Shown one piece after another: positions 1 to 64,000 of a stretch of DNA of 64,000 nucleotides. The stretch is from Acidobacteriota bacterium (GTDB lineage: Bacteria > Acidobacteriota > Thermoanaerobaculia > Multivoradales > Multivoraceae), in contig JAJCXN010000004.1 in NCBI GenBank assembly GCA_029263415.1, positions 1-64,000 on the forward strand, written 5' to 3'. Made by a program: the position numbers and the translations under genes. The notes below the pieces were generated by a model, which ran no database searches, was not told the DNA's origin, and was given only the letters and a program-made list of their open reading frames with translations. How positions within the stretch are numbered: the first letter of the stretch is position 1; each line of letters starts with the position of its first letter.

Positions 1-40
1 GCAGTCTCCTCATCAGAAGTACCTGCTCGTTGTGAATCAT
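1..40 (-). CDS. Putative IstA-like transposase, first 13 codons only
   Basis: An ATG at 38-40 on the minus strand is preceded by AGGAGG with an 8-base gap, a very good ribosome binding site, and the frame is open to the window edge. The visible residues are MIHNEQVLLMRRL, which would fit the start of the N-terminal helix-turn-helix of an IS21 IstA transposase, but thirteen residues cannot prove a family. The assignment rests mainly on the terminal repeats just upstream. It could be any small ORF. Confidence 0.35.
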   Translation of the reverse strand, partial: MIHNEQVLLMRRL

Positions 41-70
41 CCCGAGATCCTCCTCGGGTACAACTTTCAC

Positions 71-2101
71 TCAGCGAACAGGAGCCGCGGGACCGGCCAT
101 TCTAATTGGCGCGACCGGCCAAAGTAATTGTCGCGGAACAAGCGCGGATCCGCTGGGTTGTTCCTCGCTTTGCCTGAGTAGCTGCTCGATGAAACTGCTT
201 GCGGAATGCGGGTTCGCCTCGGCCATGGCTAGGACTGCGACTTCATGCCATTGATCGTTGCCAGTACTATCCAATAGCAGGCCCCAGTCTTCCTGCCGCA
301 CGATTTCGAGAGCTGCTAGGTACTCCTGGAACGTCCGGTGCACAAAATCTAGTCCGCTGGTGCCGCTTCTCCGGACGAGGCCGCTTCGCTCGAGCAGAGC
401 CGACAGAACGGGTTCTGCATCAGGCTCCCCGAGTTGAAGGTTCATTTGGGTTAGTTGCGGAAGTACCCGCGCCCGGGCCGCAGCTTCCTCTACCGAGGTG
501 TAGCCATTCCTGACCATCCAATATGCTAAGTCTTGGACGAGCAAACGCTTTTGTGAGTATGAGAAGGTCGCGAGGTCATCTGCGGGAAGACCCCGGTCTT
601 TGTCTCGTCTCTCCAGCAGCATGCTGACGCAGTGCTCGTAGAGTTCGTTGCGGTTTGTTGGGAGATCCATGTTGCGGCGGTAGGAGAGTGCACAGAGCAT
701 TGCGCAGAGCAGCGGATTAGAGCCGATTGAGGAAAGAGCGGGTTCGTCAGAGATTCTCGTGAGGAGGCGTTGCTCGAAAACGGCAGCGTCCTCTTCGGTC
801 TCGATGCCAGTGCCCACCAGGATCTTGCGATGCCAGTACTGGATCAATTGAGTTCGCGTAGCGACGCTGAGTGGTGCAACTGAAAAGCATGGCAAGCCTT
901 TGGGCCGTCGAACGCTTCCCGCGCCACTAAAGACCCCTGGCCGGCTGGCTAGCACCAACCCGGCCTCCGGGTAGAAGTCCATCAGGCCCCGAATCCAATC
1001 GAGAACCTGAGTTCGGCCGTCCGGTGGCACCTCATCGAGACCGTCTATGAGAATTAGGGCTCTGCCGCTCTTGAGCGCCTCCTCCACCCAAGGAAATTCG
1101 AGTGAATCTGCCACTTCAGGCAGGGACGCTCGTATACCCTCGGAGAGTGAAAGCGAACTTCGATCCATGGCTCGGAGTTCGAGGAGGAAGGGTACTCGGC
1201 CGCCTAGGAATGACAGCTCAGCAGGCAGATCGCCAGCCGCCGTCTTTACTGCGAGCCATCGGAGAATCGTTGTCTTGCCCGAACCTGCCTCCCCAACAAT
1301 GCACAAGCGCCCGTCGCGAGGTATGGCCTCGGGGAGAGGGGTCGGTTCGCGTTCTTCGGACGCGACCTGGAGAGACACGTAGGCCAACTCTAGTGAGTAG
1401 CGCTTGAGAGAGTGTGCTACATCGACTCCAAGTAGCTCTAGCTGGTTGAAGCGCCGGGCAACTGCCGCGCGGTAGCCAAACTCGAAATCGCCGGAAGGGT
1501 CCCCGCCAGGTGCTTCTGCCCGCGGCAAAACCGCAGAGATCGTCTCAAGGTCGTCGAGCACTTTGGACAGCTGGCTGCAGGCCAGTTGGGTCCTCTCCAG
1601 CAGGACTCTTGCTGTCGCGTTGGTGAACTGTGGCATCGCGCTGGAGAGGTCGATTGTGCATACAGCGGCTAAGGACACACAGCGGCGAAACAGCTCGCGC
1701 TCAGATTGGGTGAGATCGCTGCACAAATCCGGGTGTTTCTCCTGAACGTGAGAAACGACCTTCTCGGGATCGTAGTCTGCCTTCACCAGCGAGGTCGGTG
1801 TCAAGCAGCCCTTTGCGAGCGCCGCTACTAGTGCCTGAAGTACCGCTTCCTGAGAAGACGGCGCGAGGTAGCTTTGGTCTACCTCCTGGTGGATCCGTTT
1901 TGCGACGCGCCGCTCGAGGTTTTCGATCTCTGACTGGGAGTCGGCGGCTTCGAAAAAGTCGAGTCCCTTGTTCTTCAAGACGTCGATCAATGCGCTTCCG
2001 GCCACCTGATAGGCGTTCTCTTGTGGACCTTTGACCGCTGCATGGAACAGTCCCTTGCAGATGGAAGCGCCGACTGCTATGGCCAGCAACTCTACGGACA
2101 C
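71..2101 (-). CDS. NACHT-domain NTPase (STAND), 3' end interrupted
   Basis: Seen (numbered from GTG 2101): an N-terminal helical region of about 260 residues, then Walker A GEAGSGKTT at 270-278 and Walker B ALILIDGLDEVP at 348-359, followed by the alpha-helical NACHT-associated region. A motif ending in RYSLELAYVSLQV just before the P-loop is typical of bacterial NACHT proteins. Known: bacterial NACHT proteins are signal-transducing NTPases and many protect against phages through a C-terminal sensor. Here the last 22 codons fall in the putative IS end (71-140), so the sensor region after the first HEAT-like helices is probably lost. The frame is open up to 2275, but those extra N-terminal 58 residues are Arg/His-rich and unlike protein; GTG 2101 has AGGG just upstream and is preferred. 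It stands alone and is divergent from the DUF4365 gene. Probably inactive or altered. Confidence 0.8.
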   Translation of the reverse strand: MSVELLAIAVGASICKGLFHAAVKGPQENAYQVAGSALIDVLKNKGLDFFEAADSQSEIENLERRVAKRIHQEVDQSYLAPSSQEAVLQALVAALAKGCLTPTSLVKADYDPEKVVSHVQEKHPDLCSDLTQSERELFRRCVSLAAVCTIDLSSAMPQFTNATARVLLERTQLACSQLSKVLDDLETISAVLPRAEAPGGDPSGDFEFGYRAAVARRFNQLELLGVDVAHSLKRYSLELAYVSLQVASEEREPTPLPEAIPRDGRLCIVGEAGSGKTTILRWLAVKTAAGDLPAELSFLGGRVPFLLELRAMDRSSLSLSEGIRASLPEVADSLEFPWVEEALKSGRALILIDGLDEVPPDGRTQVLDWIRGLMDFYPEAGLVLASRPGVFSGAGSVRRPKGLPCFSVAPLSVATRTQLIQYWHRKILVGTGIETEEDAAVFEQRLLTRISDEPALSSIGSNPLLCAMLCALSYRRNMDLPTNRNELYEHCVSMLLERRDKDRGLPADDLATFSYSQKRLLVQDLAYWMVRNGYTSVEEAAARARVLPQLTQMNLQLGEPDAEPVLSALLERSGLVRRSGTSGLDFVHRTFQEYLAALEIVRQEDWGLLLDSTGNDQWHEVAVLAMAEANPHSASSFIEQLLRQSEEQPSGSALVPRQLLWPVAPIRMAGPAAPVR
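91..134. repeat. Tandem 22-bp repeat, two imperfect copies
   Basis: Copies lie at 91-112 and 113-134. Both start GACCGGCC, share TAATTG and end CGC, with 18 of 22 positions identical. Known: multiple terminal repeats of about this size bind the transposase in IS21-family elements. They are translated as the last residues of the interrupted NACHT frame, which looks accidental. Confidence 0.7.
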
Positions 2102-2275
2102 ACGTTTCCCTGCGAGGCCTGGGGCGTGGCGCGCAGCCTTCCCAGCTTGGCCGGCGGAGTGATGATGGTGAAGGGTTCGATGGCCGCCATGCCGACTCCT
2201 TTGCAGTTTCCTCGGTAGGGAAGCGGGTGCTCGGAGACTACTCAGGGCCGCGGCCTCTTGGCAAGCGTGGAACAA

Positions 2276-2850
2276 TTGCTAGATCGGAGACAGTTCTCCA
2301 ATGAGCTAGTGGTTCATTGGGCTACCGCGCAACGGCGGTTCGACAACACGCACATGAGGCGAGAGGAGTGGAGAGAACATTTCGGTTTCGGCGAGACGGA
2401 GCGCGAGCTTTCGGTTGGGGCCAGTCTCTCTGCTTTCCTCTGGTGGCAACGGCGCCGAGGGACAAGACGACAATGAAAACGAAAAGGGTGCACCATCCGA
2501 TATGGCGACATACCCTCAAGCGAAAGAAACCCCCGCAACCAAAAGGTGTATGAGTGACTTGGGGCTGGAGTCGAGGAAGCAATTGTTGCTGAAAGGCGCA
2601 AGGATAGAAGACAGAAGTACTCACGGTTCTGCGATTCAATAGGTAATGTGCCGTCATGGCGAGGTCCCTATTCAAGTATCTGCCTTCCCAGTTCGTGGAC
2701 GCTCTTGTGAGGCGGGGACAAGTGCTGGCCAGGAACCTCGCCTACTTCCGGGCACTTGAGGAGGTGCAGCGGGGCGACATGGAGGTGGCGACGCTGCACG
2801 GAAGAACGTCGTCTTAGCCAGGGTCCGGCGAGCAGGCGGACTGCGATACC
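2276..2850. other. Intergenic region between divergent defence genes
   Basis: About 575 bases separate the NACHT gene from the DUF4365 gene. Short ORFs on both strands (for example 2258-2476 and 2314-2601) give compositions unlike protein and are not accepted. The only recognisable item is the broken gene start at 2656-2817. Promoters for both flanking genes must lie here, but no convincing -35/-10 pair was found. Confidence 0.5.
2656..2817 (+). pseudogene. N-terminal remnant of a DUF2971-like gene
   Basis: An ATG at 2656 opens 53 codons beginning MARSLFKYLPSQFVDAL and continuing with ARNLAYFRALEEVQRGD. This matches, from memory, the start of DUF2971-type proteins, which open with an LYKYLP motif and then a conserved RN..YFR.LE..QRGD stretch; those proteins are normally 200-300 residues. 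Here the similarity stops after QRGD and the frame closes soon after, so this looks like a gene truncated by deletion or rearrangement. Family assignment is by recollection of the motif, not by search. It suggests earlier turnover of defence-type genes in this island. Confidence 0.45.
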
Positions 2851-4824
2851 GTGAGAGACCGCGCAACGTCGTTCGCTCCGGCTAGGAGCCCCGAGGAGGA
2901 CTTAGTAGTTTTGCCGAAGCGCCCCGTTCAGCATCAAGTAGAGAATCGCTCGCGACTGATGTTCGAGCAGGTACTTCCTGAAGCGTGGGTATTCCGTCCT
3001 GAAGCACCTGACTACGGGATAGATGGGACGGTCGAAGTATTTGATGGGGAGGGCGCGGCTACCGGTCATCGCTTCTTCGTCCAGCTGAAGGGCACTGCGG
3101 CACCCACCTCGGAGAACCCCAAGGTGAGATTGGCTCGAGAGACTTGCGATTACTACATGTCCCTCGAGTTGCCCGTGTTGGTTGTTCTCACGGATCTGGC
3201 GGGGCAAAGGCTCTTTGCTAAGTGGTTTCACCAGTTTGACCCCTTCTACGGTGGCGTGGGGGAAAAGTGGATCAGGTTCCCATTTGAACCCGAGGATCTT
3301 TGGACAGTCGAGAGTGTCGAGAGGATTGAAGAAGAGCTGGAGGCACTGAGGAGAATTCGAGCCGGGCTGGGGACCCCGCTTACCCTCGGGGTCAAGGTTA
3401 GGGATTCAACCATCGGTGGTCATTCGAGCGCATCGGTACGAGCTGCGCTCCGCGCAGTGTTTTCGTCAAGCCCGGATGTCTTCAAGTGGGTGCCCGGCCC
3501 CGCTCTTGTCTCTATCGAGGTGACCGATACGGAGACGGTGGTTGCTTTGGCCGGAAGATTCTTCGCGACGCTCCATACGCATGGGGACGACTTAGACCTC
3601 GACTTCTTCGCGCCAGACGTGGGCTTGCTCTTGGCCGTAGTCCTGGAACGGGCTGGCCAGACGGCTACAGCCGCGCAAGTAGCTTTGACCTTCGCCGAAA
3701 ACTCCCGGCTTGTTGCCGATCCATGGTTCGGTTTGCATCTGTCGAGGTTGCTTGCTCGGGCTCATCGGGTAAGGGGGGCGCTGGGTCTCTCGAGGCGACT
3801 TCTCGAAGAAGGCCGAGGGTTGGCCACAGCCGACTACCTTCTGGCCGCGTGCTTGAGGGAAAGTGCTAGGCGAAGCAGTAGCGTCAGAGAGTCCATTGAG
3901 CGGTACTTCGAGTGGCGCCAGGGACATGAGCAATCTGTCGGTGAGAATTCCGGCGTGTTCCACTACAACTATGGCAATTTTTTGGCCTCAGTTGATGACC
4001 TGCGTGGCGCGGTACGCGAGTATCGTGCGGCCTACAGACTAGATCTAGGGTACGGGCAGCGGGACTACTTCAGTTACGAGTTGGCTGGCATTCTCTTTCA
4101 GGCGGGGCGGTATCGCCTCTCGCAAGCTCTTTATGCTCGCGCCCTTGAGTTAGGTGCACCGAAGCGTTGTCACGCCCTACGTGGGGATGCGCTACTGCAT
4201 GCGGGCAACTTTGAAGACGCTCTCACAGAGTTCACCGCGTATTTTGAAACGGCCGAAGACGTAGAGGCAGAATGGGTCCTGAAGGCGACCGCCGTACAGC
4301 ATCTTCTGGGCGCGTTGGGTCTGAAGCGGCAGGCACGAAATAGGTTCCCGGCCCTGAGCATCGTTGCTTCTGCAGTGGCGATGGAAACCCCGGACGCATC
4401 TCAGTTCCAGCGAGCGCTAGAGGAAGACGCGATGTGCGCGGCTGCTTGGGCTAATCTGGGTGTAGCGGCCAGTCTCGCCCAGGACCAGAGTGCAGCATTC
4501 ACAGCATTTCTTCTGTCCGCGCTCTTCGATACTTCGAACGCCCGAGCATGGGCGGAGACGATGCTGTTTGGAGTCAGCAGTTCCCAAGAAAACAAAACGC
4601 TAGCTTTGGTTTTCTCTGCGGCGTCGCAAGCGGTTCCGCAAGAGCAGATTGTTGGCGAGCTTGAGGCGTACGTGGAGAGAGGTGCGATCCCGAACACTGT
4701 CGCAAGCGCCATAAGTGATGCTCTAGACGAAGTGAAGAACGCTGAACCTGACCGGCAGAAGGCGCGAGTTCGGATTCTGGGTGAGGAGGGCCAGTACGAG
4801 GCGGTCGAGTTGGAGAGCTGGTGA
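2851..4824 (+). CDS. DUF4365 nuclease-like domain fused to TPR repeats
   Basis: A 657-residue protein with a GTG start at 2851. Residues 27-150 form a DUF4365 domain: E31, the DYGIDG motif with D54 and D58, E62 in TVEV, and Q78-L-K80. These resemble the active-site set of PD-(D/E)xK nucleases. Known: DUF4365 proteins are restriction-endonuclease-like and often sit in defence loci. Residues about 285-600 contain repeated helical pairs (for example GALGLSRRLLEEGRGLATADYL and HYNYGNFLASVDDLRGAVREY) typical of TPR repeats. Inference: a nuclease effector joined to a TPR sensing or scaffolding arm. The stop overlaps a GTG in the frame of the next gene, so the two may be co-expressed. No signal peptide or membrane segment is seen. 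Substrate and trigger are unknown. Confidence 0.75.
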   Translation: MRDRATSFAPARSPEEDLVVLPKRPVQHQVENRSRLMFEQVLPEAWVFRPEAPDYGIDGTVEVFDGEGAATGHRFFVQLKGTAAPTSENPKVRLARETCDYYMSLELPVLVVLTDLAGQRLFAKWFHQFDPFYGGVGEKWIRFPFEPEDLWTVESVERIEEELEALRRIRAGLGTPLTLGVKVRDSTIGGHSSASVRAALRAVFSSSPDVFKWVPGPALVSIEVTDTETVVALAGRFFATLHTHGDDLDLDFFAPDVGLLLAVVLERAGQTATAAQVALTFAENSRLVADPWFGLHLSRLLARAHRVRGALGLSRRLLEEGRGLATADYLLAACLRESARRSSSVRESIERYFEWRQGHEQSVGENSGVFHYNYGNFLASVDDLRGAVREYRAAYRLDLGYGQRDYFSYELAGILFQAGRYRLSQALYARALELGAPKRCHALRGDALLHAGNFEDALTEFTAYFETAEDVEAEWVLKATAVQHLLGALGLKRQARNRFPALSIVASAVAMETPDASQFQRALEEDAMCAAAWANLGVAASLAQDQSAAFTAFLLSALFDTSNARAWAETMLFGVSSSQENKTLALVFSAASQAVPQEQIVGELEAYVERGAIPNTVASAISDALDEVKNAEPDRQKARVRILGEEGQYEAVELESW

Positions 4825-5027
4825 GAGCCCCTTCTGAGGCTCTTCGGGAACGAGGGCCTTCCCCAGGCGAGTTCGCCCGTCCCCGCGCAGATTCCCTTTT
4901 GACCGAGTCCTCATCAGAGAAGGAGCAGGTGTGCGCCGGTCGAGTTGAGCCCTGCAAGGGTAGGTCACTTGTTTGGACGGACAATGGCTCGAACACCGAC
5001 CAGCATTCGGTGCAGCCTCCGCGGCCT

Positions 5028-5051
5028 AAAATGAACGGCGCGGTTCATTTT
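5028..5051. promoter_or_regulatory. Perfect palindrome upstream of MerR-like gene
   Basis: Arms AAAATGAAC (5028-5036) and GTTCATTTT (5043-5051) are exact inverted repeats around a 6-bp GGCGCG centre. The site ends 15 bases before the ATG at 5067. Position and symmetry suit an operator for a dimeric regulator, most simply the adjacent gene's own product. It is AT-rich at both ends in a GC-rich background. No consensus -10/-35 could be assigned around it. Confidence 0.6.
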
Positions 5052-5066
5052 GATAGAGTCTGCAGT

Positions 5067-5894
5067 ATGTCCACGAAAGACACATTCTCGGCCGGCGAAG
5101 CCAAAGAACTGTCCGGTTTGTCCAGCCGCCAGTTGAATGACTGGGAAGCCCGTGGTGCAGTTCAGAGCGAGCGGGCGAAGGCCGGCGAGTGGAGGAAGTT
5201 CACGGCGAAACAAGCGTTTGCTCTCGTGGTCGCCAGCGAACTCAGGCGGGTGTGCCACGTTCCCGTTGGTCAAGTCTCGTGGATTGTGGACTTCATGAAT
5301 CAGGAGAAGGCCAATCATTTTGAAGCTGCCCTGGATCTCATGAAGGCTGGGCTCCACGTGTTTCTCCTGACCGATCTAGAGCGAACGTTCGTGATGGACT
5401 CGGACCTTGAGATCCAAGATTTGATGATGCACGGCTTCTTCCGAACCGAGTCACATAGCTCTCACGTGCTCCTCCGGCTAAACCACCTCGTTAATCGCCT
5501 CTTGGGCCTTAAGGGCATACCACCTTTAGAAGCGTCGCGCGACTTCTACGAGGCGACGATGCGAGGCCGTGCGCAATTGTCCGTGCGCACTCGGGCGGAG
5601 ATGGAAGTCCTGCAGGCGGTTCGAACCGGCGGGTTCGACAAGGTCGAGATCAAGCTGAAGGACGGCAAGGTCACGCAGATTAGTGGAGAGGGCTCCGTCT
5701 CCGCTGCGGATGTTTCTGAGGACGGAGAGGGAGTCACGGTCTTGAATGGAGAAGAGTTCGAAACCGTTACCCTCACAAAGTCAAATGGGCGAGTCACCCA
5801 TGTGAAGCGCCGTGTCCCAAAAAAGTACGGGAAGACGGAAAATGAGGGCACCCTTTTTGTAGTGGCCGTGGGTGAATCTGAGGAAGACAAGTGA
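5067..5894 (+). CDS. MerR-like DNA-binding regulator
   Basis: A 275-residue protein. Residues 7-60 (FSAGEAKELSGLSSRQLNDW then ARGAV and KFTAKQAFALVVASELRRV) form a MerR-type winged helix-turn-helix. The middle is helical and of unknown role; the C-terminal 100 residues are rich in Glu and Val and probably beta-structured. The frame is open from GTG 4821, which overlaps the preceding stop, but the extra 82 residues look non-coding and contain the palindrome, so ATG 5067 is chosen although no strong ribosome binding site precedes it. Context: last gene before the small ORF and recombinase of the island, so it may control either the DUF4365 gene or the recombinase. No metal-binding cysteines are seen, so it is probably not a metal sensor. 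Confidence 0.6.
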   Translation: MSTKDTFSAGEAKELSGLSSRQLNDWEARGAVQSERAKAGEWRKFTAKQAFALVVASELRRVCHVPVGQVSWIVDFMNQEKANHFEAALDLMKAGLHVFLLTDLERTFVMDSDLEIQDLMMHGFFRTESHSSHVLLRLNHLVNRLLGLKGIPPLEASRDFYEATMRGRAQLSVRTRAEMEVLQAVRTGGFDKVEIKLKDGKVTQISGEGSVSAADVSEDGEGVTVLNGEEFETVTLTKSNGRVTHVKRRVPKKYGKTENEGTLFVVAVGESEEDK

Positions 5895-6029
5895 AGAGTT
5901 CATACCGGCAAACGGGTGGCGGCGACAAACCGAACCCATGCTGTTTCAGTAACGAAGATCAACGTGGCGGCGGTAGATGGCTGAGCTACGGTAGGAGGGG
6001 AGTGCTCAGAAAGCACTCCAGGCCGCCCG

Positions 6030-6254
6030 ATGCTCAGCTTGGAAGAGTGCCGAAAGTTTCTCGGTGATGAAGTGCAGGTCAGTGACGAAGAACTAGATCG
6101 CGTCCGCGCAGACCTTTATGGTGTAGCGCTGGCGATAGTTGAACATCTGGCGGCGGGTGTGGAGGAGGCTCCCCTGGGCCCGGCCGCCGAGCCTGCATGG
6201 ACTCCGCAACGCCCGATCCCCATTCGGGTCCCATCCAACAGCAAGGCCGGTTAG
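6030..6254 (+). CDS. Small hypothetical protein before the recombinase
   Basis: A 74-residue ORF. The first 45 residues (MLSLEECRKFLGDEVQVSDE and following) look like a genuine acidic helical protein; the tail is Pro/Ala-rich. It ends 8 bases before the recombinase ATG, so the two are probably co-transcribed. A short helical protein in this position can be an accessory or directionality factor, but nothing in the sequence proves that. Confidence 0.5.
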   Translation: MLSLEECRKFLGDEVQVSDEELDRVRADLYGVALAIVEHLAAGVEEAPLGPAAEPAWTPQRPIPIRVPSNSKAG

Positions 6255-6262
6255 GAAGAACC

Positions 6263-7780
6263 ATGCGGGGAGTCGTCTACGTCCGTGTCTCGACTCAAAG
6301 GCAGGTTGAGAACCTCAGCCTGGCCACGCAGAAAGACGCCTGCGCAAAGTACTGTGTTCGTGAGGGCATCAAGATCGCTCGCTACTTCGAGGAACGCGGG
6401 GAGAGTGCTAAGACCCCCGATCGTCCCGAATTCAACGAGATGCTCGCCTACTGCCGGGAAGCGAAGGTGGAAGTTGTTGTCGTCTACTCCCTGACGCGCT
6501 TCTCGCGGCAAACACACGACCATCAGGTCGTTCGTGCGTATCTGAGCAAGTTCGGAGTGTCGCTCCGTTCTGTGACGGAGCCCTTCGATGGCTCGTCCAG
6601 TGGCAAGCTAATGGAGAACATCCTTTCGTCCTTCGCTCAGTTCGACAATGATGTCCGTGCTGAAAGAACCGCTGCAGGCCTTTCCGCTGCGAAGGAAAGT
6701 GGTCGCTGGCCTCACCCAGCCCCGCTTGGCTACCGGAACCAGGTCGGCGTCATCGAAAAGAACATTGAGCCCGACCCAGAGAAGGCACCCTTAGTCAAAG
6801 AGGCATTCCGTTTGATGGCCACTGGCCGTTTCACACAACGTCAGGTACTCGATCAGGTGCACTCCCTTGGGCTTCGAACCAAAGCCGGGAATCGGTTGAG
6901 CCCTCAGTCATTTGGGGCGCTGTTGAGAAAACCGATTTACGCCGGAATCATCGTCGACGCCCCGACGGGCAGGCGCTTCGAGGGAGCGTTCGAGGGGTTG
7001 GTAGACCCAGCTGATTTTGAGAATACTCAAGCGGTTCTCTCTGGTCGGCGACCGTCTGTAAGGCCGTACCAGAGAAACAACCCGGAGTTCCCTCTCCGCG
7101 TCTTCGTTAGATGCACCCACTGCTCAACGCCGCTGACTGGCAGCAGATCCACCGGACGCTCGAAACAGTATGCGTACTACAGCTGCCGAGCGAAGAAGGC
7201 TGTTTGTCGCGCTCGATTCAACGTCCGCAAAGAAGTGTTGGAAGAGCGGTTCGTCGAACTCTTGGAACAGCTGGTACCAGAGAGGCCCTACATGAACCTG
7301 TTTCGCGAGATCGTCCTCGACACTTGGCGCACGCGTCAAACCGATGCGCGCGGCCTTCGAAGAAAACTCCAGCGCCGAATCCAAGATCTCGAAACTCGAG
7401 AGGAAGAATTGGTCTCAGCGCATCTGCACAAGGGCAACCTCCCGGAAGACACCTACAGCCGCATGATGGGAAAACTCCACCAGGAACTCGCCGAAGCGCG
7501 TTTGGCGGTGCACGACGCGTCCGGGGCGGAACTCGATGTGGAGACCATGCTGGGGTTTGCCGAAACCCTACTTCTGGATGCTCCCAAGCTATGGAAGACG
7601 TTCGACCTCGGACAGAAACAGCGGTTCCAGAAGATCCTGTTTCCGGAGGGGCTGTCCTTTGACGGCGGTTCCTTTGGAACCGCAGCAACTAGCCCAGTAT
7701 TCAGCTACTTGCGGCACTTGAGCGCTAACGAGGAAGGAGTGGTAGCCCGTACGGGATTCGAACCCGTGTTACCGGCGTGA
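6263..7780 (+). CDS. Large serine recombinase (site-specific integrase)
   Basis: A 505-residue protein starting at ATG 6263 after AGGAAG. Residues 3-150 are the resolvase catalytic domain with nucleophile Ser10 in YVRVST, then YSLTRFSR (75-82) and the ERTAAGL helix (134-140). Residues 155-265 match the recombinase DNA-binding domain, and Cys284, 287, 308 and 315 form a zinc ribbon. Residues 360-430 are a coiled coil. Known: such proteins integrate and excise phages and islands. The last 13 residues are encoded antisense within the tRNA-Glu gene, and the stop codon overlaps the anticodon. This suggests that the junction was formed by integration. The open frame extends back to 6197, but ATG 6263 fits the family start. 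Confidence 0.92.
   Translation: MRGVVYVRVSTQRQVENLSLATQKDACAKYCVREGIKIARYFEERGESAKTPDRPEFNEMLAYCREAKVEVVVVYSLTRFSRQTHDHQVVRAYLSKFGVSLRSVTEPFDGSSSGKLMENILSSFAQFDNDVRAERTAAGLSAAKESGRWPHPAPLGYRNQVGVIEKNIEPDPEKAPLVKEAFRLMATGRFTQRQVLDQVHSLGLRTKAGNRLSPQSFGALLRKPIYAGIIVDAPTGRRFEGAFEGLVDPADFENTQAVLSGRRPSVRPYQRNNPEFPLRVFVRCTHCSTPLTGSRSTGRSKQYAYYSCRAKKAVCRARFNVRKEVLEERFVELLEQLVPERPYMNLFREIVLDTWRTRQTDARGLRRKLQRRIQDLETREEELVSAHLHKGNLPEDTYSRMMGKLHQELAEARLAVHDASGAELDVETMLGFAETLLLDAPKLWKTFDLGQKQRFQKILFPEGLSFDGGSFGTAATSPVFSYLRHLSANEEGVVARTGFEPVLPA
7739..7780. other. Probable attachment-site junction at tRNA-Glu
   Basis: The recombinase reading frame runs into the 3' half of the intact tRNA-Glu gene. A site where an integrase gene touches a tRNA 3' end is normally the chromosomal junction of an integrated element. 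The matching junction, expected as a partial tRNA-Glu copy, would lie left of the window. The exact crossover point cannot be read from one junction. Confidence 0.5.
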
Positions 7781-7815
7781 GAGGCCGGCGTCCTAGACCC
7801 CTAGACGAACGGGCC
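7740..7815 (-). tRNA. tRNA-Glu, anticodon CTC
   Basis: The minus-strand sequence folds into a full cloverleaf: acceptor GGCCCGT/ACGGGCT, anticodon arm CCGGC-CTCTCAC-GCCGG with anticodon CTC (rc at 7779-7781), T-arm ACGGG-TTCGAAT-CCCGT, and an encoded CCA at 7740-7742. Pair 1:72 is a G-U wobble instead of G-C. The 3' end faces the serine recombinase. Confidence 0.93.
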
Positions 7816-7846
7816 ACTGAGAGTCTTCAGCGGTCAAGGAAGCGGG

Positions 7847-7875
7847 AATCTACCAAACCGATTGACTACCAGCAA
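7847..7875 (-). promoter_or_regulatory. Candidate promoter for tRNA-Glu
   Basis: On the minus strand TTGCTG (7870-7875) and TAGATT (7847-7852) are separated by 17 bases. Transcription would start about 25 bases before the tRNA 5' end, a usual leader length. Each box has mismatches to the sigma-70 consensus. Confidence 0.35.
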
Positions 7876-8065
7876 TGCTCTGGACGCACGAACCCCGTAC
7901 TTTCGCGACCATGCGCTGCGCTAGCGCTGTGCCGGTGCGCACCGGAGCTGGTGACCCGGCGAGAGCCCGGTCTAGGGTGCTATCGTGAACCTGCCGGAAC
8001 AGCCGCCGTGTGCGCGGCCCTAAGTCGTTCGTTTTCAAAGAGCTAGCTACTTGTTGTCCTGATCG

Positions 8066-9664
8066 ATGCCGAAGAATTTCAATGAGCCCGCCCAGCCTCC
8101 GTGGTGGGCCCCGCCGATGGCATTCATTGCTCTTGCGACGCTGTTGCTGAGCGCGCCCGCGCTTGCCCGCCAACCGGCTTCAGTCGAGGGGCCTGTCGCT
8201 CCGAACCAAGTGCCGGCGAGCGAGGTCGCGTCTGGCTTTGAGGCCGGGGTCGGCAGACTGGTCCTGGCCGGTAGTGAATCGCCGTTGGCGTACACGTTGA
8301 CGCTGACCGGCGACATGTTCTCGCTGCAATCGCTGGCGACCCATTTGGGCGGCGCGATCACCATTGGTCCGCTCGGGGAATCCCACACCTTGGATATCTT
8401 CGATACTCGAGTGATCATCGGGCCTGATAGCCCGGTGATGACCATTGGTGACGAGATTGTGAGGTTGTCGAGAGCGCCTCTAGCGGGCACAGACGAACTG
8501 ATGGTGCCACTTGATCTCCTGCGGCGCACCTGGGGTGAACACGCCGGATATGCGTTTGTTTGGGACCGCTCGGCGCGCACACTGATGGTCGAGCGTCGGG
8601 CCAGCCGCGAACTCGATATCGATCTGGATCTGGTCCATATCGCCGGGGTCTCAACTCTGGTGATGCGGCTCTTTGTCGATGACCCCAGCTATCGGTTCGA
8701 AGCGTTCGACGGCGGCTTTGATGTCATCTTTCCAGGCGACAGTTTGGTGCTGCGAGGGCCGATGCCACGAGCTGTCGCGATGATTGCGGGTGTCACTTTG
8801 GAGCGGGATCGTGTGAGTGTGCAGCTTGACCCCGGTGCCTTCGCGGCCGAGCCCTATCGGGTGGATCGGCGCGGCGTGCAGTTGATCGTAGACGTGGCGG
8901 TCGGACGGCCCCAAGCGTCGTCGAGCCCAAGTGGGCAGCCGCCCATTGGGGCGCGAACCAATAGCTCTCAAATGCGCATTGTGCTCGACCCTGGGCACGG
9001 TGGCTCGGAGGTGGGTGCGGTGGGCACGCGCGGCACCTTGGAGAAGGACTTGACGCTGCAGCTAGCTCGACGGTTGCGTCAGCGGCTGGAACGTCGGATG
9101 CCGGTCCGTGTGCTTTTGACTAGGAACTCAGATGTTGCGGTGGTGCACGAGACGCGCACGGCGATTGCCAATCAAAACGAGGCCGATCTGTTCATCTCGC
9201 TGCACCTCAACTCGGTACCTGGAGGCGGCGGGTCAGGAGCTGAGACCTACTTTCTGAATCTCGAGGCGTCGGACCGGCGTGCGGAGGAGGCTGCACGGAT
9301 TGAGAACGGCGACTCGAGCGGCGGGGATGGTCTTCAGCTCATGTTGTGGGACCTTGCGCAGAGTCAACATATGGCTGAGAGTCAGGCGTTTGCGCGGTTG
9401 GTGCAAAGCGAGCTGAACGGTGCCTTGGGTCTGCGCGATCGCGGGGTCAAACAGGCTCCCTTTCGAGTTTTGGTGGGAGCTGCGATGCCCGCTGTTTTGG
9501 TTGAGTTTGGATTCTTGAGCAACGCCGACGAAGAAGCCAAGTTGCAGCAACCTGACTACCAAGACGAGTTGGTCGATGCAATTGTGCGCGCGGTGAGGAG
9601 TTTTCGCGAGCTGAAGTTGCGTAAGGCGGCTGGCGCTCCAGCAGGCGGCGGGGAGCTCAATTGA
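8066..9664 (+). CDS. N-acetylmuramoyl-L-alanine amidase (Amidase_3, AmiC-like)
   Basis: A zinc amidase that cleaves the amide between MurNAc and the peptide stem of peptidoglycan in the periplasm. A hydrophobic stretch at 14-34 ending APALARQ is a signal peptide. Residues 40-290 hold N-terminal beta-rich segments, the first resembling a copper-amine-oxidase/SLAP-type domain and the second an AMIN domain. The Amidase_3 domain begins near 305: DPGHGG with zinc ligand H311, the LEKDLTL glutamate, SLHLN, and the terminal VEFGFLSN with the catalytic glutamate. The length of 532 residues suits AMIN-containing amidases. It heads a run of genes joined by overlapping stop/start codons to GerMN and murI, a cell-wall cluster. 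Confidence 0.9.
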   Translation: MPKNFNEPAQPPWWAPPMAFIALATLLLSAPALARQPASVEGPVAPNQVPASEVASGFEAGVGRLVLAGSESPLAYTLTLTGDMFSLQSLATHLGGAITIGPLGESHTLDIFDTRVIIGPDSPVMTIGDEIVRLSRAPLAGTDELMVPLDLLRRTWGEHAGYAFVWDRSARTLMVERRASRELDIDLDLVHIAGVSTLVMRLFVDDPSYRFEAFDGGFDVIFPGDSLVLRGPMPRAVAMIAGVTLERDRVSVQLDPGAFAAEPYRVDRRGVQLIVDVAVGRPQASSSPSGQPPIGARTNSSQMRIVLDPGHGGSEVGAVGTRGTLEKDLTLQLARRLRQRLERRMPVRVLLTRNSDVAVVHETRTAIANQNEADLFISLHLNSVPGGGGSGAETYFLNLEASDRRAEEAARIENGDSSGGDGLQLMLWDLAQSQHMAESQAFARLVQSELNGALGLRDRGVKQAPFRVLVGAAMPAVLVEFGFLSNADEEAKLQQPDYQDELVDAIVRAVRSFRELKLRKAAGAPAGGGELN

Positions 9665-10356
9665 GGCGGGATCTTGCGATCGGAGTGGCTGCTCTGGGAG
9701 TAGCGGCTCTGGCGTTGGGTTACTCGTTCTTGGGCTCGGCGACCCCGGAACCGGCGGAGGCTGTGGACGGCGTGATCGAGGGCCCAGCGATTCCGCTGGA
9801 CGGAAGTGCGGTTCAGCTGTTCTTCCCCGCGGTCGACGGCTTGCTCCATCTGGAGGCAAGATCGTTAGCGGTTGATCCGACCTTGGAGCTTGGCGACCGA
9901 CGCCACCGACTCGCGCACGAAGTGGTCACCGCTCTGTTGCAAGAGCCTGAAACAGATGGATTGCGCCGCGCGTTCGACGAGGGCACCGAGCTTGCGCAAG
10001 TGCGGATCAGCAGAGACGGCGTGGCGATCGTTTCACTGCAGCCAGGTCCTGGCAGCGTCAACCGTGGCCTCGGCAGTCGAGCCGAGTTGTTGCGGGTGTA
10101 TAGCTTGGTCAACTCCTTGGCCTATTCGGTAGATGGGGTGGTCTCGGTGGCGATTGTTTGGGCAGGCAGCCAGCCGACGACGTTGGCAGGGCACGTCGAC
10201 ACCTCAAGGCCTTTGTTGCCCTCGCTTGATTGGGTGGTGCGAGCGAGTCGGCGGCAACTGTCAACTGGCGCGCGCAAAGACGAGCCGAGCAAAGACGGCC
10301 CGACCAAGGACGGAGCCAGCGCCTCAGCCCCGAGCGCTGCACCAGGCACGGAGTGA
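9661..10356 (+). CDS. GerMN-domain protein
   Basis: A 231-residue protein with a TTG start at 9661 that overlaps the amidase stop as TTGA. Residues 5-22 form an N-terminal membrane anchor or signal. Residues 55-165 match the GerMN domain: VQLFFPAVDGLL, then VVTALLQEP, an AQVRIS.DGVAIVSL strand and a final LLRVYSLVNSL helix. Known: GerMN domains occur in sporulation protein GerM and in LpqB, and are thought to act at the cell envelope near peptidoglycan enzymes. The Lys/Pro/Ser-rich tail after 205 is disordered. Neighbours (amidase, MurI) support a wall role; sporulation is not implied. Confidence 0.8.
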   Translation: MRRDLAIGVAALGVAALALGYSFLGSATPEPAEAVDGVIEGPAIPLDGSAVQLFFPAVDGLLHLEARSLAVDPTLELGDRRHRLAHEVVTALLQEPETDGLRRAFDEGTELAQVRISRDGVAIVSLQPGPGSVNRGLGSRAELLRVYSLVNSLAYSVDGVVSVAIVWAGSQPTTLAGHVDTSRPLLPSLDWVVRASRRQLSTGARKDEPSKDGPTKDGASASAPSAAPGTE

Positions 10357-11180
10357 GTCGGCCGGCGGGCCGGATTGGTGTGTTCGATTCCGGGGTTGGC
10401 GGACTGACGGTGGCGGCTGCGATCAGGCGACGCCTGCCGGAGTGGCCGATCGTCTATCTTGGCGACACTGCAAGGCTGCCCTACGGCACCAAGTCGGCCT
10501 CCACCGTGCGCCGATACACCGAGCGCAACGTTCGGTTCTTGGTTGAGCGCAACGTCGATGTGGTTGTGGTCGCTTGCAACTCGGCGTCGGCGCTGGTTGT
10601 GGAGAGCGCATCGATTGAAGGGTTGGCCGACTCCGGGACCGCTGATGGCGCTCACGCGATCCCCGTTCTTGGGGTGATTGGCCCCGGCGCGCGCCGCGCG
10701 GCCTCGATCGCCAAGCGGACCGTCGGCGTGGTTGCGACTGAAGCCACGGTGGGTTCGGATGCTTACCCTCTCGCCCTGCGCCGCCTTCGACCCGAGCTCG
10801 AAGTGCACAGCGTCGCTTGCCCCTTGTTGGTGCCGTTGGTCGAGGAAGGCTGGTTCGAAGACACCGTGACCAAGGAAGTCGTGACACGCTACTTGCAACC
10901 GCTATTGGAAGCCTCTGTCGACACGCTGATTCTCGGTTGCACCCACTACCCGTTGCTGCGGGAGGTGTTCGCCGAAGTTATGGGTAAAGACGTCACCCTG
11001 GTGGATTCGGGTGAGAGCGTGAGCGACGCGGTAGCTCAGGCCTTAGCCAATGCCACTCCAGAAGTGGTAGACGAGCTGGGGATAGAGGCCTATGTAACGG
11101 ATGCCTCGCCGCGCTTTGCGCGCATTGCAGAGTCGGTTCTGGGCACTCCTGTGCAACTTGAATGGATCGATACCCCCTAA
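10353..11180 (+). CDS. murI: Glutamate racemase
   Basis: Converts L-glutamate to D-glutamate for peptidoglycan precursor synthesis in the cytoplasm. The protein has 275 residues from a GTG at 10353 that overlaps the GerMN stop as GTGA. FDSGVGGLTV (11-20) is the substrate loop. The two catalytic cysteines are C75 in VVVACNSAS and C196 in LGCTHYPLL, and DTARLPYG (38-45) is the usual conserved motif. The frame is open further upstream to 10230 inside the previous gene, which is not used. Confidence 0.95.
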   Translation: MSRPAGRIGVFDSGVGGLTVAAAIRRRLPEWPIVYLGDTARLPYGTKSASTVRRYTERNVRFLVERNVDVVVVACNSASALVVESASIEGLADSGTADGAHAIPVLGVIGPGARRAASIAKRTVGVVATEATVGSDAYPLALRRLRPELEVHSVACPLLVPLVEEGWFEDTVTKEVVTRYLQPLLEASVDTLILGCTHYPLLREVFAEVMGKDVTLVDSGESVSDAVAQALANATPEVVDELGIEAYVTDASPRFARIAESVLGTPVQLEWIDTP

Positions 11181-11211
11181 GACATTTTGCCTCCTCGAGG
11201 AGATCCCGGAC

Positions 11212-12033
11212 ATGAACAATCAAGCCGCCAAACGACCCTTAGACCGCGCCGTCGATGAGCTGCGTCCGGTCAGCTTGACATTGTCGCCGCTTGACTTCGC
11301 GGAAGGCTCGGCCTTGATCGAATGCGGCAAGACCCGCGTGTTAGCAGCCGCGACCATCGAACGGCGAGTGCCGCGTTTCAGGCAGGACTCTGGTCATGGT
11401 TGGGTGACCGCCGAGTACTCGATGTTGCCGCGCGCAACTCACACCCGGTCGCAGCGCGAGAGCGCAAACGGCAAGGTGTCTGGCCGCACGTCCGAGATTC
11501 AGCGTTTGATCGGCCGTTCGCTGCGAGCGGTGGTGGACATGTCGAAGCTGCCGGACCGGACCATCACTGTGGACTGTGACGTGATCCAGGCTGATGGCGG
11601 CACACGCACAGCATCGATCACCGCAGGTTATGTGGCAATGGTCCAAGCGCTTGCCAAGGTCTACCTCGAGGGCGACATTGCCGAATGGCCTCTGATCGAC
11701 TCGATCGCGGCTGTTTCGGTGGGACTGGTGGACGATGTCGCGCTCCTTGATCTTGAGTACGTGGAGGACAGCGCGGCTCAGGTGGATTTGAATGTGGTTT
11801 CCACCGGAGCTGGTGCCTTGGTCGAGATTCAGGGCACCGGCGAGCGCCGAGGATTTGCGCGCTCGGAACTCGACCAACTTTTGGATCTTGGTGAGATCGG
11901 CCTCGATGTTCTGCGTGCCGCGCAGGCGGAGTCTCTGGCCCCGGTGTTCGCTACCGTCGAGCAGAAGCGGAACAGCTCAGGTCGTCCTAAGGCTCAGCCG
12001 AAGGACGTCAAGGCGCTTTGGGGTCGGCCCTAA
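11212..12033 (+). CDS. rph: Ribonuclease PH
   Basis: A phosphorolytic 3'-5' exoribonuclease that trims tRNA 3' ends. The protein has 273 residues, starting at ATG 11212 behind GAGGAG. Family hallmarks are visible: the phosphate-binding region GKTRVLAAATIERRVPRF, GWVTAEYSMLPRAT, the basic stretch QRLIGRSLRAVVD, DCDVIQADGGTRTASITAG, and VEIQGTGE near the end. It lies 31 bases after murI and is probably in the same transcript, convergent with the next gene. Confidence 0.96.
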   Translation: MNNQAAKRPLDRAVDELRPVSLTLSPLDFAEGSALIECGKTRVLAAATIERRVPRFRQDSGHGWVTAEYSMLPRATHTRSQRESANGKVSGRTSEIQRLIGRSLRAVVDMSKLPDRTITVDCDVIQADGGTRTASITAGYVAMVQALAKVYLEGDIAEWPLIDSIAAVSVGLVDDVALLDLEYVEDSAAQVDLNVVSTGAGALVEIQGTGERRGFARSELDQLLDLGEIGLDVLRAAQAESLAPVFATVEQKRNSSGRPKAQPKDVKALWGRP

Positions 12034-12037
12034 GGTC

Positions 12038-13144
12038 CTAGCCCTCGGCTCCCTCGGCTCCGTCGGACCCCTGAGACGGTTCCGTTGCTTTGGCACTCAT
12101 GGTGCCGCTGATCGGAACCTCGATCGTCTTCTGGCGCGGGTGATCCGTGTGCAGGGTGATTGTGCCTTTGAACGGTCCCGGCTGAAGCTTCGGCGTTGCC
12201 ACAGCACGGAGTTTCCATGCATGACCGGCGGTGAGGTCGCGAGTTTCGATCTCGATGCCATCGATGTCGCACTCGATCTTCGTCAACGCCATCGGTTCTT
12301 CAGAGAACTGCTTCACGTGGATGTCCAAGTAGGTGCCGTTCTCCGGCAGTTCGAACGTGCCGAAGTCCACCTTTTGCGGCGTGAGCGCCACCAATGGGCG
12401 CACGAAGCCGGAGATTGGGATGGGCATGCGCGGTTGCTGGGGGTGATCGGTGTGCACGATGATGTTGCCCACCAGGGCTCCCACGGGAGGGGCCTGGTCC
12501 AAGCGGGCTTCGAAGTACCATTGTTCGCCGGTGAACAGGTCCAAGCGCTCTTCCGCAGTCGCGACTCGCGGTTCGCCGAGGCGTAGGAACTCGTAGGGGC
12601 TTTCGACCTTGAGGATCTTGATGTCCGTATTGTCCGTTGCTGCCACGGTCTGTGCGATCACCGCGTCGCCCTCAAAGTTCTGGTACACGATGTAGCGATA
12701 GACACCTGGGTGCGCTCCGAGAATCTCGATCACTTTGACGTCGATCTCGAGGACGGTGTTCGGGTTGTCGGGATCATTGGTGGCTAGAAACACCTTGATC
12801 TTGGTCGGGCCAGTGACCTTGAAGCTGTCGATCGCAACGTCGATCTTGGCGGTTGCGCCTGGTGCTACGACCTTTGGAACCGTCAGCGTCGCGCACGAAC
12901 AGTTGGTGCGGTGGTTCAAGATCTCTAGGTCTACCAATCCCGCGTTCTTGAAGGTGAGGGAGGTGCTGGTGCGATCGCCTCTGTACATATCGTCCAGCGA
13001 GACCTTCATGCTTTCCGCCTCGAACTTCGCAAAGGCTTGTTGCGCCGTAGCGCTCGAGGTGGTCAACATGGCGGCCAGTGCTAGGAGCAGAAGAGCTTGC
13101 ATCAGTCGCGCGGCGGCGGTGCGGAAAGGGAACGTACTTGACAT
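12038..13144 (-). CDS. Exported DUF1573 protein
   Basis: A 368-residue protein with a signal peptide (LMQALLLLALAAMLTTSSATAQ, residues 14-35). The first domain, about 38-140, is a DUF1573 immunoglobulin-like fold with the hallmark NHRTNCSCATLTVPK and APGATAKIDV. At least one further strand-rich copy follows, ending VRPLVALTPQKVDFG. Known: DUF1573 domains are small beta-sandwiches on exported proteins of unknown function, common in Bacteroidota, Planctomycetota and Acidobacteriota. The acidic Gly/Ser tail is disordered. It is convergent with rph, with only 4 bases between the stops. Confidence 0.85.
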   Translation of the reverse strand: MSSTFPFRTAAARLMQALLLLALAAMLTTSSATAQQAFAKFEAESMKVSLDDMYRGDRTSTSLTFKNAGLVDLEILNHRTNCSCATLTVPKVVAPGATAKIDVAIDSFKVTGPTKIKVFLATNDPDNPNTVLEIDVKVIEILGAHPGVYRYIVYQNFEGDAVIAQTVAATDNTDIKILKVESPYEFLRLGEPRVATAEERLDLFTGEQWYFEARLDQAPPVGALVGNIIVHTDHPQQPRMPIPISGFVRPLVALTPQKVDFGTFELPENGTYLDIHVKQFSEEPMALTKIECDIDGIEIETRDLTAGHAWKLRAVATPKLQPGPFKGTITLHTDHPRQKTIEVPISGTMSAKATEPSQGSDGAEGAEG

Positions 13145-13555
13145 GACGGGTGTGTCCTTTGATTCGAAGCTCTACCAGCGGTTGAAGACTGGCCTGCTGA
13201 GGATGTGCGATGGCGGAGACGGACAACGCCGTTCTCCGTTGGATGGGTGCGAGCCCGCTGAGGAGGCGCTACTCGCTGTCGACGCGGCGGAGTAGCCAGA
13301 TGGGAGCCCCGATGGCGAAAGACCGTGATAGGTACAAGCGGCGGTAGGAGGGTCTAACGAGCGCCCCTCGAAGGAGGGCCGACGAGGTCGGCTGCGGAAT
13401 TGTATCGAGTCGCTGGACAAACAGCGATGGTTGGCTATGACAGATCTGTGAGCTTGGTCGTTGCCGCGCTCCCACGAACCATAGAACGGCAGAGTGTTGC
13501 GAGTGGTTCCCTCTTGAGGACGATCGATCAACCGGGGCCGGTAACGGGATTCAGT
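13145..13555. other. Divergent intergenic region before mpl
   Basis: The region separates the DUF1573 gene from mpl, which diverge here. The mpl frame is open back to 13400, but those residues lack family similarity. No convincing promoter pair, hairpin or RNA gene was recognised. Confidence 0.4.
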
Positions 13556-15106
13556 ATGCAATCAGGATTTGTAAGCGACGAGGATCGCAAGGAACAGGCG
13601 CAGTCAGCGCTGCTGAAACTCCAAGGTAAAGACAGGCTGCGGATTTACCTGATCGCCATCGGCGGCACCGGCATGGCTCCGCTGGCCTGTCTACTGGCGA
13701 GGTTGGGCCATGAGGTCAGCGGATCCGATCTGCCGTTGTACCCGCCGATGAGCGACCTGCTGGCTGACGCAGGCATTGCACCCCTAGTCGGGTTTGACCC
13801 CGCTCACTTGGGTCCGCAAGCCATTGACCTGGTGGTGGTAGGCAATGCTGTCCCGCGGAGCAATGTCGAAGTAGCTGCAGCTGAGCAACTCGAACTGCCT
13901 CGGATTTCGATGCCCGAAGCCGTGGGCCACTTCCTCTTAGAGCAACCGCGATCGCTGGTTGCGACCGGCACTCACGGAAAAACCACAACCAGCGCGATGG
14001 CCGCCTGGGTGTTGCGTCAATGCGGGCTGGATGCTGGCTACCTCATTGGTGGTGCACCGATCGGCCTCGACGCCAGTTTTCATCTTGGCGCCGGTGATCA
14101 CTTCGTGATCGAAGGGGATGAGTACAACGCTGCCTACTTTGATCGCGGGCCGAAGTTTCTGCACTACCGCGCACAGACGGTGACCCTGACCAGCGTCGAG
14201 TACGACCATGTTGACCTCTATCCGAGCGCTGCAGCCTTCCGTGCAGCGTTTGAACAGCTGGTGGCCGAGATGCCGCCCTCAGGTCTGATCGCCGCTTGTA
14301 TTGATACCGCTGACGTGCGGACGCTCGTGAGCGCAGCGCCCTGTGCAGTGGTGGGTTACTCGGCTCTTCAGGAGGGAGCCGCAGATGACGCTGAACTGCT
14401 GCTGAGTGACAGTGAATTGCTGCAGTCAGTTGAGCAACTGGAGCGGATTGTGCGCCCGTCAGCGCCGCCGGTGGCTGATGAAGACGGGACACGCTTCGTT
14501 CTGATTCACGGTGGCGAGCGGTTCGAGGTTCGTCTTCAGCTGTGGGGAAACCACAACGTAGCGAATGCGATCGCAGTTTGGTGTGCGGCGCTTGCCAACG
14601 GTTGTGCTCCACTGAAGGTAGCTCGCGCCCTTTCGACGTTTCGCGGAGTCCAGCGCCGGCTCGAGCTGCTGGGCGAGCCCAACGGGGTGGTGGTCATCGA
14701 CGACTTCGCGCACCACCCGACCGAGGTCGCGGCCTCGCTAGGTGGGTTGCGCGAGCGGTTTCCGCAACGCCGCATAGTTGCCTTGTTTGAGCCGCGGTCG
14801 CTGTCGGCTGGTCGCGCTGCTTTCGCTGAGGCCTATGAGGCCGGCTTTCAGCCCGCCGATCGAGTTCTTCTGGCTCCGGTGTTTCACGCGGATCGTCTGG
14901 ATGACAACGAACGACTCGACCTTGACGATCTGTGTCGGAGGCTCGAGTCGGGCGGGCGTAAGGCCACCGCTCACGAGGGCTATGACGAGATCGTCGCAGC
15001 GGCCCTCGACGAGCTGGTTGCGGGCGATGTGGTGGTGACCATGTCTTCAGGTGCTTTTGGCGGGGCGCCGCGCCGATTGCTCGAGGCGCTGACCCAGCGT
15101 CGCTAG
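13556..15106 (+). CDS. mpl: UDP-N-acetylmuramate:muropeptide ligase
   Basis: Reattaches the tripeptide recovered from old peptidoglycan to UDP-MurNAc, using ATP. The 516-residue protein begins at ATG 13556. The Mur-ligase N-terminal domain shows IAIGGTGMAPLACLLARLGH (34-53), the P-loop is ATGTHGKTTT (136-145), the central domain has EGDEYNAAYFDRGPKFLHY, typical of Mpl rather than MurC, and the C-terminal domain holds DDFAHHPTEV. Mpl rather than MurC is also supported by the single copy far from a dcw cluster. A tandem repeat array begins at its stop codon. Confidence 0.93.
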   Translation: MQSGFVSDEDRKEQAQSALLKLQGKDRLRIYLIAIGGTGMAPLACLLARLGHEVSGSDLPLYPPMSDLLADAGIAPLVGFDPAHLGPQAIDLVVVGNAVPRSNVEVAAAEQLELPRISMPEAVGHFLLEQPRSLVATGTHGKTTTSAMAAWVLRQCGLDAGYLIGGAPIGLDASFHLGAGDHFVIEGDEYNAAYFDRGPKFLHYRAQTVTLTSVEYDHVDLYPSAAAFRAAFEQLVAEMPPSGLIAACIDTADVRTLVSAAPCAVVGYSALQEGAADDAELLLSDSELLQSVEQLERIVRPSAPPVADEDGTRFVLIHGGERFEVRLQLWGNHNVANAIAVWCAALANGCAPLKVARALSTFRGVQRRLELLGEPNGVVVIDDFAHHPTEVAASLGGLRERFPQRRIVALFEPRSLSAGRAAFAEAYEAGFQPADRVLLAPVFHADRLDDNERLDLDDLCRRLESGGRKATAHEGYDEIVAAALDELVAGDVVVTMSSGAFGGAPRRLLEALTQRR

Positions 15107-15203
15107 GCACCTCACCAGCGCCACTAGGAAAAGGGCGCCGCTAGGAACAGGGCGCCGCTAGGAAATAGGGTGCCACAAGGAACTGTGCGCGGCTAGCAAT
15201 AGC
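15098..15203. repeat. Degenerate 16-20 bp tandem array between convergent genes
   Basis: Best units: 15118-15134, 15135-15151, 15152-15169 and 15170-15185, all built on GCGCC.CTAGGAA.AGG. Weaker units cover the mpl stop (15098-15117) and the glutamate formimidoyltransferase stop (15186-15203). The array therefore fills the whole space between two converging genes and includes both stop codons. Confidence 0.8.
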
Positions 15204-16134
15204 GCTTCAGATGGAATTCGACGCACCGATCTGCACCGAGATCGGGTAAGAGTAGGTCGCTGGGCACGGCTTTGCCGATGGCAACACGCGTCGCTAGCCC
15301 GATCAGTTCGCAGGCTCTAACCTGTGTGCCCGCCGCCCGCGCCTCGTACTGCACGCGCTCGACCAGGGTGGCTAGGTCAGTGACCCGGGCGTCGACCAGG
15401 TTGACGCTCACCTGAGCGCAACGGCGTCTTTCGAGTTTGAGTCCGAGCGCTTTGACCCCGGCCAGGCCACCCGGTTTTGTTGCGCGAATTGTCGCAGCGA
15501 TCCGTTGGGCGGTGCGCTGATCGTCGGTCGCTAGGTCCAGATTGAAAGCGACGAGTGGCCTGCGGGCTCCGACCAGGACCACACCATGGCGAGGGTGCGG
15601 GGCACTCGGGCCAACGTCGCTCGGCCACGGGATCGGTTCGGGATTGAGCAGGGCCCGCCGATGCGCGGCGAGGTTGCGGCGCTCGGTTGCGCTTGCCGCG
15701 TGCTCGTATAGATAGATGGGCGTCAGACAGGTTTGCGCGAGCCGAGCCGCGACGCTTTGGGCCACGGCGACCGCGCTCTTCATTGTGCTGAGCTGTGGTA
15801 CCGCGACAGTCTCTTCGAATGAGTCGAGCGGCACGATCGGGACTACATCGAGCAGCCCAGTGCGAGGGTGGATGCCTCGTTGTTCGTCGAGCGATCCACG
15901 GTTCCGTTTGAGGTGCTGACTGAAGGCTTCGAGGCCGGTTGTCAGGGCTTGTTCGATCTGCTGTTGCGTGCCAAACCAGGTCATCACGGTGCGATGATGG
16001 TCCGCGTCGCTGGTGACATCCGCCACATGGACTCCGGCCGCCGTAGCGACCGCAGACAGTTCCCGCACCAGGCCGAGGTCGCGACCTTCGCTCCAGTTGG
16101 GAACGCATTCATACAGTTGCCTGCTACCATTCAT
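15193..16134 (-). CDS. Glutamate formimidoyltransferase
   Basis: Transfers a formimino group from formiminoglutamate to tetrahydrofolate in histidine degradation. From ATG 16134 the protein has 313 residues, close to the stand-alone formiminotransferase domain. It opens LYECVPNWSEGRDL, a clear family signature, followed by DVTSDADHHRTVMTWFG, the substrate-binding histidine region, GIHPRTGLLDVVPIVPL, and KALGLKLERRRCAQVSVNL. The frame extends to 16314 but the added residues do not resemble the family and overlap the divergent gene. The cyclodeaminase domain found in the mammalian enzyme is absent. No other hut genes are nearby. Confidence 0.93.
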   Translation of the reverse strand: MNGSRQLYECVPNWSEGRDLGLVRELSAVATAAGVHVADVTSDADHHRTVMTWFGTQQQIEQALTTGLEAFSQHLKRNRGSLDEQRGIHPRTGLLDVVPIVPLDSFEETVAVPQLSTMKSAVAVAQSVAARLAQTCLTPIYLYEHAASATERRNLAAHRRALLNPEPIPWPSDVGPSAPHPRHGVVLVGARRPLVAFNLDLATDDQRTAQRIAATIRATKPGGLAGVKALGLKLERRRCAQVSVNLVDARVTDLATLVERVQYEARAAGTQVRACELIGLATRVAIGKAVPSDLLLPDLGADRCVEFHLKRYC

Positions 16135-16312
16135 CTGACGACTGACCTGGAAGTTGAGTTGGGGGTGATCGCTGTTTCTGATCGCTCGACCGTAGCCAGC
16201 GCAGCCGCCCGTGACTCTGTTGAGAGCGCCAAAACACGGCGCCCTTGAGCTTTGAATGATCCGAGACTCCGGATCGACGGCAGTACAAGCGTGCCACAAC
16301 ATAGGCCTATCC

Positions 16313-18283
16313 ATGAGCTACGTAGGGAACCCGTCCCTCAACGAAGAAACCAAGGCCCGGATTCTGACGACCTTTGGGCAAACGAAGCAGCTGGCCACGT
16401 CGGGTCGGCTGCAAGAGGCTGCGCTTGGGTGTGACTTCATCCTCAAGATGGACGGCCACTTTACGCCGGCCCGAGCATTGCTTGACCGGCTAGACGGTGC
16501 AACCGGCCCGGTGGACGTGAGCGGCCTCGAGTCGGGGCGTGGGGCGGGCTCCCCGCCGCCTGCGCCTGCGGAGGCGCTGGGATCCCTGCCGCCGCTTCCA
16601 GCGTCTGAGGCTCCCACCGCGGGGGGCGCGAGTGTGCCGCTGACAGATGCTCAAACGGTGTTTGCTGAGCCGCCAAGCCTAGGCGGGGAGCTCGATCTGC
16701 TCGACGGGCCCGCACCGGATGCGGCAGGAGCCACCTCGACGCCCGGCTTCCCTGCGCCGCCCCCAGCTCCGAGCCCCAGTGCCAGTCCGGCCTTTGGAGC
16801 TGAGCCGGCGCCTTCCATTACAGCGCCTTCTCTCGCGGCACCCTCTATCGCAGCACCCTCTATCGCGGACCCCTCTATCGCGGACCCGCCGCCGCTCGGT
16901 GCGCCCAGCTTGTCGGCTCCTCAAGGGGGGAATGGTGACGACGATCGAGTGGTGGCTTTGCTCCAGGAAGGCCAGGCCTCGTTCGAGGCCGGTGCCCATC
17001 AAGCGGCGATCGACGCTTGGTCGAGGATCTTCTTGATCGATATCGATCACGAGGAGGCCAGTCGCAGGATTGAGGCCGCGCGTCGCCTTAAGGATGAGAG
17101 CGAGCGAGCGTTAGAAGAGCGGTTCCATGGCGCGATTGACCGGATCGAGGCCGGTGAACTGGTCGAAGGCCGTGCATTGCTCGAGGAAGTATTGGTGATC
17201 CAACCGGAGCATGTCGGGGCTCAGGAACGGTTGCGAGCACTAGATTCGGTCGCAGCCTCCGCGCTCCATGATCCCGAGGCAGACCCTCAAACGGATGGTC
17301 TCTCGGGCTCCACTCAAAGCGATTTCGGCGGGCTCTCCTCGGAGTCGGGTGTGGTGGGAGCTAAGGGCGCTCGTGAGGAACACCTGAGCGCACCCAGCTT
17401 TGGCACAGCCGCTGCGCCTGCGGCGGCTGGTGCTAGCGGCCCCAAGCCGAAGGGTGCGCGCAAGCGTGGCCGCTTCGCTGAACGCCGATTCCTGGTGATC
17501 GGCGCCGGTGCTCTTTTGGTGGTGCTGGGAATCTGCGGGTTTCTGTATGTCAACTGGGACTCGCTGTTCTCGAATCGTTCACCTGTCGAACGCCCAGATG
17601 TGCCGATAAAGCTCCCCGATCCGATGGTTGACGCGAATCGCCGCCACATTTCTGGCGACGTCGAAGGCGCGATCGCGATTCTCGAGCGGGTGCCTGAGTC
17701 GTCCGCGCGATACCAACAGGCTCGGCAACAGATTGAAGAATGGCGGCAAGAGCTACTCACAGCAGAGGCTGAGGTCGACGCGGCCGAGGCCGGGCAGCGC
17801 GACGCAGCTCAGAGACGATTGTCGTTGCTCGAGTCGGCGCGCCGCTTGTACGCCGAAGGAGAATTCTTTCTGGCCGCAAAGGAATTCAACGCAGCGGCCA
17901 AGATCGAGCCTCTGGACGGTCCCACGAGCGAGCTGTTTGAAGATTCCAAGCGCCAACTGTTGCCGATCCAACAGCAGATCACCCTGTTCAGGGAGGGCGA
18001 GTGGCAACGGATGCAAGCGCCGCTCTGGCGCATCTTGGAAGGCGATCCGCAGAACCGTGATGCGCGAGGACTGTTGGTCGATTCCTACTACAACATCGGC
18101 GTTCAGGCGCTAAGGAGCGGAACCCCGGCGGAGGCGGTCGAACCTTTGCGCGAGTCCGATCGGCTGCGGCCGCTCGATCCGATGGTCGAACGGTTGCTGC
18201 TGTTGGCTGTGACCTACACCGAGCTGGGCACGCTCGACTCGCTCTACAGTATCTTTGTCGAAGAACTGTCATACCGACGATAA
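16313..18283 (+). CDS. TPR membrane protein with Pro/Ala-rich linker
   Basis: A 656-residue protein; ATG 16313 is chosen, although the frame opens at 16256. The first 65 residues are helical (LNEETKARILTTFGQTKQLA), then a disordered Ala/Pro/Ser linker runs to about 200 and contains a 15-bp DNA repeat. Helical repeats with TPR character (DDRVVALLQEGQASFEAGAH) occupy 205-310. A single membrane helix lies near 392-412 (FLVIGAGALLVVLGICGFLY), followed by more TPR-like helices outside. It is probably an envelope scaffold. It is followed after 14 bases by an RDD protein that may be its partner. No catalytic motif is seen. Confidence 0.75.
   Translation: MSYVGNPSLNEETKARILTTFGQTKQLATSGRLQEAALGCDFILKMDGHFTPARALLDRLDGATGPVDVSGLESGRGAGSPPPAPAEALGSLPPLPASEAPTAGGASVPLTDAQTVFAEPPSLGGELDLLDGPAPDAAGATSTPGFPAPPPAPSPSASPAFGAEPAPSITAPSLAAPSIAAPSIADPSIADPPPLGAPSLSAPQGGNGDDDRVVALLQEGQASFEAGAHQAAIDAWSRIFLIDIDHEEASRRIEAARRLKDESERALEERFHGAIDRIEAGELVEGRALLEEVLVIQPEHVGAQERLRALDSVAASALHDPEADPQTDGLSGSTQSDFGGLSSESGVVGAKGAREEHLSAPSFGTAAAPAAAGASGPKPKGARKRGRFAERRFLVIGAGALLVVLGICGFLYVNWDSLFSNRSPVERPDVPIKLPDPMVDANRRHISGDVEGAIAILERVPESSARYQQARQQIEEWRQELLTAEAEVDAAEAGQRDAAQRRLSLLESARRLYAEGEFFLAAKEFNAAAKIEPLDGPTSELFEDSKRQLLPIQQQITLFREGEWQRMQAPLWRILEGDPQNRDARGLLVDSYYNIGVQALRSGTPAEAVEPLRESDRLRPLDPMVERLLLLAVTYTELGTLDSLYSIFVEELSYRR
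16808..16882 (+). repeat. In-frame 15-bp tandem repeat, five units
   Basis: Units at 16808-16822, 16823-16837, 16838-16852, 16853-16867 and 16868-16882 encode the pentapeptide series APSIT, APSLA, APSIA, APSIA, DPSIA. They lie in the disordered linker of the TPR membrane protein, so expansion would lengthen the linker without breaking a fold. Confidence 0.85.
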
Positions 18284-18297
18284 GCAGGAGCGTTTAG

Positions 18298-19089
18298 GTG
18301 AGCGATCGCAAACCGATCGGAGACCTCTTCGACCTTCCGACTGGCCGGGGCAATCGGGAGTCGACAGACCGAGGCGGTTCGAGTGGTTCCTCGGCGGACG
18401 GTCCTCCGCAGGGCGATTTGTTCGATGGGGCGGAGCCGTTCACTGGTGACGAGGTTCCAGAAACCCAGCCCAGCGAAGTGGAAACGCCAGAGATACCGCA
18501 AGAGCCGCTCTGGCATGACGCTCCCAATGAAGCGAGACGGGTCGAAGAGCACGAGCATTCGGGCCACCACCCAATCGCCACTTCCGAGAGCGACGATCCG
18601 ATCGCAGTCACAGACCAACTCTACGAAGCGGTCGGCGCGACCCCGAGCGGCGGTTTCCCTGCGCCGGAGCCCGAAGGCCCGGGCGGCGGCTCGGCGAAGG
18701 CTGTGGGGGTGGTCACGCGCTGGCTCGGCGGTGTTGCTGATGTGATTGTCCACCTGACGGTCTTGGCGATTGGCCTGTTCGCGATGGTGCGGCTGGGCCT
18801 TGAGCCCTCGCTTCACCTGTGGCCTGGTTTCGCAGCATTCTTGACTAGCTTCTCCTTTGTCTACGTCACGTTGCCGCTGGCTTTCTGGGGTCAGACCCCT
18901 GGTATGGCAACCAGAAGCCTGCGGGCAATCGATCAGGGCGGAATGTCGCTGACCTTAGTGCAGGCCATCGTGCGTTGGGCGGCTGCGCTGGCGACGGTCG
19001 GTTTGTTGGGCCTGCCGCTCTTGGTCGCTGTTCGAGGACGGTCACTGGCCGATCTCTTGAGCGGTACTGAGACTGAATCTCTGAGATAG
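18298..19089 (+). CDS. RDD-family membrane protein
   Basis: A 263-residue protein with GTG start 18298. The first 125 residues are acidic and disordered (GDLFDLPTGRGNRES), with repeated GDLFD motifs at 6-10 and 40-44. The RDD domain follows: helix 1 ADVIVHLTVLAIGLFAMV, helix 2 near PGFAAFLTSFSFVYVTLPLA, the GQTPGMATRSLRAID motif and helix 3 AALATVGLLGLPLLV. Known: RDD proteins are small integral membrane proteins, some implicated in ion exchange. It follows the TPR protein by 14 bases in a probable operon. Confidence 0.85.
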   Translation: MSDRKPIGDLFDLPTGRGNRESTDRGGSSGSSADGPPQGDLFDGAEPFTGDEVPETQPSEVETPEIPQEPLWHDAPNEARRVEEHEHSGHHPIATSESDDPIAVTDQLYEAVGATPSGGFPAPEPEGPGGGSAKAVGVVTRWLGGVADVIVHLTVLAIGLFAMVRLGLEPSLHLWPGFAAFLTSFSFVYVTLPLAFWGQTPGMATRSLRAIDQGGMSLTLVQAIVRWAAALATVGLLGLPLLVAVRGRSLADLLSGTETESLR

Positions 19090-19607
19090 ACGCCGATCGG
19101 CATCGACACCAACTGTTTTGAGGGCTCCATTTCGGTGTTCGTTTGGGCCTGCTTGCGGGTTGACCGTGGTTTGATGGGCGTGGTACCTTTGCCCCGTTTT
19201 CATAGGGCCTCCGATGCCTTCGCGCTCCTTCTTTGTCAGTCGTGCTAAGCGCGAAGCGAAGCAGCAGCGCTGGCCTTCGGCGCTCGCTCAGTGCACCGAA
19301 TAGCCATCGTCTCGTCGTTACTCCTTTGCTTCGCTTTCGGTCTCTCCCTGGCTGTCACTCTTGCTTGGGCAAATTCCGTTCGAGAATCAGAAGGTCGTCA
19401 ACGCCGCCGCCCGCGTCTTCTCGCGGCAGCGGACAGGTTCGCCGGCTCCATCACCGCACAGTTCAGAGCGCTTGGCCCTCGCAGCGTCTCCCTAAGGGCT
19501 TAGGGCTCAACACTGGGACTTAGCTTCAGCCTCGCTACTCCTGAGTATCCAAGCAGAAATCATGGGTTCACCTTTAGAGTCCATCGACTTTTCGGAAACA
19601 GCAAACA
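19090..19607. other. Intergenic region upstream of the ATP synthase operon
   Basis: The 518 bases hold two doubtful short ORFs. One, 19291-19503, begins with a GTG and a hydrophobic stretch RIAIVSSLLLCFAFGLSLAV that could be a signal peptide, but it lacks a good ribosome binding site and its second half is Arg-rich. A candidate promoter lies at 19160-19189. Nothing else is recognised. Confidence 0.4.
19160..19189 (+). promoter_or_regulatory. Candidate promoter of the ATP synthase operon
   Basis: TTGACC (19160-19165) and TACCTT (19184-19189) are separated by 18 bases. The -35 is close to consensus and the -10 is weak. It would give a leader of about 410 bases before atpF'. Confidence 0.3.
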
Positions 19608-20054
19608 ATGTTCATGGACCTTCTCTCGCAACTCCCGTTCGACGGCACGATGCTCGCGATTCTCGCGGCCTTTCTGCTGGTCTATTGGATCGCGAAGACC
19701 TTCTTCTTCATGCCGATCTTGGATCTGCTGGAGGCGCGTGCCGCTGAGATCGAAGGCGCCGAAGAGGCGTTCCTCGGCGCCCGGGCCGACGTCGAAGCTG
19801 AGCTGGAAGAGCAGCGAGCCTTGATGGCGGCCGAGCGAGGCGAAGCTCGATCAGAGCGCGACTCGATCAGGCGTGACGCTCTGGCTGCTCGCGAACAGAT
19901 GGTCAGCGAAACTCAGCGTTTGGCAGAAGAGAAGTTGGCGGCGGCGCGCGCCGAGCTGGACCAGGTGGTCGCCACCGAGCGGACCGAGCTCGAATCGAAA
20001 GCAACGCAGCTCGCGCAGCAAATGGCCAGCAAGTTGCTAAGGAAAGCATCGTGA
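19608..20054 (+). CDS. ATP synthase F0 subunit b'
   Basis: A peripheral-stalk subunit that links F0 to F1 in the membrane. The 148-residue protein has one N-terminal membrane helix (GTMLAILAAFLLVYWIAKTFFF, residues 12-33), then PILDLLEARAAEIEGAEEAF and a long charged coiled coil. The membrane helix followed by P.L.LLE.R...I marks b-type subunits. The presence of a second b gene just downstream makes this the b' form, as in phototrophs and many deltaproteobacterial-type genomes. It is first in the operon and overlaps the next start by four bases. Confidence 0.9.
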   Translation: MFMDLLSQLPFDGTMLAILAAFLLVYWIAKTFFFMPILDLLEARAAEIEGAEEAFLGARADVEAELEEQRALMAAERGEARSERDSIRRDALAAREQMVSETQRLAEEKLAAARAELDQVVATERTELESKATQLAQQMASKLLRKAS

Positions 20055-20680
20055 ATAGGACATCCAACATTCGTGGACTGCGGCTTGCTCCGGTCTTGGT
20101 GCTGTTTGCCTTCGGCGTGACCTTGGGTCCCAACGCTTGGGCAGCTGCCGACATGTCTGGCTCCTGGTTGGGGGTGCCGCTGGTGGTGTGGGCCTGGAGC
20201 AACCTGATTGTTTTCTGGGGCCTGTTGTGGAAGCTCGCTGGTCCTCCGTTGAAGGGCTTTCTGGCCAAGCGCAAGCAGGACATCGCAGACGGTATTGATC
20301 GCGCAGAAAACCAGGCCGCGGAAGCCGAGCGCATGCGCGAAGAGCTGGCCGGCCAGCTCCAGGCGTTCCGCGTGGAGCTTGGCGAACAGAAAGAACGGGC
20401 TCGCATCGAGGCCCAGCGCGAGCGAGAGCAGATCCTGGCTCAGGCCGAAGCCGAGCGCGCCAAGCTCCTAGAGCAGACCGAACGAGAGATTGAGAATCAG
20501 ACCGCGCGAGCACGCAGTGAACTGCGTTCACTCACTGCCGGGCTGGTCTCGGAACTCGCGAAGCAACAGCTCGCGGGCTCGCTTGATCCGACGGATCACA
20601 ACCGTCTCTTCGAAGAAGATTTGGACCGCCTGTCGGCGTGGAAGAGCCCCAGTCAGGACCAAAGCGAGGCGACCTCATGA
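20051..20680 (+). CDS. atpF: ATP synthase F0 subunit b
   Basis: A 209-residue peripheral-stalk subunit with a GTG start overlapping the previous stop. Residues 12-33 resemble a cleavable signal sequence (LVLFAFGVTLGPNAWAA), followed by a second hydrophobic helix at 42-62 (PLVVWAWSNLIVFWGLLWKL) that is the true b anchor, and then a coiled coil (DGIDRAENQAAEAERMREEL). An extra N-terminal signal-like segment is known in b subunits of several deltaproteobacterial-type lineages. Confidence 0.92.
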   Translation: MNRTSNIRGLRLAPVLVLFAFGVTLGPNAWAAADMSGSWLGVPLVVWAWSNLIVFWGLLWKLAGPPLKGFLAKRKQDIADGIDRAENQAAEAERMREELAGQLQAFRVELGEQKERARIEAQREREQILAQAEAERAKLLEQTEREIENQTARARSELRSLTAGLVSELAKQQLAGSLDPTDHNRLFEEDLDRLSAWKSPSQDQSEATS

Positions 20681-21219
20681 TCACAAAGCTTGGTCGGCCC
20701 TACGCCGAAGCGTATTTGAAGAGCCTGGGGTCGATTGGTGCTGCGGAGGACGCACTGTTGCAGTTGCGTTCCCTTGAGAGCGCCATGACAGCGGTTCCGG
20801 CGTTGGCTCGAATGGCCGCTAACCCTGCGATTCCCTTGGCGGTGAAGCAAGCGACGATGACCGAAGTTTCTGATGCGCTCGGTCTTGGTCAGAGTGTCAG
20901 GCGGCTCATTGAGCTACTGCTCGAGAACTACCGCCTGGTTCGCTTGGGCGAGATCGTCAACGCCTTCGAGGATCTGCTGAACCGCAAGCTCGGCGTCTCG
21001 CGGGCTCAAGTGGTGAGTGCCACCGAGCTCGATCGCGATCAACAGCAGGCACTCCAACAGAGGTTGGAGAAAGTCGCGGACTCCAAGATCGAAATGGACG
21101 TCAGCGTCGATCCCGATCTGTTGGGCGGTTTTGTCGCCACCGTCGGTAGCCGTCGTTTCGATACCAGCGTCAAAGGTCAGATGGAACGGATGGCAAAGGC
21201 ATTGGCAGACGGCCCCTGA
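20677..21219 (+). CDS. atpH: ATP synthase F1 subunit delta
   Basis: The 180-residue F1 cap subunit that connects alpha subunits to the b stalk. ATG 20677 overlaps the atpF stop as ATGA. It begins with the helical RPYAEAYLKSLGSIGAAEDA, carries the mid-domain LIELLLENYRLVRLGEIVNAF motif and ends with the family signature DPDLLGGFVATVGSRRFDTS. Length is normal. Confidence 0.96.
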   Translation: MITKLGRPYAEAYLKSLGSIGAAEDALLQLRSLESAMTAVPALARMAANPAIPLAVKQATMTEVSDALGLGQSVRRLIELLLENYRLVRLGEIVNAFEDLLNRKLGVSRAQVVSATELDRDQQQALQQRLEKVADSKIEMDVSVDPDLLGGFVATVGSRRFDTSVKGQMERMAKALADGP

Positions 21220-21332
21220 TCTGCTGCTAAGCCCCCGTTTCGCGCACAGTTTTCTTCAAGTCACAGTTCCCACAGATTTTTCCGATCCCCTTCAGTTAGA
21301 TCTCGGATTCCAACCTCTCAGGAGTTACGGAT

Positions 21333-22868
21333 ATGCAAGTCAAAGCCGACGAGATTGCGGCAATTCTAGAGCGCCAGCTCGCCGACTACCGAGCCGATGT
21401 CGACGTTGCCGAAATCGGCACCGTGTTGTCGGTCGGTGACGGTGTTGCTCGGGTTTATGGCCTTGATAAGGCCATGGCGGGCGAGCTGCTCGAGTTCCCC
21501 AACGATGTTTTCGGTCTCGCGCTCAACCTCGAGGAAGACCAAATCGGCGCAGTGCTGATGGGCGAGTCCCGGATGGTTAAAGAAGGCGACGAAGTGCGTC
21601 GTACCGGCCGTGTCATGGAGGTCCCTGTTGGCCCCGGACTTATCGGTCGGGTGGTTAACCCACTAGGCCAGCCGGTCGACGGCAAGGGGCCGATTGAAGC
21701 CGCTGATCACTACCCGATGGAGCGCATCGCTCCCGGCGTCATCGAACGTCAGCCGGTTTCTGAGCCCATACAGACTGGCATCAAGGCGATCGATTCGATG
21801 ATTCCGATTGGCCGTGGCCAGCGCGAGCTGATCATTGGCGATCGCCAGACCGGCAAGACCGCGGTCGCGCTCGACGCCATCATCAATCAGAAGGGCAAAG
21901 ACGTCATCTGCGTCTACGTCGCGATCGGCCAGAAGCGCTCCACTGTTGCCCAGGTTGTGAAAGCTCTCGAAGACGAAGGCGCGATGGATCACACCATCAT
22001 CGTCACATCCTCGGCCTCTGAGCCGGCTCCGCTTCAGTACATTGCTCCTTATGCCGGTTGCGCCATGGGCGAGTACTTCTTGTACAACGGCCAGCACGCA
22101 TTGGTGGTCTACGACGATCTCTCGAAGCAGGCCGCTGCGTACCGCGAGGTTTCGCTATTGCTGCGTCGTCCGCCAGGTCGTGAGGCCTATCCTGGTGACG
22201 TGTTCTACCTTCACTCTCGGTTGCTCGAGCGCGCAGCAAAGCTGTCCGACGCCAAGGGCGCCGGCTCGCTAACCGCGCTGCCAATCATCGAGACCCAAGC
22301 CGGCGATGTGTCCGCGTACATCCCCACCAACGTGATCTCGATCACCGATGGTCAGATCTACCTAGAGAACGACCTGTTCAATTCGGGTGTTCGTCCGGCG
22401 GTCAACGTCGGCATCTCGGTCTCGCGTGTCGGTGGTGCGGCTCAGGTTGGCGCCATGCGCAAGTCCTCGGGCACCCTGCGTCTTGACCTTGCTCAGTTCC
22501 GCTCGCTGCAGGCTTTTGCCCAGTTCGGTTCAGACTTGGACAAGGTCACCCAACAGCAGCTGTCGCGTGGCGAGCGGTTGGTCGAGCTCTTGAAGCAAGG
22601 CCAATACGTGCCACTTGAGGTTCAAGATCAGGTCTTCTCCATCATCGCAGGAACCCGCGGACACCTCGATCCGATCGCGGTCTCCCACGTCCGGACCTTC
22701 GAGGCGGAAATGATTCGCTACTTCCAAGAGGAAGCCAGCGACGTCCGTGACGAGCTGGCAGCAGCGAGCAAGCTGACCGACGACCTCAACCAGAAGATCG
22801 ACAGCGGCATCATCGCGATTCGCGATCGTTTTCTCGCCGACAACCCCGAGGCGGCCACAGCCGCTTAG
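21333..22868 (+). CDS. atpA: ATP synthase F1 subunit alpha
   Basis: The 511-residue non-catalytic nucleotide-binding subunit of F1. P-loop GDRQTGKT at 169-176, [20 protein letters not shown] before it, and the ATPase alpha/beta signature region [17 protein letters not shown]. The start [16 protein letters not shown] is the standard one. It is separated from atpH by 113 bases, an unusually long gap inside the operon, without a clear promoter. Confidence 0.98.
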
Positions 22869-22916
22869 TGGTTAAGCCAAGTCACTCAAAAAGCTCAAGC
22901 TTAGGGAGTCCATCGA

Positions 22917-23804
22917 ATGGCGAGTTTGATTGATCTGCGCAGGCGGATCCGCTCGGTCAAGAACACGCAGCAAATCACCAAGGCGATGAAAATGGTCGCT
23001 GCGGCGAAGCTGCGTCGTAGCCAGGATCGCATCCTGGCCGCTCGGCCGTATGCACTCCAGCTGCAGAAGGTGACCGAGCACTTGGCTAGCCAAGGAGCGG
23101 GTTCAAGCGAGGGCGAAGCGGCCCACCCAATGCTTGAAACGCGGGCTGAAAAGCGCGTGCTGTTGGCTGTGGTCACCGGCGACAAGGGCCTTTGTGGCTC
23201 GTTCAACACCAACGTCATCAGGCGTGCTGAGCAAGAGATTGCTGAGCAAGGTGCGGAGGTCGAGTTGCTGTTGATGGGCAAGCGTGGAGCCGAGTACTTC
23301 TCGCGGCGCAAGACCCCAGTTCGTGCAGCCCACCGTAGCTTGTTCGTGAACGTTGCCAAGAGCGACGCCGACGCGATTGCCGAGGACTTGAGCAAAGCCT
23401 ACGTCGAAGGCGAGTACGACGCGGTCTATGTGGTCTACAACCAGTTCGTGACTGCCTTGAGACAAGACCTGACGTTTGAACGCGTTTTGCCGGTCAGTCC
23501 CGAGGACCTAGAGTCGGGCGACGGTGCTCACGACAACGCGAGCGCTGACTACATCTACGAGCCGTCCGCTGAGGCAATCCTGGCTGAATTGCTGCCGCGA
23601 TTCGTTTCGTTGCAGGTCTATCGGGTGTTGCTCGATTCGCAAGCGGCTGAGCACGCGGCACGCATGACCGCCATGGATTCAGCGACCAAGAACGCCAAGG
23701 ATCTGATCGAAAAGCTCACCCTGATCTACAACAGGTCGCGTCAAGCCGCGATTACCACCGAGTTGATCGAAGTGGTATCCGGATCTGCTGCACTCGAGGG
23801 TTAA
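22917..23804 (+). CDS. atpG: ATP synthase F1 subunit gamma
   Basis: The 295-residue central rotor shaft of F1. The N-terminus MASLIDLRRRIRSVKNTQQI and ITKAMKMVAAAKLRRSQ is diagnostic, as is the C-terminal MTAMDSATKNAKDLIEKLTL with YNRSRQAAITTELIEVVSG. Between them GDKGLCGSFNTNV is the conserved core motif. Length is normal; it follows atpA by 48 bases. Confidence 0.98.
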   Translation: MASLIDLRRRIRSVKNTQQITKAMKMVAAAKLRRSQDRILAARPYALQLQKVTEHLASQGAGSSEGEAAHPMLETRAEKRVLLAVVTGDKGLCGSFNTNVIRRAEQEIAEQGAEVELLLMGKRGAEYFSRRKTPVRAAHRSLFVNVAKSDADAIAEDLSKAYVEGEYDAVYVVYNQFVTALRQDLTFERVLPVSPEDLESGDGAHDNASADYIYEPSAEAILAELLPRFVSLQVYRVLLDSQAAEHAARMTAMDSATKNAKDLIEKLTLIYNRSRQAAITTELIEVVSGSAALEG

Positions 23805-23917
23805 CGCCTTTGTTCGGCGGCTGCTGCCGCATGCGCGGGACAGCACCGCATTCAAGACAGAGCCCAAGTTTTCGTCTTCTCAACTCAATTCTCCGCGAGC
23901 ATCAAAGCTTCAACTGA

Positions 23918-25438
<1,521 letters not shown>

Positions 25439-25474
25439 GCGGACTCGTTCCTGAACTGAACACTGCTGTGAGCA

Positions 25475-25510
25475 CAGTGCTCCCTATGGAGACCGTGCTC
25501 CTTAAAGAGA
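25475..25510 (+). repeat. Imperfect 18-bp tandem repeat between atpD and atpC
   Basis: Copies 25475-25492 and 25493-25510 agree at 14 of 18 positions around GTGCTCC...AGA; a partial third unit starts CAGTGTTC at 25511. The array ends 31 bases before the atpC start and could affect expression, or simply be a replication-slippage product. Confidence 0.7.
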
Positions 25511-25540
25511 CAGTGTTCGCATACACCAAGAGATATCGAC

Positions 25541-26008
25541 ATGGCTGACGCATCGACAACTGCCAACTCTGCTTCGACAGACCATGTCCCGGGCGACGAG
25601 GTGCCGCGGGACAAGCTTCGCTTGGTACTGGTGAGTGCTGAAGCAGAACTGCTCGACACCCTGTGCGACGAGGTGACCTTGCCTGGTCGCCAAGGTCAGA
25701 TGGGTGTGTTCCCAGGTCATGCGCCGTTCCTCGGAACGTTGCAACCGGGCGTTCTCACTTATCGGACCGGCTCTCAGCAGCACCGGGTGGCGGTCACCGG
25801 CGGCTTCTGCGAGGTCTTTGAGGGCGGTATTCGAGTCCTCGTCGACTCAGCCTGTGAGCCCACAGATGTGGATGCCGAAGCCGTGCGCGAAGAGCTTGGC
25901 AAGGCCCGGCAAGAGTCCGAGTCGGTGAGCAGCGAATCACCCGAGTCGCTGTTGGCCGCACAAGACCGCGTCAAGGCTCTTGAGGCGCAGCTCGAAGTCG
26001 CGGGCTAG
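25541..26008 (+). CDS. atpC: ATP synthase F1 subunit epsilon
   Basis: A 155-residue central-stalk subunit that couples and restrains F1. After a 23-residue extension rich in Ala/Ser/Thr the usual fold begins at DKLRLVLVSAEAELLDTLCD, with EVTLPGRQGQMGVFPGHAPF as signature and a C-terminal helical hairpin ending ESLLAAQDRVKALEAQL. The N-terminal extension may mean the real start lies further in, but no better start codon is seen. It is the last gene; atpB, atpE and atpI are not in the window. Confidence 0.94.
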   Translation: MADASTTANSASTDHVPGDEVPRDKLRLVLVSAEAELLDTLCDEVTLPGRQGQMGVFPGHAPFLGTLQPGVLTYRTGSQQHRVAVTGGFCEVFEGGIRVLVDSACEPTDVDAEAVREELGKARQESESVSSESPESLLAAQDRVKALEAQLEVAG

Positions 26009-26124
26009 TTCGCTCTGGCTCAGTCGGGCAGCTTAGTCGCTCGCTCCGTCGTGCTGCTCAGGCGGCCTGCTCGTTCGGGCTGTTCAGTCCCGGCTCCGAC
26101 AGGCGAGTCACGCCTAAGTCGCGC

Positions 26125-26571
26125 CTAGTAGGTGTAACGCACTACGGTTCGGGTGTCGCTCGACGTGAACTCGATCCGCACGCTACGCGTACCCTTGGTG
26201 AACTGGCCTTCGTCAAGCTCCGCCCAACCAGCTCGCAAGAGTTTGATCTGCAGCTCGCTTCGGCTGGTTTCGGCCGAATCCTCAGTGCCAAAGGACACTG
26301 CGCCGCTGGCAGTCTTGATCACGCTCGAGGAGGGCGGCACGGGCAGATCGCTGGGAAAGTCCGCAGGTAGCTGGCCCGCGAAGCCGCTTGCACCGAGGGT
26401 TTCTGCTTGATCGTCATCGGGGCGCAAGTTGTCAGTTGGCCCAGCACCGATTTCAACCGTCTCGAACTCGGCCTCCTCCTCAGGCCTTGGTGTGCACCCG
26501 GCAGCGAGAGTGAGGATCGTAAGCGCGAGAAGTGCCGTGAGGAGAGGTTGAGAGCGTCGAGTTAAACACAT
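26125..26571 (-). CDS. Putative lipoprotein
   Basis: A 148-residue protein whose signal peptide ends in the lipobox LAAGC (Cys26), so it is likely lipid-anchored in the envelope. An acidic linker (RPEEEAEFETVEIGAG) is followed by a small domain with LPSDLPVPPSSSVIKTASG, a motif seen in many unrecognised proteobacterial-type lipoproteins that end with a short beta domain (TRSVRIEFTSSDTRTVVRY). ATG 26571 is chosen over 26595 because it begins directly before the signal peptide. Function unknown. Confidence 0.7.
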   Translation of the reverse strand: MCLTRRSQPLLTALLALTILTLAAGCTPRPEEEAEFETVEIGAGPTDNLRPDDDQAETLGASGFAGQLPADFPSDLPVPPSSSVIKTASGAVSFGTEDSAETSRSELQIKLLRAGWAELDEGQFTKGTRSVRIEFTSSDTRTVVRYTY

Positions 26572-26632
26572 TGTGTTGGGTGCTCCATCTGCCAAGAGAT
26601 TGCCAAGAGATTGCCGAGAGATGCCTCCGAGC

Positions 26633-27316
26633 CTACAACCGCGCGGCTCTTGCGCGCGAAGCTGCCATCGAAAGATCTTTGCCTTGGGCTCGGTTGACTA
26701 AGAAGGCCTGCAGGCCCGCGCTCGCAGCTCCCTCGAAGTCATGAAGGCGGTCGTCTCCAACGTGAAGGGCTTGCACCGGTTCAAGTTCGAGAGCCTTGAG
26801 AGCGGCGTGAAAGATTCTTGGATCAGGCTTGGCGTGACCAACCTGGGCCGAGGTGATGATCGCGCTGAAGTATTGGGAGAGTCCAAAATCCTCTAACAGT
26901 GGTTCTAGGCGCTGATCCCAGTTGCTGATCACGGCTAGGCGCAGGCCGGTGGCTCGCAGTTCTTCGAGAACTGTCTCGACCTCGGGGAACAGGCGCCACG
27001 AACTCGCTCGCGAGAACACGTGGAAAAGCTCAGCAACGGCGAAGGCGCTTGGCTGGTTGTGACCCGCCAGTGCGCATAGTCGCGTGACCAGGCTTTCCCA
27101 GAAGCCCTTTGCTCCTTGCGGGTGGTCAGCAAAACGGTCTCCTCCAAGCTTCACACGACAGTCAAGCTCTCGCCAGGCGACCGGAAACCAGCGCTCAACC
27201 TCGTTCTCGGTGATCGCAACGCCATGCCGCTTGAGCGTCTCGGCATAGAGCGCCGCAAGCGCCGGGCACTCAAACAAGGTGCCGGTGGCATCGAAGGTGA
27301 CGCCTTCGATGATCAC
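26633..27316 (-). CDS. HAD-superfamily hydrolase, REG-2-like
   Basis: A 227-residue haloacid dehalogenase-type hydrolase. Motif I is FDATGTLF: the nucleophile Asp10 is present but the usual second Asp is Thr, a pattern known for the REG-2/HDHD3-like branch. Motif II is AVISNWDQRL, and motif III/IV are GHAKPDPRIF and HVGDDRLHDFEGA. The cap domain lies at about 17-90. Substrate unknown. Its start overlaps the stop of the Nudix gene as ATGA, so the two are translationally coupled. Confidence 0.88.
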   Translation of the reverse strand: MIIEGVTFDATGTLFECPALAALYAETLKRHGVAITENEVERWFPVAWRELDCRVKLGGDRFADHPQGAKGFWESLVTRLCALAGHNQPSAFAVAELFHVFSRASSWRLFPEVETVLEELRATGLRLAVISNWDQRLEPLLEDFGLSQYFSAIITSAQVGHAKPDPRIFHAALKALELEPVQALHVGDDRLHDFEGAASAGLQAFLVNRAQGKDLSMAASRARAARL

Positions 27317-27906
27317 ACCGAGCCCGCTGCTGTTTGCGGCCAGTTACGCCAAAGATCAAACAGATGCATCGCGGCGATCACGAGAGCGTGTTGGATCTCG
27401 CCCGACCGCACCAGCCGCGACATTTCTTCGAGCGGAAGCGCTAGGACCTCAATCTCCTCATCGCCATCTCCCACCGGCGTGCCAACCAGCGTTAGCTCGC
27501 GAGCGAGGAAGATGTGACATCGATTGTTGAACAGGGCTGGGTTGGGCTGCACGACGCCGAGTGGGATGATCGCCCCACACGAGTAGCCGGTCTCCTCCAA
27601 CAACTCCCGGCGCGCCGCAAGTGCAGGGGCCTCGCCGTCATCCACCAGGCCGCCGGGAATCTCTAGTGTTTGCGACTGAGAGCCGAACCGCCATTGCCTA
27701 ATCAAAACGATCTGCGGACGGGCCGTAGTCTCATCGAGCGCCACCACATTCACCCAATCGTTGGACTCAAGCACCAAGACGTCACGACTGGTCGGCGCTT
27801 CGCCCGGTTCACCCTGAGCCTCGACCGTGGTCTGGGCGAAAGTCAGGAGTGGGTGCTCATAGACTGCATGTCGTGCGGTTGTACTCCACTTTCGCGGCGC
27901 TCTCAC
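27313..27906 (-). CDS. Nudix hydrolase (ADP-ribose pyrophosphatase-like)
   Basis: A 197-residue protein from GTG 27906. The Nudix box GLVDDGEAPALAARRELLEE followed by TGY is complete. The upstream IVLIRQWRFGSQSQTLEIPG resembles ADP-ribose pyrophosphatases, which hydrolyse ADP-sugars. The frame is open to 28041, but that would overlap the divergent membrane gene and add residues unlike the family. It is coupled to the HAD gene downstream; both may remove reactive nucleotide or sugar phosphates. Confidence 0.88.
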   Translation of the reverse strand: MRAPRKWSTTARHAVYEHPLLTFAQTTVEAQGEPGEAPTSRDVLVLESNDWVNVVALDETTARPQIVLIRQWRFGSQSQTLEIPGGLVDDGEAPALAARRELLEETGYSCGAIIPLGVVQPNPALFNNRCHIFLARELTLVGTPVGDGDEEIEVLALPLEEMSRLVRSGEIQHALVIAAMHLFDLWRNWPQTAAGSV

Positions 27907-28015
27907 GGTTTCACCTGTGACTGCGCCGCTGAGGCTGCGGTCTGTGCCAAACCCGCCGGATGTTGAACGATCGGTACAATCCGAAGGTCCACGCAACCAG
28001 CCGAACCGAGATCCG

Positions 28016-28192
28016 ATGACCGAGAACACGAATGCAAGCATCCCCCGACGCCTCTATATCGCTGCGGCGTTGCTATCGACATGGCTCTTGTTCCTGTTTG
28101 TTGGGGCAACCCTTGGTGGCGCGATCCACCTCGCGTTGCTCGGTGTGATGTGGCTAAGACCCTGGCGGCTGGAACCCGATCGAAAATCCTAA
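28016..28192 (+). CDS. Small DUF5670/Lmo0937-like membrane protein
   Basis: A 58-residue protein with two short hydrophobic segments. The pattern LFVGATLGGAIHLALLGVMW resembles the G..GG.IH.LL signature of the Lmo0937/DUF5670 family of tiny membrane proteins. ATG 28016 is used. It diverges from the Nudix gene with 109 bases between starts. Function unknown; the family match is from memory. Confidence 0.6.
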   Translation: MTENTNASIPRRLYIAAALLSTWLLFLFVGATLGGAIHLALLGVMWLRPWRLEPDRKS

Positions 28193-28234
28193 GGGCTTAT
28201 CGGGAGCGTTGCGAGAGGACCTGCGGACTTAAGC

Positions 28235-28268
28235 CACGTACGTTTCTGTCACACGTACGCTTCTGTCA
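28235..28268. repeat. 17-bp tandem duplication
   Basis: CACGTACGTTTCTGTCA at 28235-28251 is repeated with one change at 28252-28268. It lies just after the small membrane protein gene, between it and the next convergent gene. Confidence 0.9.
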
Positions 28269-28345
28269 ATAGACAGCAGTCGAGACCGACGTCCGGCGCC
28301 ATCCAAGGACCAAAGAAGAGAGCGTCGCGGAGCCGTGTCAGCAAG

Positions 28346-28546
28346 CTAGGGCCGGCGGAACTGGCCGAGCGTGGCGCGCAGCCGTGTCACAGTTTGTAAG
28401 GTGACAAACACCAGAACCCCGATCAGCGCTCCTGAGATCGCAGCCAACTCCCACGGATAGCCGCGCACGAGATAGGCCAGGGAGCCAATCAGGACAGCAG
28501 CAGCAAAAGCGATCAGGATTCGTACGCGCAACGAGGTCGCCACCAC
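28346..28546 (-). CDS. Small two-helix membrane protein
   Basis: A 66-residue protein with two predicted membrane helices (RILIAFAAAVLIGSLAYLV and LAAISGALIGVLVFVTLQTV) joined by RGYPWE. Basic residues at the C-terminus suggest a cytoplasmic tail. Not recognised. It follows the next gene (transcribed first) by 30 bases and may be co-expressed with it. Confidence 0.55.
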   Translation of the reverse strand: MVATSLRVRILIAFAAAVLIGSLAYLVRGYPWELAAISGALIGVLVFVTLQTVTRLRATLGQFRRP

Positions 28547-28576
28547 AAAAGCCTCAAGGCAAGAGGCGAATGGGAC

Positions 28577-29107
28577 TTAGGGGATTCGAAAGACCGGTGC
28601 TTCTAGGCCACCGGCGCTGCCGCTGGCAAACGGAGAGTCGCCGCCCGCTTGAGCGTTGTTGCCGCCGAAGAACGGTTGGTTGATCAGGATGCTGGAGAGG
28701 TTCGGCGGAAACTGACCAGCAGACAGTGCCGCGTTGGGGTCGCCAGGGTCCGGCTCGATGGCATCGTTAGCCACTTGGCCGACCAAGATCGTGGTCTTGT
28801 TGATCAGGGTGCCAAAGCCTTGAAACTCGAGATCGGACTCCACTTTGTCGATCGAATCCAAGTCGAGGGCGACGACGTGGCCGCCAAGCGATCGGATCAG
28901 CACCTTGGACTCGTCAAAGTCTGCGATCTGTGGGCGCTGTACCGAGGAAAAGGTGTTGCCGTTCTTGAGCAGCACGCGGTACGTATCGATCTGCGCTTGT
29001 GCGGGAGACGTTGCGAGCAGGATCGCTAGGAGTGAGGCCAGGGCGATGCTCAAAGGCAGCACCGAGCTCCGCGATAGCGAGAGGGACCAACTTGAATTCT
29101 GGCTCAT
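28577..29107 (-). CDS. Exported hypothetical protein
   Basis: A 176-residue protein with a signal peptide (LPLSIALASLLAILLATSPAQA then QIDTY). The first mature segment, YRVLLKNGNTFSSVQRPQIA then SKVLIRSLGGHVVALDLDSIDKVE, looks like a small SH3-like beta domain of the kind that reads KNG..F at the start. The C-terminal half is Asn/Gly/Ala-rich and disordered (FGGNNAQAGGDSPFASGSAG). ATG 29107 is chosen over 29191. Function unknown. Confidence 0.65.
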   Translation of the reverse strand: MSQNSSWSLSLSRSSVLPLSIALASLLAILLATSPAQAQIDTYRVLLKNGNTFSSVQRPQIADFDESKVLIRSLGGHVVALDLDSIDKVESDLEFQGFGTLINKTTILVGQVANDAIEPDPGDPNAALSAGQFPPNLSSILINQPFFGGNNAQAGGDSPFASGSAGGLEAPVFRIP

Positions 29108-29229
29108 GGCGCGAACTCCAACACGTTGAGATCGGGTCTCCGATTGCTTAGCACGGCAGGCGCTAAGTGCGGAATCCACTGACTTTAGCACGATGCTCTT
29201 GCGACGTCAGCGATCGCCAGCTCAACTTG

Positions 29230-29317
29230 GCGGAGCACCCACCGACTGCGGAGCACTCATCGACTGCGGAGCACCCATCGATTGCGGAGCAGCTACGATG
29301 GTGGAGCACCAACGATG
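29230..29317 (-). repeat. 18-bp tandem repeat at the ketoacyl synthase 3' end
   Basis: Units at 29230-29247, 29248-29265, 29266-29283, 29284-29300 and 29301-29317 share GGAGCA (plus strand). Read on the coding strand they encode hexapeptides of type VGAPPS, VAAPQS, MGAPQS, MSAPQS, VGAPPS and then TGA at 29222-29224. One unit lacks a base, so the current frame stops early at 29293-29295. Confidence 0.85.
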
Positions 29318-30600
29318 AGGGTGGCGTTGGTGCCGCCGAACCCAAAGCTGTTCGATAGATGCACGTTGGTCTCGACGTCGCGGGTCTCGAGCACAAGGTC
29401 CAGGCCTTCAAGCGCAGGGTCGAGGTTGTCAACGTTGGTGCTTGCCAAGAGAAAGCCGCGCTCGATCATCAGCATGCTGTAGATCAGTTCTAGGGAACCA
29501 GCGGCGCCCAAAGCGTGGCCTGCAAGCGACTTGGGTGCTGAAAACGGTGGCACGCGATCGGGAAATACTTGGCGCAGTGCGTTGGCCTCGGCGATGTCGC
29601 CTGCGGGTGTGCCGGTGGCGTGTGCGTTGACGTAGTCAACGGCGCTTGGATCGAGTTGAGCGTCGTCGAGTGCTGCGCGCATGCAGTCCGCGGCGCTTCG
29701 GCCCTCGGGCTCAGGCAACACCATGTCGTGCGCGTCGGAGTTGGCGGCGAAGCCCAAGATTTCGAGCAGTGGTCGCGCGCCCCGCTCCCTAGCGGCGGCC
29801 AACGACTCAAGCACAAAGACCCCCGCACCGCCGCTCAAGACGAAGCCGTCGCGCGCCGCGTCGAAGGGTCTAGAGGCGCGCTCCGGGGTGTCGTTGAAAC
29901 CAGTCGACAATGCGGCTCTTAAGGCGCTGAACGCAGCCGCCGTGAAGTCGCCCACCTCGTCGCCTCCTCCGGCGATGGCGCGATCGATCAGCCCAGAACC
30001 GATCAATTCGTAGGCGTGACCGATGCTGTGGGATGCGGTGGAGCAGGCTGAAGAAATGGTGTAGCTGCGACCGCCGAAGCCGAAGTAGCGCACCAAATGG
30101 GCGCTGACGGTGCTCGACATAGCTTGGAGAATTGAGTGTGGCCTGATCCGTCGCGCCTTGCCCGCCCTGGCTAGGATCGCTCCGGCGTGAATCGAGCTGA
30201 TTGAACTCGCGCCGCTGCCGACCAGCGAGGCGAACCTGCGACTTGCGATCAGCGGCGATGGTTCGCCGTTGGCCCATAGGCCGGCGCCGGCAAGTGCGTC
30301 CTCGGTGGCGAGCGCACAGAGGCTCGCGACCTGCCCCATGACCTCGAACTGTCGCTCAGAGAACCGAGACCGTTCGATCCGTGATGCGTAGTCGTCGCGG
30401 CTGGTGATGTCGCCCGCGACCAGGCTTCTGAGGCCGAGATCGCCCCACTCTGGCATCGGCCCAATTCCCGAGTGGCCCTCGCGCAGTGCTGTTGCGATGG
30501 TCTCAAGGTCACACCCTAAACTCGAAACTGCGCCCGCGCCGGTGACAACGACGCGCTGCTCAGCCGGTACCTGGTCACTCGCCAAAGTGTGCCCCTTCAA
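29293..30600 (-). CDS. Beta-ketoacyl-ACP synthase (FabF/FabB type)
   Basis: A condensing enzyme of fatty-acid or related acyl synthesis in the cytoplasm. In the 435-residue protein the nucleophile is C186 in ISSACSTASH, and the two catalytic histidines are H327 in NAHATGT and H362 in LAGHALGAAG, with K357 before it. RVVVTGAGAVSSLG (16-29) is the usual start. The C-terminal TLIVGAPPS ends in a hexapeptide repeat region that seems frameshifted. It lies 10 bases after an ACP gene in the same direction. The pairing with a private ACP allows a dedicated lipid pathway as well as general synthesis. Confidence 0.92.
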   Translation of the reverse strand: MKGHTLASDQVPAEQRVVVTGAGAVSSLGCDLETIATALREGHSGIGPMPEWGDLGLRSLVAGDITSRDDYASRIERSRFSERQFEVMGQVASLCALATEDALAGAGLWANGEPSPLIASRRFASLVGSGASSISSIHAGAILARAGKARRIRPHSILQAMSSTVSAHLVRYFGFGGRSYTISSACSTASHSIGHAYELIGSGLIDRAIAGGGDEVGDFTAAAFSALRAALSTGFNDTPERASRPFDAARDGFVLSGGAGVFVLESLAAARERGARPLLEILGFAANSDAHDMVLPEPEGRSAADCMRAALDDAQLDPSAVDYVNAHATGTPAGDIAEANALRQVFPDRVPPFSAPKSLAGHALGAAGSLELIYSMLMIERGFLLASTNVDNLDPALEGLDLVLETRDVETNVHLSNSFGFGGTNATLIVGAPPS

Positions 30601-30610
30601 AAACCCGACG

Positions 30611-30877
30611 CTAGTCAGCGTCGACCGCCGCGGCTCGTTCTACTACCGCGTCCACGACGTCTGAGACCCGCACGAAGCTCACCAGTGCCTCGTCTGGCAG
30701 CTCGATATCGAACGCCTCTTCGAGTTCCAAGGCCAGGTCAACCGCGTCGAGCGAGTTGAGACCGAGTTCCTCTCGCAACTGCGTTTGGGGCCCGAGGTCG
30801 TCGGGCACGTTCTCACAGATCCGATTGAGTTCCGACACAATCCGCTCGAGTACGTTGGTGCGAAGCTCGTTTGACAT
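30611..30877 (-). CDS. Acyl carrier protein
   Basis: An 88-residue ACP that carries acyl chains on phosphopantetheine. The attachment site is S42 in LGLNSLDAVDL; the usual Asp before Ser is Asn here, a known variation in ACPs not used for bulk fatty-acid synthesis. Helix 3 and the acidic helix 2 (DLALELEEAFDIELPDEAL) are normal. It is directly upstream of the ketoacyl synthase in the same transcript. Confidence 0.93.
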   Translation of the reverse strand: MSNELRTNVLERIVSELNRICENVPDDLGPQTQLREELGLNSLDAVDLALELEEAFDIELPDEALVSFVRVSDVVDAVVERAAAVDAD

Positions 30878-31068
30878 CGAAGGGGCCTTAGGTGACAGCG
30901 TGGTCGGTGGTTGGTAGTGAGACAGTTCGCGATCTTACTCAAAGCGCACCCTCAGAGGGGACGCCGAGAGCTGCGCTGACAGAGATAGGCTCCGGTGAAG
31001 TTCTACGCCTCGTCTGCCCGCTCGTCCTAAGACTCTGAATGTGGTTGCTCTTGTGAAGTTGAAAGCCT

Positions 31069-32238
31069 GTGTCTGATCAGCAAAAGACCGAGGGTTCCTC
31101 GGATCGTCCCCGGATCTTACTGGTCCGTTTGTCGGCGCTTGGCGATTGCCTTCACGCGGTTCCGGTGGTGGAAGAACTACGCCGTCAGTTGCCCGACGCG
31201 CACATTGGTTGGCTCATTCAAGGACCAGGGCTGGCACTGCTCAGCGATCATCGGGGAGTCGACCGGTTCCACATCTTTGATCGCAAGGCTCGCGGCCTAG
31301 CGAGCTTACGATCGCTGCGTGCGCTTCGCCGCGAGCTGCACGAAGAGAAGTACGACATCGCACTCGATCTCCAGGGCCTGACCAAGAGCGGAGTGCTCGC
31401 GCGATTATCAGGGGCGCGTCGGGTCATGGGTTTCGGTGAGCCAGAGTCCAGAGAGCTCAACCGGCTCTTTGTTGGCGCGCGGGTCGCAGTGTCTCAGACC
31501 GTCGAGCATGTGGTTGATCGCAATCTGTACCTGCTAAGAGCACTCGACCTGGTGCCGGAGTCCAACTCCGCACCGGTGGCGACGTGGCACTTGCCTGAGA
31601 TCGACCTTGCGGGCAAAGCGATCGGCGATCTCTTGGAATCCGTGCCCGATCAGAAACCGGTGGCGGTGCTCAATCCCGGAACCACTTGGCTGACCAAGAT
31701 CTGGGCGCAGGAGCGGTTCGCGGACGTTGCCCAGAAATTCGTAGATCGTGGGCTGAGTGTGGTTGTGACCTGGGCGGGCGAGGAAGAAGAAGCGATGGCC
31801 GACCGGATTGTGAATCTGAGCGCTCGCGAGCGCGACGTGCACAAGGCACCATCGACCTCGCTGATGGAGTTGCGAGGCCTGCTGCAGCGCGCGGCGATCC
31901 TAGTCGCCAACGACAGTGGGCCGTTGCACCTTGCAGTAGCGGTGGGAGTGCCGTCGGTCGGAATCTACGGGCCGACCGACCCGGCTCGCAACGGTCCTTA
32001 CGGTTGGAACGATCCCGACTGGCGGAGTGCCGCAGTGACGCTCGCGGACCTCGAGCCGACCGCGATCGCCGCAGCAACCAATGGCGCAGCTCAAAGCGAG
32101 GTTGAGACAGTCGGTGCAGGTCGGTTGCTGAGTTGTCAGTTCTGTTGGAAAGCAGCATGCCGTCGCGGCGATGGCGCTTGCTTGGCCCATCTGAACTCGA
32201 CAACGGTTGTCGATCTAGCTCTAGATCTGCTCGACTGA
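31069..32238 (+). CDS. LPS heptosyltransferase, GT9 family
   Basis: Transfers heptose to the inner core of lipopolysaccharide at the inner membrane face. The 389-residue protein from GTG 31069 begins LLVRLSALGDCLHAVPVVEE, typical of heptosyltransferase I (WaaC-like). The C-terminal Rossmann domain has NPGTTWLTKIWAQERFADVA for the sugar nucleotide and ANDSGPLHLAVAVGVPSVGI followed by YGPTDPARNGPYG. The last 30 residues are Cys-rich (LLSCQFCWKAACRRGDGAC), which is not usual for this family. Confirms an LPS-bearing outer membrane. Confidence 0.9.
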   Translation: MSDQQKTEGSSDRPRILLVRLSALGDCLHAVPVVEELRRQLPDAHIGWLIQGPGLALLSDHRGVDRFHIFDRKARGLASLRSLRALRRELHEEKYDIALDLQGLTKSGVLARLSGARRVMGFGEPESRELNRLFVGARVAVSQTVEHVVDRNLYLLRALDLVPESNSAPVATWHLPEIDLAGKAIGDLLESVPDQKPVAVLNPGTTWLTKIWAQERFADVAQKFVDRGLSVVVTWAGEEEEAMADRIVNLSARERDVHKAPSTSLMELRGLLQRAAILVANDSGPLHLAVAVGVPSVGIYGPTDPARNGPYGWNDPDWRSAAVTLADLEPTAIAAATNGAAQSEVETVGAGRLLSCQFCWKAACRRGDGACLAHLNSTTVVDLALDLLD

Positions 32239-32341
32239 CAGGATGCCTGGGCCTGGCGGTGCCCTGTCATGGGCCACTGCTAGCATCGCCCCTTCCTTCG
32301 AACCCTTCAGGCCCCCGAGAGTCCAAGAGAGGACGTTGTTC

Positions 32342-35300
32342 ATGCTGATGCACCCACCAGCCCAGGCCAGTCAATCTATGTCTGACGGCTCACCGTCACC
32401 GGCACTCGCACGCCTGCTGTTGAGCTGCCTCCTGTTCTCCTTTTCGTGGCAGGCGCAGGCGCAGCCTCAGCCTTCCGACGCTGAGGCCATCTATCCCGAG
32501 CACCTGCACGGTCTCGAGTTCCGCCAGGTGGGACCTTTCCGCGGTGGTCGCTCAACCACGGTCACCGGCCATGCCGATCTGCCATTCACCTTCTTCATGG
32601 GCACCAGCGGTGGCGGCGTGTGGAAGACCGGAAACTCGGGCACCACTTGGCAGAACGTGTCCGATGGTTTCTTCGGTTCTGCATCGATCGGCGCGGTTGA
32701 GATTGCACCGTCCGATGTCAACGTGCTCTACGTAGGCACTGGCTCAGGTTGTCCGCGCGGCAACATCATGAATGGGGACGGCGTCTATCGATCGAGCGAT
32801 GCGGGCAAGAGCTGGAGCCACGTTGGACTGCCCAACGCAGGCCTGATCCCGCGCATCGCGGTCGATCCACGCGACCCGGATTTGGTCTTTGCGGCAGTGC
32901 TTGGGGACATCTTTGATTCCTCGGACGAGCGCGGCGTGTATCGGTCTCGCGACGGCGGCGCCAACTGGGAGCGAGTTCACTTTGTCTCCGAGCGCACCGG
33001 CGCGGTCGATATCGCGATCAATCCGGACAATCCACGCATCGTCTACGCGGCGATGTGGACTGCCGAGCGCAAGCCTTGGACCCTGATCGATGGCAGCGAC
33101 GAAGGCGGGCTTTGGAAAAGCGTTGACGGCGGCGATTCCTGGAGCAAGCTCGACGAAGGTTTGCCAACTGGGCCTGTTGGGAGGATCGGTTTGGCGGTGT
33201 CACCGAGTCGTCCTGACCGCATCTGGGCCCACTTCACCGCTCCCTATGGCTCGGGCGGCGTCTATCGCAGCGACGATGCAGGTGCATCTTGGGAGTTGGT
33301 CAACGGCGAGCGCAAGCTTCAAGTGCGAGGCTGGTACTACGCGCACCTGGAAGCTCACCCGACCGATCCCGACACGGTGTTCTCGATTGGCCTACGGTTC
33401 TGGAAGTCGATCGATGGGGGCAAGAGTTTTGAGTCGATCCGCACCCCGCACGGCGACAACCACGATCTGTGGATCAATCCCGACCAACCCGAAGTGATGA
33501 TCGAAGCCAACGACGGCGGAGGCACGGTAACCCTGGATGGCGGTGAGTCATGGTCGACCCTGCACAATCAGCCGACCGCCGAGCTCTATCGCTTGACCGT
33601 TGATCAGGGCTTTCCCTACCGTCTTTACGGCGCCCAACAGGACAACTCGTCGATCAGTGTTCCCGCCTGGAGCGACGGCGGCTTCTCTCAAGAGCAGGAC
33701 TGGTGGATGCCGGGAGGTGGAGAGAGCGGTCACATTGCCGTGCATCCGGACCGTCCGGAGATCGTCTACAGCGGCAACTACATTGGCCTGCTTGAGCGAT
33801 GGGATCGCACCACCGGAGAGCGCAAGGGCGTGCTGCTATACCCGGAGCTCGCCGACGGTGTGCCGCCGCGAGACCTCAAGTATCGTTTTCAATGGAACGC
33901 GCCAATCAGGCTCTCGCCGCACGACGCCGGTGTGCTCTACCACACGTCGCACCAGGTGCATCGCTCGACCGACGAGGGTACCTCGTGGGAGACCCTGACC
34001 GGCGACCTGTCCTACGACGACGAGGAGAAGCAGCTTCTCCCTGGCGGTCCGATTCAGGCCGACGATACCGGCGTCGAGGTTTACAGCACCGTGTTTGCCT
34101 TCGAGGAGTCTCCGGTCACTGCCGGCGAGCTGTGGGCGGGCACCGATGATGGTCGCATGCACTTGTCGCGCGATAACGGAGCAAGCTGGAGCGAGATCAC
34201 GCCCAAAGATCTGGAAGAAGACACCACGATCAATACCATCGAGCTGTCTGCTACAGATGCCGGTCGCGCCTACATTGCGGCGCATCGGTATCGGTTGGGT
34301 GATGACCGACCGTTGATCTGGCGTACTGATAACCACGGTCGATCCTGGAAGCGAATCACCGAGGGCATTGAAGAGACGCAATCGGTGAGAGTTGTGCGCG
34401 AGCATCCCGAGCGCCCATCGCTCTTGATCGCCGGTACCGACCGAGGGCTCTATGCAAGCTTCAATGGGGGCGATGAGTGGCAGCGGACGCAGCTCAACCT
34501 GCCGGTAGTCCAGGTCTCAGACCTCGCATTTGCCGGTGGTGGCCTCGCAGTGGCGACGCACGGTCGTTCCTTCTGGGTGCTCGACGACGTGACGCCGTTG
34601 GTGCAGATGACCGATGCGGTCGAGCAGAGCAGGCTGCATCTGTTTGATCCTTCCCCCGCGTATCGAATGGGGCGCGGCGGCCGCTACTCGATGGGTGCCC
34701 AGCCAGACCAGCCCGCCCCCGGCGCGCACATATTTGTGTGGCTAGGTGATTCTCTGTCAGGGAGCGCTGCGGGAACTTTGACGATCAAGCGCCAAGGCCA
34801 GTCCGTACGCGAGATCGCATTAGTGGTCGGCACAGAGCTTGAGGGCGACGCCAAACGAGACGGAGTCGAGCTCGTTCCGGGCCTCAATCGCTTGGTGTGG
34901 GATCTTTTTAGCGAGCGGCCGAAGACACTCGAGGGGGCGATGATGTCGTTGGGCTACCAAGGCCCGAATCAGTTGCCACCGGGTGACTACGTGATCGAAC
35001 TAACACTTGGCCACGAGTCGGACGAGTCAGGGGCTGAGAGTTGGACCGAGACCAAGAGCGCGGCACTCCTGGTCCACACCGATCCGAGAATTGGTGCAGA
35101 TCCCGAAGGAGCGTTGGCTGCGTATGAACTTGCTGAACTGGCTAAGCAGGGGATGCTGGACATTCACCAAACGGTGCGTTCACTTCGTTCTGTGCGTCAA
35201 CAGCTGAAGGACCTCGGAAGCCGGCTCGAGGACTATTCCGATGCCGAGCTACATGATCGAGTTGAAACTCAATCGAGCGCCCTGCTCGAGCAACTCGCTT

Positions 35301-35575
35301 CGCTCGAGGAAGAGCTGATTCAAACCAAGGCTGAAGCCTCGCAAGATGGGCTCAACTTCCCGCCCAAGATCGACAACCACTATTCGTTCCTTTATGGGCA
35401 ACTGGTAGGCATGGCGTCGCGACCCAACGAGGGGGCTTACCAACGGCTCAAGGATCTCGATGCACAATGGGCACCGCTCCAGCAGCAGTGGCGCGCGCTC
35501 GTCGACGGGCCGATCTTGCAAATCAACGAGATGCTTCGCGCCGAAGGCGTGAGCGTTGTGATGGTCCAACCCTGA
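32342..35575 (+). CDS. Exported sortilin (VPS10)-like repeat protein
   Basis: A 1077-residue protein with signal peptide (ARLLLSCLLFSFSWQAQAQ). Residues about 50-740 form repeated beta-propeller blades with BNR/Asp-box motifs (S.DGG.SW, for example SRDGGANWERV, SVDGGDSWSKL and SDDAGASWELV). This matches the large 'glycosyl hydrolase'/VPS10-domain proteins that are abundant in Acidobacteriota, Gemmatimonadota and Bacteroidota. The C-terminal 200 residues are helical (LEEELIQTKAEAS). The family is called glycosyl hydrolase by databases, but activity is not proven. ATG 32342 follows GAGAGG; the frame opens earlier at 32243. Confidence 0.88.
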   Translation: MLMHPPAQASQSMSDGSPSPALARLLLSCLLFSFSWQAQAQPQPSDAEAIYPEHLHGLEFRQVGPFRGGRSTTVTGHADLPFTFFMGTSGGGVWKTGNSGTTWQNVSDGFFGSASIGAVEIAPSDVNVLYVGTGSGCPRGNIMNGDGVYRSSDAGKSWSHVGLPNAGLIPRIAVDPRDPDLVFAAVLGDIFDSSDERGVYRSRDGGANWERVHFVSERTGAVDIAINPDNPRIVYAAMWTAERKPWTLIDGSDEGGLWKSVDGGDSWSKLDEGLPTGPVGRIGLAVSPSRPDRIWAHFTAPYGSGGVYRSDDAGASWELVNGERKLQVRGWYYAHLEAHPTDPDTVFSIGLRFWKSIDGGKSFESIRTPHGDNHDLWINPDQPEVMIEANDGGGTVTLDGGESWSTLHNQPTAELYRLTVDQGFPYRLYGAQQDNSSISVPAWSDGGFSQEQDWWMPGGGESGHIAVHPDRPEIVYSGNYIGLLERWDRTTGERKGVLLYPELADGVPPRDLKYRFQWNAPIRLSPHDAGVLYHTSHQVHRSTDEGTSWETLTGDLSYDDEEKQLLPGGPIQADDTGVEVYSTVFAFEESPVTAGELWAGTDDGRMHLSRDNGASWSEITPKDLEEDTTINTIELSATDAGRAYIAAHRYRLGDDRPLIWRTDNHGRSWKRITEGIEETQSVRVVREHPERPSLLIAGTDRGLYASFNGGDEWQRTQLNLPVVQVSDLAFAGGGLAVATHGRSFWVLDDVTPLVQMTDAVEQSRLHLFDPSPAYRMGRGGRYSMGAQPDQPAPGAHIFVWLGDSLSGSAAGTLTIKRQGQSVREIALVVGTELEGDAKRDGVELVPGLNRLVWDLFSERPKTLEGAMMSLGYQGPNQLPPGDYVIELTLGHESDESGAESWTETKSAALLVHTDPRIGADPEGALAAYELAELAKQGMLDIHQTVRSLRSVRQQLKDLGSRLEDYSDAELHDRVETQSSALLEQLASLEEELIQTKAEASQDGLNFPPKIDNHYSFLYGQLVGMASRPNEGAYQRLKDLDAQWAPLQQQWRALVDGPILQINEMLRAEGVSVVMVQP

Positions 35576-35619
35576 GCCGACCTGCTTGCCGGTTCGGGCC
35601 TTGGGCGGTTCGGAAGGTG

Positions 35620-35696
35620 TGGCGCACCCGAGAGGATTCGAACCTCTGACCTCTTGCTCCGGAGGCAAGCGCTCTATCCAGCTGAGCTACGGGTGC
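35620..35696 (-). tRNA. tRNA-Arg, anticodon CCG
   Basis: Cloverleaf on the minus strand: acceptor GCACCCG/CGGGTGC, anticodon arm CTTGC-CTCCGGA-GCAAG with anticodon CCG, T-arm AGAGG-TTCGAAT-CCTCT, discriminator G and encoded CCA (35620-35622). Confidence 0.95.
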
Positions 35697-35754
35697 AAAT
35701 GTGGTCGCTACAGTTAAGTCCCTTAACGCCAGGACTCCAGCGTAGAGGTTTCGA

Positions 35755-35830
35755 TGGGGTGAGCGAGGGGACTTGAACCCCCAACCACCTGAACCACAAT
35801 CAGGAGCTCTACCTATTGAGCTACGCCCAC
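35755..35830 (-). tRNA. tRNA-His, anticodon GTG
   Basis: Acceptor GTGGGCG/CGCTCAC with one G-U pair, anticodon arm CCTGA-TTGTGGT-TCAGG with anticodon GTG, T-arm GGGGG-TTCAAGT-CCCCT, discriminator C as expected for bacterial tRNA-His, and an encoded CCA at 35755-35757. Confidence 0.95.
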
Positions 35831-35937
35831 CATCGAAACACTGCTGCCGGAGAAACTGCCGCCACGAAAAGTAGCGACTGCCGGTGCTGCCTGTTTGTTC
35901 AGCTGAAGGACCGAGTCTCCCAACAGGCCTCTTGGGA

Positions 35938-36014
35938 TGGCCTGCCTGGAGGGACTCGAACCCCCGACCCGCGGCTTAGAAGGCCGCTGCTCTATCCAGC
36001 TGAGCTACAGGCAG
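35938..36014 (-). tRNA. tRNA-Arg, anticodon TCT
   Basis: Acceptor CTGCCTG/CAGGCAG, anticodon arm GCGGC-CTTCTAA-GCCGC with anticodon TCT, discriminator G and encoded CCA (35938-35940). A tRNA starting with C1-G72 is allowed but less common than G1-C72. Confidence 0.94.
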
Positions 36015-36044
36015 AGGATCGATCAGACTTCCTAGAAGCCAATA

Positions 36045-36118
<74 letters not shown>

Positions 36119-36134
36119 TCACTAACAGCGGGTG

Positions 36135-36164
36135 ACTCTAGCATCAGAATAGTCGGGAAAAGAA
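36135..36164 (-). promoter_or_regulatory. Candidate promoter of the tRNA block
   Basis: On the minus strand TTCTTT (36159-36164) and TAGAGT (36135-36140) are 18 bases apart, with TG two bases before the -10 as in extended -10 promoters. It would start transcription about 10 bases before tRNA-Pro. Confidence 0.3.
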
Positions 36165-36375
36165 CGGTTCTGATGGGTCGAATTGCTGCTGGTGTGCCGG
36201 CACCGCTTGCGGACCTTGGGCCCGAGTGCCTGCTTCGCCTCCAGCGGCATTCGACGGCTGACTCGGGAGCCCGGGCACCAAACAGATTTAACCATTCAGA
36301 TTCGCCTGGCGTAGACAGCACGCCTTTCGCCACCCGTTGCTACTGCGTAAGCCTCCGAGTTCGGGGACGCCCGCT

Positions 36376-36411
36376 TCGGTTCTCGAGCAACACTCGGTTC
36401 TCGAGCAACAC
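36376..36411. repeat. Perfect 18-bp tandem duplication
   Basis: TCGGTTCTCGAGCAACAC occurs twice head to tail at 36376-36393 and 36394-36411, in non-coding DNA. Confidence 0.95.
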
Positions 36412-36596
36412 AGAGAAAGTGCAGAGCGCGTCGACGCCGGGATCCTGGGAACAGTCGCACTCCCACAATTGCGTACGGTGGCTTCCGTTGCGACGTCTTG
36501 ACCGCAAACAGCCGAGACGGCAGGGCCTACGTTCATGGTCGGCGCGATGATCCCGAGGGCGACTGTTCGCGAGTGCCTCTTGCAAGGAACTCGTTC

Positions 36597-38963
36597 TTAG
36601 GGATTAGGGTTGGGCCCGTGGTCGGCGTGGCCCTTGCCGGGTTCCGATTTCTTCGCAGTGAAGCGAATTCGAGGCGCGGAGATTTGCTCGATGGTGTCGC
36701 GTGCGTCTGCTGCCGAAGGAGCTTGCGTAATCCGATAGAAGTGGTCAAGGGCCAACTCGGTTCCTGGGGTGGCCTTCGCTTTTGGGTCTCCGGGCCATCG
36801 AATGGATACGGATTCTACGGCGGTCGCTTGTGCCAGGCCGACCTCCAGCCGAAAACTAGACCCTCCGAAAGAACCGCCGGCGGTGACAACGCGGTGGAAG
36901 GTCCTGGAAACTCCACTTTGGAGGACCGTGATCGCGACGCGAGCGCCTATTGCGTTGCGATTCGCGCGCGTCCCCACCAGTTCGAGCGAGAGAAACCGGT
37001 GTTTGGCCGGCTGCTCGAAGTTTTGGTCGTTCGAAGGATTGAGATAAAGAGCATTGCCGAAGCGGTCGTATGGGTAGGCGCCACCTAGCTGCTCGAAGAG
37101 ATCCAGGTCGCCGTCGTTGTCCAGATCGGCAAAAGCGACCGCGTGGCCCTTCTGCAGATGGCCAAGGCCGCTGGAGTAAGTTGCATCCTTAAACGTTCGG
37201 CCTTCCTGATTGTGAAAAAACACGTTGGGCAAGACGGCGGTGAAGCCCGGGACGCCGGTCCCGAGATAGATGTCTTCGAAGCCGTCTCCGTCCACATCCC
37301 CGAAATTGGCTCCCATCGGCAGCAGCGGCTTTGTCATTCCCGCTTGAGCGTGAATGTTGGTCATCTTGTTGCCGTCGTTGCGGAACAACGCGGGGTGTCC
37401 GACGGAGACCTCTTGCCCTGCCAGCGATACGGCGACTGCTGCAATAGGAACGCTGAAGTCCGCGTTGAAGAGATCTAGATCGCCGTCGTTGTCAAAGTCG
37501 AAGAACCAGGCCGCGAAGTTCCGCGAGTCTGAAGCTACGCCCCACTGGTTGGTGCGGTCTTCGAAGCGGCCGTTGCCAAGATTGATATAGAGGCGATTCG
37601 GGCCGAGATTGGATACAAAAAGATCTTCGTCGCCATCGTTGTCGATGTCGCCCCATGCGACGCCCTTCGCCAAGCGAAGGTTCTGAACGCCAGCTAAACG
37701 CGCGACATCGCGAAAGACCGGGATGCCGTCTCGTTCGCCTTGGTTGGCGAAGAGTTGGGCTGGATAGGGCCGCCCAAGACCGGGATCCAAGGTCAGGAAA
37801 TCGGTGCTGGATGACGGAGACTCGTTGGCGACGTAGAGGTCGAGGTCGCCGTCGAGGTCATAGTCCGCGAAGGCTGCCGCTTGTGTGGGGTAGGCGGGAT
37901 GAGCCAGCCCGGCCTTGTATGTGACATCTTCGAAGCCTCGAGAAGTTGCCACCCGGTTGAGCAGAAGTGAATTGCGCACCTGACCCTTGCGCCCAGCCCA
38001 AGCGCCTCTCAAGACGAAGATGTCGAGAGCTCCGTCGTTGTTGACATCGGCATGAATGAGATTCAAACCACCGAGTTGCTCACCGAGTCCCCACTCTTCG
38101 GTGACGTCATCGAAGCCATCTTTGCCGTTGGAGCGAAACGCGCGCAGGCTCGAGCAGGGATCCCAAGTGGAAGAGATCAGGTCGATGAAACCATCGCCGT
38201 CGAAGTCGTCAGCGATGGCGCCACCAGCGAGATCCATCACAGCAACGCCAAGCGCGGACCCTACATTCTGCATGCGCGGTAGCTTCCCATCGTCTTCCGG
38301 GTCTGCTTGGAAGAGCTCAGGTGGGATCAGGAACCGCCCAGGGACCCCGCCGGGATAGGTGCCAGCGAGCATGTGGGAAAGGTTGAGTAGCCACCGCGGC
38401 TCAGGATCGCTTGGATCGAGGCTCGCTGCGGCCTCAAAACTCTTGATCGCCCGTTCGATAGGGCCCAGGTTCCGATGCTCCGCCTCAGGCTGGATCGGCA
38501 GAATACAGCTGGCTGCGGTGTTGAATTCCAAGCAGTTGGCGTCTTCTGCCGCCAAGAAGTGTGCAAGGCCTTCGAGCATGTGCAGGCGCTTTTGGCCCGC
38601 ACTGATCACCATTGCTTTGGCCGTGGGCAGCCCGAGCACTCTGGCTACGTCGCGGTGCACCTGGTCAAAGTTGCCGAGGCGCACTGAGTCGGCCGCGAGG
38701 GCGAGGAGAATCTCGATGTCCTTGGCAGAAGCAATTGGCTCAGAGAGTTGCTTCTCGAGATTCGCTCGTTGCTCCTGGCCGAAGAACTCGGATGTAGCTA
38801 GCTCTCGCTTGCATAGGGCCTCGAATTCCGCCGCGGCCGGGCTCCTAGTGGTCGATGGTTTGGGATGCCCACTTTGCGCGTAGCCGACTGCTGGGAGCGA
38901 CGAGACCGCAGCGAGCAAGGCAAAGAAGGTGAGCGCCAAGCGCGTGGAGAGTTGGGACGTCAT
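36597..38963 (-). CDS. Exported FG-GAP/VCBS repeat protein, CRTAC1/UnbV type
   Basis: A 788-residue protein from ATG 38963 with a signal peptide (LALTFFALLAAVSSLPAVGY). Residues up to about 220 are helical. Then at least six Ca-binding FG-GAP-like repeats follow, recognised by DxDxDGxxD cores: DVNNDGALDIF, DYDLDGDLDLYVANE, DIDNDGDEDLF, DFDNDGDLDLF, DVDGDGFEDIY and DLDNDGDLDLF. The C-terminal ASPIC/UnbV domain shows LSLELVGTRANRNAIGARV and SIRWPGDPKAKATPG. Known: such proteins are surface or exported, frequent in Acidobacteriota and Planctomycetota; the function is unknown but adhesion is suspected. Probably co-transcribed with the diguanylate cyclase gene 105 bases upstream. Confidence 0.88.
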   Translation of the reverse strand: MTSQLSTRLALTFFALLAAVSSLPAVGYAQSGHPKPSTTRSPAAAEFEALCKRELATSEFFGQEQRANLEKQLSEPIASAKDIEILLALAADSVRLGNFDQVHRDVARVLGLPTAKAMVISAGQKRLHMLEGLAHFLAAEDANCLEFNTAASCILPIQPEAEHRNLGPIERAIKSFEAAASLDPSDPEPRWLLNLSHMLAGTYPGGVPGRFLIPPELFQADPEDDGKLPRMQNVGSALGVAVMDLAGGAIADDFDGDGFIDLISSTWDPCSSLRAFRSNGKDGFDDVTEEWGLGEQLGGLNLIHADVNNDGALDIFVLRGAWAGRKGQVRNSLLLNRVATSRGFEDVTYKAGLAHPAYPTQAAAFADYDLDGDLDLYVANESPSSSTDFLTLDPGLGRPYPAQLFANQGERDGIPVFRDVARLAGVQNLRLAKGVAWGDIDNDGDEDLFVSNLGPNRLYINLGNGRFEDRTNQWGVASDSRNFAAWFFDFDNDGDLDLFNADFSVPIAAVAVSLAGQEVSVGHPALFRNDGNKMTNIHAQAGMTKPLLPMGANFGDVDGDGFEDIYLGTGVPGFTAVLPNVFFHNQEGRTFKDATYSSGLGHLQKGHAVAFADLDNDGDLDLFEQLGGAYPYDRFGNALYLNPSNDQNFEQPAKHRFLSLELVGTRANRNAIGARVAITVLQSGVSRTFHRVVTAGGSFGGSSFRLEVGLAQATAVESVSIRWPGDPKAKATPGTELALDHFYRITQAPSAADARDTIEQISAPRIRFTAKKSEPGKGHADHGPNPNP

Positions 38964-39068
38964 AGCTGGGAGCTCACCACATCCAATGGCTGCTGCAGGC
39001 TTGTGGATGTGAGGGTCGTGGAGAAGGGTGCATCGGATTAGCGCCTTGGCTCGAGTTCGGAGCATCCT

Positions 39069-40949
39069 TTATAGCTGTGGGATGAGTTCAGGGTCTAACC
39101 CTGCGATCGAACCCACGATCTCGCCGTTCCCGCCCCTAAAGCGACCGCGCCCGTTGGCCAAGAGAGCGCGGTTTCGTCCTCGTTCCTTAGCTGCGTAGAG
39201 GGCTTCGTCGGCGAGTTTCACCAGCTCCTCTGGTTCCTGAATCAAGAGGTCAGGGAAGGCCGACACGCCGACACTGGTGGTGACCGACAAAGGTCCATTG
39301 TCGGTTTGGATCAGCTGCTCGGCGATGAAGGCGCGCAGTTCGTCGGCGAAGTGCAGTGCGTTCTCGCCACCGCCCCACTGAAGCAGTGCTAGTTCCTCGC
39401 CGCCCCAACGGCAGGCCAGACCACCCGGTTCCGCCGCTCGGAGCAGAATTGCGCCCACCGCCTCCAGCACGCGATCGCCGGCGTCGTGCCCATAGTTGTC
39501 GTTGACTTGCTTGAAGTGATCCAGATCGAACAACAGCAGGGCCACCGCGTGCCCGTCTTCGCGAGCCATCTTGAAGCGCCGCGCGAGTTCGCGATCAAAC
39601 ACGTGGCGCCGAGCAAGGCCGGTCAGCGCGTCCTGGCGAGCCTCACGATCGAGCCTTGAGCGATCAATCAGGGCTGCGATCTGTGGAACGAGGTCGTGAA
39701 TCAACTCTTCGTCGTTGTCGCTTTGGTTGCGCGGGTCGATCCATAGCCGCAGTTTGCCCAGTCGCTGGGGTGGCTCGAGGCTCGATCCGTCGTTTGTGGT
39801 GGCACTAGCGGCGGCGGATACGGGGCGCGAGAGTAGGTCTCGCTCGATCAAGAGCCACGAGCGTCTGGTGTGTATTCCAGGTACCGCTGCCGGATGAGCG
39901 GGCACCTCTTGCGGCGCAGCCGAGAGCGGACCGTGCGCTCGCGAAGAAAACACCTCGCTGCCACCGCTGCTTTCGAACCGCAACTCGAAGTAGGTGAAGT
40001 CGACGGTGCGCTTAACTTCGTCGAGACACTGGCTTGCTAGTTCAGATGCTTGTTCGGTAGGCACCAGCCGCTGGGCCATGCTGCCCACGTGTCGAAGGTC
40101 TCGAATCCGTTTCAGGTGAAGGGTGCGGTCGAGTTCGCGGCTCGACCCCACAGCGATCAGCGCCACAAATCCAATGAGCAACGGTACCGCGGCGATCACT
40201 CCGACCGTAATGATGATGACCGCGAGACTCGCTGCCAGTACCCAGCCGAGCGCATCCCACAACACTCCGAAGCGCGAGGCTCGCTGTCCGAAGAATCGGC
40301 TTCTCGACCGGTGCAGGCGATCGAGAGTCTGGCTGGCGACGATCCAGACCGCAGTGGATGCGGTCACGGCGGTTGCCGTGCTGGTACCGGCGAAGGCGGT
40401 CCAGGTGATGGCGGCGAGCAAGGTTGCGATGCCGGTATTGGTCGCGTCGAGCAAGATGCGGTGCCGCCCGCGCCGATCGCGAGGGGCATGCGGGTCACGT
40501 TTCGACAAGCGACGTAGAACGATCGCCGCGAGCACCGATCCGAGAAAACAGGTGAGCGAGGCAATAGTGGCGTCGCACATCAGCGCAAGCGCAGGTAGAG
40601 GTAGGGCGCCGAATCCGAGCAACCCACCCAGGGGCCTATAGCTGGCGCCGATCGCGACCACCAGGATCGCTCCTCCAGCAAGCAGGGCGCCGTTGACGCC
40701 ACCCGGCCACGGCGTGGGAGCCAGGTCCAAGAGGCTCTGCAGCCAGAGTTCGGGGCTGGTTCTCTGCAGCAGAAGAATTCCGAGCGCAACCAGGTACGAA
40801 GCGACCAGCCAAGCCTGACCGCCGAGTTCTTGGGCGCGATCGGGGTGCTGCTGGCCGAGGGTATGTTGTGGGGCGAAGTGCGACGCGCGCGAAGAGCCAT
40901 CGCGATGCGACGCAGGATGGCGGTTGCTGTTGATGACTCGGTTGCTCAC
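39069..40949 (-). CDS. Membrane GGDEF diguanylate cyclase
   Basis: A 626-residue protein that would make cyclic-di-GMP from two GTP. The first 270 residues contain about seven hydrophobic helices (for example VASYLVALGILLL and SLAVIIITVGVIAAVPLLIG). A cytoplasmic region of about 160 residues follows, which may be a degenerate GAF-like domain. The GGDEF domain begins near RQDALTGLARRHVFDRELAR and has the catalytic loop RWGGEELALL near residue 515, with FDLDHFKQVNDNYGHDAGD before it; the active-site residues are intact, so it should be active. There is no EAL domain. Confidence 0.92.
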   Translation of the reverse strand: MSNRVINSNRHPASHRDGSSRASHFAPQHTLGQQHPDRAQELGGQAWLVASYLVALGILLLQRTSPELWLQSLLDLAPTPWPGGVNGALLAGGAILVVAIGASYRPLGGLLGFGALPLPALALMCDATIASLTCFLGSVLAAIVLRRLSKRDPHAPRDRRGRHRILLDATNTGIATLLAAITWTAFAGTSTATAVTASTAVWIVASQTLDRLHRSRSRFFGQRASRFGVLWDALGWVLAASLAVIIITVGVIAAVPLLIGFVALIAVGSSRELDRTLHLKRIRDLRHVGSMAQRLVPTEQASELASQCLDEVKRTVDFTYFELRFESSGGSEVFSSRAHGPLSAAPQEVPAHPAAVPGIHTRRSWLLIERDLLSRPVSAAASATTNDGSSLEPPQRLGKLRLWIDPRNQSDNDEELIHDLVPQIAALIDRSRLDREARQDALTGLARRHVFDRELARRFKMAREDGHAVALLLFDLDHFKQVNDNYGHDAGDRVLEAVGAILLRAAEPGGLACRWGGEELALLQWGGGENALHFADELRAFIAEQLIQTDNGPLSVTTSVGVSAFPDLLIQEPEELVKLADEALYAAKERGRNRALLANGRGRFRGGNGEIVGSIAGLDPELIPQL

Positions 40950-41310
40950 GCGAGGGTTGCAGGTAGAGACGCGAAACCACTGCCGGCTGCCAGTTTGTGC
41001 CTGTGGTGGAGTCTATCGGCAGCCAGCGAGCACGATCTTGCGGCGACTGTGCTCAGTTGAGACCAACTTGAGCCGAGTTGGTTTGCCAGGTAAGGGCTCA
41101 AGGGTCTTTGCCTTTGGTTCACTGTCCCATACAATTAAGTGTCTGCCCGGATCGCGGCTGGCTAGCGAGCACATTCTGTGCTGACCTCTTTCCCGACTAT
41201 CGGTTTCCTCGAGAATGATCGGAACCGAATAGAGGGATTGTCGGCAGGGATTCGTGTGCGGTCTGCAGCAAAAGGGTGTCGATTCGAAACGAGACGAGGG
41301 AGCAACCTCC
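40950..41310. other. Divergent region between GGDEF and roadblock genes
   Basis: It holds the candidate promoter at 41108-41135 for the roadblock gene. Short frames in it do not resemble proteins. No promoter was seen for the GGDEF gene. Confidence 0.45.
41108..41135 (+). promoter_or_regulatory. Candidate promoter for the roadblock gene
   Basis: TTGCCT (41108-41113) and TACAAT (41130-41135) are 16 bases apart; the -10 box matches the sigma-70 consensus at 5 of 6 positions. It lies about 170 bases before the start codon. Confidence 0.4.
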
Positions 41311-41802
41311 ATGGCCGGTGATCTGGTGATCTATCAGGAAGAGTACGAGCTACTCGAGTCCGTCTTGCGGCGGCTTCGGGCCGATTCGAACGCCCGCGCC
41401 ATTTTTCTGATCGACAAGAATGGACAGCAGATCGCGGCAGCAGGCGAGCTCGATCAGTTCGACACAACCTCATTGGCGTCGCTCACGGCGGGCAACGTGG
41501 CCGCAACCGATGGTCTGGCGAAGCTCATTGGTGAGCGAGAGTTCTCCGTGCTGTTCCACGAGGGCCAGCAGGACCACATCCATATCTCGATCGTTGGTAA
41601 GCGGGCGATCCTCTTGGTCATCTTTGATGATCGATCGTCGCTTGGTTTGGTGCGACTGCGCGTGAAGCGCGCCAGCGGCGAGATGGAGACGGTGTTTGAG
41701 ACCATGGCAAGTAAGGCCGCGGTAGCGGAGGAGACGGGCGAAACCGCCAGCCCGTTTGCCGAGATCACCGATGAAGACATCGACGCGCTCTTTAGCGAGT
41801 AA
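41311..41802 (+). CDS. Roadblock/LC7 domain protein (MglB-like)
   Basis: A 163-residue protein. The roadblock fold covers about 10-125: helix YELLESVLRRLRADSNARAI, then FLIDKNGQQIAAAGEL, SLASLTAGNVAATDGLAKLI and HISIVGKRAILLVIF. An acidic tail ends ITDEDIDALFSE. Known: MglB is a roadblock GAP/GEF-like partner of the polarity GTPase MglA, and the two genes are normally adjacent, as here. Start ATG 41311 was chosen within the longer frame from 41254. Confidence 0.9.
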   Translation: MAGDLVIYQEEYELLESVLRRLRADSNARAIFLIDKNGQQIAAAGELDQFDTTSLASLTAGNVAATDGLAKLIGEREFSVLFHEGQQDHIHISIVGKRAILLVIFDDRSSLGLVRLRVKRASGEMETVFETMASKAAVAEETGETASPFAEITDEDIDALFSE

Positions 41803-41931
41803 ATGGATCCGATCAAGCTAGCACTCGTCACCCACGCCGCCCAACGAACAGGGTGCCTGTTCCACTAGGCAACAGGCGAGCAACGACAACCGGGCGTGGG
41901 AGTTCAGTCCAGCGCCCCCCGCGAATTCCAT

Positions 41932-42519
41932 ATGGCATTTATCAACTACGCAAATCGCGAGATCAATTGCAAGATCGTCTACTACGGTCCTGGTCTAGGG
42001 GGTAAGACCTCGAACCTGCAGTACATCTACGATCGGACCGCAGAAAAGTCCAAAGGCAAGATGATCTCGCTGGCAACCGAGGCGGATCGCACTCTGTTCT
42101 TCGACTTTCTGCCTCTCGATCTCGGCACTGTGCGAGGGTTCACCACCCGCTTTCATCTATATACAGTGCCTGGCCAAGTCTTTTATGACGCGAGCCGCAA
42201 GTTGATCCTCAAGGGCGTTGATGGCGTGATCTTTGTCGCCGACAGCCAAGTCGAACGCGTCGAAGCGAATGTCGAGTCGATTCGCAATCTCGACGAGAAC
42301 CTGAGCGACCATGGCTTGTTGCTTCAAGACATCCCGTATGCGTTGCAGTTCAACAAGCGTGATCTGGACAACGTCGTCAGCGTCGAAGACATGTACCGCA
42401 GTCTGAACTTCAAGCGCGAGCCGACGTTCGAGGCCATTGCCACTAAGGGCTATGGCGTGTTCGACACCTTGCGTGCCGTCGCGAAGCTCATTCTCAAAGA
42501 TCTCAACCGCGGGCGTTGA
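41932..42519 (+). CDS. mglA: MglA-type small GTPase
   Basis: A 195-residue Ras-like GTPase that sets cell polarity in gliding or pili-bearing bacteria. The start MAFINYANREINCKIVYYGP is diagnostic, with P-loop GPGLGGKTSN (19-28), the switch region TVPGQVFYDASRK, where Ras has DTAGQE, and NKRD for guanine specificity. It lies 129 bases after its roadblock partner and directly upstream of a TPR gene with a structured leader. Confidence 0.95.
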   Translation: MAFINYANREINCKIVYYGPGLGGKTSNLQYIYDRTAEKSKGKMISLATEADRTLFFDFLPLDLGTVRGFTTRFHLYTVPGQVFYDASRKLILKGVDGVIFVADSQVERVEANVESIRNLDENLSDHGLLLQDIPYALQFNKRDLDNVVSVEDMYRSLNFKREPTFEAIATKGYGVFDTLRAVAKLILKDLNRGR

Positions 42520-42637
42520 ACGGCGGGCTGTTCACTCCCCGAGGGACCACCGAGTTCCTCAAACACTTCAGTCAAATTCATCAAAGACAACCAGAACTCG
42601 CCGATCGCTGACCAGCGAACGCGGGCAATAACGATTT

Positions 42638-42680
42638 TGGAGCCTCTACGGAAAGTAGATGAGGCTCCTCTCCTTAGGAG
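42638..42680 (+). promoter_or_regulatory. Hairpin and perfect ribosome binding site before the TPR gene
   Basis: GGAGCCTC (42638-42645) and GAGGCTCC (42660-42667) are exact inverted repeats around a 14-base segment whose centre GGAAA is framed by TAC and GTA. The following CTCCT (42665-42669) is complementary to the AGGAGG (42675-42680) that lies 6 bases before the ATG at 42687. Inference: the hairpin and the ribosome binding site may compete for pairing and control translation. There is no U-tract, so it is not a standard terminator. Confidence 0.55.
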
Positions 42681-42686
42681 GAAACC

Positions 42687-43319
42687 ATGGCCAAGCGTTG
42701 GAAAAAGGAAGACCTGACCTATCTCAAGCGGTATGCGGGCAAACGCACAGTGGCGGAGCTGGCAGAGCGCTTCGCTAGCGACAACGACAGCGTCACTGAG
42801 CAACTTCAGGAGTTGAAAGTCCAGAGCAAGGATGGCTTCGGCTATCGGGAACCGTATGTTGACCCGGCACTCGTTCATTACGAGAAGGGCCTAAAGTCCT
42901 TCTTTGGCGGCAAGATCGCTGACGCTAAGAAGCACTTCGAGAAGGTTGTGGCCGAGTCCGATCAGGCCGACACCGCAATGCGTGCACGGAGCTTTCTGAC
43001 TGCCTGCGCCGAGCGCCTCCAGAAGGACGACACTACCGATCTCGATCCCTACACGTCTGCGGTGATGGCAAAGAACTCGGGTGACGAAGATTCCGCTCTC
43101 GAGATGTGCATGCAGGGCGGGCGATCTAGTAAGGATGCCCGTTTCGCTTACCTGGCGGCAGCAATTCTGGCAGGCCGTGAGGACGGCGATCAGGCGATGA
43201 CGCAGCTGTTGAAGGCGATTGAGCTGGAGGCAACCAACCGCGTCCAGGCTTACCATGACCGTGACTTCGATGAGCTGCGCGAGCGCGAGGATTTCCAAGA
43301 GCTTTACGCGGAGGAGTAG
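42687..43319 (+). CDS. TPR-like protein, unrecognised
   Basis: A 210-residue soluble protein. The first 55 residues (RWKKEDLTYLKRYAGKRTVA then ELAERFASD) resemble a helix-turn-helix that reads a DNA or RNA target, and the next 150 residues contain TPR-like helix pairs (ALVHYEKGLKSFFGGKIADA, FAYLAAAILAGREDGDQAMT). The C-terminus, LREREDFQELYAEE, is a common ending of TPR proteins. The start has a strong AGGAGG. It sits between mglA and glmU, with glmU two bases behind. Confidence 0.7.
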   Translation: MAKRWKKEDLTYLKRYAGKRTVAELAERFASDNDSVTEQLQELKVQSKDGFGYREPYVDPALVHYEKGLKSFFGGKIADAKKHFEKVVAESDQADTAMRARSFLTACAERLQKDDTTDLDPYTSAVMAKNSGDEDSALEMCMQGGRSSKDARFAYLAAAILAGREDGDQAMTQLLKAIELEATNRVQAYHDRDFDELREREDFQELYAEE

Positions 43320-43320
43320 C

Positions 43321-44802
43321 TTGGTTAGCCAGCGGGTGAGCCCACAACACCTGGACGGGACATCAGGCCGACGCCGCGTTGCCGTGGTTCTTGCTGCTGG
43401 CAAGGGGACGCGTATGCGCTCCGCGCTGCCGAAGGTCCTGCACGAGGTCGGCGGCCGCGCTTCTTTGACATGGGTCCTGGATGGCGCGCGAGCTTGCGGC
43501 TGCGAGGAGATCTTCGTGGTTGTGGGTCCGGAATCGGATGCGATCAGGGCCTCGGTGGGAGATGCACCTGATGTCCACTGGGTCGTTCAGGGCGAGCGGC
43601 GCGGCACCGGGCACGCGCTTCAAGTGGCCGCGCAGGCGGTGGCCCAGGCGATGGCCGAGTCTGGAGGTTCACCCGCCACCGGCTTGGTGCTCTACGCCGA
43701 TGCGCCGTTGGTCACCATTGCCACCTTAGAGCGACTACTCTCGGTTGCCGAGGCAGGATTCGGCGCACTAAGCGTCGCAACGCTTGAAGAGCCGGGCAAT
43801 CTCGGTCGGGTTCGCGCCCAGGCTGGTGGTCAACTCACGGGTATCGTCGAAGCGGTTGACGCTACGCTTGAGGATCTTGAGATCCGACAAGTGAACGCGG
43901 GCCACTACGCCCTGCCATTCCCCGCGATCGGGACCTTCTTGGATGCGCTCGAACCTGCCAACAAGCAAGGCGAGCTCTATCTCACCGATGCGGTAGTGAG
44001 CGCAGCCGCTGAGCATCGGGTCCGTTGCGTTGACTTGCAGGATCCCTGTGAGGCGTGGGGCATCAACACCCGAGCGGACCTAGCGCGTGTGCATCAAGCC
44101 TTCTGCGATCGAACGGTGAGTCGTCTTCAAGAGGCTGGCGTCACCGTTTTGCGTCCAAATACCGTCACCATCGACGCGACAGTGAAAATCGAGCCTGATG
44201 TGACGGTGCACGGGGGCGTCACGCTCTTGGGCAGCACCACCGTTTGTTCGGGCACGGTGATCCACAGCGGTGCCTGGATCAAGGACTCGTCGATTGGCGA
44301 GAGCTGCGAGATCAGGCCCTACTCGGTGTTGGAAGACACACACCTCGGCGAGGGTTGCGGAGTCGGGCCCTTTGCGCGGCTGCGGTCTGGAGCCGAACTC
44401 GCTGCGGGCGTTCATATCGGCAATTTCGTCGAGGTTAAGAAGTCTCAACTGGGCCCAGGGGTTAAAGCAGGGCATCTTGCATACCTGGGCGACGCCACGG
44501 TGGGTGCGGGATCCAATATTGGTGCCGGTGCGGTGACCTGTAACTACGACGGTGAGCGCAAGCATCAGACCGAGATCGGTGCGCGTGCGTTTGTTGGCAG
44601 CGACTCCATGTTGGTCGCTCCGGTTCGCATTGGGGACGATGCGATCACGGCTGCAGGGTCGGTGATCACCAACGATGTTCCAGACGGTGCGCTCGGTGTC
44701 GGTCGCGCGCGGCAGCGCAACCTCGATGGCTGGGCTGACCGTCAACGCGAGAGCAAGCGCTCCGGCAAGCCCTCGGACGCGTCGTCTGTGGACGACCAGT
44801 GA
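43321..44802 (+). CDS. glmU: Bifunctional UDP-GlcNAc pyrophosphorylase/GlcN-1-P acetyltransferase
   Basis: Makes UDP-GlcNAc for peptidoglycan and LPS. In the 493-residue protein the uridyltransferase domain starts with VVLAAGKGTRMRSALPKVLH (22-41). The left-handed beta helix (residues about 280-460) has repeated hexapeptides and the acetyltransferase motif AGAVTCNYDGERKHQTEIG. TTG 43321 is preferred because it follows GGAGGAGTAGC; GTG 43336 is the alternative. The tail after 470 is Arg/Ser-rich. Adjacent to uvrD with a GTGA overlap. Confidence 0.95.
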   Translation: MVSQRVSPQHLDGTSGRRRVAVVLAAGKGTRMRSALPKVLHEVGGRASLTWVLDGARACGCEEIFVVVGPESDAIRASVGDAPDVHWVVQGERRGTGHALQVAAQAVAQAMAESGGSPATGLVLYADAPLVTIATLERLLSVAEAGFGALSVATLEEPGNLGRVRAQAGGQLTGIVEAVDATLEDLEIRQVNAGHYALPFPAIGTFLDALEPANKQGELYLTDAVVSAAAEHRVRCVDLQDPCEAWGINTRADLARVHQAFCDRTVSRLQEAGVTVLRPNTVTIDATVKIEPDVTVHGGVTLLGSTTVCSGTVIHSGAWIKDSSIGESCEIRPYSVLEDTHLGEGCGVGPFARLRSGAELAAGVHIGNFVEVKKSQLGPGVKAGHLAYLGDATVGAGSNIGAGAVTCNYDGERKHQTEIGARAFVGSDSMLVAPVRIGDDAITAAGSVITNDVPDGALGVGRARQRNLDGWADRQRESKRSGKPSDASSVDDQ

Positions 44803-47339
44803 ACTTCGAAGCCGATCTGAATAGCGAGCAGATCGAAGCGGTCCGTCACGGCGAAGGCCCACAGCTAGTGATTGCCGGCGCCGGCTCTGGCAAGACGCGA
44901 GTCATCACCTACCGGATCGCTTGGCTGGTCAATGAGTGTGGGGTCGAGCCTTACCGGATCGCTGCGGTAACCTTCACCAACAAGGCTGCCGCCGAGATGA
45001 AGGAGCGCGTCGAAGAGCTGTTGGACGTCAAGGATGGCCAGCGCCTTGAGGTGTTCGTCGGCACCTTTCATCGGTTCGCACTGAGATTGCTCCGGCGCTA
45101 CGGTGAGCGTGTGGGGTTGGTGCCAGGCTTCACGATTCTTGATTCTCAGGATCAGATGGCGTTGATGAAGCAGGCGTTGCTTGATGAGGGAGTTGATCCC
45201 ACCGCAATTCCCCCGCGCGCGGCTTTGTCTGCAGTCAGTGGTGCAAAGAACAAGCTGCTGACCATCGCCGAGTTTGAGGCCGAAGCGCAGGGTTACTACG
45301 AAGGCCAGATCGCTAAGGCCTACCGCGGCTACCAACGGCTACTGCGCGAAGGCGGCGCGGTCGATTTCGACGACATGATTTCGAACGTCGTGCGCTTGCT
45401 AGAAAAGGAAGTCGAGCTTGGCGATCGCATGCGCGAGCGGCTGCGCTACTTGTTGGTGGATGAGTTTCAAGACACCAACTACGCCCAACTCCGGCTGATC
45501 GAAGCGATCAATGGTCGAGCGGGCAATCTCACCGCTGTAGGCGATGAAGATCAGAGCATCTACCTCTGGCGCGGCGCCCAGATCGAGAACATTCTGACCT
45601 TTGAGGACTACTTCAAGGGCGCGGAGGTTCGCAAGCTTGAGCGCAACTACCGGTCTACTCAGACCATTCTCGATGCCTCGGGTGGAGTCATCGAACGCAA
45701 CACCAAGCGTCGGGGCAAACGCCTGTGGACCGATGCCGGTGCTGGTGAACAGGTCTGCGTTCACACCGCCCGCGATGAAGGTGAGGAGGCGCGATGGGCA
45801 GTGCGAACGATGAATCAGCTGAGCAGCGACTACCGCTATTCCGACATGGCGGTGCTGGTGCGGACCAACGCTCAGACACGCGTGCTCGAGGACGAGCTCT
45901 TGCGGCGCAAGATTCCATACAGCTTGATCGCGGGTGTCCGGTTCTACGAGCGAGCCGAGATCAAGGACCTGGTGGCGTACTTGCGGGTACTCCGCAACCC
46001 GAAAGACAATCTGTCGCTAAGACGGATCTTGAATGTCCCCACTCGTGGCATCGGCAAGAGCACTCAAGATGCGCTGTTCTTAGAAGCCGAGAACTCCGGC
46101 TATTCGCTGTGGGACGTCTTGCAGCGCGAGCAGTTCGGGGGCGTTTCGAACCGAGCGGCTGCCGCTCTGCTTCGGTTTCGTGACCTCGTCTCGGGGCTTC
46201 AGTCCCTAGCCCGTCGGGTCGATCTGTATGAGTTGTTGGAGGCCGTGATCGAGCGCACCGGGTTCACCGACGCTTATCAACGCAAGCAAGACGAAGAAGC
46301 GATGGCCCGTCTCGAGAACATCAAAGAGTTCTTGTCAGCGGCGCGTGAATTTGCCGACGACTACGAAGGTCTTGGGCTGCCGCTGTTGCAAGAAGACCCT
46401 GCGGGCACTGAAGAGCAGCAGTCCAAGCCAGGCTCATTGACGCCAGACATGTTGACGCCAGACATATTGACCCGAGACGCGGACGGCCAAGCCGGACTGT
46501 TTGACGACGGCGCTTCCTCTCAAACAGACTTCGATCCTGGCGGGGACGACGTGTTAACTGCCTTCCTCGACTATGTGTCGTTGGTCAGTGACACTGACGG
46601 ACTGCAAAGCGAGATCGGCGTCTCGTTGATGACGCTCCACAGTGCCAAAGGTCTCGAGTTTCCGGTGGTGTTCTTGACCGGTCTTGAAGACGGGCTTTTG
46701 CCGCATTTCAATTCTGAGACGCCCGAGCAGATGGAGGAGGAGCGCCGTCTCTTGTATGTCGGCATGACTCGAGCCCGCGAACGACTCTTCATTGGACACT
46801 GCTTGAGGCGGCGGATCGCGGGGCGCTACCAAGATCAGCTGCCGTCACCGTTCATCGGCGAGATCCCCGACCATCTGGTCGAGGTGTCGCGCGGCGCGGA
46901 TGTCTACTCGGCCCGCCCCTACGGTGGGTATCCAGGCAGCGCGAGCAGGCCTTCTGCGCGCTCAGGAGTGACCGAAGCGGCGGTGCTGTCGTTCTTTCAG
47001 GGAACCAGCGCTGTTGACGCGGCCAGCGAGCCAGACAACGCACCCGAAGACGAAGATCAGTCGGCCTTTGCTCGCAGCAAGTCGGTGGTAAAGGCTGCTC
47101 AGCTCGCTAAACCGACGCGCTCTTTAAGACCTCGGAAACCGATGCCGTCGGTGGCGCCACCGGGGGTCGACGACAGTGTTGAACTGCGTCGTGGGGCAGG
47201 CGTCAAGCACCCGACGCTCGGGCCTGGGGTGATCCTTGCCGTCGAAGGCGAGGGCGACAATGCCAAGCTCACCGTCTACTTTGAGAAGGCAGGGAAGCGT
47301 CGGCTGATCGCACGCTACGCATCGCTGGAGCCCCTCTAG
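44799..47339 (+). CDS. UvrD/PcrA-type DNA helicase
   Basis: A superfamily-1 3'-5' helicase of 846 residues for repair and replication restart. Motif I is VIAGAGSGKTRVITYRIAWL (about 25-44), motif II LLVDEFQDTNYAQL, motif III GDEDQSIYLWRGA, motif V VSLMTLHSAKGLEFPVVFL and motif VI RRLLYVGMTRARERLF. A low-complexity insert near 545-575 carries a repeated LTPDM, LTPDI, LTRDA. The C-terminus, with GVKHPTLGPGVILAVEGEGD, is the Tudor-like domain typical of PcrA, which binds RNA polymerase. GTG 44799 overlaps the glmU stop. Confidence 0.94.
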   Translation: MNFEADLNSEQIEAVRHGEGPQLVIAGAGSGKTRVITYRIAWLVNECGVEPYRIAAVTFTNKAAAEMKERVEELLDVKDGQRLEVFVGTFHRFALRLLRRYGERVGLVPGFTILDSQDQMALMKQALLDEGVDPTAIPPRAALSAVSGAKNKLLTIAEFEAEAQGYYEGQIAKAYRGYQRLLREGGAVDFDDMISNVVRLLEKEVELGDRMRERLRYLLVDEFQDTNYAQLRLIEAINGRAGNLTAVGDEDQSIYLWRGAQIENILTFEDYFKGAEVRKLERNYRSTQTILDASGGVIERNTKRRGKRLWTDAGAGEQVCVHTARDEGEEARWAVRTMNQLSSDYRYSDMAVLVRTNAQTRVLEDELLRRKIPYSLIAGVRFYERAEIKDLVAYLRVLRNPKDNLSLRRILNVPTRGIGKSTQDALFLEAENSGYSLWDVLQREQFGGVSNRAAAALLRFRDLVSGLQSLARRVDLYELLEAVIERTGFTDAYQRKQDEEAMARLENIKEFLSAAREFADDYEGLGLPLLQEDPAGTEEQQSKPGSLTPDMLTPDILTRDADGQAGLFDDGASSQTDFDPGGDDVLTAFLDYVSLVSDTDGLQSEIGVSLMTLHSAKGLEFPVVFLTGLEDGLLPHFNSETPEQMEEERRLLYVGMTRARERLFIGHCLRRRIAGRYQDQLPSPFIGEIPDHLVEVSRGADVYSARPYGGYPGSASRPSARSGVTEAAVLSFFQGTSAVDAASEPDNAPEDEDQSAFARSKSVVKAAQLAKPTRSLRPRKPMPSVAPPGVDDSVELRRGAGVKHPTLGPGVILAVEGEGDNAKLTVYFEKAGKRRLIARYASLEPL
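46437..46481 (+). repeat. In-frame 15-bp tandem repeat in the helicase gene
   Basis: TTGACGCCAGACATG (46437-46451), TTGACGCCAGACATA (46452-46466) and TTGACCCGAGACGCG (46467-46481) encode LTPDM, LTPDI and LTRDA. It lies in a linker between helicase motifs IV and V, where length changes are tolerated. Confidence 0.9.
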
Positions 47340-47358
47340 ACTCGAGCAGCGCGCTCGA

Positions 47359-47964
47359 CTAGCTAAGTTTGGGAAGGAAGTCGATGCGCAGCAACGCGTA
47401 AAGCGAGTGGTCGATGCGCTTGCCTCGAAGTCTGAAGTACGAGCGCAGTGTGCCTTCGTGGGTGAAGCCGAGTTTCTCAAGAACTTTGCGCGAGGCCTCG
47501 TTATCGACCGAGCAGCGCGCTTCGACTCGCTCTAAGGTTGTGCGCAAGAAGATCTCGGGCAGCAGCAGAGACAGCGCTTGAGCCATGATCCCTCGATTGT
47601 GGAACTGGGTGCTCAGGGCGTAGCCAATCTCGGCGAGTCCGTGGTCCCAGTTGGCGACCACCAGGGTGATCCATCCGCATGGTTCGCCCGACGCTTCGAT
47701 GATCCACACAAAGCGATCGCCGCGCCCTCGATAGAGATCCGCAACGGATGCCGTCGCCAGATCCGCGCGCAATTGAGCGAGAGAGACCTCGCGCAAGGGT
47801 TGGTGCTTGCGCACGCTGGGTTCGCCTCGCCACGCCCTCAGCTTAGAAGCATCTTGCGGTCTTGCCGGTCGTACTGAGACGCGAGTTGGCCCAGACCGAT
47901 CGTCGTCACTGAACTGGTCGGTCTTGGGAGTCGGCGATGTATGGAGGACTGTCACAACACCCAT
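47359..47964 (-). CDS. GNAT acetyltransferase, RimJ/RimL-like
   Basis: A 201-residue cytoplasmic acetyltransferase. The core runs VSVRPARPQDASKLRAWRGE to the end; the acetyl-CoA region is LAEIGYALSTQFHNRGIMAQ, then ARCSVDNEASRKVLEKLGFT. RimJ-type enzymes acetylate ribosomal protein N-termini or small amines, and the substrate cannot be told from sequence. ATG 47964 is used, with the frame open to 48018. Convergent with the helicase gene. Confidence 0.88.
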   Translation of the reverse strand: MGVVTVLHTSPTPKTDQFSDDDRSGPTRVSVRPARPQDASKLRAWRGEPSVRKHQPLREVSLAQLRADLATASVADLYRGRGDRFVWIIEASGEPCGWITLVVANWDHGLAEIGYALSTQFHNRGIMAQALSLLLPEIFLRTTLERVEARCSVDNEASRKVLEKLGFTHEGTLRSYFRLRGKRIDHSLYALLRIDFLPKLS

Positions 47965-48069
47965 TGTAGAGGCATAGTTCGGCGGGCGACCCAAATAGTC
48001 ACATTTGCCGTCAGCCAATCCGGGATGTGAGCGCCCGTTTGAGGGCTACGGGATGACCTCAGCGAACTT

Positions 48070-49692
48070 CTAGGGCTCCGGGTCGAACCCGGGTTCGGGT
48101 TGCAGGACGCCCGCTCCGCTGGTGGTTCGGGCGGTGCGTTCGGGTGCTGAGCCCCTACGCCAGAGGGTGGCTGCGGCGCTCGAAAAGCCGAGCAAGAAGA
48201 GTAGGAGGAAGGGCAGGCCCAAGTAGACGCCCGACGCTGCTAAAAACATCGTTGCGCAACCAAGATACAAGGCGATGATGGTCTCACCCCAAGGAAAAGC
48301 ACGGGCAGTGCTGTAGGTTCGATCGAGAGTCGAGCCGGCCTTGGGTGTGCGATCGAACGTTCCGCCTTCGATGAACAACCCGCCGATTGCGGCCTTGCTG
48401 TTGTGCCAGGCGAGGCCCATGCACAAGGCGAATAGAGCGGGCATCAAGACCAATGCCACAAGCAAGCTATGGCCGCGCCTTCTGGTTGCTTCGAGGTAAA
48501 AGGCGCACAGCGATAGCGCTCCGCAAAACAGGAGCCCGAGGTCGAGCCAAAGCAGACCGGGTTCGGCGCCCAGGTGACGCAAGTAAACAACCGCGGGCAG
48601 CAGCACCGCCACCAACACCGTTAGCGGGTAGCCGAGGTTGGCGCTGAGATGGGCCATGCCCTCGACGCGTTGGGCGACGGTGAGTGAACTGCGCAAGATC
48701 GTTTTGCCTAGCTTGCGGAAGGTTTGGGCTGAGCCTCGAGTCCAGCGGCGTTGCTGGCTGCGATAGGACGAGAGGCTGTCGGGCAGCTCGGAAGGCACTC
48801 CGACGTGAGGTAGGAAAACAAAACGCCAGCCAGCCAACTGGCTGCGGTATGAAAGATCGAGATCCTCGGTCAGCGTGTCGTGCTGCCAGCCGCCTCCATC
48901 CTCGATGGCTTGTTTACGCCAGACGCCAGCCGTGCCATTGAAGTTGAACAGACGTTTGGTCCCAGAGCGGGCCGCATGTTCAACCAGGAAGTGACCGTCT
49001 AAGAGCACGGCCTGGATCCGGGTGAGCAGGGACTGATCGCGATTGAGGTGGTCCCATCGAGCCTGGACCATGCCTAGGTCAGGCTGTGTGAAGTAGGGAA
49101 CAACTCGGCGCAGAAAGTCTGGCGGTGGCACGAAGTCGGCATCGAAGATGGCGATCAACTCGCCGGTCGCGTTGCTCAGCCCGGCGGCCAAGGCGCCAGC
49201 CTTGTAGCCTTTACGGTTGCCGCGACGGTGATGCTGAACGCTCAGGCCGAGTTGCTGCCAGTGTGCCACCCGGGCTGTGAGAACAGCGGATGTTTCGTCG
49301 GTCGAATCGTCGAGGACTTGAATCTGGAGGAGCTGGGATGGGTAGTCAAGATTGGCGACGGCATCCAACAATCGCTGTGCTACCGCTCGTTCGTTGTAGA
49401 TCGGCAGCTGGACGGTGACCGGTGGCAACGCGGACTCAAAGACTGGTTGGAGTTCGCTCGTGAGGGCGTCGTTTGTGGGTCGGGCGCGGTAGAGCAGGTA
49501 GAGCAGCTGAAGTCGGTGGAGGGCATAGAGCGACAGCACCAGCATCGCCCCGTAGTAGGCGCCGAGTAGCCACGGCTCTAGGGAACTCAACACGGTGTCG
49601 AACTCGCGCGCGAGTGTGCGCAAGTCGAGCTGCGCCCAGGCGGGCGGCGAGAATTGGAGCGCGGTGAGGAAAGGGGCGGATGGCATGGTCAT
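48070..49692 (-). CDS. Membrane glycosyltransferase, GT2 family
   Basis: A 540-residue processive-type glycosyltransferase. An N-terminal membrane helix (WLLGAYYGAMLVLSLYALHR) is followed by the GT-A domain: VTVQLPIYNERAVAQRLLDA, LDDSTDETS, IAIFDADFVPPPDF as the D,D metal site, and the QQRRWTRGSAQ motif (QxxRW) that marks cellulose/chitin/hyaluronan-synthase-like enzymes. Four or more membrane helices follow. It could make a polysaccharide, or add glucose or mannose to a lipid. Diverges from the mannosyltransferase gene, so a shared role in envelope glycan is likely. ATG 49692 or 49686 are equally possible starts. Confidence 0.9.
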   Translation of the reverse strand: MTMPSAPFLTALQFSPPAWAQLDLRTLAREFDTVLSSLEPWLLGAYYGAMLVLSLYALHRLQLLYLLYRARPTNDALTSELQPVFESALPPVTVQLPIYNERAVAQRLLDAVANLDYPSQLLQIQVLDDSTDETSAVLTARVAHWQQLGLSVQHHRRGNRKGYKAGALAAGLSNATGELIAIFDADFVPPPDFLRRVVPYFTQPDLGMVQARWDHLNRDQSLLTRIQAVLLDGHFLVEHAARSGTKRLFNFNGTAGVWRKQAIEDGGGWQHDTLTEDLDLSYRSQLAGWRFVFLPHVGVPSELPDSLSSYRSQQRRWTRGSAQTFRKLGKTILRSSLTVAQRVEGMAHLSANLGYPLTVLVAVLLPAVVYLRHLGAEPGLLWLDLGLLFCGALSLCAFYLEATRRRGHSLLVALVLMPALFALCMGLAWHNSKAAIGGLFIEGGTFDRTPKAGSTLDRTYSTARAFPWGETIIALYLGCATMFLAASGVYLGLPFLLLFLLGFSSAAATLWRRGSAPERTARTTSGAGVLQPEPGFDPEP

Positions 49693-49767
49693 CGTAGGAT
49701 CTGAGACGAGATTCAGGGTGAGGCTTTCGGGCCGGCGGCCCTCGTGACACTTCCGGAGCGGACAGAA

Positions 49768-51186
49768 ATGACCCACAACGAAGCGATGGAGCCGAGGCTG
49801 GCACTGAGTGCTGGTGTGGCGTGTTTGGTGGCAGCCGTGGCCTCTCTCGCTGGATTGCTGAGTGACAGATCTGGGCCCGTCCCCTTCGTTCTACTGTGGT
49901 TCGTTGCTTGGGTAGGGTTGGTTCTGTGTGTGACCGCGCTTGCACGAACTCATGGCCGATCGCTGGCAAGTTCATGGCTGACCGCGCGACGGATGCTGCT
50001 CGTTGCGGGTTTGCTGCGACTGGTTGCTTTGGCGTTCGAACCAGCGCTTTCGGACGACATTTATCGCTACGTTTGGGACGGTCGCGTGGTGCTTGCCGGG
50101 GAGAATCCCTATGGACTGACCCCGGACGCAGAACAACTCGTTCCGCTGCGCGATGCCCAGTGGCAGAAAATGCCCCACCGCGACGTTGAGACAGTTTATC
50201 CGCCAGCCGCGCAAGCGGTATTTGCGCTGGTGGCCGCTCTGCCGCACCCTATGTTGGCGCTGCGCATTCTGCTGTTGGGCTTCGACCTTGGCGCATGCTG
50301 GTTGCTCTACCGGATCCTGCTTCTGGTGGAACTCGAACCGCGCAACGCCATTCTCTACGCTTGGAACCCGTTGGTGGTGGTCGAGGGTGTTGGCATGGGT
50401 CACATCGATGTCTTGGGCACGTTCCTTGTTGTGCTTGCCGCCTACTGCTTTGTTCGCCGTGGGCGTTTCATGGTGGGTGCTGGCGTGGCTCTTGCGCTAG
50501 GCGTCTTGGTCAAGTTGGTGCCGTTGGTTCTGCTGCCCTTGTGGATGCAGCGAGCCCGCTCGATGCGACTCGCGTTGGCGGCGATCGCGACCACGGTTAT
50601 CGGGCTACTGCCGATCCTGTTGGTCGTTGGAGTTCCGCCAGGCTTGCTGCGCTATGGCGTCTCGTGGGAGTTCAACGGAGCGCTGTTTGAGCCGTTGTGG
50701 CGCATCGTCCAACAGGTAGGGCTTTCCGCCCGCGTCAAGTCGGGTCTTGATTGGCTCGGTGGGTATGGCTGGGATGTCTCGGCGCTCTATCACTATGCCT
50801 ATCCCCAGTTCTTGACCAAACTGACGTTGAGTGGCGCGCTGGTGGCCTGCGTGCTCGGGATCTTGGCCCTGTTCTGGCGAAGCGACCAGGGTTTGAGTCA
50901 GACGCAAAGCGATCGGTCGTGGCTGCGTTTGAACTTGTGGACCCTGATGGCTGCGATGTTGGCGAGTGCAACGCTCTATCCTTGGTACCTCGTCTGGGTG
51001 CTGCCGTTTGCCGCCGCGTTGCGTTCGTGGCCGGTGTTGCTGACCGGTTTCACGATTGGATTTGCCTACCTGCCACGGATGACAGGGGTGGAGTACTTCC
51101 CTGGAGTTTGGGCAGTGGTCTGGTTGCCACCGTTGGCGTTGTGGCTAGTGATGCGTGTTCGCCGACCCACAGGAGCGGTGAGTTGA
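49768..51186 (+). CDS. GT-C family polyprenyl-phosphate mannosyltransferase-like
   Basis: A 472-residue integral membrane protein with 10 or more helices. After the second helix it has the motif SDDIYRYVWDGRVVLAGENP followed by YGL, the conserved periplasmic acidic loop of GT-C enzymes of the GT87/MptA type, which use a polyprenyl-phosphate sugar donor. ATG 49768 follows GGAGCGG and is preferred to GTG 49744. The last residues are coupled to truA as TTGA. Acceptor unknown; the adjacent GT2 protein may supply or extend the same glycan. Confidence 0.85.
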   Translation: MTHNEAMEPRLALSAGVACLVAAVASLAGLLSDRSGPVPFVLLWFVAWVGLVLCVTALARTHGRSLASSWLTARRMLLVAGLLRLVALAFEPALSDDIYRYVWDGRVVLAGENPYGLTPDAEQLVPLRDAQWQKMPHRDVETVYPPAAQAVFALVAALPHPMLALRILLLGFDLGACWLLYRILLLVELEPRNAILYAWNPLVVVEGVGMGHIDVLGTFLVVLAAYCFVRRGRFMVGAGVALALGVLVKLVPLVLLPLWMQRARSMRLALAAIATTVIGLLPILLVVGVPPGLLRYGVSWEFNGALFEPLWRIVQQVGLSARVKSGLDWLGGYGWDVSALYHYAYPQFLTKLTLSGALVACVLGILALFWRSDQGLSQTQSDRSWLRLNLWTLMAAMLASATLYPWYLVWVLPFAAALRSWPVLLTGFTIGFAYLPRMTGVEYFPGVWAVVWLPPLALWLVMRVRRPTGAVS

Positions 51187-52055
51187 GCGGAGGAGTGAGC
51201 CCGGAGGTGACGGAGTCCGAATCGACTGGAGTCGCTCGCGCTGGCGATGTCGCTGCGGGTCAACGGGTGGCGATGCGAGTCGCATACCGAGGCACAAACT
51301 TCTCTGGCTGGCAGCGGCAGCCGAACGCGGTCACCGTTCAAGAGTGTGTCGAAGGTGCGCTGTCGAGGTTGCTGCAACATCCGACGAAGGTGATCGGAGC
51401 GAGTCGCACCGACACCGGTGTTCATGCACTGGCGCAGTGGTTCCACTTCGAACTGCCCCGCCCGTTCCCGCTCAAGGGACTGGTCCTGGGTGCGAACACC
51501 CTACTGCCGGACGACGTTCGGCTGCTAGGAGCGCGACAAGTTGTACCCACGTTCCATGCGCAGCACTGTGCACTCTTTAAGCGCTATGAGTATCGGCTTT
51601 CGCGGGTCCGCGTCAGCGACCCTTTGCGCGCTCCAATGGTGGCGACCTTTGCCACGGGCGTGAACTACCGACTGGTTTCAGATGCCATCGGCCTCTTCGA
51701 GGGGCGACATAACTTCCAGGCTTTCGCCAAGGCCGGCGGTTCCCACGACGATCCGGTCCGCGAGATCTATCAAGCTCAGGTCGCTGAGGTGCCGGGCGAA
51801 CTGGTATTCACGTTCTGTGGCAATGGATTCTTGCGCGGGATGGTGCGCGCCATGGTTGGCACGTTGGTCGAAGTCGGAGTCGGGCGACGGTGCGGTCGGT
51901 CGATCGCCGAGCTCTTCCAGCCGGGCTTGTCGCGGTCTGATTCTGGCGTGGCAGCTCCCGCGCAGGGTCTAGTGCTGGCCCACATCGACTACCCCGACGA
52001 GCTCTTTGCACAAGCTCGTTTCGATGCCGATGCACAGTCACCATCCAGCACTTGA
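51183..52055 (+). CDS. truA: tRNA pseudouridine synthase A
   Basis: Makes pseudouridine at positions 38-40 of tRNA anticodon arms. The nucleophile is D77 in GASRTDTGVHALAQ, and YRGTNFSGWQRQPNAVTVQE is the usual start of the fold. The TTG at 51183 overlaps the preceding stop, in line with other junctions in this window, but ATG 51273 (residue 31) would give the canonical MRVAYRGTNF start, and the first 30 residues have no family similarity. From 51183 the protein has 290 residues. Confidence 0.94.
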   Translation: MSGGVSPEVTESESTGVARAGDVAAGQRVAMRVAYRGTNFSGWQRQPNAVTVQECVEGALSRLLQHPTKVIGASRTDTGVHALAQWFHFELPRPFPLKGLVLGANTLLPDDVRLLGARQVVPTFHAQHCALFKRYEYRLSRVRVSDPLRAPMVATFATGVNYRLVSDAIGLFEGRHNFQAFAKAGGSHDDPVREIYQAQVAEVPGELVFTFCGNGFLRGMVRAMVGTLVEVGVGRRCGRSIAELFQPGLSRSDSGVAAPAQGLVLAHIDYPDELFAQARFDADAQSPSST

Positions 52056-52113
52056 GCAGTGCTCTGAGGCCTTCCAATAGGGGCTCGGCGGGCTGTGATA
52101 CCTTGCGCAGAAG

Positions 52114-52926
52114 ATGCAGCGCCTAGCAACTGGTTTCGTCCTCGCCGCAGGCCTCGTCGTTTGCCTTTTTCTACTGCCGTCACTGGCCTGGTTGGCCGTC
52201 CTCACGCTTTTTGTTGCGGCCTGCGCCCACGAACTTGGGAGCCTGTTGAGCGGCCGCCACCCCGGCAGTCCTGGCTGGGCTTTGCCGTTGGTCGCAGTTG
52301 CCACATTGGCCACGGTCTATGGCTCAAGGCTGTTGCCGGAGCAAATGGAGTCCGCAGCGACCGCATTGCTGGCTGCGGTCGTGGTGGTACTGCCAGCGAT
52401 TTGCGCGCTGCTCACGGGAAAGCCTAAAAATGTTTGGCCTGCGGTACCTTGGATCACCTTTGGCGCTGTCTACTGCGCCCTGCCCGCGGTATTCCTGTTT
52501 GATCTAAGAGAGCAGTCTGGTCCTTGGCTGGTGGTCTTGCTGTTGGGCCTCGTGGGCGTCGGCGATAGTGCTGCATATTACGTGGGCAAGAGCCTGGGCC
52601 GGCACAAGCTGGCGCCTGAGCTGAGCCCCAAAAAGACATGGGTCGGCAGCGCCGGCGGCGTTCTCGGGGCGTTGCTGTTCGCGGCCGTGTGGTCTTGGAT
52701 GCGACTCGAACGAATCGACCTTCTGCTGCTGGCGCTGGCCGGGGCGACGCAGGTGGTGGGCCAGTTCGGCGACCTCCTGGAATCGGCGATCAAGCGCACC
52801 AGCGGAGTCAAGGACAGCGGTTCCGTGCTTCCCGGTCATGGCGGCTTCCTTGATCGCGCGGACGCCACTTTGCTTGGCACCCCTGTGTTCTTTCTGGGAG
52901 TGAGCTTGTTCGGGAGTTCCTGGTGA
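52114..52926 (+). CDS. cdsA: Phosphatidate cytidylyltransferase
   Basis: Makes CDP-diacylglycerol for phospholipids at the inner membrane. The 270-residue protein has about seven helices and the C-terminal signature SAIKRTSGVKDSGSVLPGHG followed by GFLDRADA, matching the CDS family motif. ATG 52114. The usual neighbours uppS and dxr are not here: it is followed directly by rseP after a 231-base gap. Confidence 0.93.
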   Translation: MQRLATGFVLAAGLVVCLFLLPSLAWLAVLTLFVAACAHELGSLLSGRHPGSPGWALPLVAVATLATVYGSRLLPEQMESAATALLAAVVVVLPAICALLTGKPKNVWPAVPWITFGAVYCALPAVFLFDLREQSGPWLVVLLLGLVGVGDSAAYYVGKSLGRHKLAPELSPKKTWVGSAGGVLGALLFAAVWSWMRLERIDLLLLALAGATQVVGQFGDLLESAIKRTSGVKDSGSVLPGHGGFLDRADATLLGTPVFFLGVSLFGSSW

Positions 52927-53157
52927 CCCCCGGCAGCTTGGCGTTTGGGTACAGCTTTTGATTGATGGGCTCTAGCAAACGGCTGTAACCTTAGGGGCTT
53001 CGGTGGCCAATGCCCGGTCACGATCCCATCGGCCGCACCCTTTGTGCGTCTCCGAGGCCTCGCGGGAACTTCGTCGTCAACTGAGCCGTATCATTGTCTG
53101 CGAGCCCTCCAGGGCTCATCGCCAACCAGTCGTTCTTCTCGAAAGCTCCTCAGCAAA

Positions 53158-54462
53158 GTGCAAATTCTCAGCAACATTCTTGCGTTCGTGGTCGCCGCCG
53201 GAGCGGTGATCTTTGTGCACGAGCTGGGCCACTACTTGGTCGGTCGCTTGTTCGGGGTCAGAGTACTGGTGTTCTCGCTGGGCTTCGGACAACGCATTTG
53301 GGGCTTCCGGCGCGGAGACACCGACTATCGACTGTCGCTGATTCCGCTGGGCGGGTACGTGAGTTTCGACGGCCAAGATCCCTCCCAAGATAGCCAGGAC
53401 CCACAGAGTTTCCAGAATCAGCCGCGTTGGCAGAGGATCCTGATCTACCTGGCCGGCCCAGGCATGAACGCGGTGCTTGCAGTCCTACTAGTGGCCTTGG
53501 TTTTCACCATGGGCACCGAGTTCTCGAACCAGCGGGACGTGTCTACCGAGGTCGGGTTGGTGCTCGCTGATTCGCCAGCGGACCTGGCTGGTCTTGAGAC
53601 CGGCGACCTCATCACCAGTCTCGACGGCGAAGCGGTGGCCGATTGGCAAGCGGTGTCTTTGGCCGTGGTGACTTCGCCCGAGCGCGAGATGTCGGTCGGC
53701 TATACCCGTGAGGGCGAAGAGCTGACCACGGTGATGACCCCGACCACTATTCCCCGCTACGAGCTGGGCTACGCTGGCCTATGGCCCGCCGCACCGGTGC
53801 GGGTGCGCAGCGTCATCAAAGGGCGCCCGGCAGCGAGAGTTGATCTTCAGTTTGGAGACCGACTGGCGGCAGTCGACGGCGTGGCAGTCAGCAACGCGGA
53901 GGAGTTCCGGGCGCTGGTGGGGCCACGGGCTGGCGAAGAAATCGCGATCACCATCGAGCGCGATGGAGCGGAGCGAGTTGTTCGATTGACCCCTGAAGAA
54001 GAAGACGGTCGCGGCATTATTGGCATCTATCCCGACCACTTCGTTTTCCAGAAGCTAAAGCCAGTGGTGGCGTTGCGCGAAAGCTTGCGCTTCAACCGCG
54101 ACACGGTTCTGGAGATGGGCGCCTTCTTGGGCAAGGTGCTTCAACGACGCATTCCGGCGAAGAGTGCAATCGGCGGCCCTGTCGAGATCGCGCGCATCAG
54201 TGGGGCGGCCGCCCGGCGTGGACCGCGGGATCTCATCTTCTTCATCGCACTGATCAGCCTCAATTTGGGCTTGATCAACATGATGCCGATACCGATCCTT
54301 GATGGTGGCCAGATCACGGTGTTACTGGTGGAGAGCACACTTCGCCGAGACCTCTCCCTCGCGCTCAAGGAACGCATCATCCAGGTTGGGCTGGTCATGA
54401 TCCTGGCTCTCATGGTGATGGCGTTCTACTTCGACCTGCTCAAGAGCTGGCCCTCCTCTTAG
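53158..54462 (+). CDS. rseP: Site-2 zinc metalloprotease RseP
   Basis: An intramembrane protease that cuts anti-sigma factors in envelope stress signalling. The 434-residue protein from GTG 53158 has the zinc motif HELGH at 21-25 in helix 1, a PDZ domain (ADSPADLAGLETGDLITSLD), a second PDZ-like region (GRPAARVDLQFGDRLAAVDG) and the third zinc ligand in NMMPIPILDGG near residue 381. The longer frame from 53044 lacks family similarity. Overlap with the next gene is absent (3-base gap), so the PASTA gene is probably co-transcribed. Confidence 0.95.
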   Translation: MQILSNILAFVVAAGAVIFVHELGHYLVGRLFGVRVLVFSLGFGQRIWGFRRGDTDYRLSLIPLGGYVSFDGQDPSQDSQDPQSFQNQPRWQRILIYLAGPGMNAVLAVLLVALVFTMGTEFSNQRDVSTEVGLVLADSPADLAGLETGDLITSLDGEAVADWQAVSLAVVTSPEREMSVGYTREGEELTTVMTPTTIPRYELGYAGLWPAAPVRVRSVIKGRPAARVDLQFGDRLAAVDGVAVSNAEEFRALVGPRAGEEIAITIERDGAERVVRLTPEEEDGRGIIGIYPDHFVFQKLKPVVALRESLRFNRDTVLEMGAFLGKVLQRRIPAKSAIGGPVEIARISGAAARRGPRDLIFFIALISLNLGLINMMPIPILDGGQITVLLVESTLRRDLSLALKERIIQVGLVMILALMVMAFYFDLLKSWPSS

Positions 54463-54465
54463 GGC

Positions 54466-55227
54466 ATGTCTAGCGTGCGAGAGACCATCCTGCGCTTGTT
54501 GAAGATGGCGGTGCGCTGGGCCGCATATGGAACGCTATTTGTCGGCCTCGTGGGCATCTTCGCCTACTGGACCTTCAGTAGTTCCGTGCGCCGTGGTGGC
54601 ATGCCAGCCCCGGACGTACTGGGGCTGACCGTTGAGCAGTCTCGCGAGCTGGTGGGAGCATCTGGGCTCGAGGTGCGCCACCGCCAAGCGGAAGACCGCT
54701 TCGACGACACCACGCCGGCGGGGCGGATTCTTCAACAAGATCCGCGGCCCGCAAATCCCATGAAGCGCGGTGGCGTGGTCACCGTTGTGTTGTCGCGAGG
54801 GCAGCAGTTGGTCAAAGTGCCCGACTTGTCGGGCAAAGCAATGCAAGCAGCGCAGACTGAGCTGGCAGCCGCCGGACTCATGCCGGGCAGGATCTCGCGG
54901 GTCTTTTGGCCCGGCGGGGAGCCCAATACGGTTGTGATGCAGGATCCAGTCGCCGAGGTGGAGATCGGGCAGGGCTCGGCAATCGAATTGTTGGTTGCGA
55001 TTCAAGACCCGGGCGCGGCCTTTGTGATGCCCGATCTGGTCTATCGCCGCGCCGAGGTGGTTCGCCAGATGTTTGAAGGCCGCGGCTTTCGCTTTGGCTC
55101 GGTAAAGTACGAACCCTATGAAGGGGTCGAGGAGGGCGTGGTTCTGCGACATACTCCGTTGGCTGGGCACCCGCTAAGGCGGCACGATTCGATCACCCTG
55201 GTCGTTGCGGCGGGCGCTCTACCGTAG
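54466..55227 (+). CDS. Membrane-anchored PASTA-domain protein
   Basis: A 253-residue protein with one membrane helix (YGTLFVGLVGIFAYWTF, residues 22-38) and three PASTA domains: 44-110 (APDVLGLTVEQSRELVGASG), 112-175 (KVPDLSGKAMQAAQTELAAA) and 180-253 (VMPDLVYRRAEVVRQMFEGR). Known: PASTA domains bind peptidoglycan fragments or muropeptides, usually on kinases or penicillin-binding proteins; no kinase or transpeptidase domain is present here. It follows rseP by 3 bases. Confidence 0.9.
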   Translation: MSSVRETILRLLKMAVRWAAYGTLFVGLVGIFAYWTFSSSVRRGGMPAPDVLGLTVEQSRELVGASGLEVRHRQAEDRFDDTTPAGRILQQDPRPANPMKRGGVVTVVLSRGQQLVKVPDLSGKAMQAAQTELAAAGLMPGRISRVFWPGGEPNTVVMQDPVAEVEIGQGSAIELLVAIQDPGAAFVMPDLVYRRAEVVRQMFEGRGFRFGSVKYEPYEGVEEGVVLRHTPLAGHPLRRHDSITLVVAAGALP

Positions 55228-55269
55228 TCGGCATTTCGCGACTCCGTCACCCTATTCAGTTCAAAGCCA

Positions 55270-55929
55270 ATGCAAATCGCCCCATCTGTCCTTGCCGCCG
55301 ACTTAGGCGACCTCCGCGGTGCGCTGGATCTCTGCGCGCGTGGCGATGCAGACCTCATCCACGTTGATGTTATGGATGGCCACTTCGTCCCGAACCTAAG
55401 CTTCGGCCCTCCGGTCATTGAAGGGATCGATCGCCATACCGAGCAGCCGCTCGACATTCATCTGATGGTGGAACGTCCAGAAGAACTGATGGACAAGTAT
55501 CTAGCCTTCAACCCGCATTGGGTTTCGGTGCATTTCGAAGCAACCACCCACCTCGATCGCCTGATCAACTTGATCAAAGATTCGGGCGTCGGAGCGGGCG
55601 TCGCTCTCAATCCCGCGACCCCGATCGAAGTCCTTTCGGACATCTTAGGAACGCTCGACTTTGTACTGATCATGTCGGTCAACCCAGGTTTCGCTGGGCA
55701 ACCCTTCGTCCGCTATTCCTTGGACAAGGTGAGGCGACTCAAGAGACTCATCGAGGAGCGCGGTTTGCACACCAAGATCGAGATCGATGGGGGCGTGGCA
55801 GGCCGCAATCTGGAAGAGGTTAGAGATTCTGGAGTCGACGTGGCGGTAGTTGGTTCGGGAATCTTCGGCGTCGAGGATCCGTTGGCCGAACTCAGAGATC
55901 TGCGCGCGCGCGCGGGAGACCAGTCTTGA
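55270..55929 (+). CDS. rpe: Ribulose-phosphate 3-epimerase
   Basis: Interconverts ribulose-5-P and xylulose-5-P in the pentose phosphate pathway. In the 219-residue TIM barrel, IAPSVLAADLGDL, HVDVMDGHFVPNLSFGPPVI and the metal-binding region IHLMVERPEELM are intact, with VNPGFAGQPF and EIDGGVAGRNLEEV near the end. Its stop overlaps the bamD start (TGATG). Confidence 0.97.
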   Translation: MQIAPSVLAADLGDLRGALDLCARGDADLIHVDVMDGHFVPNLSFGPPVIEGIDRHTEQPLDIHLMVERPEELMDKYLAFNPHWVSVHFEATTHLDRLINLIKDSGVGAGVALNPATPIEVLSDILGTLDFVLIMSVNPGFAGQPFVRYSLDKVRRLKRLIEERGLHTKIEIDGGVAGRNLEEVRDSGVDVAVVGSGIFGVEDPLAELRDLRARAGDQS

Positions 55930-56900
55930 TGAGTCAGAAGCGTTTTTTGAACGGCATACTCCGGCGCCGGCGGGAGGCAGTCGGCCCCTTGGCTGTGCCG
56001 CTGACGGTGTTGGTGGTGACCCTTGCAATGTCGGTGGGCTGCGGTGGTGCAGGCCGTGAGGATCCCATTTTGCGTCTTTCAGCCGTCGAGTCATTAGAAG
56101 AAGGAAAGCGGCTGCTGGAAGCCGAGAAGTATCGGACAGCGAAGGACTACCTCCTGCACGCCTTTGAAGTTGAGCCAAATTCGTCCAGCGGTCGCGAAGG
56201 TCTGTTGTTAGCGGCAGATGCACTCTTTCTACGCGGTGGGTTCGACTCGTGGGTCGAGAGCGAGAGTCGCTACCGCGACTTCTTGAACCGCTTCCCCACG
56301 TCGCCGCGAGCTGACTACGCCCAGTTTCGAATTGCTCAATCTCTCATCGGTCGGATGGAGAAGCCGACTCGCGACCAACAAGTGACGCGTAAGGCGTATA
56401 CGGCGTTTGAAGATTTGATTCGCCTGTTCCCGACCAGCGACTACGTGGAGCAAGCGCGGGATGAGATGGTCACGGTCAAACAGCGGTTGGCGGAACACGA
56501 GTGGGTGGTCGCCTTCTACTACTTCCGTGCGTCCGGTGGCAGCAAGCGGTCTGCTCGGTTGGCTGGCCCTGCGGTATCCCGTCTCGAGTACTTGATGGAG
56601 ACTTACCCCGAGTACACTGAAATGGACAAAATCTACGCCCACCTTTGTCGCGCTCATGATCGTTTGGAACAACCGGAGAAGGCGGCCCGCGCATGCACGA
56701 CTCTGCGAGATCAGTACCCAGACAGCGAGCATGTCAAGTCGCTGCCGAAGCACCTCCGCTCATTGACCATCGAAGAGGGCGAGGTTGCTGCCGCAGCGAT
56801 AGCAGCCGAGCGGGAAGCGGCCAAAGCTGCACGAGAGGTGGCGGCTGCAGAGCAGGAATCGAAGGACGAGACCGAACCGCCGGGAGAATTGACCCCTTGA
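55929..56900 (+). CDS. bamD: Outer membrane assembly lipoprotein BamD
   Basis: A 323-residue lipoprotein with lipobox VGC (Cys38) and five TPR-like repeats: AEKYRTAKDYLLHAFEVEPN and the SRYRDFLNRFPTSPRADYAQ block are typical of BamD/YfiO. It works with BamA to fold outer membrane proteins. ATG 55929 overlaps the rpe stop. A Glu/Ala-rich tail after 285 is longer than in most BamD proteins. Followed by a CpoB-like gene through a TTGA overlap. Confidence 0.87.
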   Translation: MSQKRFLNGILRRRREAVGPLAVPLTVLVVTLAMSVGCGGAGREDPILRLSAVESLEEGKRLLEAEKYRTAKDYLLHAFEVEPNSSSGREGLLLAADALFLRGGFDSWVESESRYRDFLNRFPTSPRADYAQFRIAQSLIGRMEKPTRDQQVTRKAYTAFEDLIRLFPTSDYVEQARDEMVTVKQRLAEHEWVVAFYYFRASGGSKRSARLAGPAVSRLEYLMETYPEYTEMDKIYAHLCRAHDRLEQPEKAARACTTLRDQYPDSEHVKSLPKHLRSLTIEEGEVAAAAIAAEREAAKAAREVAAAEQESKDETEPPGELTP

Positions 56901-57814
56901 CCGGTGTCGACGGCGTGCGCGGCTCACTGATGGCGCTCTTGGCGCTTAGCTTGGTGGGATGCGCGAGCCTGGCGCCACAGCAGTCGGATCCGCTTGCAGA
57001 GCAGATCGAGGCGTTGCGCGCAACAGTCATTAGCCTGCAGAAGAAGAACACGGTGACTGAGGTTGAGCTTCAGCGGCTGCGGGTGAAGGTGGCCGAGCTC
57101 GAGCTTGCCCAGGAGGCTGTGGAGCCGGTCAAGCGGTCAGTGGTCCCGAGCAGGCCCGCGCCGTCGCTTGCGCAGCAAGGCCCCGAGGATCCGATCGATG
57201 TCGCGCGATCTGGCCGCATTGAGTCGACGGATCTTGCCCCCGAACCGATTGCGGTTGAAACCGTGCCCGCGCGTCCTGAACGCATTGCGACTCGGCGCTC
57301 GGAAATAGGGACTCCGCGCCAACCCGGTTCGTCGCCGATCGAATCTCAGTTGCCTGCGCCTCAGTCAGCTGCGTTTGAGTCACCGGCGCCTCAGGCGGCT
57401 ACCCCCCAGACAGGTGGAAGCCGGATCCTGAGCGCGCAGGCACAGGCCCTGTATGACGAGGGGTACACGCAATACAACTTGCGCGAGTTCGTGGCTGCCG
57501 AGGCTACGTTCCAGCGCTATCTGCAACGATTCTCCGACACTAGTCTGGCCGACAACGCTCTGTACTGGATCGCAGAGGCACGCTACAGCCGAGGCGACTC
57601 GCGCGGCGCCCTGGCGTCGTTTCGCGAGACGGTGAACCGCTTTCCCTCGGGCAACAAGGCCCCAGACGCGCTACTGCGCTCGGGCCGGGTGTACGAGGAG
57701 TTGGGCGAGGAAGAAGCGGCTCTTTCCACATATCGAGAGCTGGTTGAGCGATTTCCCAATTCTGCGGATGCCCTGCTCGGTAGGGATCGCATACGCGCAC
57801 TGACCGGCGGCTAG
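56897..57814 (+). CDS. CpoB/YbgF-like Tol-Pal coordinator, lipoprotein
   Basis: A 305-residue envelope protein from TTG 56897. A lipobox LVGC (Cys22) is present, unlike the soluble E. coli CpoB. A coiled coil at about 30-75 (LAEQIEALRATVISLQKKN) would form the trimer, a Pro/Gln/Ala-rich linker runs from about 75 to 180, and TPR repeats fill 190-300 (LYDEGYTQYNLREFVAAEAT and YRELVERFPNSADALLG). The gene order bamD-cpoB suggests a shared outer membrane assembly transcript. The frame extends upstream to 56693, but that part overlaps bamD. Confidence 0.82.
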   Translation: MTGVDGVRGSLMALLALSLVGCASLAPQQSDPLAEQIEALRATVISLQKKNTVTEVELQRLRVKVAELELAQEAVEPVKRSVVPSRPAPSLAQQGPEDPIDVARSGRIESTDLAPEPIAVETVPARPERIATRRSEIGTPRQPGSSPIESQLPAPQSAAFESPAPQAATPQTGGSRILSAQAQALYDEGYTQYNLREFVAAEATFQRYLQRFSDTSLADNALYWIAEARYSRGDSRGALASFRETVNRFPSGNKAPDALLRSGRVYEELGEEEAALSTYRELVERFPNSADALLGRDRIRALTGG

Positions 57815-58051
57815 CTGAAGGCGTCTGGCCCGTTAATGGCATTCAATGCTTGACGAAATGAGCACGACGGGACCTCTTCACCTATGCCCCTCGGGCGGCG
57901 CAACTTGCGCGCTGTCAGTAGTTTCGGTCGATTCCACGATTGCTCGTTGCGCGGGGAGCCTGTAGACTATTGTCGATATCTTGATTCGACTTTGGTGCGT
58001 AAATCCGTGCGCGCGCGTTTTCGTGGTGCGATTCTGAGGAGCCAGTCCGTC

Positions 58052-59230
58052 ATGAGCCAGTCCAACAAAACCGTTTGGCGTTCCGTTGCTGCGTTGACCG
58101 CAGTGGCGCTGAGTTTCTTCGCCTTCGTTGGTGTTGCCGTCGCCCAGGACCCGCCGAAGAATCTCAAGCAGGTGGGCGATCATTGGACTGCGTGGGACCC
58201 CCCGCTCGATTTGCCCTCAGATGCCGACATCCACATCATCGAAAGCGGAGACAATCTCTGGGACCTGGCAGAGCGTTTCTTAAGCAGCCCCTACCTGTGG
58301 CCGCAGATCTGGGAACGTAACAGCTACATTCTCGACGCTCACTGGATCTATCCCGGAGATCCCTTGGTGCTAGGTATTCAGGTCGAGCCGCAGGATGTCC
58401 TTGAAATGACCGCCGCCGAAGAGCCGTTGTTCGATGAGATCGACGCGGGCTTCCGCTACGCCGATCCCTACGGTCGCATCCAGCAGCTCGGTAGCGGTGA
58501 CGACATCTATTGCAGTGGCTACATTGGCGAGCCCGGCGAGACGTTCTCGGTCCACATCGAGAACTCCGAATCGGACTTTCTCGGCCCGCGCATGCGCTCG
58601 ACGAGTGCAGCCGATGTGGGTTCCTACGGAATCGTTAGCGGCCTCAAGTACAACCTCGCGGTCGGTGACATTGTCTATCTCGACAGTGGCAGTGAAGCAG
58701 GCCTGGCCCCTGGCGACATCTTCACCGCGATCAAGCCCGGCGAACTAGTGCGCGATCCGGATACAGATGGGGTTGCAGGACAGCTCTACAACTACCAAGG
58801 GCGCGTCCGCGTCCTATCGGTGCAAGCAGGCTCGGCGATCGCCGAGGTGTCCTACAGCTGCGAGCAGATGATTGTAGGGGTTGGCCTTGAAGCTTTTGTG
58901 CGCGAGCCGATCCCTACGGAGCGCCGCTCGCCCACCCGGCCGGTCAACTACCCGGCGGAGAAGGAAAGCCTGGCCGGTGCAGCCCGTGTGCTGCATGCTA
59001 AAGATGGCATTCTGAGTATTGGCCAGGATCACGTCGTGTTCATCGACCTGCCCAGTGCAGATGCAATCCCAGGCGACATTTTTACCGTCTACCGCGTTAG
59101 CGACGACAGCAGATACCCGGTGGTGATTGGTGAGATTGCGATCTTGTCGGTGCACCCTCGGTCGGCGGTCGCGAAGGTCCTCGAATCGCGATATCCGGTC
59201 TACATTGGCGATGTTCTAGCAGCGAAGTAG
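58052..59230 (+). CDS. Exported LysM-domain protein
   Basis: A 392-residue protein with signal peptide (SVAALTAVALSFFAFVGVAV, cut near AQD). A LysM domain lies at about 60-107 with the pattern IHIIESGDNLWDLAERFLSS, PYLWPQIWERN and WIYPGDPLVL. The remaining 280 residues are strand-rich with at least two similar segments ending SGSEAGLAPGDIFTAIKPGE and PSADAIPGDIFTVYRV. LysM binds peptidoglycan; the other domain is unknown. ATG 58052 is chosen in a frame that opens at 57884. A candidate terminator follows 103 bases after the stop. Confidence 0.85.
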   Translation: MSQSNKTVWRSVAALTAVALSFFAFVGVAVAQDPPKNLKQVGDHWTAWDPPLDLPSDADIHIIESGDNLWDLAERFLSSPYLWPQIWERNSYILDAHWIYPGDPLVLGIQVEPQDVLEMTAAEEPLFDEIDAGFRYADPYGRIQQLGSGDDIYCSGYIGEPGETFSVHIENSESDFLGPRMRSTSAADVGSYGIVSGLKYNLAVGDIVYLDSGSEAGLAPGDIFTAIKPGELVRDPDTDGVAGQLYNYQGRVRVLSVQAGSAIAEVSYSCEQMIVGVGLEAFVREPIPTERRSPTRPVNYPAEKESLAGAARVLHAKDGILSIGQDHVVFIDLPSADAIPGDIFTVYRVSDDSRYPVVIGEIAILSVHPRSAVAKVLESRYPVYIGDVLAAK

Positions 59231-59332
59231 GCGATGCAGGACGGGCCCAAGGCAGGCCTTCGCAGAGAGGCTGGTTGTCGGCTTCAGTACCCGTTTCGAG
59301 CAGGTAGTTGCTGTGTTATCGTTCGCGCCGCC

Positions 59333-59358
59333 TAGCGTTCATCGAACGCCTGTTTTTT
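59333..59358 (+). terminator. Intrinsic terminator after the LysM gene
   Basis: GCGTTC (59335-59340) and GAACGC (59344-59349) form a 6-bp perfect stem with an ATC loop, followed by CTGTTTTTT (59350-59358). It lies 105 bases after the LysM stop and 84 bases before the Fis-like gene, so it probably ends the first transcript. Confidence 0.65.
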
Positions 59359-59441
59359 GATCTTCCGCGCGTCGATAGTTGCGCGGAGTTACCTCTCTCA
59401 TCCGCTTGAGCCTTGGCTCGCGGCTGCATCTGGAATCGCCC

Positions 59442-59723
59442 ATGTCGACTCCCCCAACTTCCGGCGCGCCAAACCGATCTCCCGCGGGAAACCTGCACCG
59501 CCAGCTCGGAGAGGTGATTAGCGAACTGGTTGCTGCCGGCGTGTCTTTAGAGCAGGCACGATGTGAGTTTGAGCGCCAGTACGTGGTCACAGCGCTCACT
59601 GTTGCCGACGGGGGCATCAAGCGCTCCGCTGAGATCCTAGGTGTGCACCGAAACACGCTGCGCAACAAGGTGAGCTCGCTCGGGATCCGGCCGGTTGATT
59701 ACGCGCCGCGGCGTCGCGGCTAG
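59442..59723 (+). CDS. Fis-type helix-turn-helix protein
   Basis: A 93-residue protein. After a short disordered Pro/Ser lead, the helix region RQLGEVISELVAAGVSLEQA is followed by the Fis-like HTH DGGIKRSAEILGVHRNTLRN then KVSSLGI. This HTH is seen at the end of NtrC-type activators and in stand-alone Fis. Length and architecture fit a small nucleoid or regulatory protein. ATG 59442 is preferred in the longer frame from 59379. Confidence 0.85.
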   Translation: MSTPPTSGAPNRSPAGNLHRQLGEVISELVAAGVSLEQARCEFERQYVVTALTVADGGIKRSAEILGVHRNTLRNKVSSLGIRPVDYAPRRRG

Positions 59724-60155
59724 CCAGCAGAGGTTGATGCGGTTGGCTCGCACCGAGCGCCGCCTGTGCGAAGGTTGGCACGGGGCGTGCAAAACCGAGG
59801 CTTTCTACGGCGACGGAAGGCTGGTCGTGCTCTCAGAAAGAGAAGCCACGAGTCACAACAGTCCAACTAGTTCCCGCGTAGAACCGTATTAGCTGGAGAG
59901 TGCTGGTCCCTGAGTACCTCTAGTGTCGAAACAGGCCATCCTGGCCTCTTCCGGCCTTTGTGGCGCGGCCCTTCTCAGAGCTGCCGCCGAACTTCGCCAT
60001 CGACTCGTTTGCTGCGCCGCTCTGGCGCGCACCACCGGCCAGCTCAAAGATTTTGCTGGTTCTCGGTCCTCGAGCAGGCACATTCTCCGTATAACAGGAC
60101 AAGCACCGCTGGGCGTGACGCTCGAGCGGACTCGGGACTGAACCAAACAAATCCC
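59724..60155. other. Intergenic region before the lytic transglycosylase
   Basis: About 430 bases with no accepted gene. A possible frame at 59695-59892 overlaps the Fis-like gene end and gives no family similarity. Short GGCC inverted repeats occur near 59934-59948 but without a T-tract. Confidence 0.4.
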
Positions 60156-60914
60156 ATGAAAAAACACACATTCAAGTTTCTAACTCTTGCGCTGACCGTG
60201 CCACTCTGTCTCGGACTGGTTGGTGATTTGTCGCCGTCGGAGGTCGAGATTACCCAGAGCCTGCCGCATCCTGCAGAGATCCAGCTCATGGAGGAGTTGG
60301 CGGCGTGGACTCAGGAGAATCCCACTTCCAGCCCATCGCGCCCATTCCCAGAAACCACGAGCCTCGCCTCGTCGGTGCATCGCTACCCAGAGAGCTTTTC
60401 GGTTTTCCGGCGGGTTGCCGGTCCACACGGTCGGTCGGCGACCCTCGCGACGCTGCCCTTTGGCCGTCAGATCGAGCGCGCCAGTGAGCGCCATCGTGTG
60501 GATCCGTTGCTGATCGCAGCGATCGTCTACGCTGAGTCTGGTTTCGATCCCGCAGCGATCTCGCCGGTTGGAGCGCAGGGTTTGATGCAGTTGATGCCCG
60601 CGACCGCTAGCTACTTGGGAGCCGCCGACAGCGAAAACCTAGTCGCGGCGGATCCAATGCGCAACCTCGAACTCGGTGCCTTGTACGTACGCCGCTTGAT
60701 GAAGCTCTATGGTGACGACATACCGCTGGTGCTCGCGGCCTACAACTCGGGGCCGGGCAACGTGCGGAAGTTCGACGGTATTCCACCGTTCGCCGAGACC
60801 CGTCGCTACGTCGAGAAGGTGCTCGAGCGATACATTGACCTACAGAACGCGGCACTCGCTGCTGATCAGTTCCGACGCGCGGATCTGAGCCTCGAACAAG
60901 TCGCTGGCTCTTAG
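60156..60914 (+). CDS. Lytic transglycosylase, SLT family
   Basis: Cleaves the glycosidic bond of peptidoglycan in the periplasm to form 1,6-anhydro ends. A signal sequence occupies 5-22 (TFKFLTLALTVPLCLGLVGD). The SLT domain covers about 100-235: catalytic Glu127 in IVYAESGFDPAAIS, GLMQLMPATASYLGA and AAYNSGPGNVRKF. The 252-residue protein is a minimal transglycosylase. Its 3' end overlaps the end of the convergent pmbA gene by four bases. Confidence 0.93.
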   Translation: MKKHTFKFLTLALTVPLCLGLVGDLSPSEVEITQSLPHPAEIQLMEELAAWTQENPTSSPSRPFPETTSLASSVHRYPESFSVFRRVAGPHGRSATLATLPFGRQIERASERHRVDPLLIAAIVYAESGFDPAAISPVGAQGLMQLMPATASYLGAADSENLVAADPMRNLELGALYVRRLMKLYGDDIPLVLAAYNSGPGNVRKFDGIPPFAETRRYVEKVLERYIDLQNAALAADQFRRADLSLEQVAGS

Positions 60915-62266
60915 TCGGACAGCAGGTCAACTCCTAGCAGTAGGGCCGTCGGGGCGGCCACGCACGCTGCGCGACCGCCTGGAAGCATGTGGTGAAGATC
61001 GCGGCCGACCGCTTCAATCCGGCTCAAGACTTGATCGTAGGGAACAGCGAGCACACTCTTGATCGGGGTTCCGACTGAGCCCTGGCTGATCTCGAAGCCA
61101 ATCACTGCTAGTTGCAACGTTCCGTCAGGAAGTCGCCGTGGCGCCTGATCTGAGCCGACCAGATAGGCGCCGTCGCGGAGCTCTTCCAGCATCGCCTTGG
61201 GTGGCGTCTGTGATGCCTCGAGGATCAGGTTGCTGCAACTGTGGCGGGGTAGGTCGCGCCAGCTAGCGCGATAGCGACAGCCAGTGAAAGGAGTCATATC
61301 CTCGTCGCCTCGGTGGGTCCATGGTTTGAGCCACGCGCAGCGCGTGCCGTTCGAGACCAGCTGGAGCGGTCGAGTTGGCACTCCCTCGCCGTCGGTCAGG
61401 CTCCATATCGACCCGACGGCGGCCGTCGGGTCGTCACGGATCGACACTGCTGATGCCGCAGCAGGTTGCTTGCTGGTCGAGCCCAGGAACTGTCGAGCGA
61501 TCCCGCCCAGGAGTGCGGATGTGACTTCCGGGGCCAGCAGTACGGTGGTCTCTTGCGCCCGGAAGGCCTGTGCCTTCTCTGCGATGGCAAGCCGATCAAC
61601 GAGTCGTTGGACGGTTTGGGCTGGACGGAGGGCGATGCCCGTACCGCCGCCGACATAGGCGCTCACCGTGCGGTCTTTGATCGAAAGCTCCAAACGGAGA
61701 CTGCTGGAGCGGGCGCGTTCACGGGCCTTCACGCCGTGCCCATTCACCAAGACAGTTTCTGAGGCACCGTCCGCTAGGCGTCCCTTGAGCGTAAACGCGC
61801 CGCTGATTTCGGTTTCTAGCAGATCGGAGATCTTCTCGATCAGGCGGCGAGCTTCGGCCTCGCTCAACAAGGGTCGGTCGAGTTCCGGAGCTGGCGCTCG
61901 CGAGGGTTCCCGATGGCTGGTTGCTATCTCGATAGCTGCGAGCGTCGGCAACTGCAGCGGCGCCTTGGAGACAAGACCCTTCGGCCCGAGGTTGTGTGCG
62001 AGGTCTGTTGTTGGCCAGCCTGCGGTGAACACCGCTAGTGACCCCTGCTTATCGCCGATTCGGACCGCATGGCCGGTCTCCTCGGCGGTCTGGCTGTCAA
62101 TCCGGAGAGCGTCTTGGGAGTTGATGGAGAAGGTCGCGATTCGTAACTTGCCCGCCTTTACCACGAGTTCCTTTTGAGGCGTACCGATCGCTTGAAACGG
62201 CGCCTCGCAGTTGTTGAGGCATTGCTCGAAGCGATCCTCCGATCCAGTGTCTAGAGCGGCACTCAT
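60911..62266 (-). CDS. TldD/PmbA-family protein, PmbA (TldE) type
   Basis: The inactive partner that forms a heterodimer with the TldD metalloprotease and processes small peptides or toxins. The 451-residue protein contains the PmbA_TldD N-terminal domain (EQCLNNCEAPFQAIGTPQKE) and the C-terminal domain with GTRCAWLKPWTHRGDEDMTP, but no HExxxH motif. ATG 62266 overlaps the TldD stop as ATGA, so the pair is translated together. Confidence 0.88.
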   Translation of the reverse strand: MSAALDTGSEDRFEQCLNNCEAPFQAIGTPQKELVVKAGKLRIATFSINSQDALRIDSQTAEETGHAVRIGDKQGSLAVFTAGWPTTDLAHNLGPKGLVSKAPLQLPTLAAIEIATSHREPSRAPAPELDRPLLSEAEARRLIEKISDLLETEISGAFTLKGRLADGASETVLVNGHGVKARERARSSSLRLELSIKDRTVSAYVGGGTGIALRPAQTVQRLVDRLAIAEKAQAFRAQETTVLLAPEVTSALLGGIARQFLGSTSKQPAAASAVSIRDDPTAAVGSIWSLTDGEGVPTRPLQLVSNGTRCAWLKPWTHRGDEDMTPFTGCRYRASWRDLPRHSCSNLILEASQTPPKAMLEELRDGAYLVGSDQAPRRLPDGTLQLAVIGFEISQGSVGTPIKSVLAVPYDQVLSRIEAVGRDLHHMLPGGRAACVAAPTALLLGVDLLSD

Positions 62267-63657
62267 GGTGCCTGCACCTGAATCTGATCGAGCCTAAGGC
62301 TCGGGCATCTTGCCCAGACCGGCATGCGTTGGCCGCCCTTGGCGCACCAGCCAGCGCCGCCTTCTGCGCGAATCGCGCCCACTGCCGACACCGAAGACAA
62401 GAGATCGGCGAGGCTTCCGCGTACCACCGTGAGGCCGACCCGCTCGCCGAGCGAACCGTTGTCGAACCTGCGCCCACATGCTGCAACTAGTGTGACCAGG
62501 CCGGTGATGGGCTCCAACGACCCACGGACGATTTGATCGAGCCAAAGACCCTCGCCGCTGAGCAGGGCCTCGTTCGATGTGGAACCTTCCAACATGTCGA
62601 GAAAGTAGGAGCGGGGGCCAGCGAGTTCGTGGCGAGAGGCACGCCGCCCGCAGCCGGGGTCGACGCTTGCGCTGCGTTCGCTCCAGGCCACATCTGCGAT
62701 CGGCTGGCCCACACGACCTTCGCGTAGTAGCCAGCGCTTCTTGGTGGGCGTGCCCTCATCATCGTGAGTGCGGCGCACGCCCACGGGGGCTGCGTTCGGA
62801 TCGTCGAGAACGCTGAGACTGGTGGCGCCCAGCTCAAGACCGATTGCGTCGCCCAGGTTGCCGGAAGCGCTCAAGATATCCGCCTCGAGCGCGTGCGCTA
62901 CGGCCTCGTGCAGAAAGACCGCAGCTGCGTGCGGACTCAGTACAACGTTGGCGCGTTCGGGGTGGGGCGGCCTCGCCTCGCGTGCTCTGAAACGTTCGAC
63001 TAAGAGGCTGGCTACATGTTGGCCAATCGAGCTTCGATCCTGCGTTCCGATCGCAGTGCCAGCTTCGCTTGAAGACAGTGGGAAGAGGCCTCCGACAGTT
63101 CGGTTTGTACCGTCGACGATCGCAGCGCTGAAGCTCACGTAGTTCTCGCTTTGGGGCTCCGCGAGGATGGCCGGTCCGACCACCAGGAGGTCGCGGCGAT
63201 GGTGCGTGAGTTCGACCGAGAACGGGAAAGCTGCGCGACGCTCCCGAACCGCCTCCTCGATACGTCGAGGGATTCGGGACAAGGATCCGCTGAGCGCTGG
63301 CCACGCAGCGCTCTCGAGCTCCAGGTGCGGTAGCGGTACCGATGAGAGACTCCGAGCGACGCGCCTTAGTGCCGCGTCAAAGTCACTGCCGTGGAAGGAG
63401 TCTCTGCTCTCTTGCCAGGAGCGGTCATTCGCCAGCAAACGCACCACAAACCCTTGCTCTCGATGGATCTTTTGCCTGGGTGAGTCGTTTGGCCGCTGGT
63501 CCGTTGACCAATGCAGGCGTTCTCGATGCGAGCGCTCAAAAAGCGCGTCGGCGCGCATGCCCGGTTCGGATTGGATTCGCGCGAGTAGGTGTGCGGCGCG
63601 CAGGTGGTCGAAGTCGATAATGCTCAAAGCCGATGGGGACCTCGGATTGCCAGGCAT
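62263..63657 (-). CDS. tldD: TldD-family zinc metallopeptidase
   Basis: The protease half of the TldD/TldE pair. In the 464-residue protein the zinc motif is HEAVAHALEAD, with H250, E251 and H255 keeping the HExxxH pattern; the usual HEAVGHGLEGD is changed to Ala at two Gly positions. The rest of the domain (SVLDDPNAAPVGVRRTHDDE then GTPTKKRWLLREGRVG) is typical. It diverges from the carboxylase gene with 191 bases between. The gene family also takes part in microcin maturation and CcdA degradation in E. coli, but the target here is unknown. Confidence 0.88.
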   Translation of the reverse strand: MPGNPRSPSALSIIDFDHLRAAHLLARIQSEPGMRADALFERSHRERLHWSTDQRPNDSPRQKIHREQGFVVRLLANDRSWQESRDSFHGSDFDAALRRVARSLSSVPLPHLELESAAWPALSGSLSRIPRRIEEAVRERRAAFPFSVELTHHRRDLLVVGPAILAEPQSENYVSFSAAIVDGTNRTVGGLFPLSSSEAGTAIGTQDRSSIGQHVASLLVERFRAREARPPHPERANVVLSPHAAAVFLHEAVAHALEADILSASGNLGDAIGLELGATSLSVLDDPNAAPVGVRRTHDDEGTPTKKRWLLREGRVGQPIADVAWSERSASVDPGCGRRASRHELAGPRSYFLDMLEGSTSNEALLSGEGLWLDQIVRGSLEPITGLVTLVAACGRRFDNGSLGERVGLTVVRGSLADLLSSVSAVGAIRAEGGAGWCAKGGQRMPVWARCPSLRLDQIQVQAP

Positions 63658-63848
63658 CGATGGATGCTCAAGTCGAAGCGTGTCATGGTACCTCGCGACT
63701 GTGTGGAGCTAGCGTAGGCCAAACAGAGATTTGAGTCCCGCCAAAGCTGTGCTGTGATAGGTACGCCAAAGATCCAACCCGACTTGAAAGCAGACAAACA
63801 CCCAAAGTCCTTTCCGGTCACCCGAGAGTCACGATTGAGAGTGAGCAA

Positions 63849-64000
63849 ATGAACCAAGACACGCTGCGTGAGCAGCAAGTGCACGAGCTAGAACAGCGCA
63901 TCGCCGCGGCGCGTGCAGGTGGTGGCGAACAACGAGTCCAGCGCCAACATGATGGCGGCAAGCTGACCGCGCGGGAGCGGGTGGAGATGTTGCTGGATCC
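63849..64000 (+). CDS. Acyl-CoA carboxylase carboxyltransferase subunit, partial
   Basis: The first 50 codons of a biotin-dependent carboxylase beta subunit, cut by the window edge. The pattern LEQRIAAARAGGGEQRVQRQ, then HDGGKLTARERVEMLLD matches propionyl-/methylcrotonyl-CoA carboxylase beta chains, where GKLTARERI..LLD is universal. Substrate specificity cannot be told from this part. ATG 63849 is the only start available in the frame. Confidence 0.85.
   Translation, partial: MNQDTLREQQVHELEQRIAAARAGGGEQRVQRQHDGGKLTARERVEMLLD

Follow-up and report, generated by a model that had tools for sequence, protein, structure and literature searches.

The window analysed here is a stretch of 64,000 bases, namely bases 1-64000 of contig C4, which belongs to a draft genome of 6.89 Mb made up of 60 contigs; since it is taken from base 1 of C4, its first base is the first base of the contig and hence a contig end. 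Two features meet close to this end (Table 1): the 5' part of a gene for an NNH1-NACHT protein, and the terminus of an insertion sequence (IS) of the IS21 family. When the frame that starts at 2101 was compared with Pfam, both NNH1 (72.6 bits) and NACHT (PF05729, 74.1 bits) were found above their cut-offs, and the Walker A (GEAGSGKTT) and Walker B (ALILIDGLDE) motifs as well as the FVHRTFQEYLAA segment are intact in the retained residues. In its present form the product has 653 native residues, followed by the junction codon and then by 22 residues contributed by the IS. No leucine-rich repeats (LRRs) were detected by Pfam in the truncated frame. We regard the gene as a putative defence gene, a label that rests on its architecture because no PADLOC model matched the NACHT protein; the NCBIfam model EruA gave a weak, partial match (37.1 bits against a cut-off of 1000).

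Table 1. Features at the junction between the NNH1-NACHT gene and the insertion sequence (window coordinates).
Feature	Position	Strand	Remarks
5' part of NNH1-NACHT gene	141-2101	-	653 native residues; likely GTG start at 2101, assigned by eye
IS-derived end of the NACHT frame	71-139	-	22 sense codons (139-74) and stop TGA (73-71); the junction falls within codon 142-140
istA-side (left) terminal 140 bp of IS21-family insertion sequence	1-140	-	element extends past the contig start; recurs at sister sites
Inner terminal repeat L2	91-112		matches the outer unit at 18/22 positions
Outer terminal repeat L1 (113-134) and tip GGAACA	113-140		tip is 5'-TGTTCC read from the other strand
First 13 codons of istA	1-40	-	begins with ATG (40-38), preceded by a likely ribosome-binding site, GAGGAGG (55-49)
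Predicted 6-bp target site AGCGCG	141-146		inferred from four sister copies; the missing partner should begin CGCGCT

Further into the window a gene for a large serine recombinase (6197-7780; Resolvase, Recombinase and Zn-ribbon) overlaps the 3' end of a tRNA-Glu gene (7740-7815, minus strand, anticodon ctc). Between the NACHT gene and the recombinase lie a DUF4365 protein (2851-4824) with a weak TPR match and a weak PADLOC match to Aga_REase-PNTD1-PNTD2 (E 1.1e-8), and a second protein, which has an HTH of the MerR type (4821-5894). The region to the left of the recombinase, the NACHT gene included, may be an island integrated at tRNA-Glu. At C44:266018-266061, around which no tRNA gene was found, 44 bp of the tRNA-Glu 3' end (window 7740-7783) recur exactly, and it is possible that this copy is an attachment-site duplicate or the scar of an island.

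An earlier, sequence-only reading of this DNA had described an abrupt change in the NACHT frame at about 140, two 22-bp tandem repeats, a 5'-TGTTCC terminus and a same-strand open reading frame with a ribosome-binding site, and had taken these together for the end of an IS21-like element. Each of these features was recovered and could be placed more exactly. The breakpoint between the NACHT gene and the IS is sharp and lies at 140/141, with the GGAACA tip following the outer repeat. The two tandem units are identical at 18 of 22 positions, a value not reached once when the bases of the 140 bp were simply shuffled 2000 times (0/2000), and the repeat identity was likewise not matched in 1000 shuffles in which any period from 18 to 26 was accepted. 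The open reading frame continues, on a sister copy in contig C53, as a fragment of the IstA transposase. The end at 1-140 is more than a chance arrangement and recurs at seven places in the genome.

Six of these seven left ends are identical and the C53 copy agrees at 139 of 140 positions. The identical copies, that of C4 included, all sit at contig ends (C34, C27 and C12 over 140 bp, C5 and C3 over 138 bp), which is what a short-read assembly interrupted by a repeat should produce, and it is for this reason that C4 itself ends at base 1. The flanks of the seven left ends all differ outside the tip. The element is therefore multicopy and, on the features set out below, of the IS21 family, and the identity of its ends suggests that it has been active recently. 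The window's own copy shows only the first 13 codons of istA. On C53 the same frame runs on to the contig end as a 123-aa IstA fragment, which matches the IS21 transposase model NF033546 of NCBIfam with an E-value of 7.9e-11; its score of 42 bits falls below the cut-off of 160 because it is a fragment. Over 123 aa it shares 46% identity with the IstA of a same-family genome (180.9 bits with NF033546), in which istA overlaps istB by 4 bp. At the opposite side of the element, an istB-side end on C19 encodes the last 43 residues of IstB, 55% identical over 38 aa to IstB of the same-family genome.

A search of the genome with PF01695 did not return the C19 IstB C-terminus among its matches; those returned are situated elsewhere and were not assigned to the window's element. 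PF22483 had no match in the genome, which is expected if the body of the element is missing from the assembly. No complete copy of the element, which would measure roughly 2.5 kb judging from the istA and istB lengths of a relative, was found in the assembly. The smallest contig returned has 2519 bases. Contigs under about 2.5 kb seem to be absent, so that smaller contigs, and probably the element body with them, are missing. The start of C20 (1-141) holds a 3' fragment of istB from the same element; it matches the one at the end of C19 exactly, is fused to other sequence and represents a truncated or rearranged copy. The start of C56 (1-640) carries a remnant of another IS21-type element with an IstB C-terminus (PF01695), located directly after what appears, as read by eye, to be the N-terminal part of a group II intron reverse transcriptase.

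Both ends of the element have direct repeats, two per terminal inverted repeat (18/22 identical on the left, 21/24 on the right), and the left (GGAACA) and right (GGGACA) tips both present the terminal CA-3' of the IS21 family. Comparison by eye of the ends of two same-family elements showed no clear common terminal repeat, so the repeats are not confirmed in relatives. The IS21 family is characterised by istA and istB, two direct repeats per end and a CA tip (PMC10122671). The element described here shares with this family, whose IstA transposase acts with IstB as AAA+ helper, an IstA fragment, an IstB C-terminus, the repeats, the 3'-CA and a target duplication of fixed length, which is 6 bp here and 5 bp as observed in the system of PMC10122671. 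It also differs in being known from partial copies.

The duplication was recognised by pairing the two kinds of end. Ends of the istB side were sought with the outer repeat, with up to three mismatches over the whole genome and up to four edits in the contig ends. Apart from the seven left ends, this gave four sites bearing the tip GCGGGACA, in C15, C46, C48 and C19, and no further convincing istB-side end appeared at either threshold. Each of the four has a left end as its partner (C34/C46, C27/C15, C12/C48 and C3/C19): the 6 bp just outside it are the exact reverse complement of those just outside the partner, which marks a target duplication. At 5, 7, 8 or 9 bp no ends could be paired, and at 4 bp one pair was obtained (C27/C48). 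If equal base frequencies are assumed, a given right end has a chance of 7/4096 of agreeing over 6 bp with any of the seven left ends, and by hand estimate the chance of four out of four is about 1e-11. If the element and one copy of the duplication are taken out and C27 is fused to C15, the result is a 644-codon open frame, with MacB_PCD and FtsX flanking the joint. The other three joined sites have no recognised gene across the joint: C3/C19 has a frame of 153 codons, and C34/C46 and C12/C48 have none above 150 codons. As a by-product, pairing contig ends in this way links four contig pairs of the draft assembly.

These results bear out much of what had been proposed for the IS. Its assignment to the IS21 family stands on the pieces of istA and istB, the double terminal repeats, the CA-3' tips and the 6-bp duplications at four sister copies, and a transposase frame does lie beyond the end, as seen on the C53 copy. 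The proposal to look leftwards for istA, istB and the second end, and for a target duplication of 4-8 bp, was answered on the sister copies (C53 and C19 for the genes, four copies for the duplication), but the second end and second flank of the window's own copy were not found. The left ends of C4, C5 and C53 (three of seven) have no partner in the assembly, and the istB-side junction of the C4 copy is likewise not found there. A 6-bp duplication is nevertheless predicted for the C4 insertion from the behaviour of its sisters.

An IS end wrongly joined to the NACHT gene during assembly would fit with the element being a collapsed repeat whose six identical copies all sit at contig ends. We regard such an artefact as extremely improbable, as the join is internal to the contig, 140 bases away from its end, and coincides exactly with the tip of the IS, and four of the contig-end sister copies are validated by their paired 6-bp duplications.

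Comparison with related NACHT proteins helped to define what the gene has lost. Relatives were scanned across the named genomes and the best 80 of 475 were taken. Among these best 80, the alignment reaches residue 643 or later of 654 in 76, and in all 80 the frame continues past the last aligned residue; in the 79 whose frames are closed the additional part measures 85 to 537 residues, with a median of 395, and is of at least 150 residues in 78. The closest same-order relative (G060:C762, 34% identical) can be aligned as far as the final native residues (EQPSGSA against EADSGHA) and continues for 537 residues past the aligned end. The sequence-only reading had held that the last 22 codons of the frame come from the IS and that the sensor end of the protein is missing. 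On both points the comparison agrees: the 22 codons after the junction (139-74) are IS sequence and belong to the element that recurs at the other copies, and matching to the relatives stops at the junction, without extending through to position 71, while the C-terminal part that they possess is absent here.

The post-junction region was aligned in a hand-picked set of 16 of the 80 relatives. All 16 segments have two prolines, a glycine and a leucine in common, without exception, and a consensus LLAVACLE is located near their start. In the relatives this is a conserved helical region, often followed by LRRs. The insertion is situated just before this conserved post-NACHT helical region, and the helical part and the C-terminus are both absent from the window's gene. 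LRRs score over the cut-off in both of the two closest same-order relatives, and in the C-termini of 10 further relatives they are over the cut-off in four, weak in three and absent in three. Eight of 10 relatives from the organism's own class end, instead of in LRRs, in another domain with a 'P.G.F.MG'-like start, which we take to be typical of formylglycine-generating-enzyme-like domains. With LRRs in the closest relatives and a different domain in other relatives of the class, the lost sensor was probably, if not provably, made of LRRs. The genome also encodes a second NACHT protein (C23:156670-157611; 1116-aa open frame, 27% identical), the C-terminus of which looks more like that of the other class relatives than like an LRR.

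The missing part of the gene was sought elsewhere in the genome. The 541 C-terminal residues of the closest same-order relative revealed no convincing 3' half; the single match, at C23:135555 (E 0.0025), was rejected, as it covers the LRR part and is far from a contig end. In the outer 2.5 kb of 116 of the 120 contig ends, searched with tblastn and a two-sequence profile, the best profile E-value was 3.2, and tblastn of two close relatives against contig ends (116 of 120) gave 0.74 at best. A tblastn match of E 0.002 at the contig ends was discarded, since it came from another open reading frame of locus L070 and not from its NACHT protein. A 16-row profile of the post-junction region returned nothing at E<=1 from the genome; the searches for the 3' half were run here without a positive control, and the profile result shows little for that reason.

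It is conceivable, if unlikely, that the event was one-ended, either because insertion of the IS was followed by deletion of the neighbouring 3' half of the gene or because a rearrangement between two copies joined two places. The rest of the NACHT gene would then be gone from the genome, in keeping with the lack of any trace of it in the assembly, and the fused istB fragment at the start of C20 indicates that copies of the element do get rearranged. Against this, each of the four copies that could be tested is a clean insertion flanked by a 6-bp duplication, and the flank that is missing may sit on a contig too short to have been returned or on one of the two contigs outside the search.

We therefore consider it very probable that an IS21-family element transposed into the NNH1-NACHT gene and truncated its sensing end, most likely producing a loss-of-function allele. 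In this sequence of events a multicopy and recently active element would have entered the 3' third of the gene, in the orientation in which its istA side faces the NACHT 5' part. The truncated product keeps the nucleotide-binding core and loses the C-terminal sensor, and the result would be a null allele of a putative defence gene. The sequence-only reading had expected the truncation to disarm the system, and loss of function is the most likely outcome for the gene. Rather improbably, the truncated protein could still be active, either constitutively or as a dominant regulator, and so not null. The intact Walker A, Walker B and FVHRTFQEYLAA segments would allow for this, and PMC11352923 describes some animal NLRs as constitutively active without their LRR, NLRC4 being the example; the same review, however, describes NLRP3 without its LRR as not constitutively active and unable to respond. 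The conserved helical region preceding the sensor has also been lost here, and a killing protein that is always on would presumably be selected against.

The new stop of the NACHT frame lies 30 bases upstream of istA, and the two are read in the same direction. There is a very small chance that the insertion is no plain knock-out, and that a sensor-less NLR core with its IS tail is expressed while transcription of the NLR gene drives transposition. If this were true, the IS would profit from the promoter of an alarm gene while disabling that gene's sensor.

Returning to insertion and loss of function, the interrupted gene can be placed beside systems already described. NACHT-LRR proteins of bacteria are termed 'bona fide bacterial NLRs' in PMC12169576. 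The window's gene is like them in having NNH1 and NACHT above the Pfam cut-offs and closest relatives with LRRs, and differs in that its helical and C-terminal part has been lost to the IS. Natural IS insertions are known to inactivate defence genes, and those treated in PMC10359306 are mainly of IS1 and IS10 in cas, RM and Dnd genes. The present case is similar in that an IS lies inside a (putative) defence gene, and differs in the combination of an IS21-family element with a NACHT gene, the term 'IS21' being absent from the main text of that paper. Among the titles and abstract openings of the top-ranked papers in the literature, none indicated an IS21 insertion in a NACHT gene. The disruption is real but ordinary, a further example of the already documented insertion of IS elements into defence genes. 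It provides a clearly delimited instance in which an NLR-type gene was disabled by an IS, and it suggests that truncated NACHT frames at contig edges may be genes interrupted by an IS and not natural short forms.
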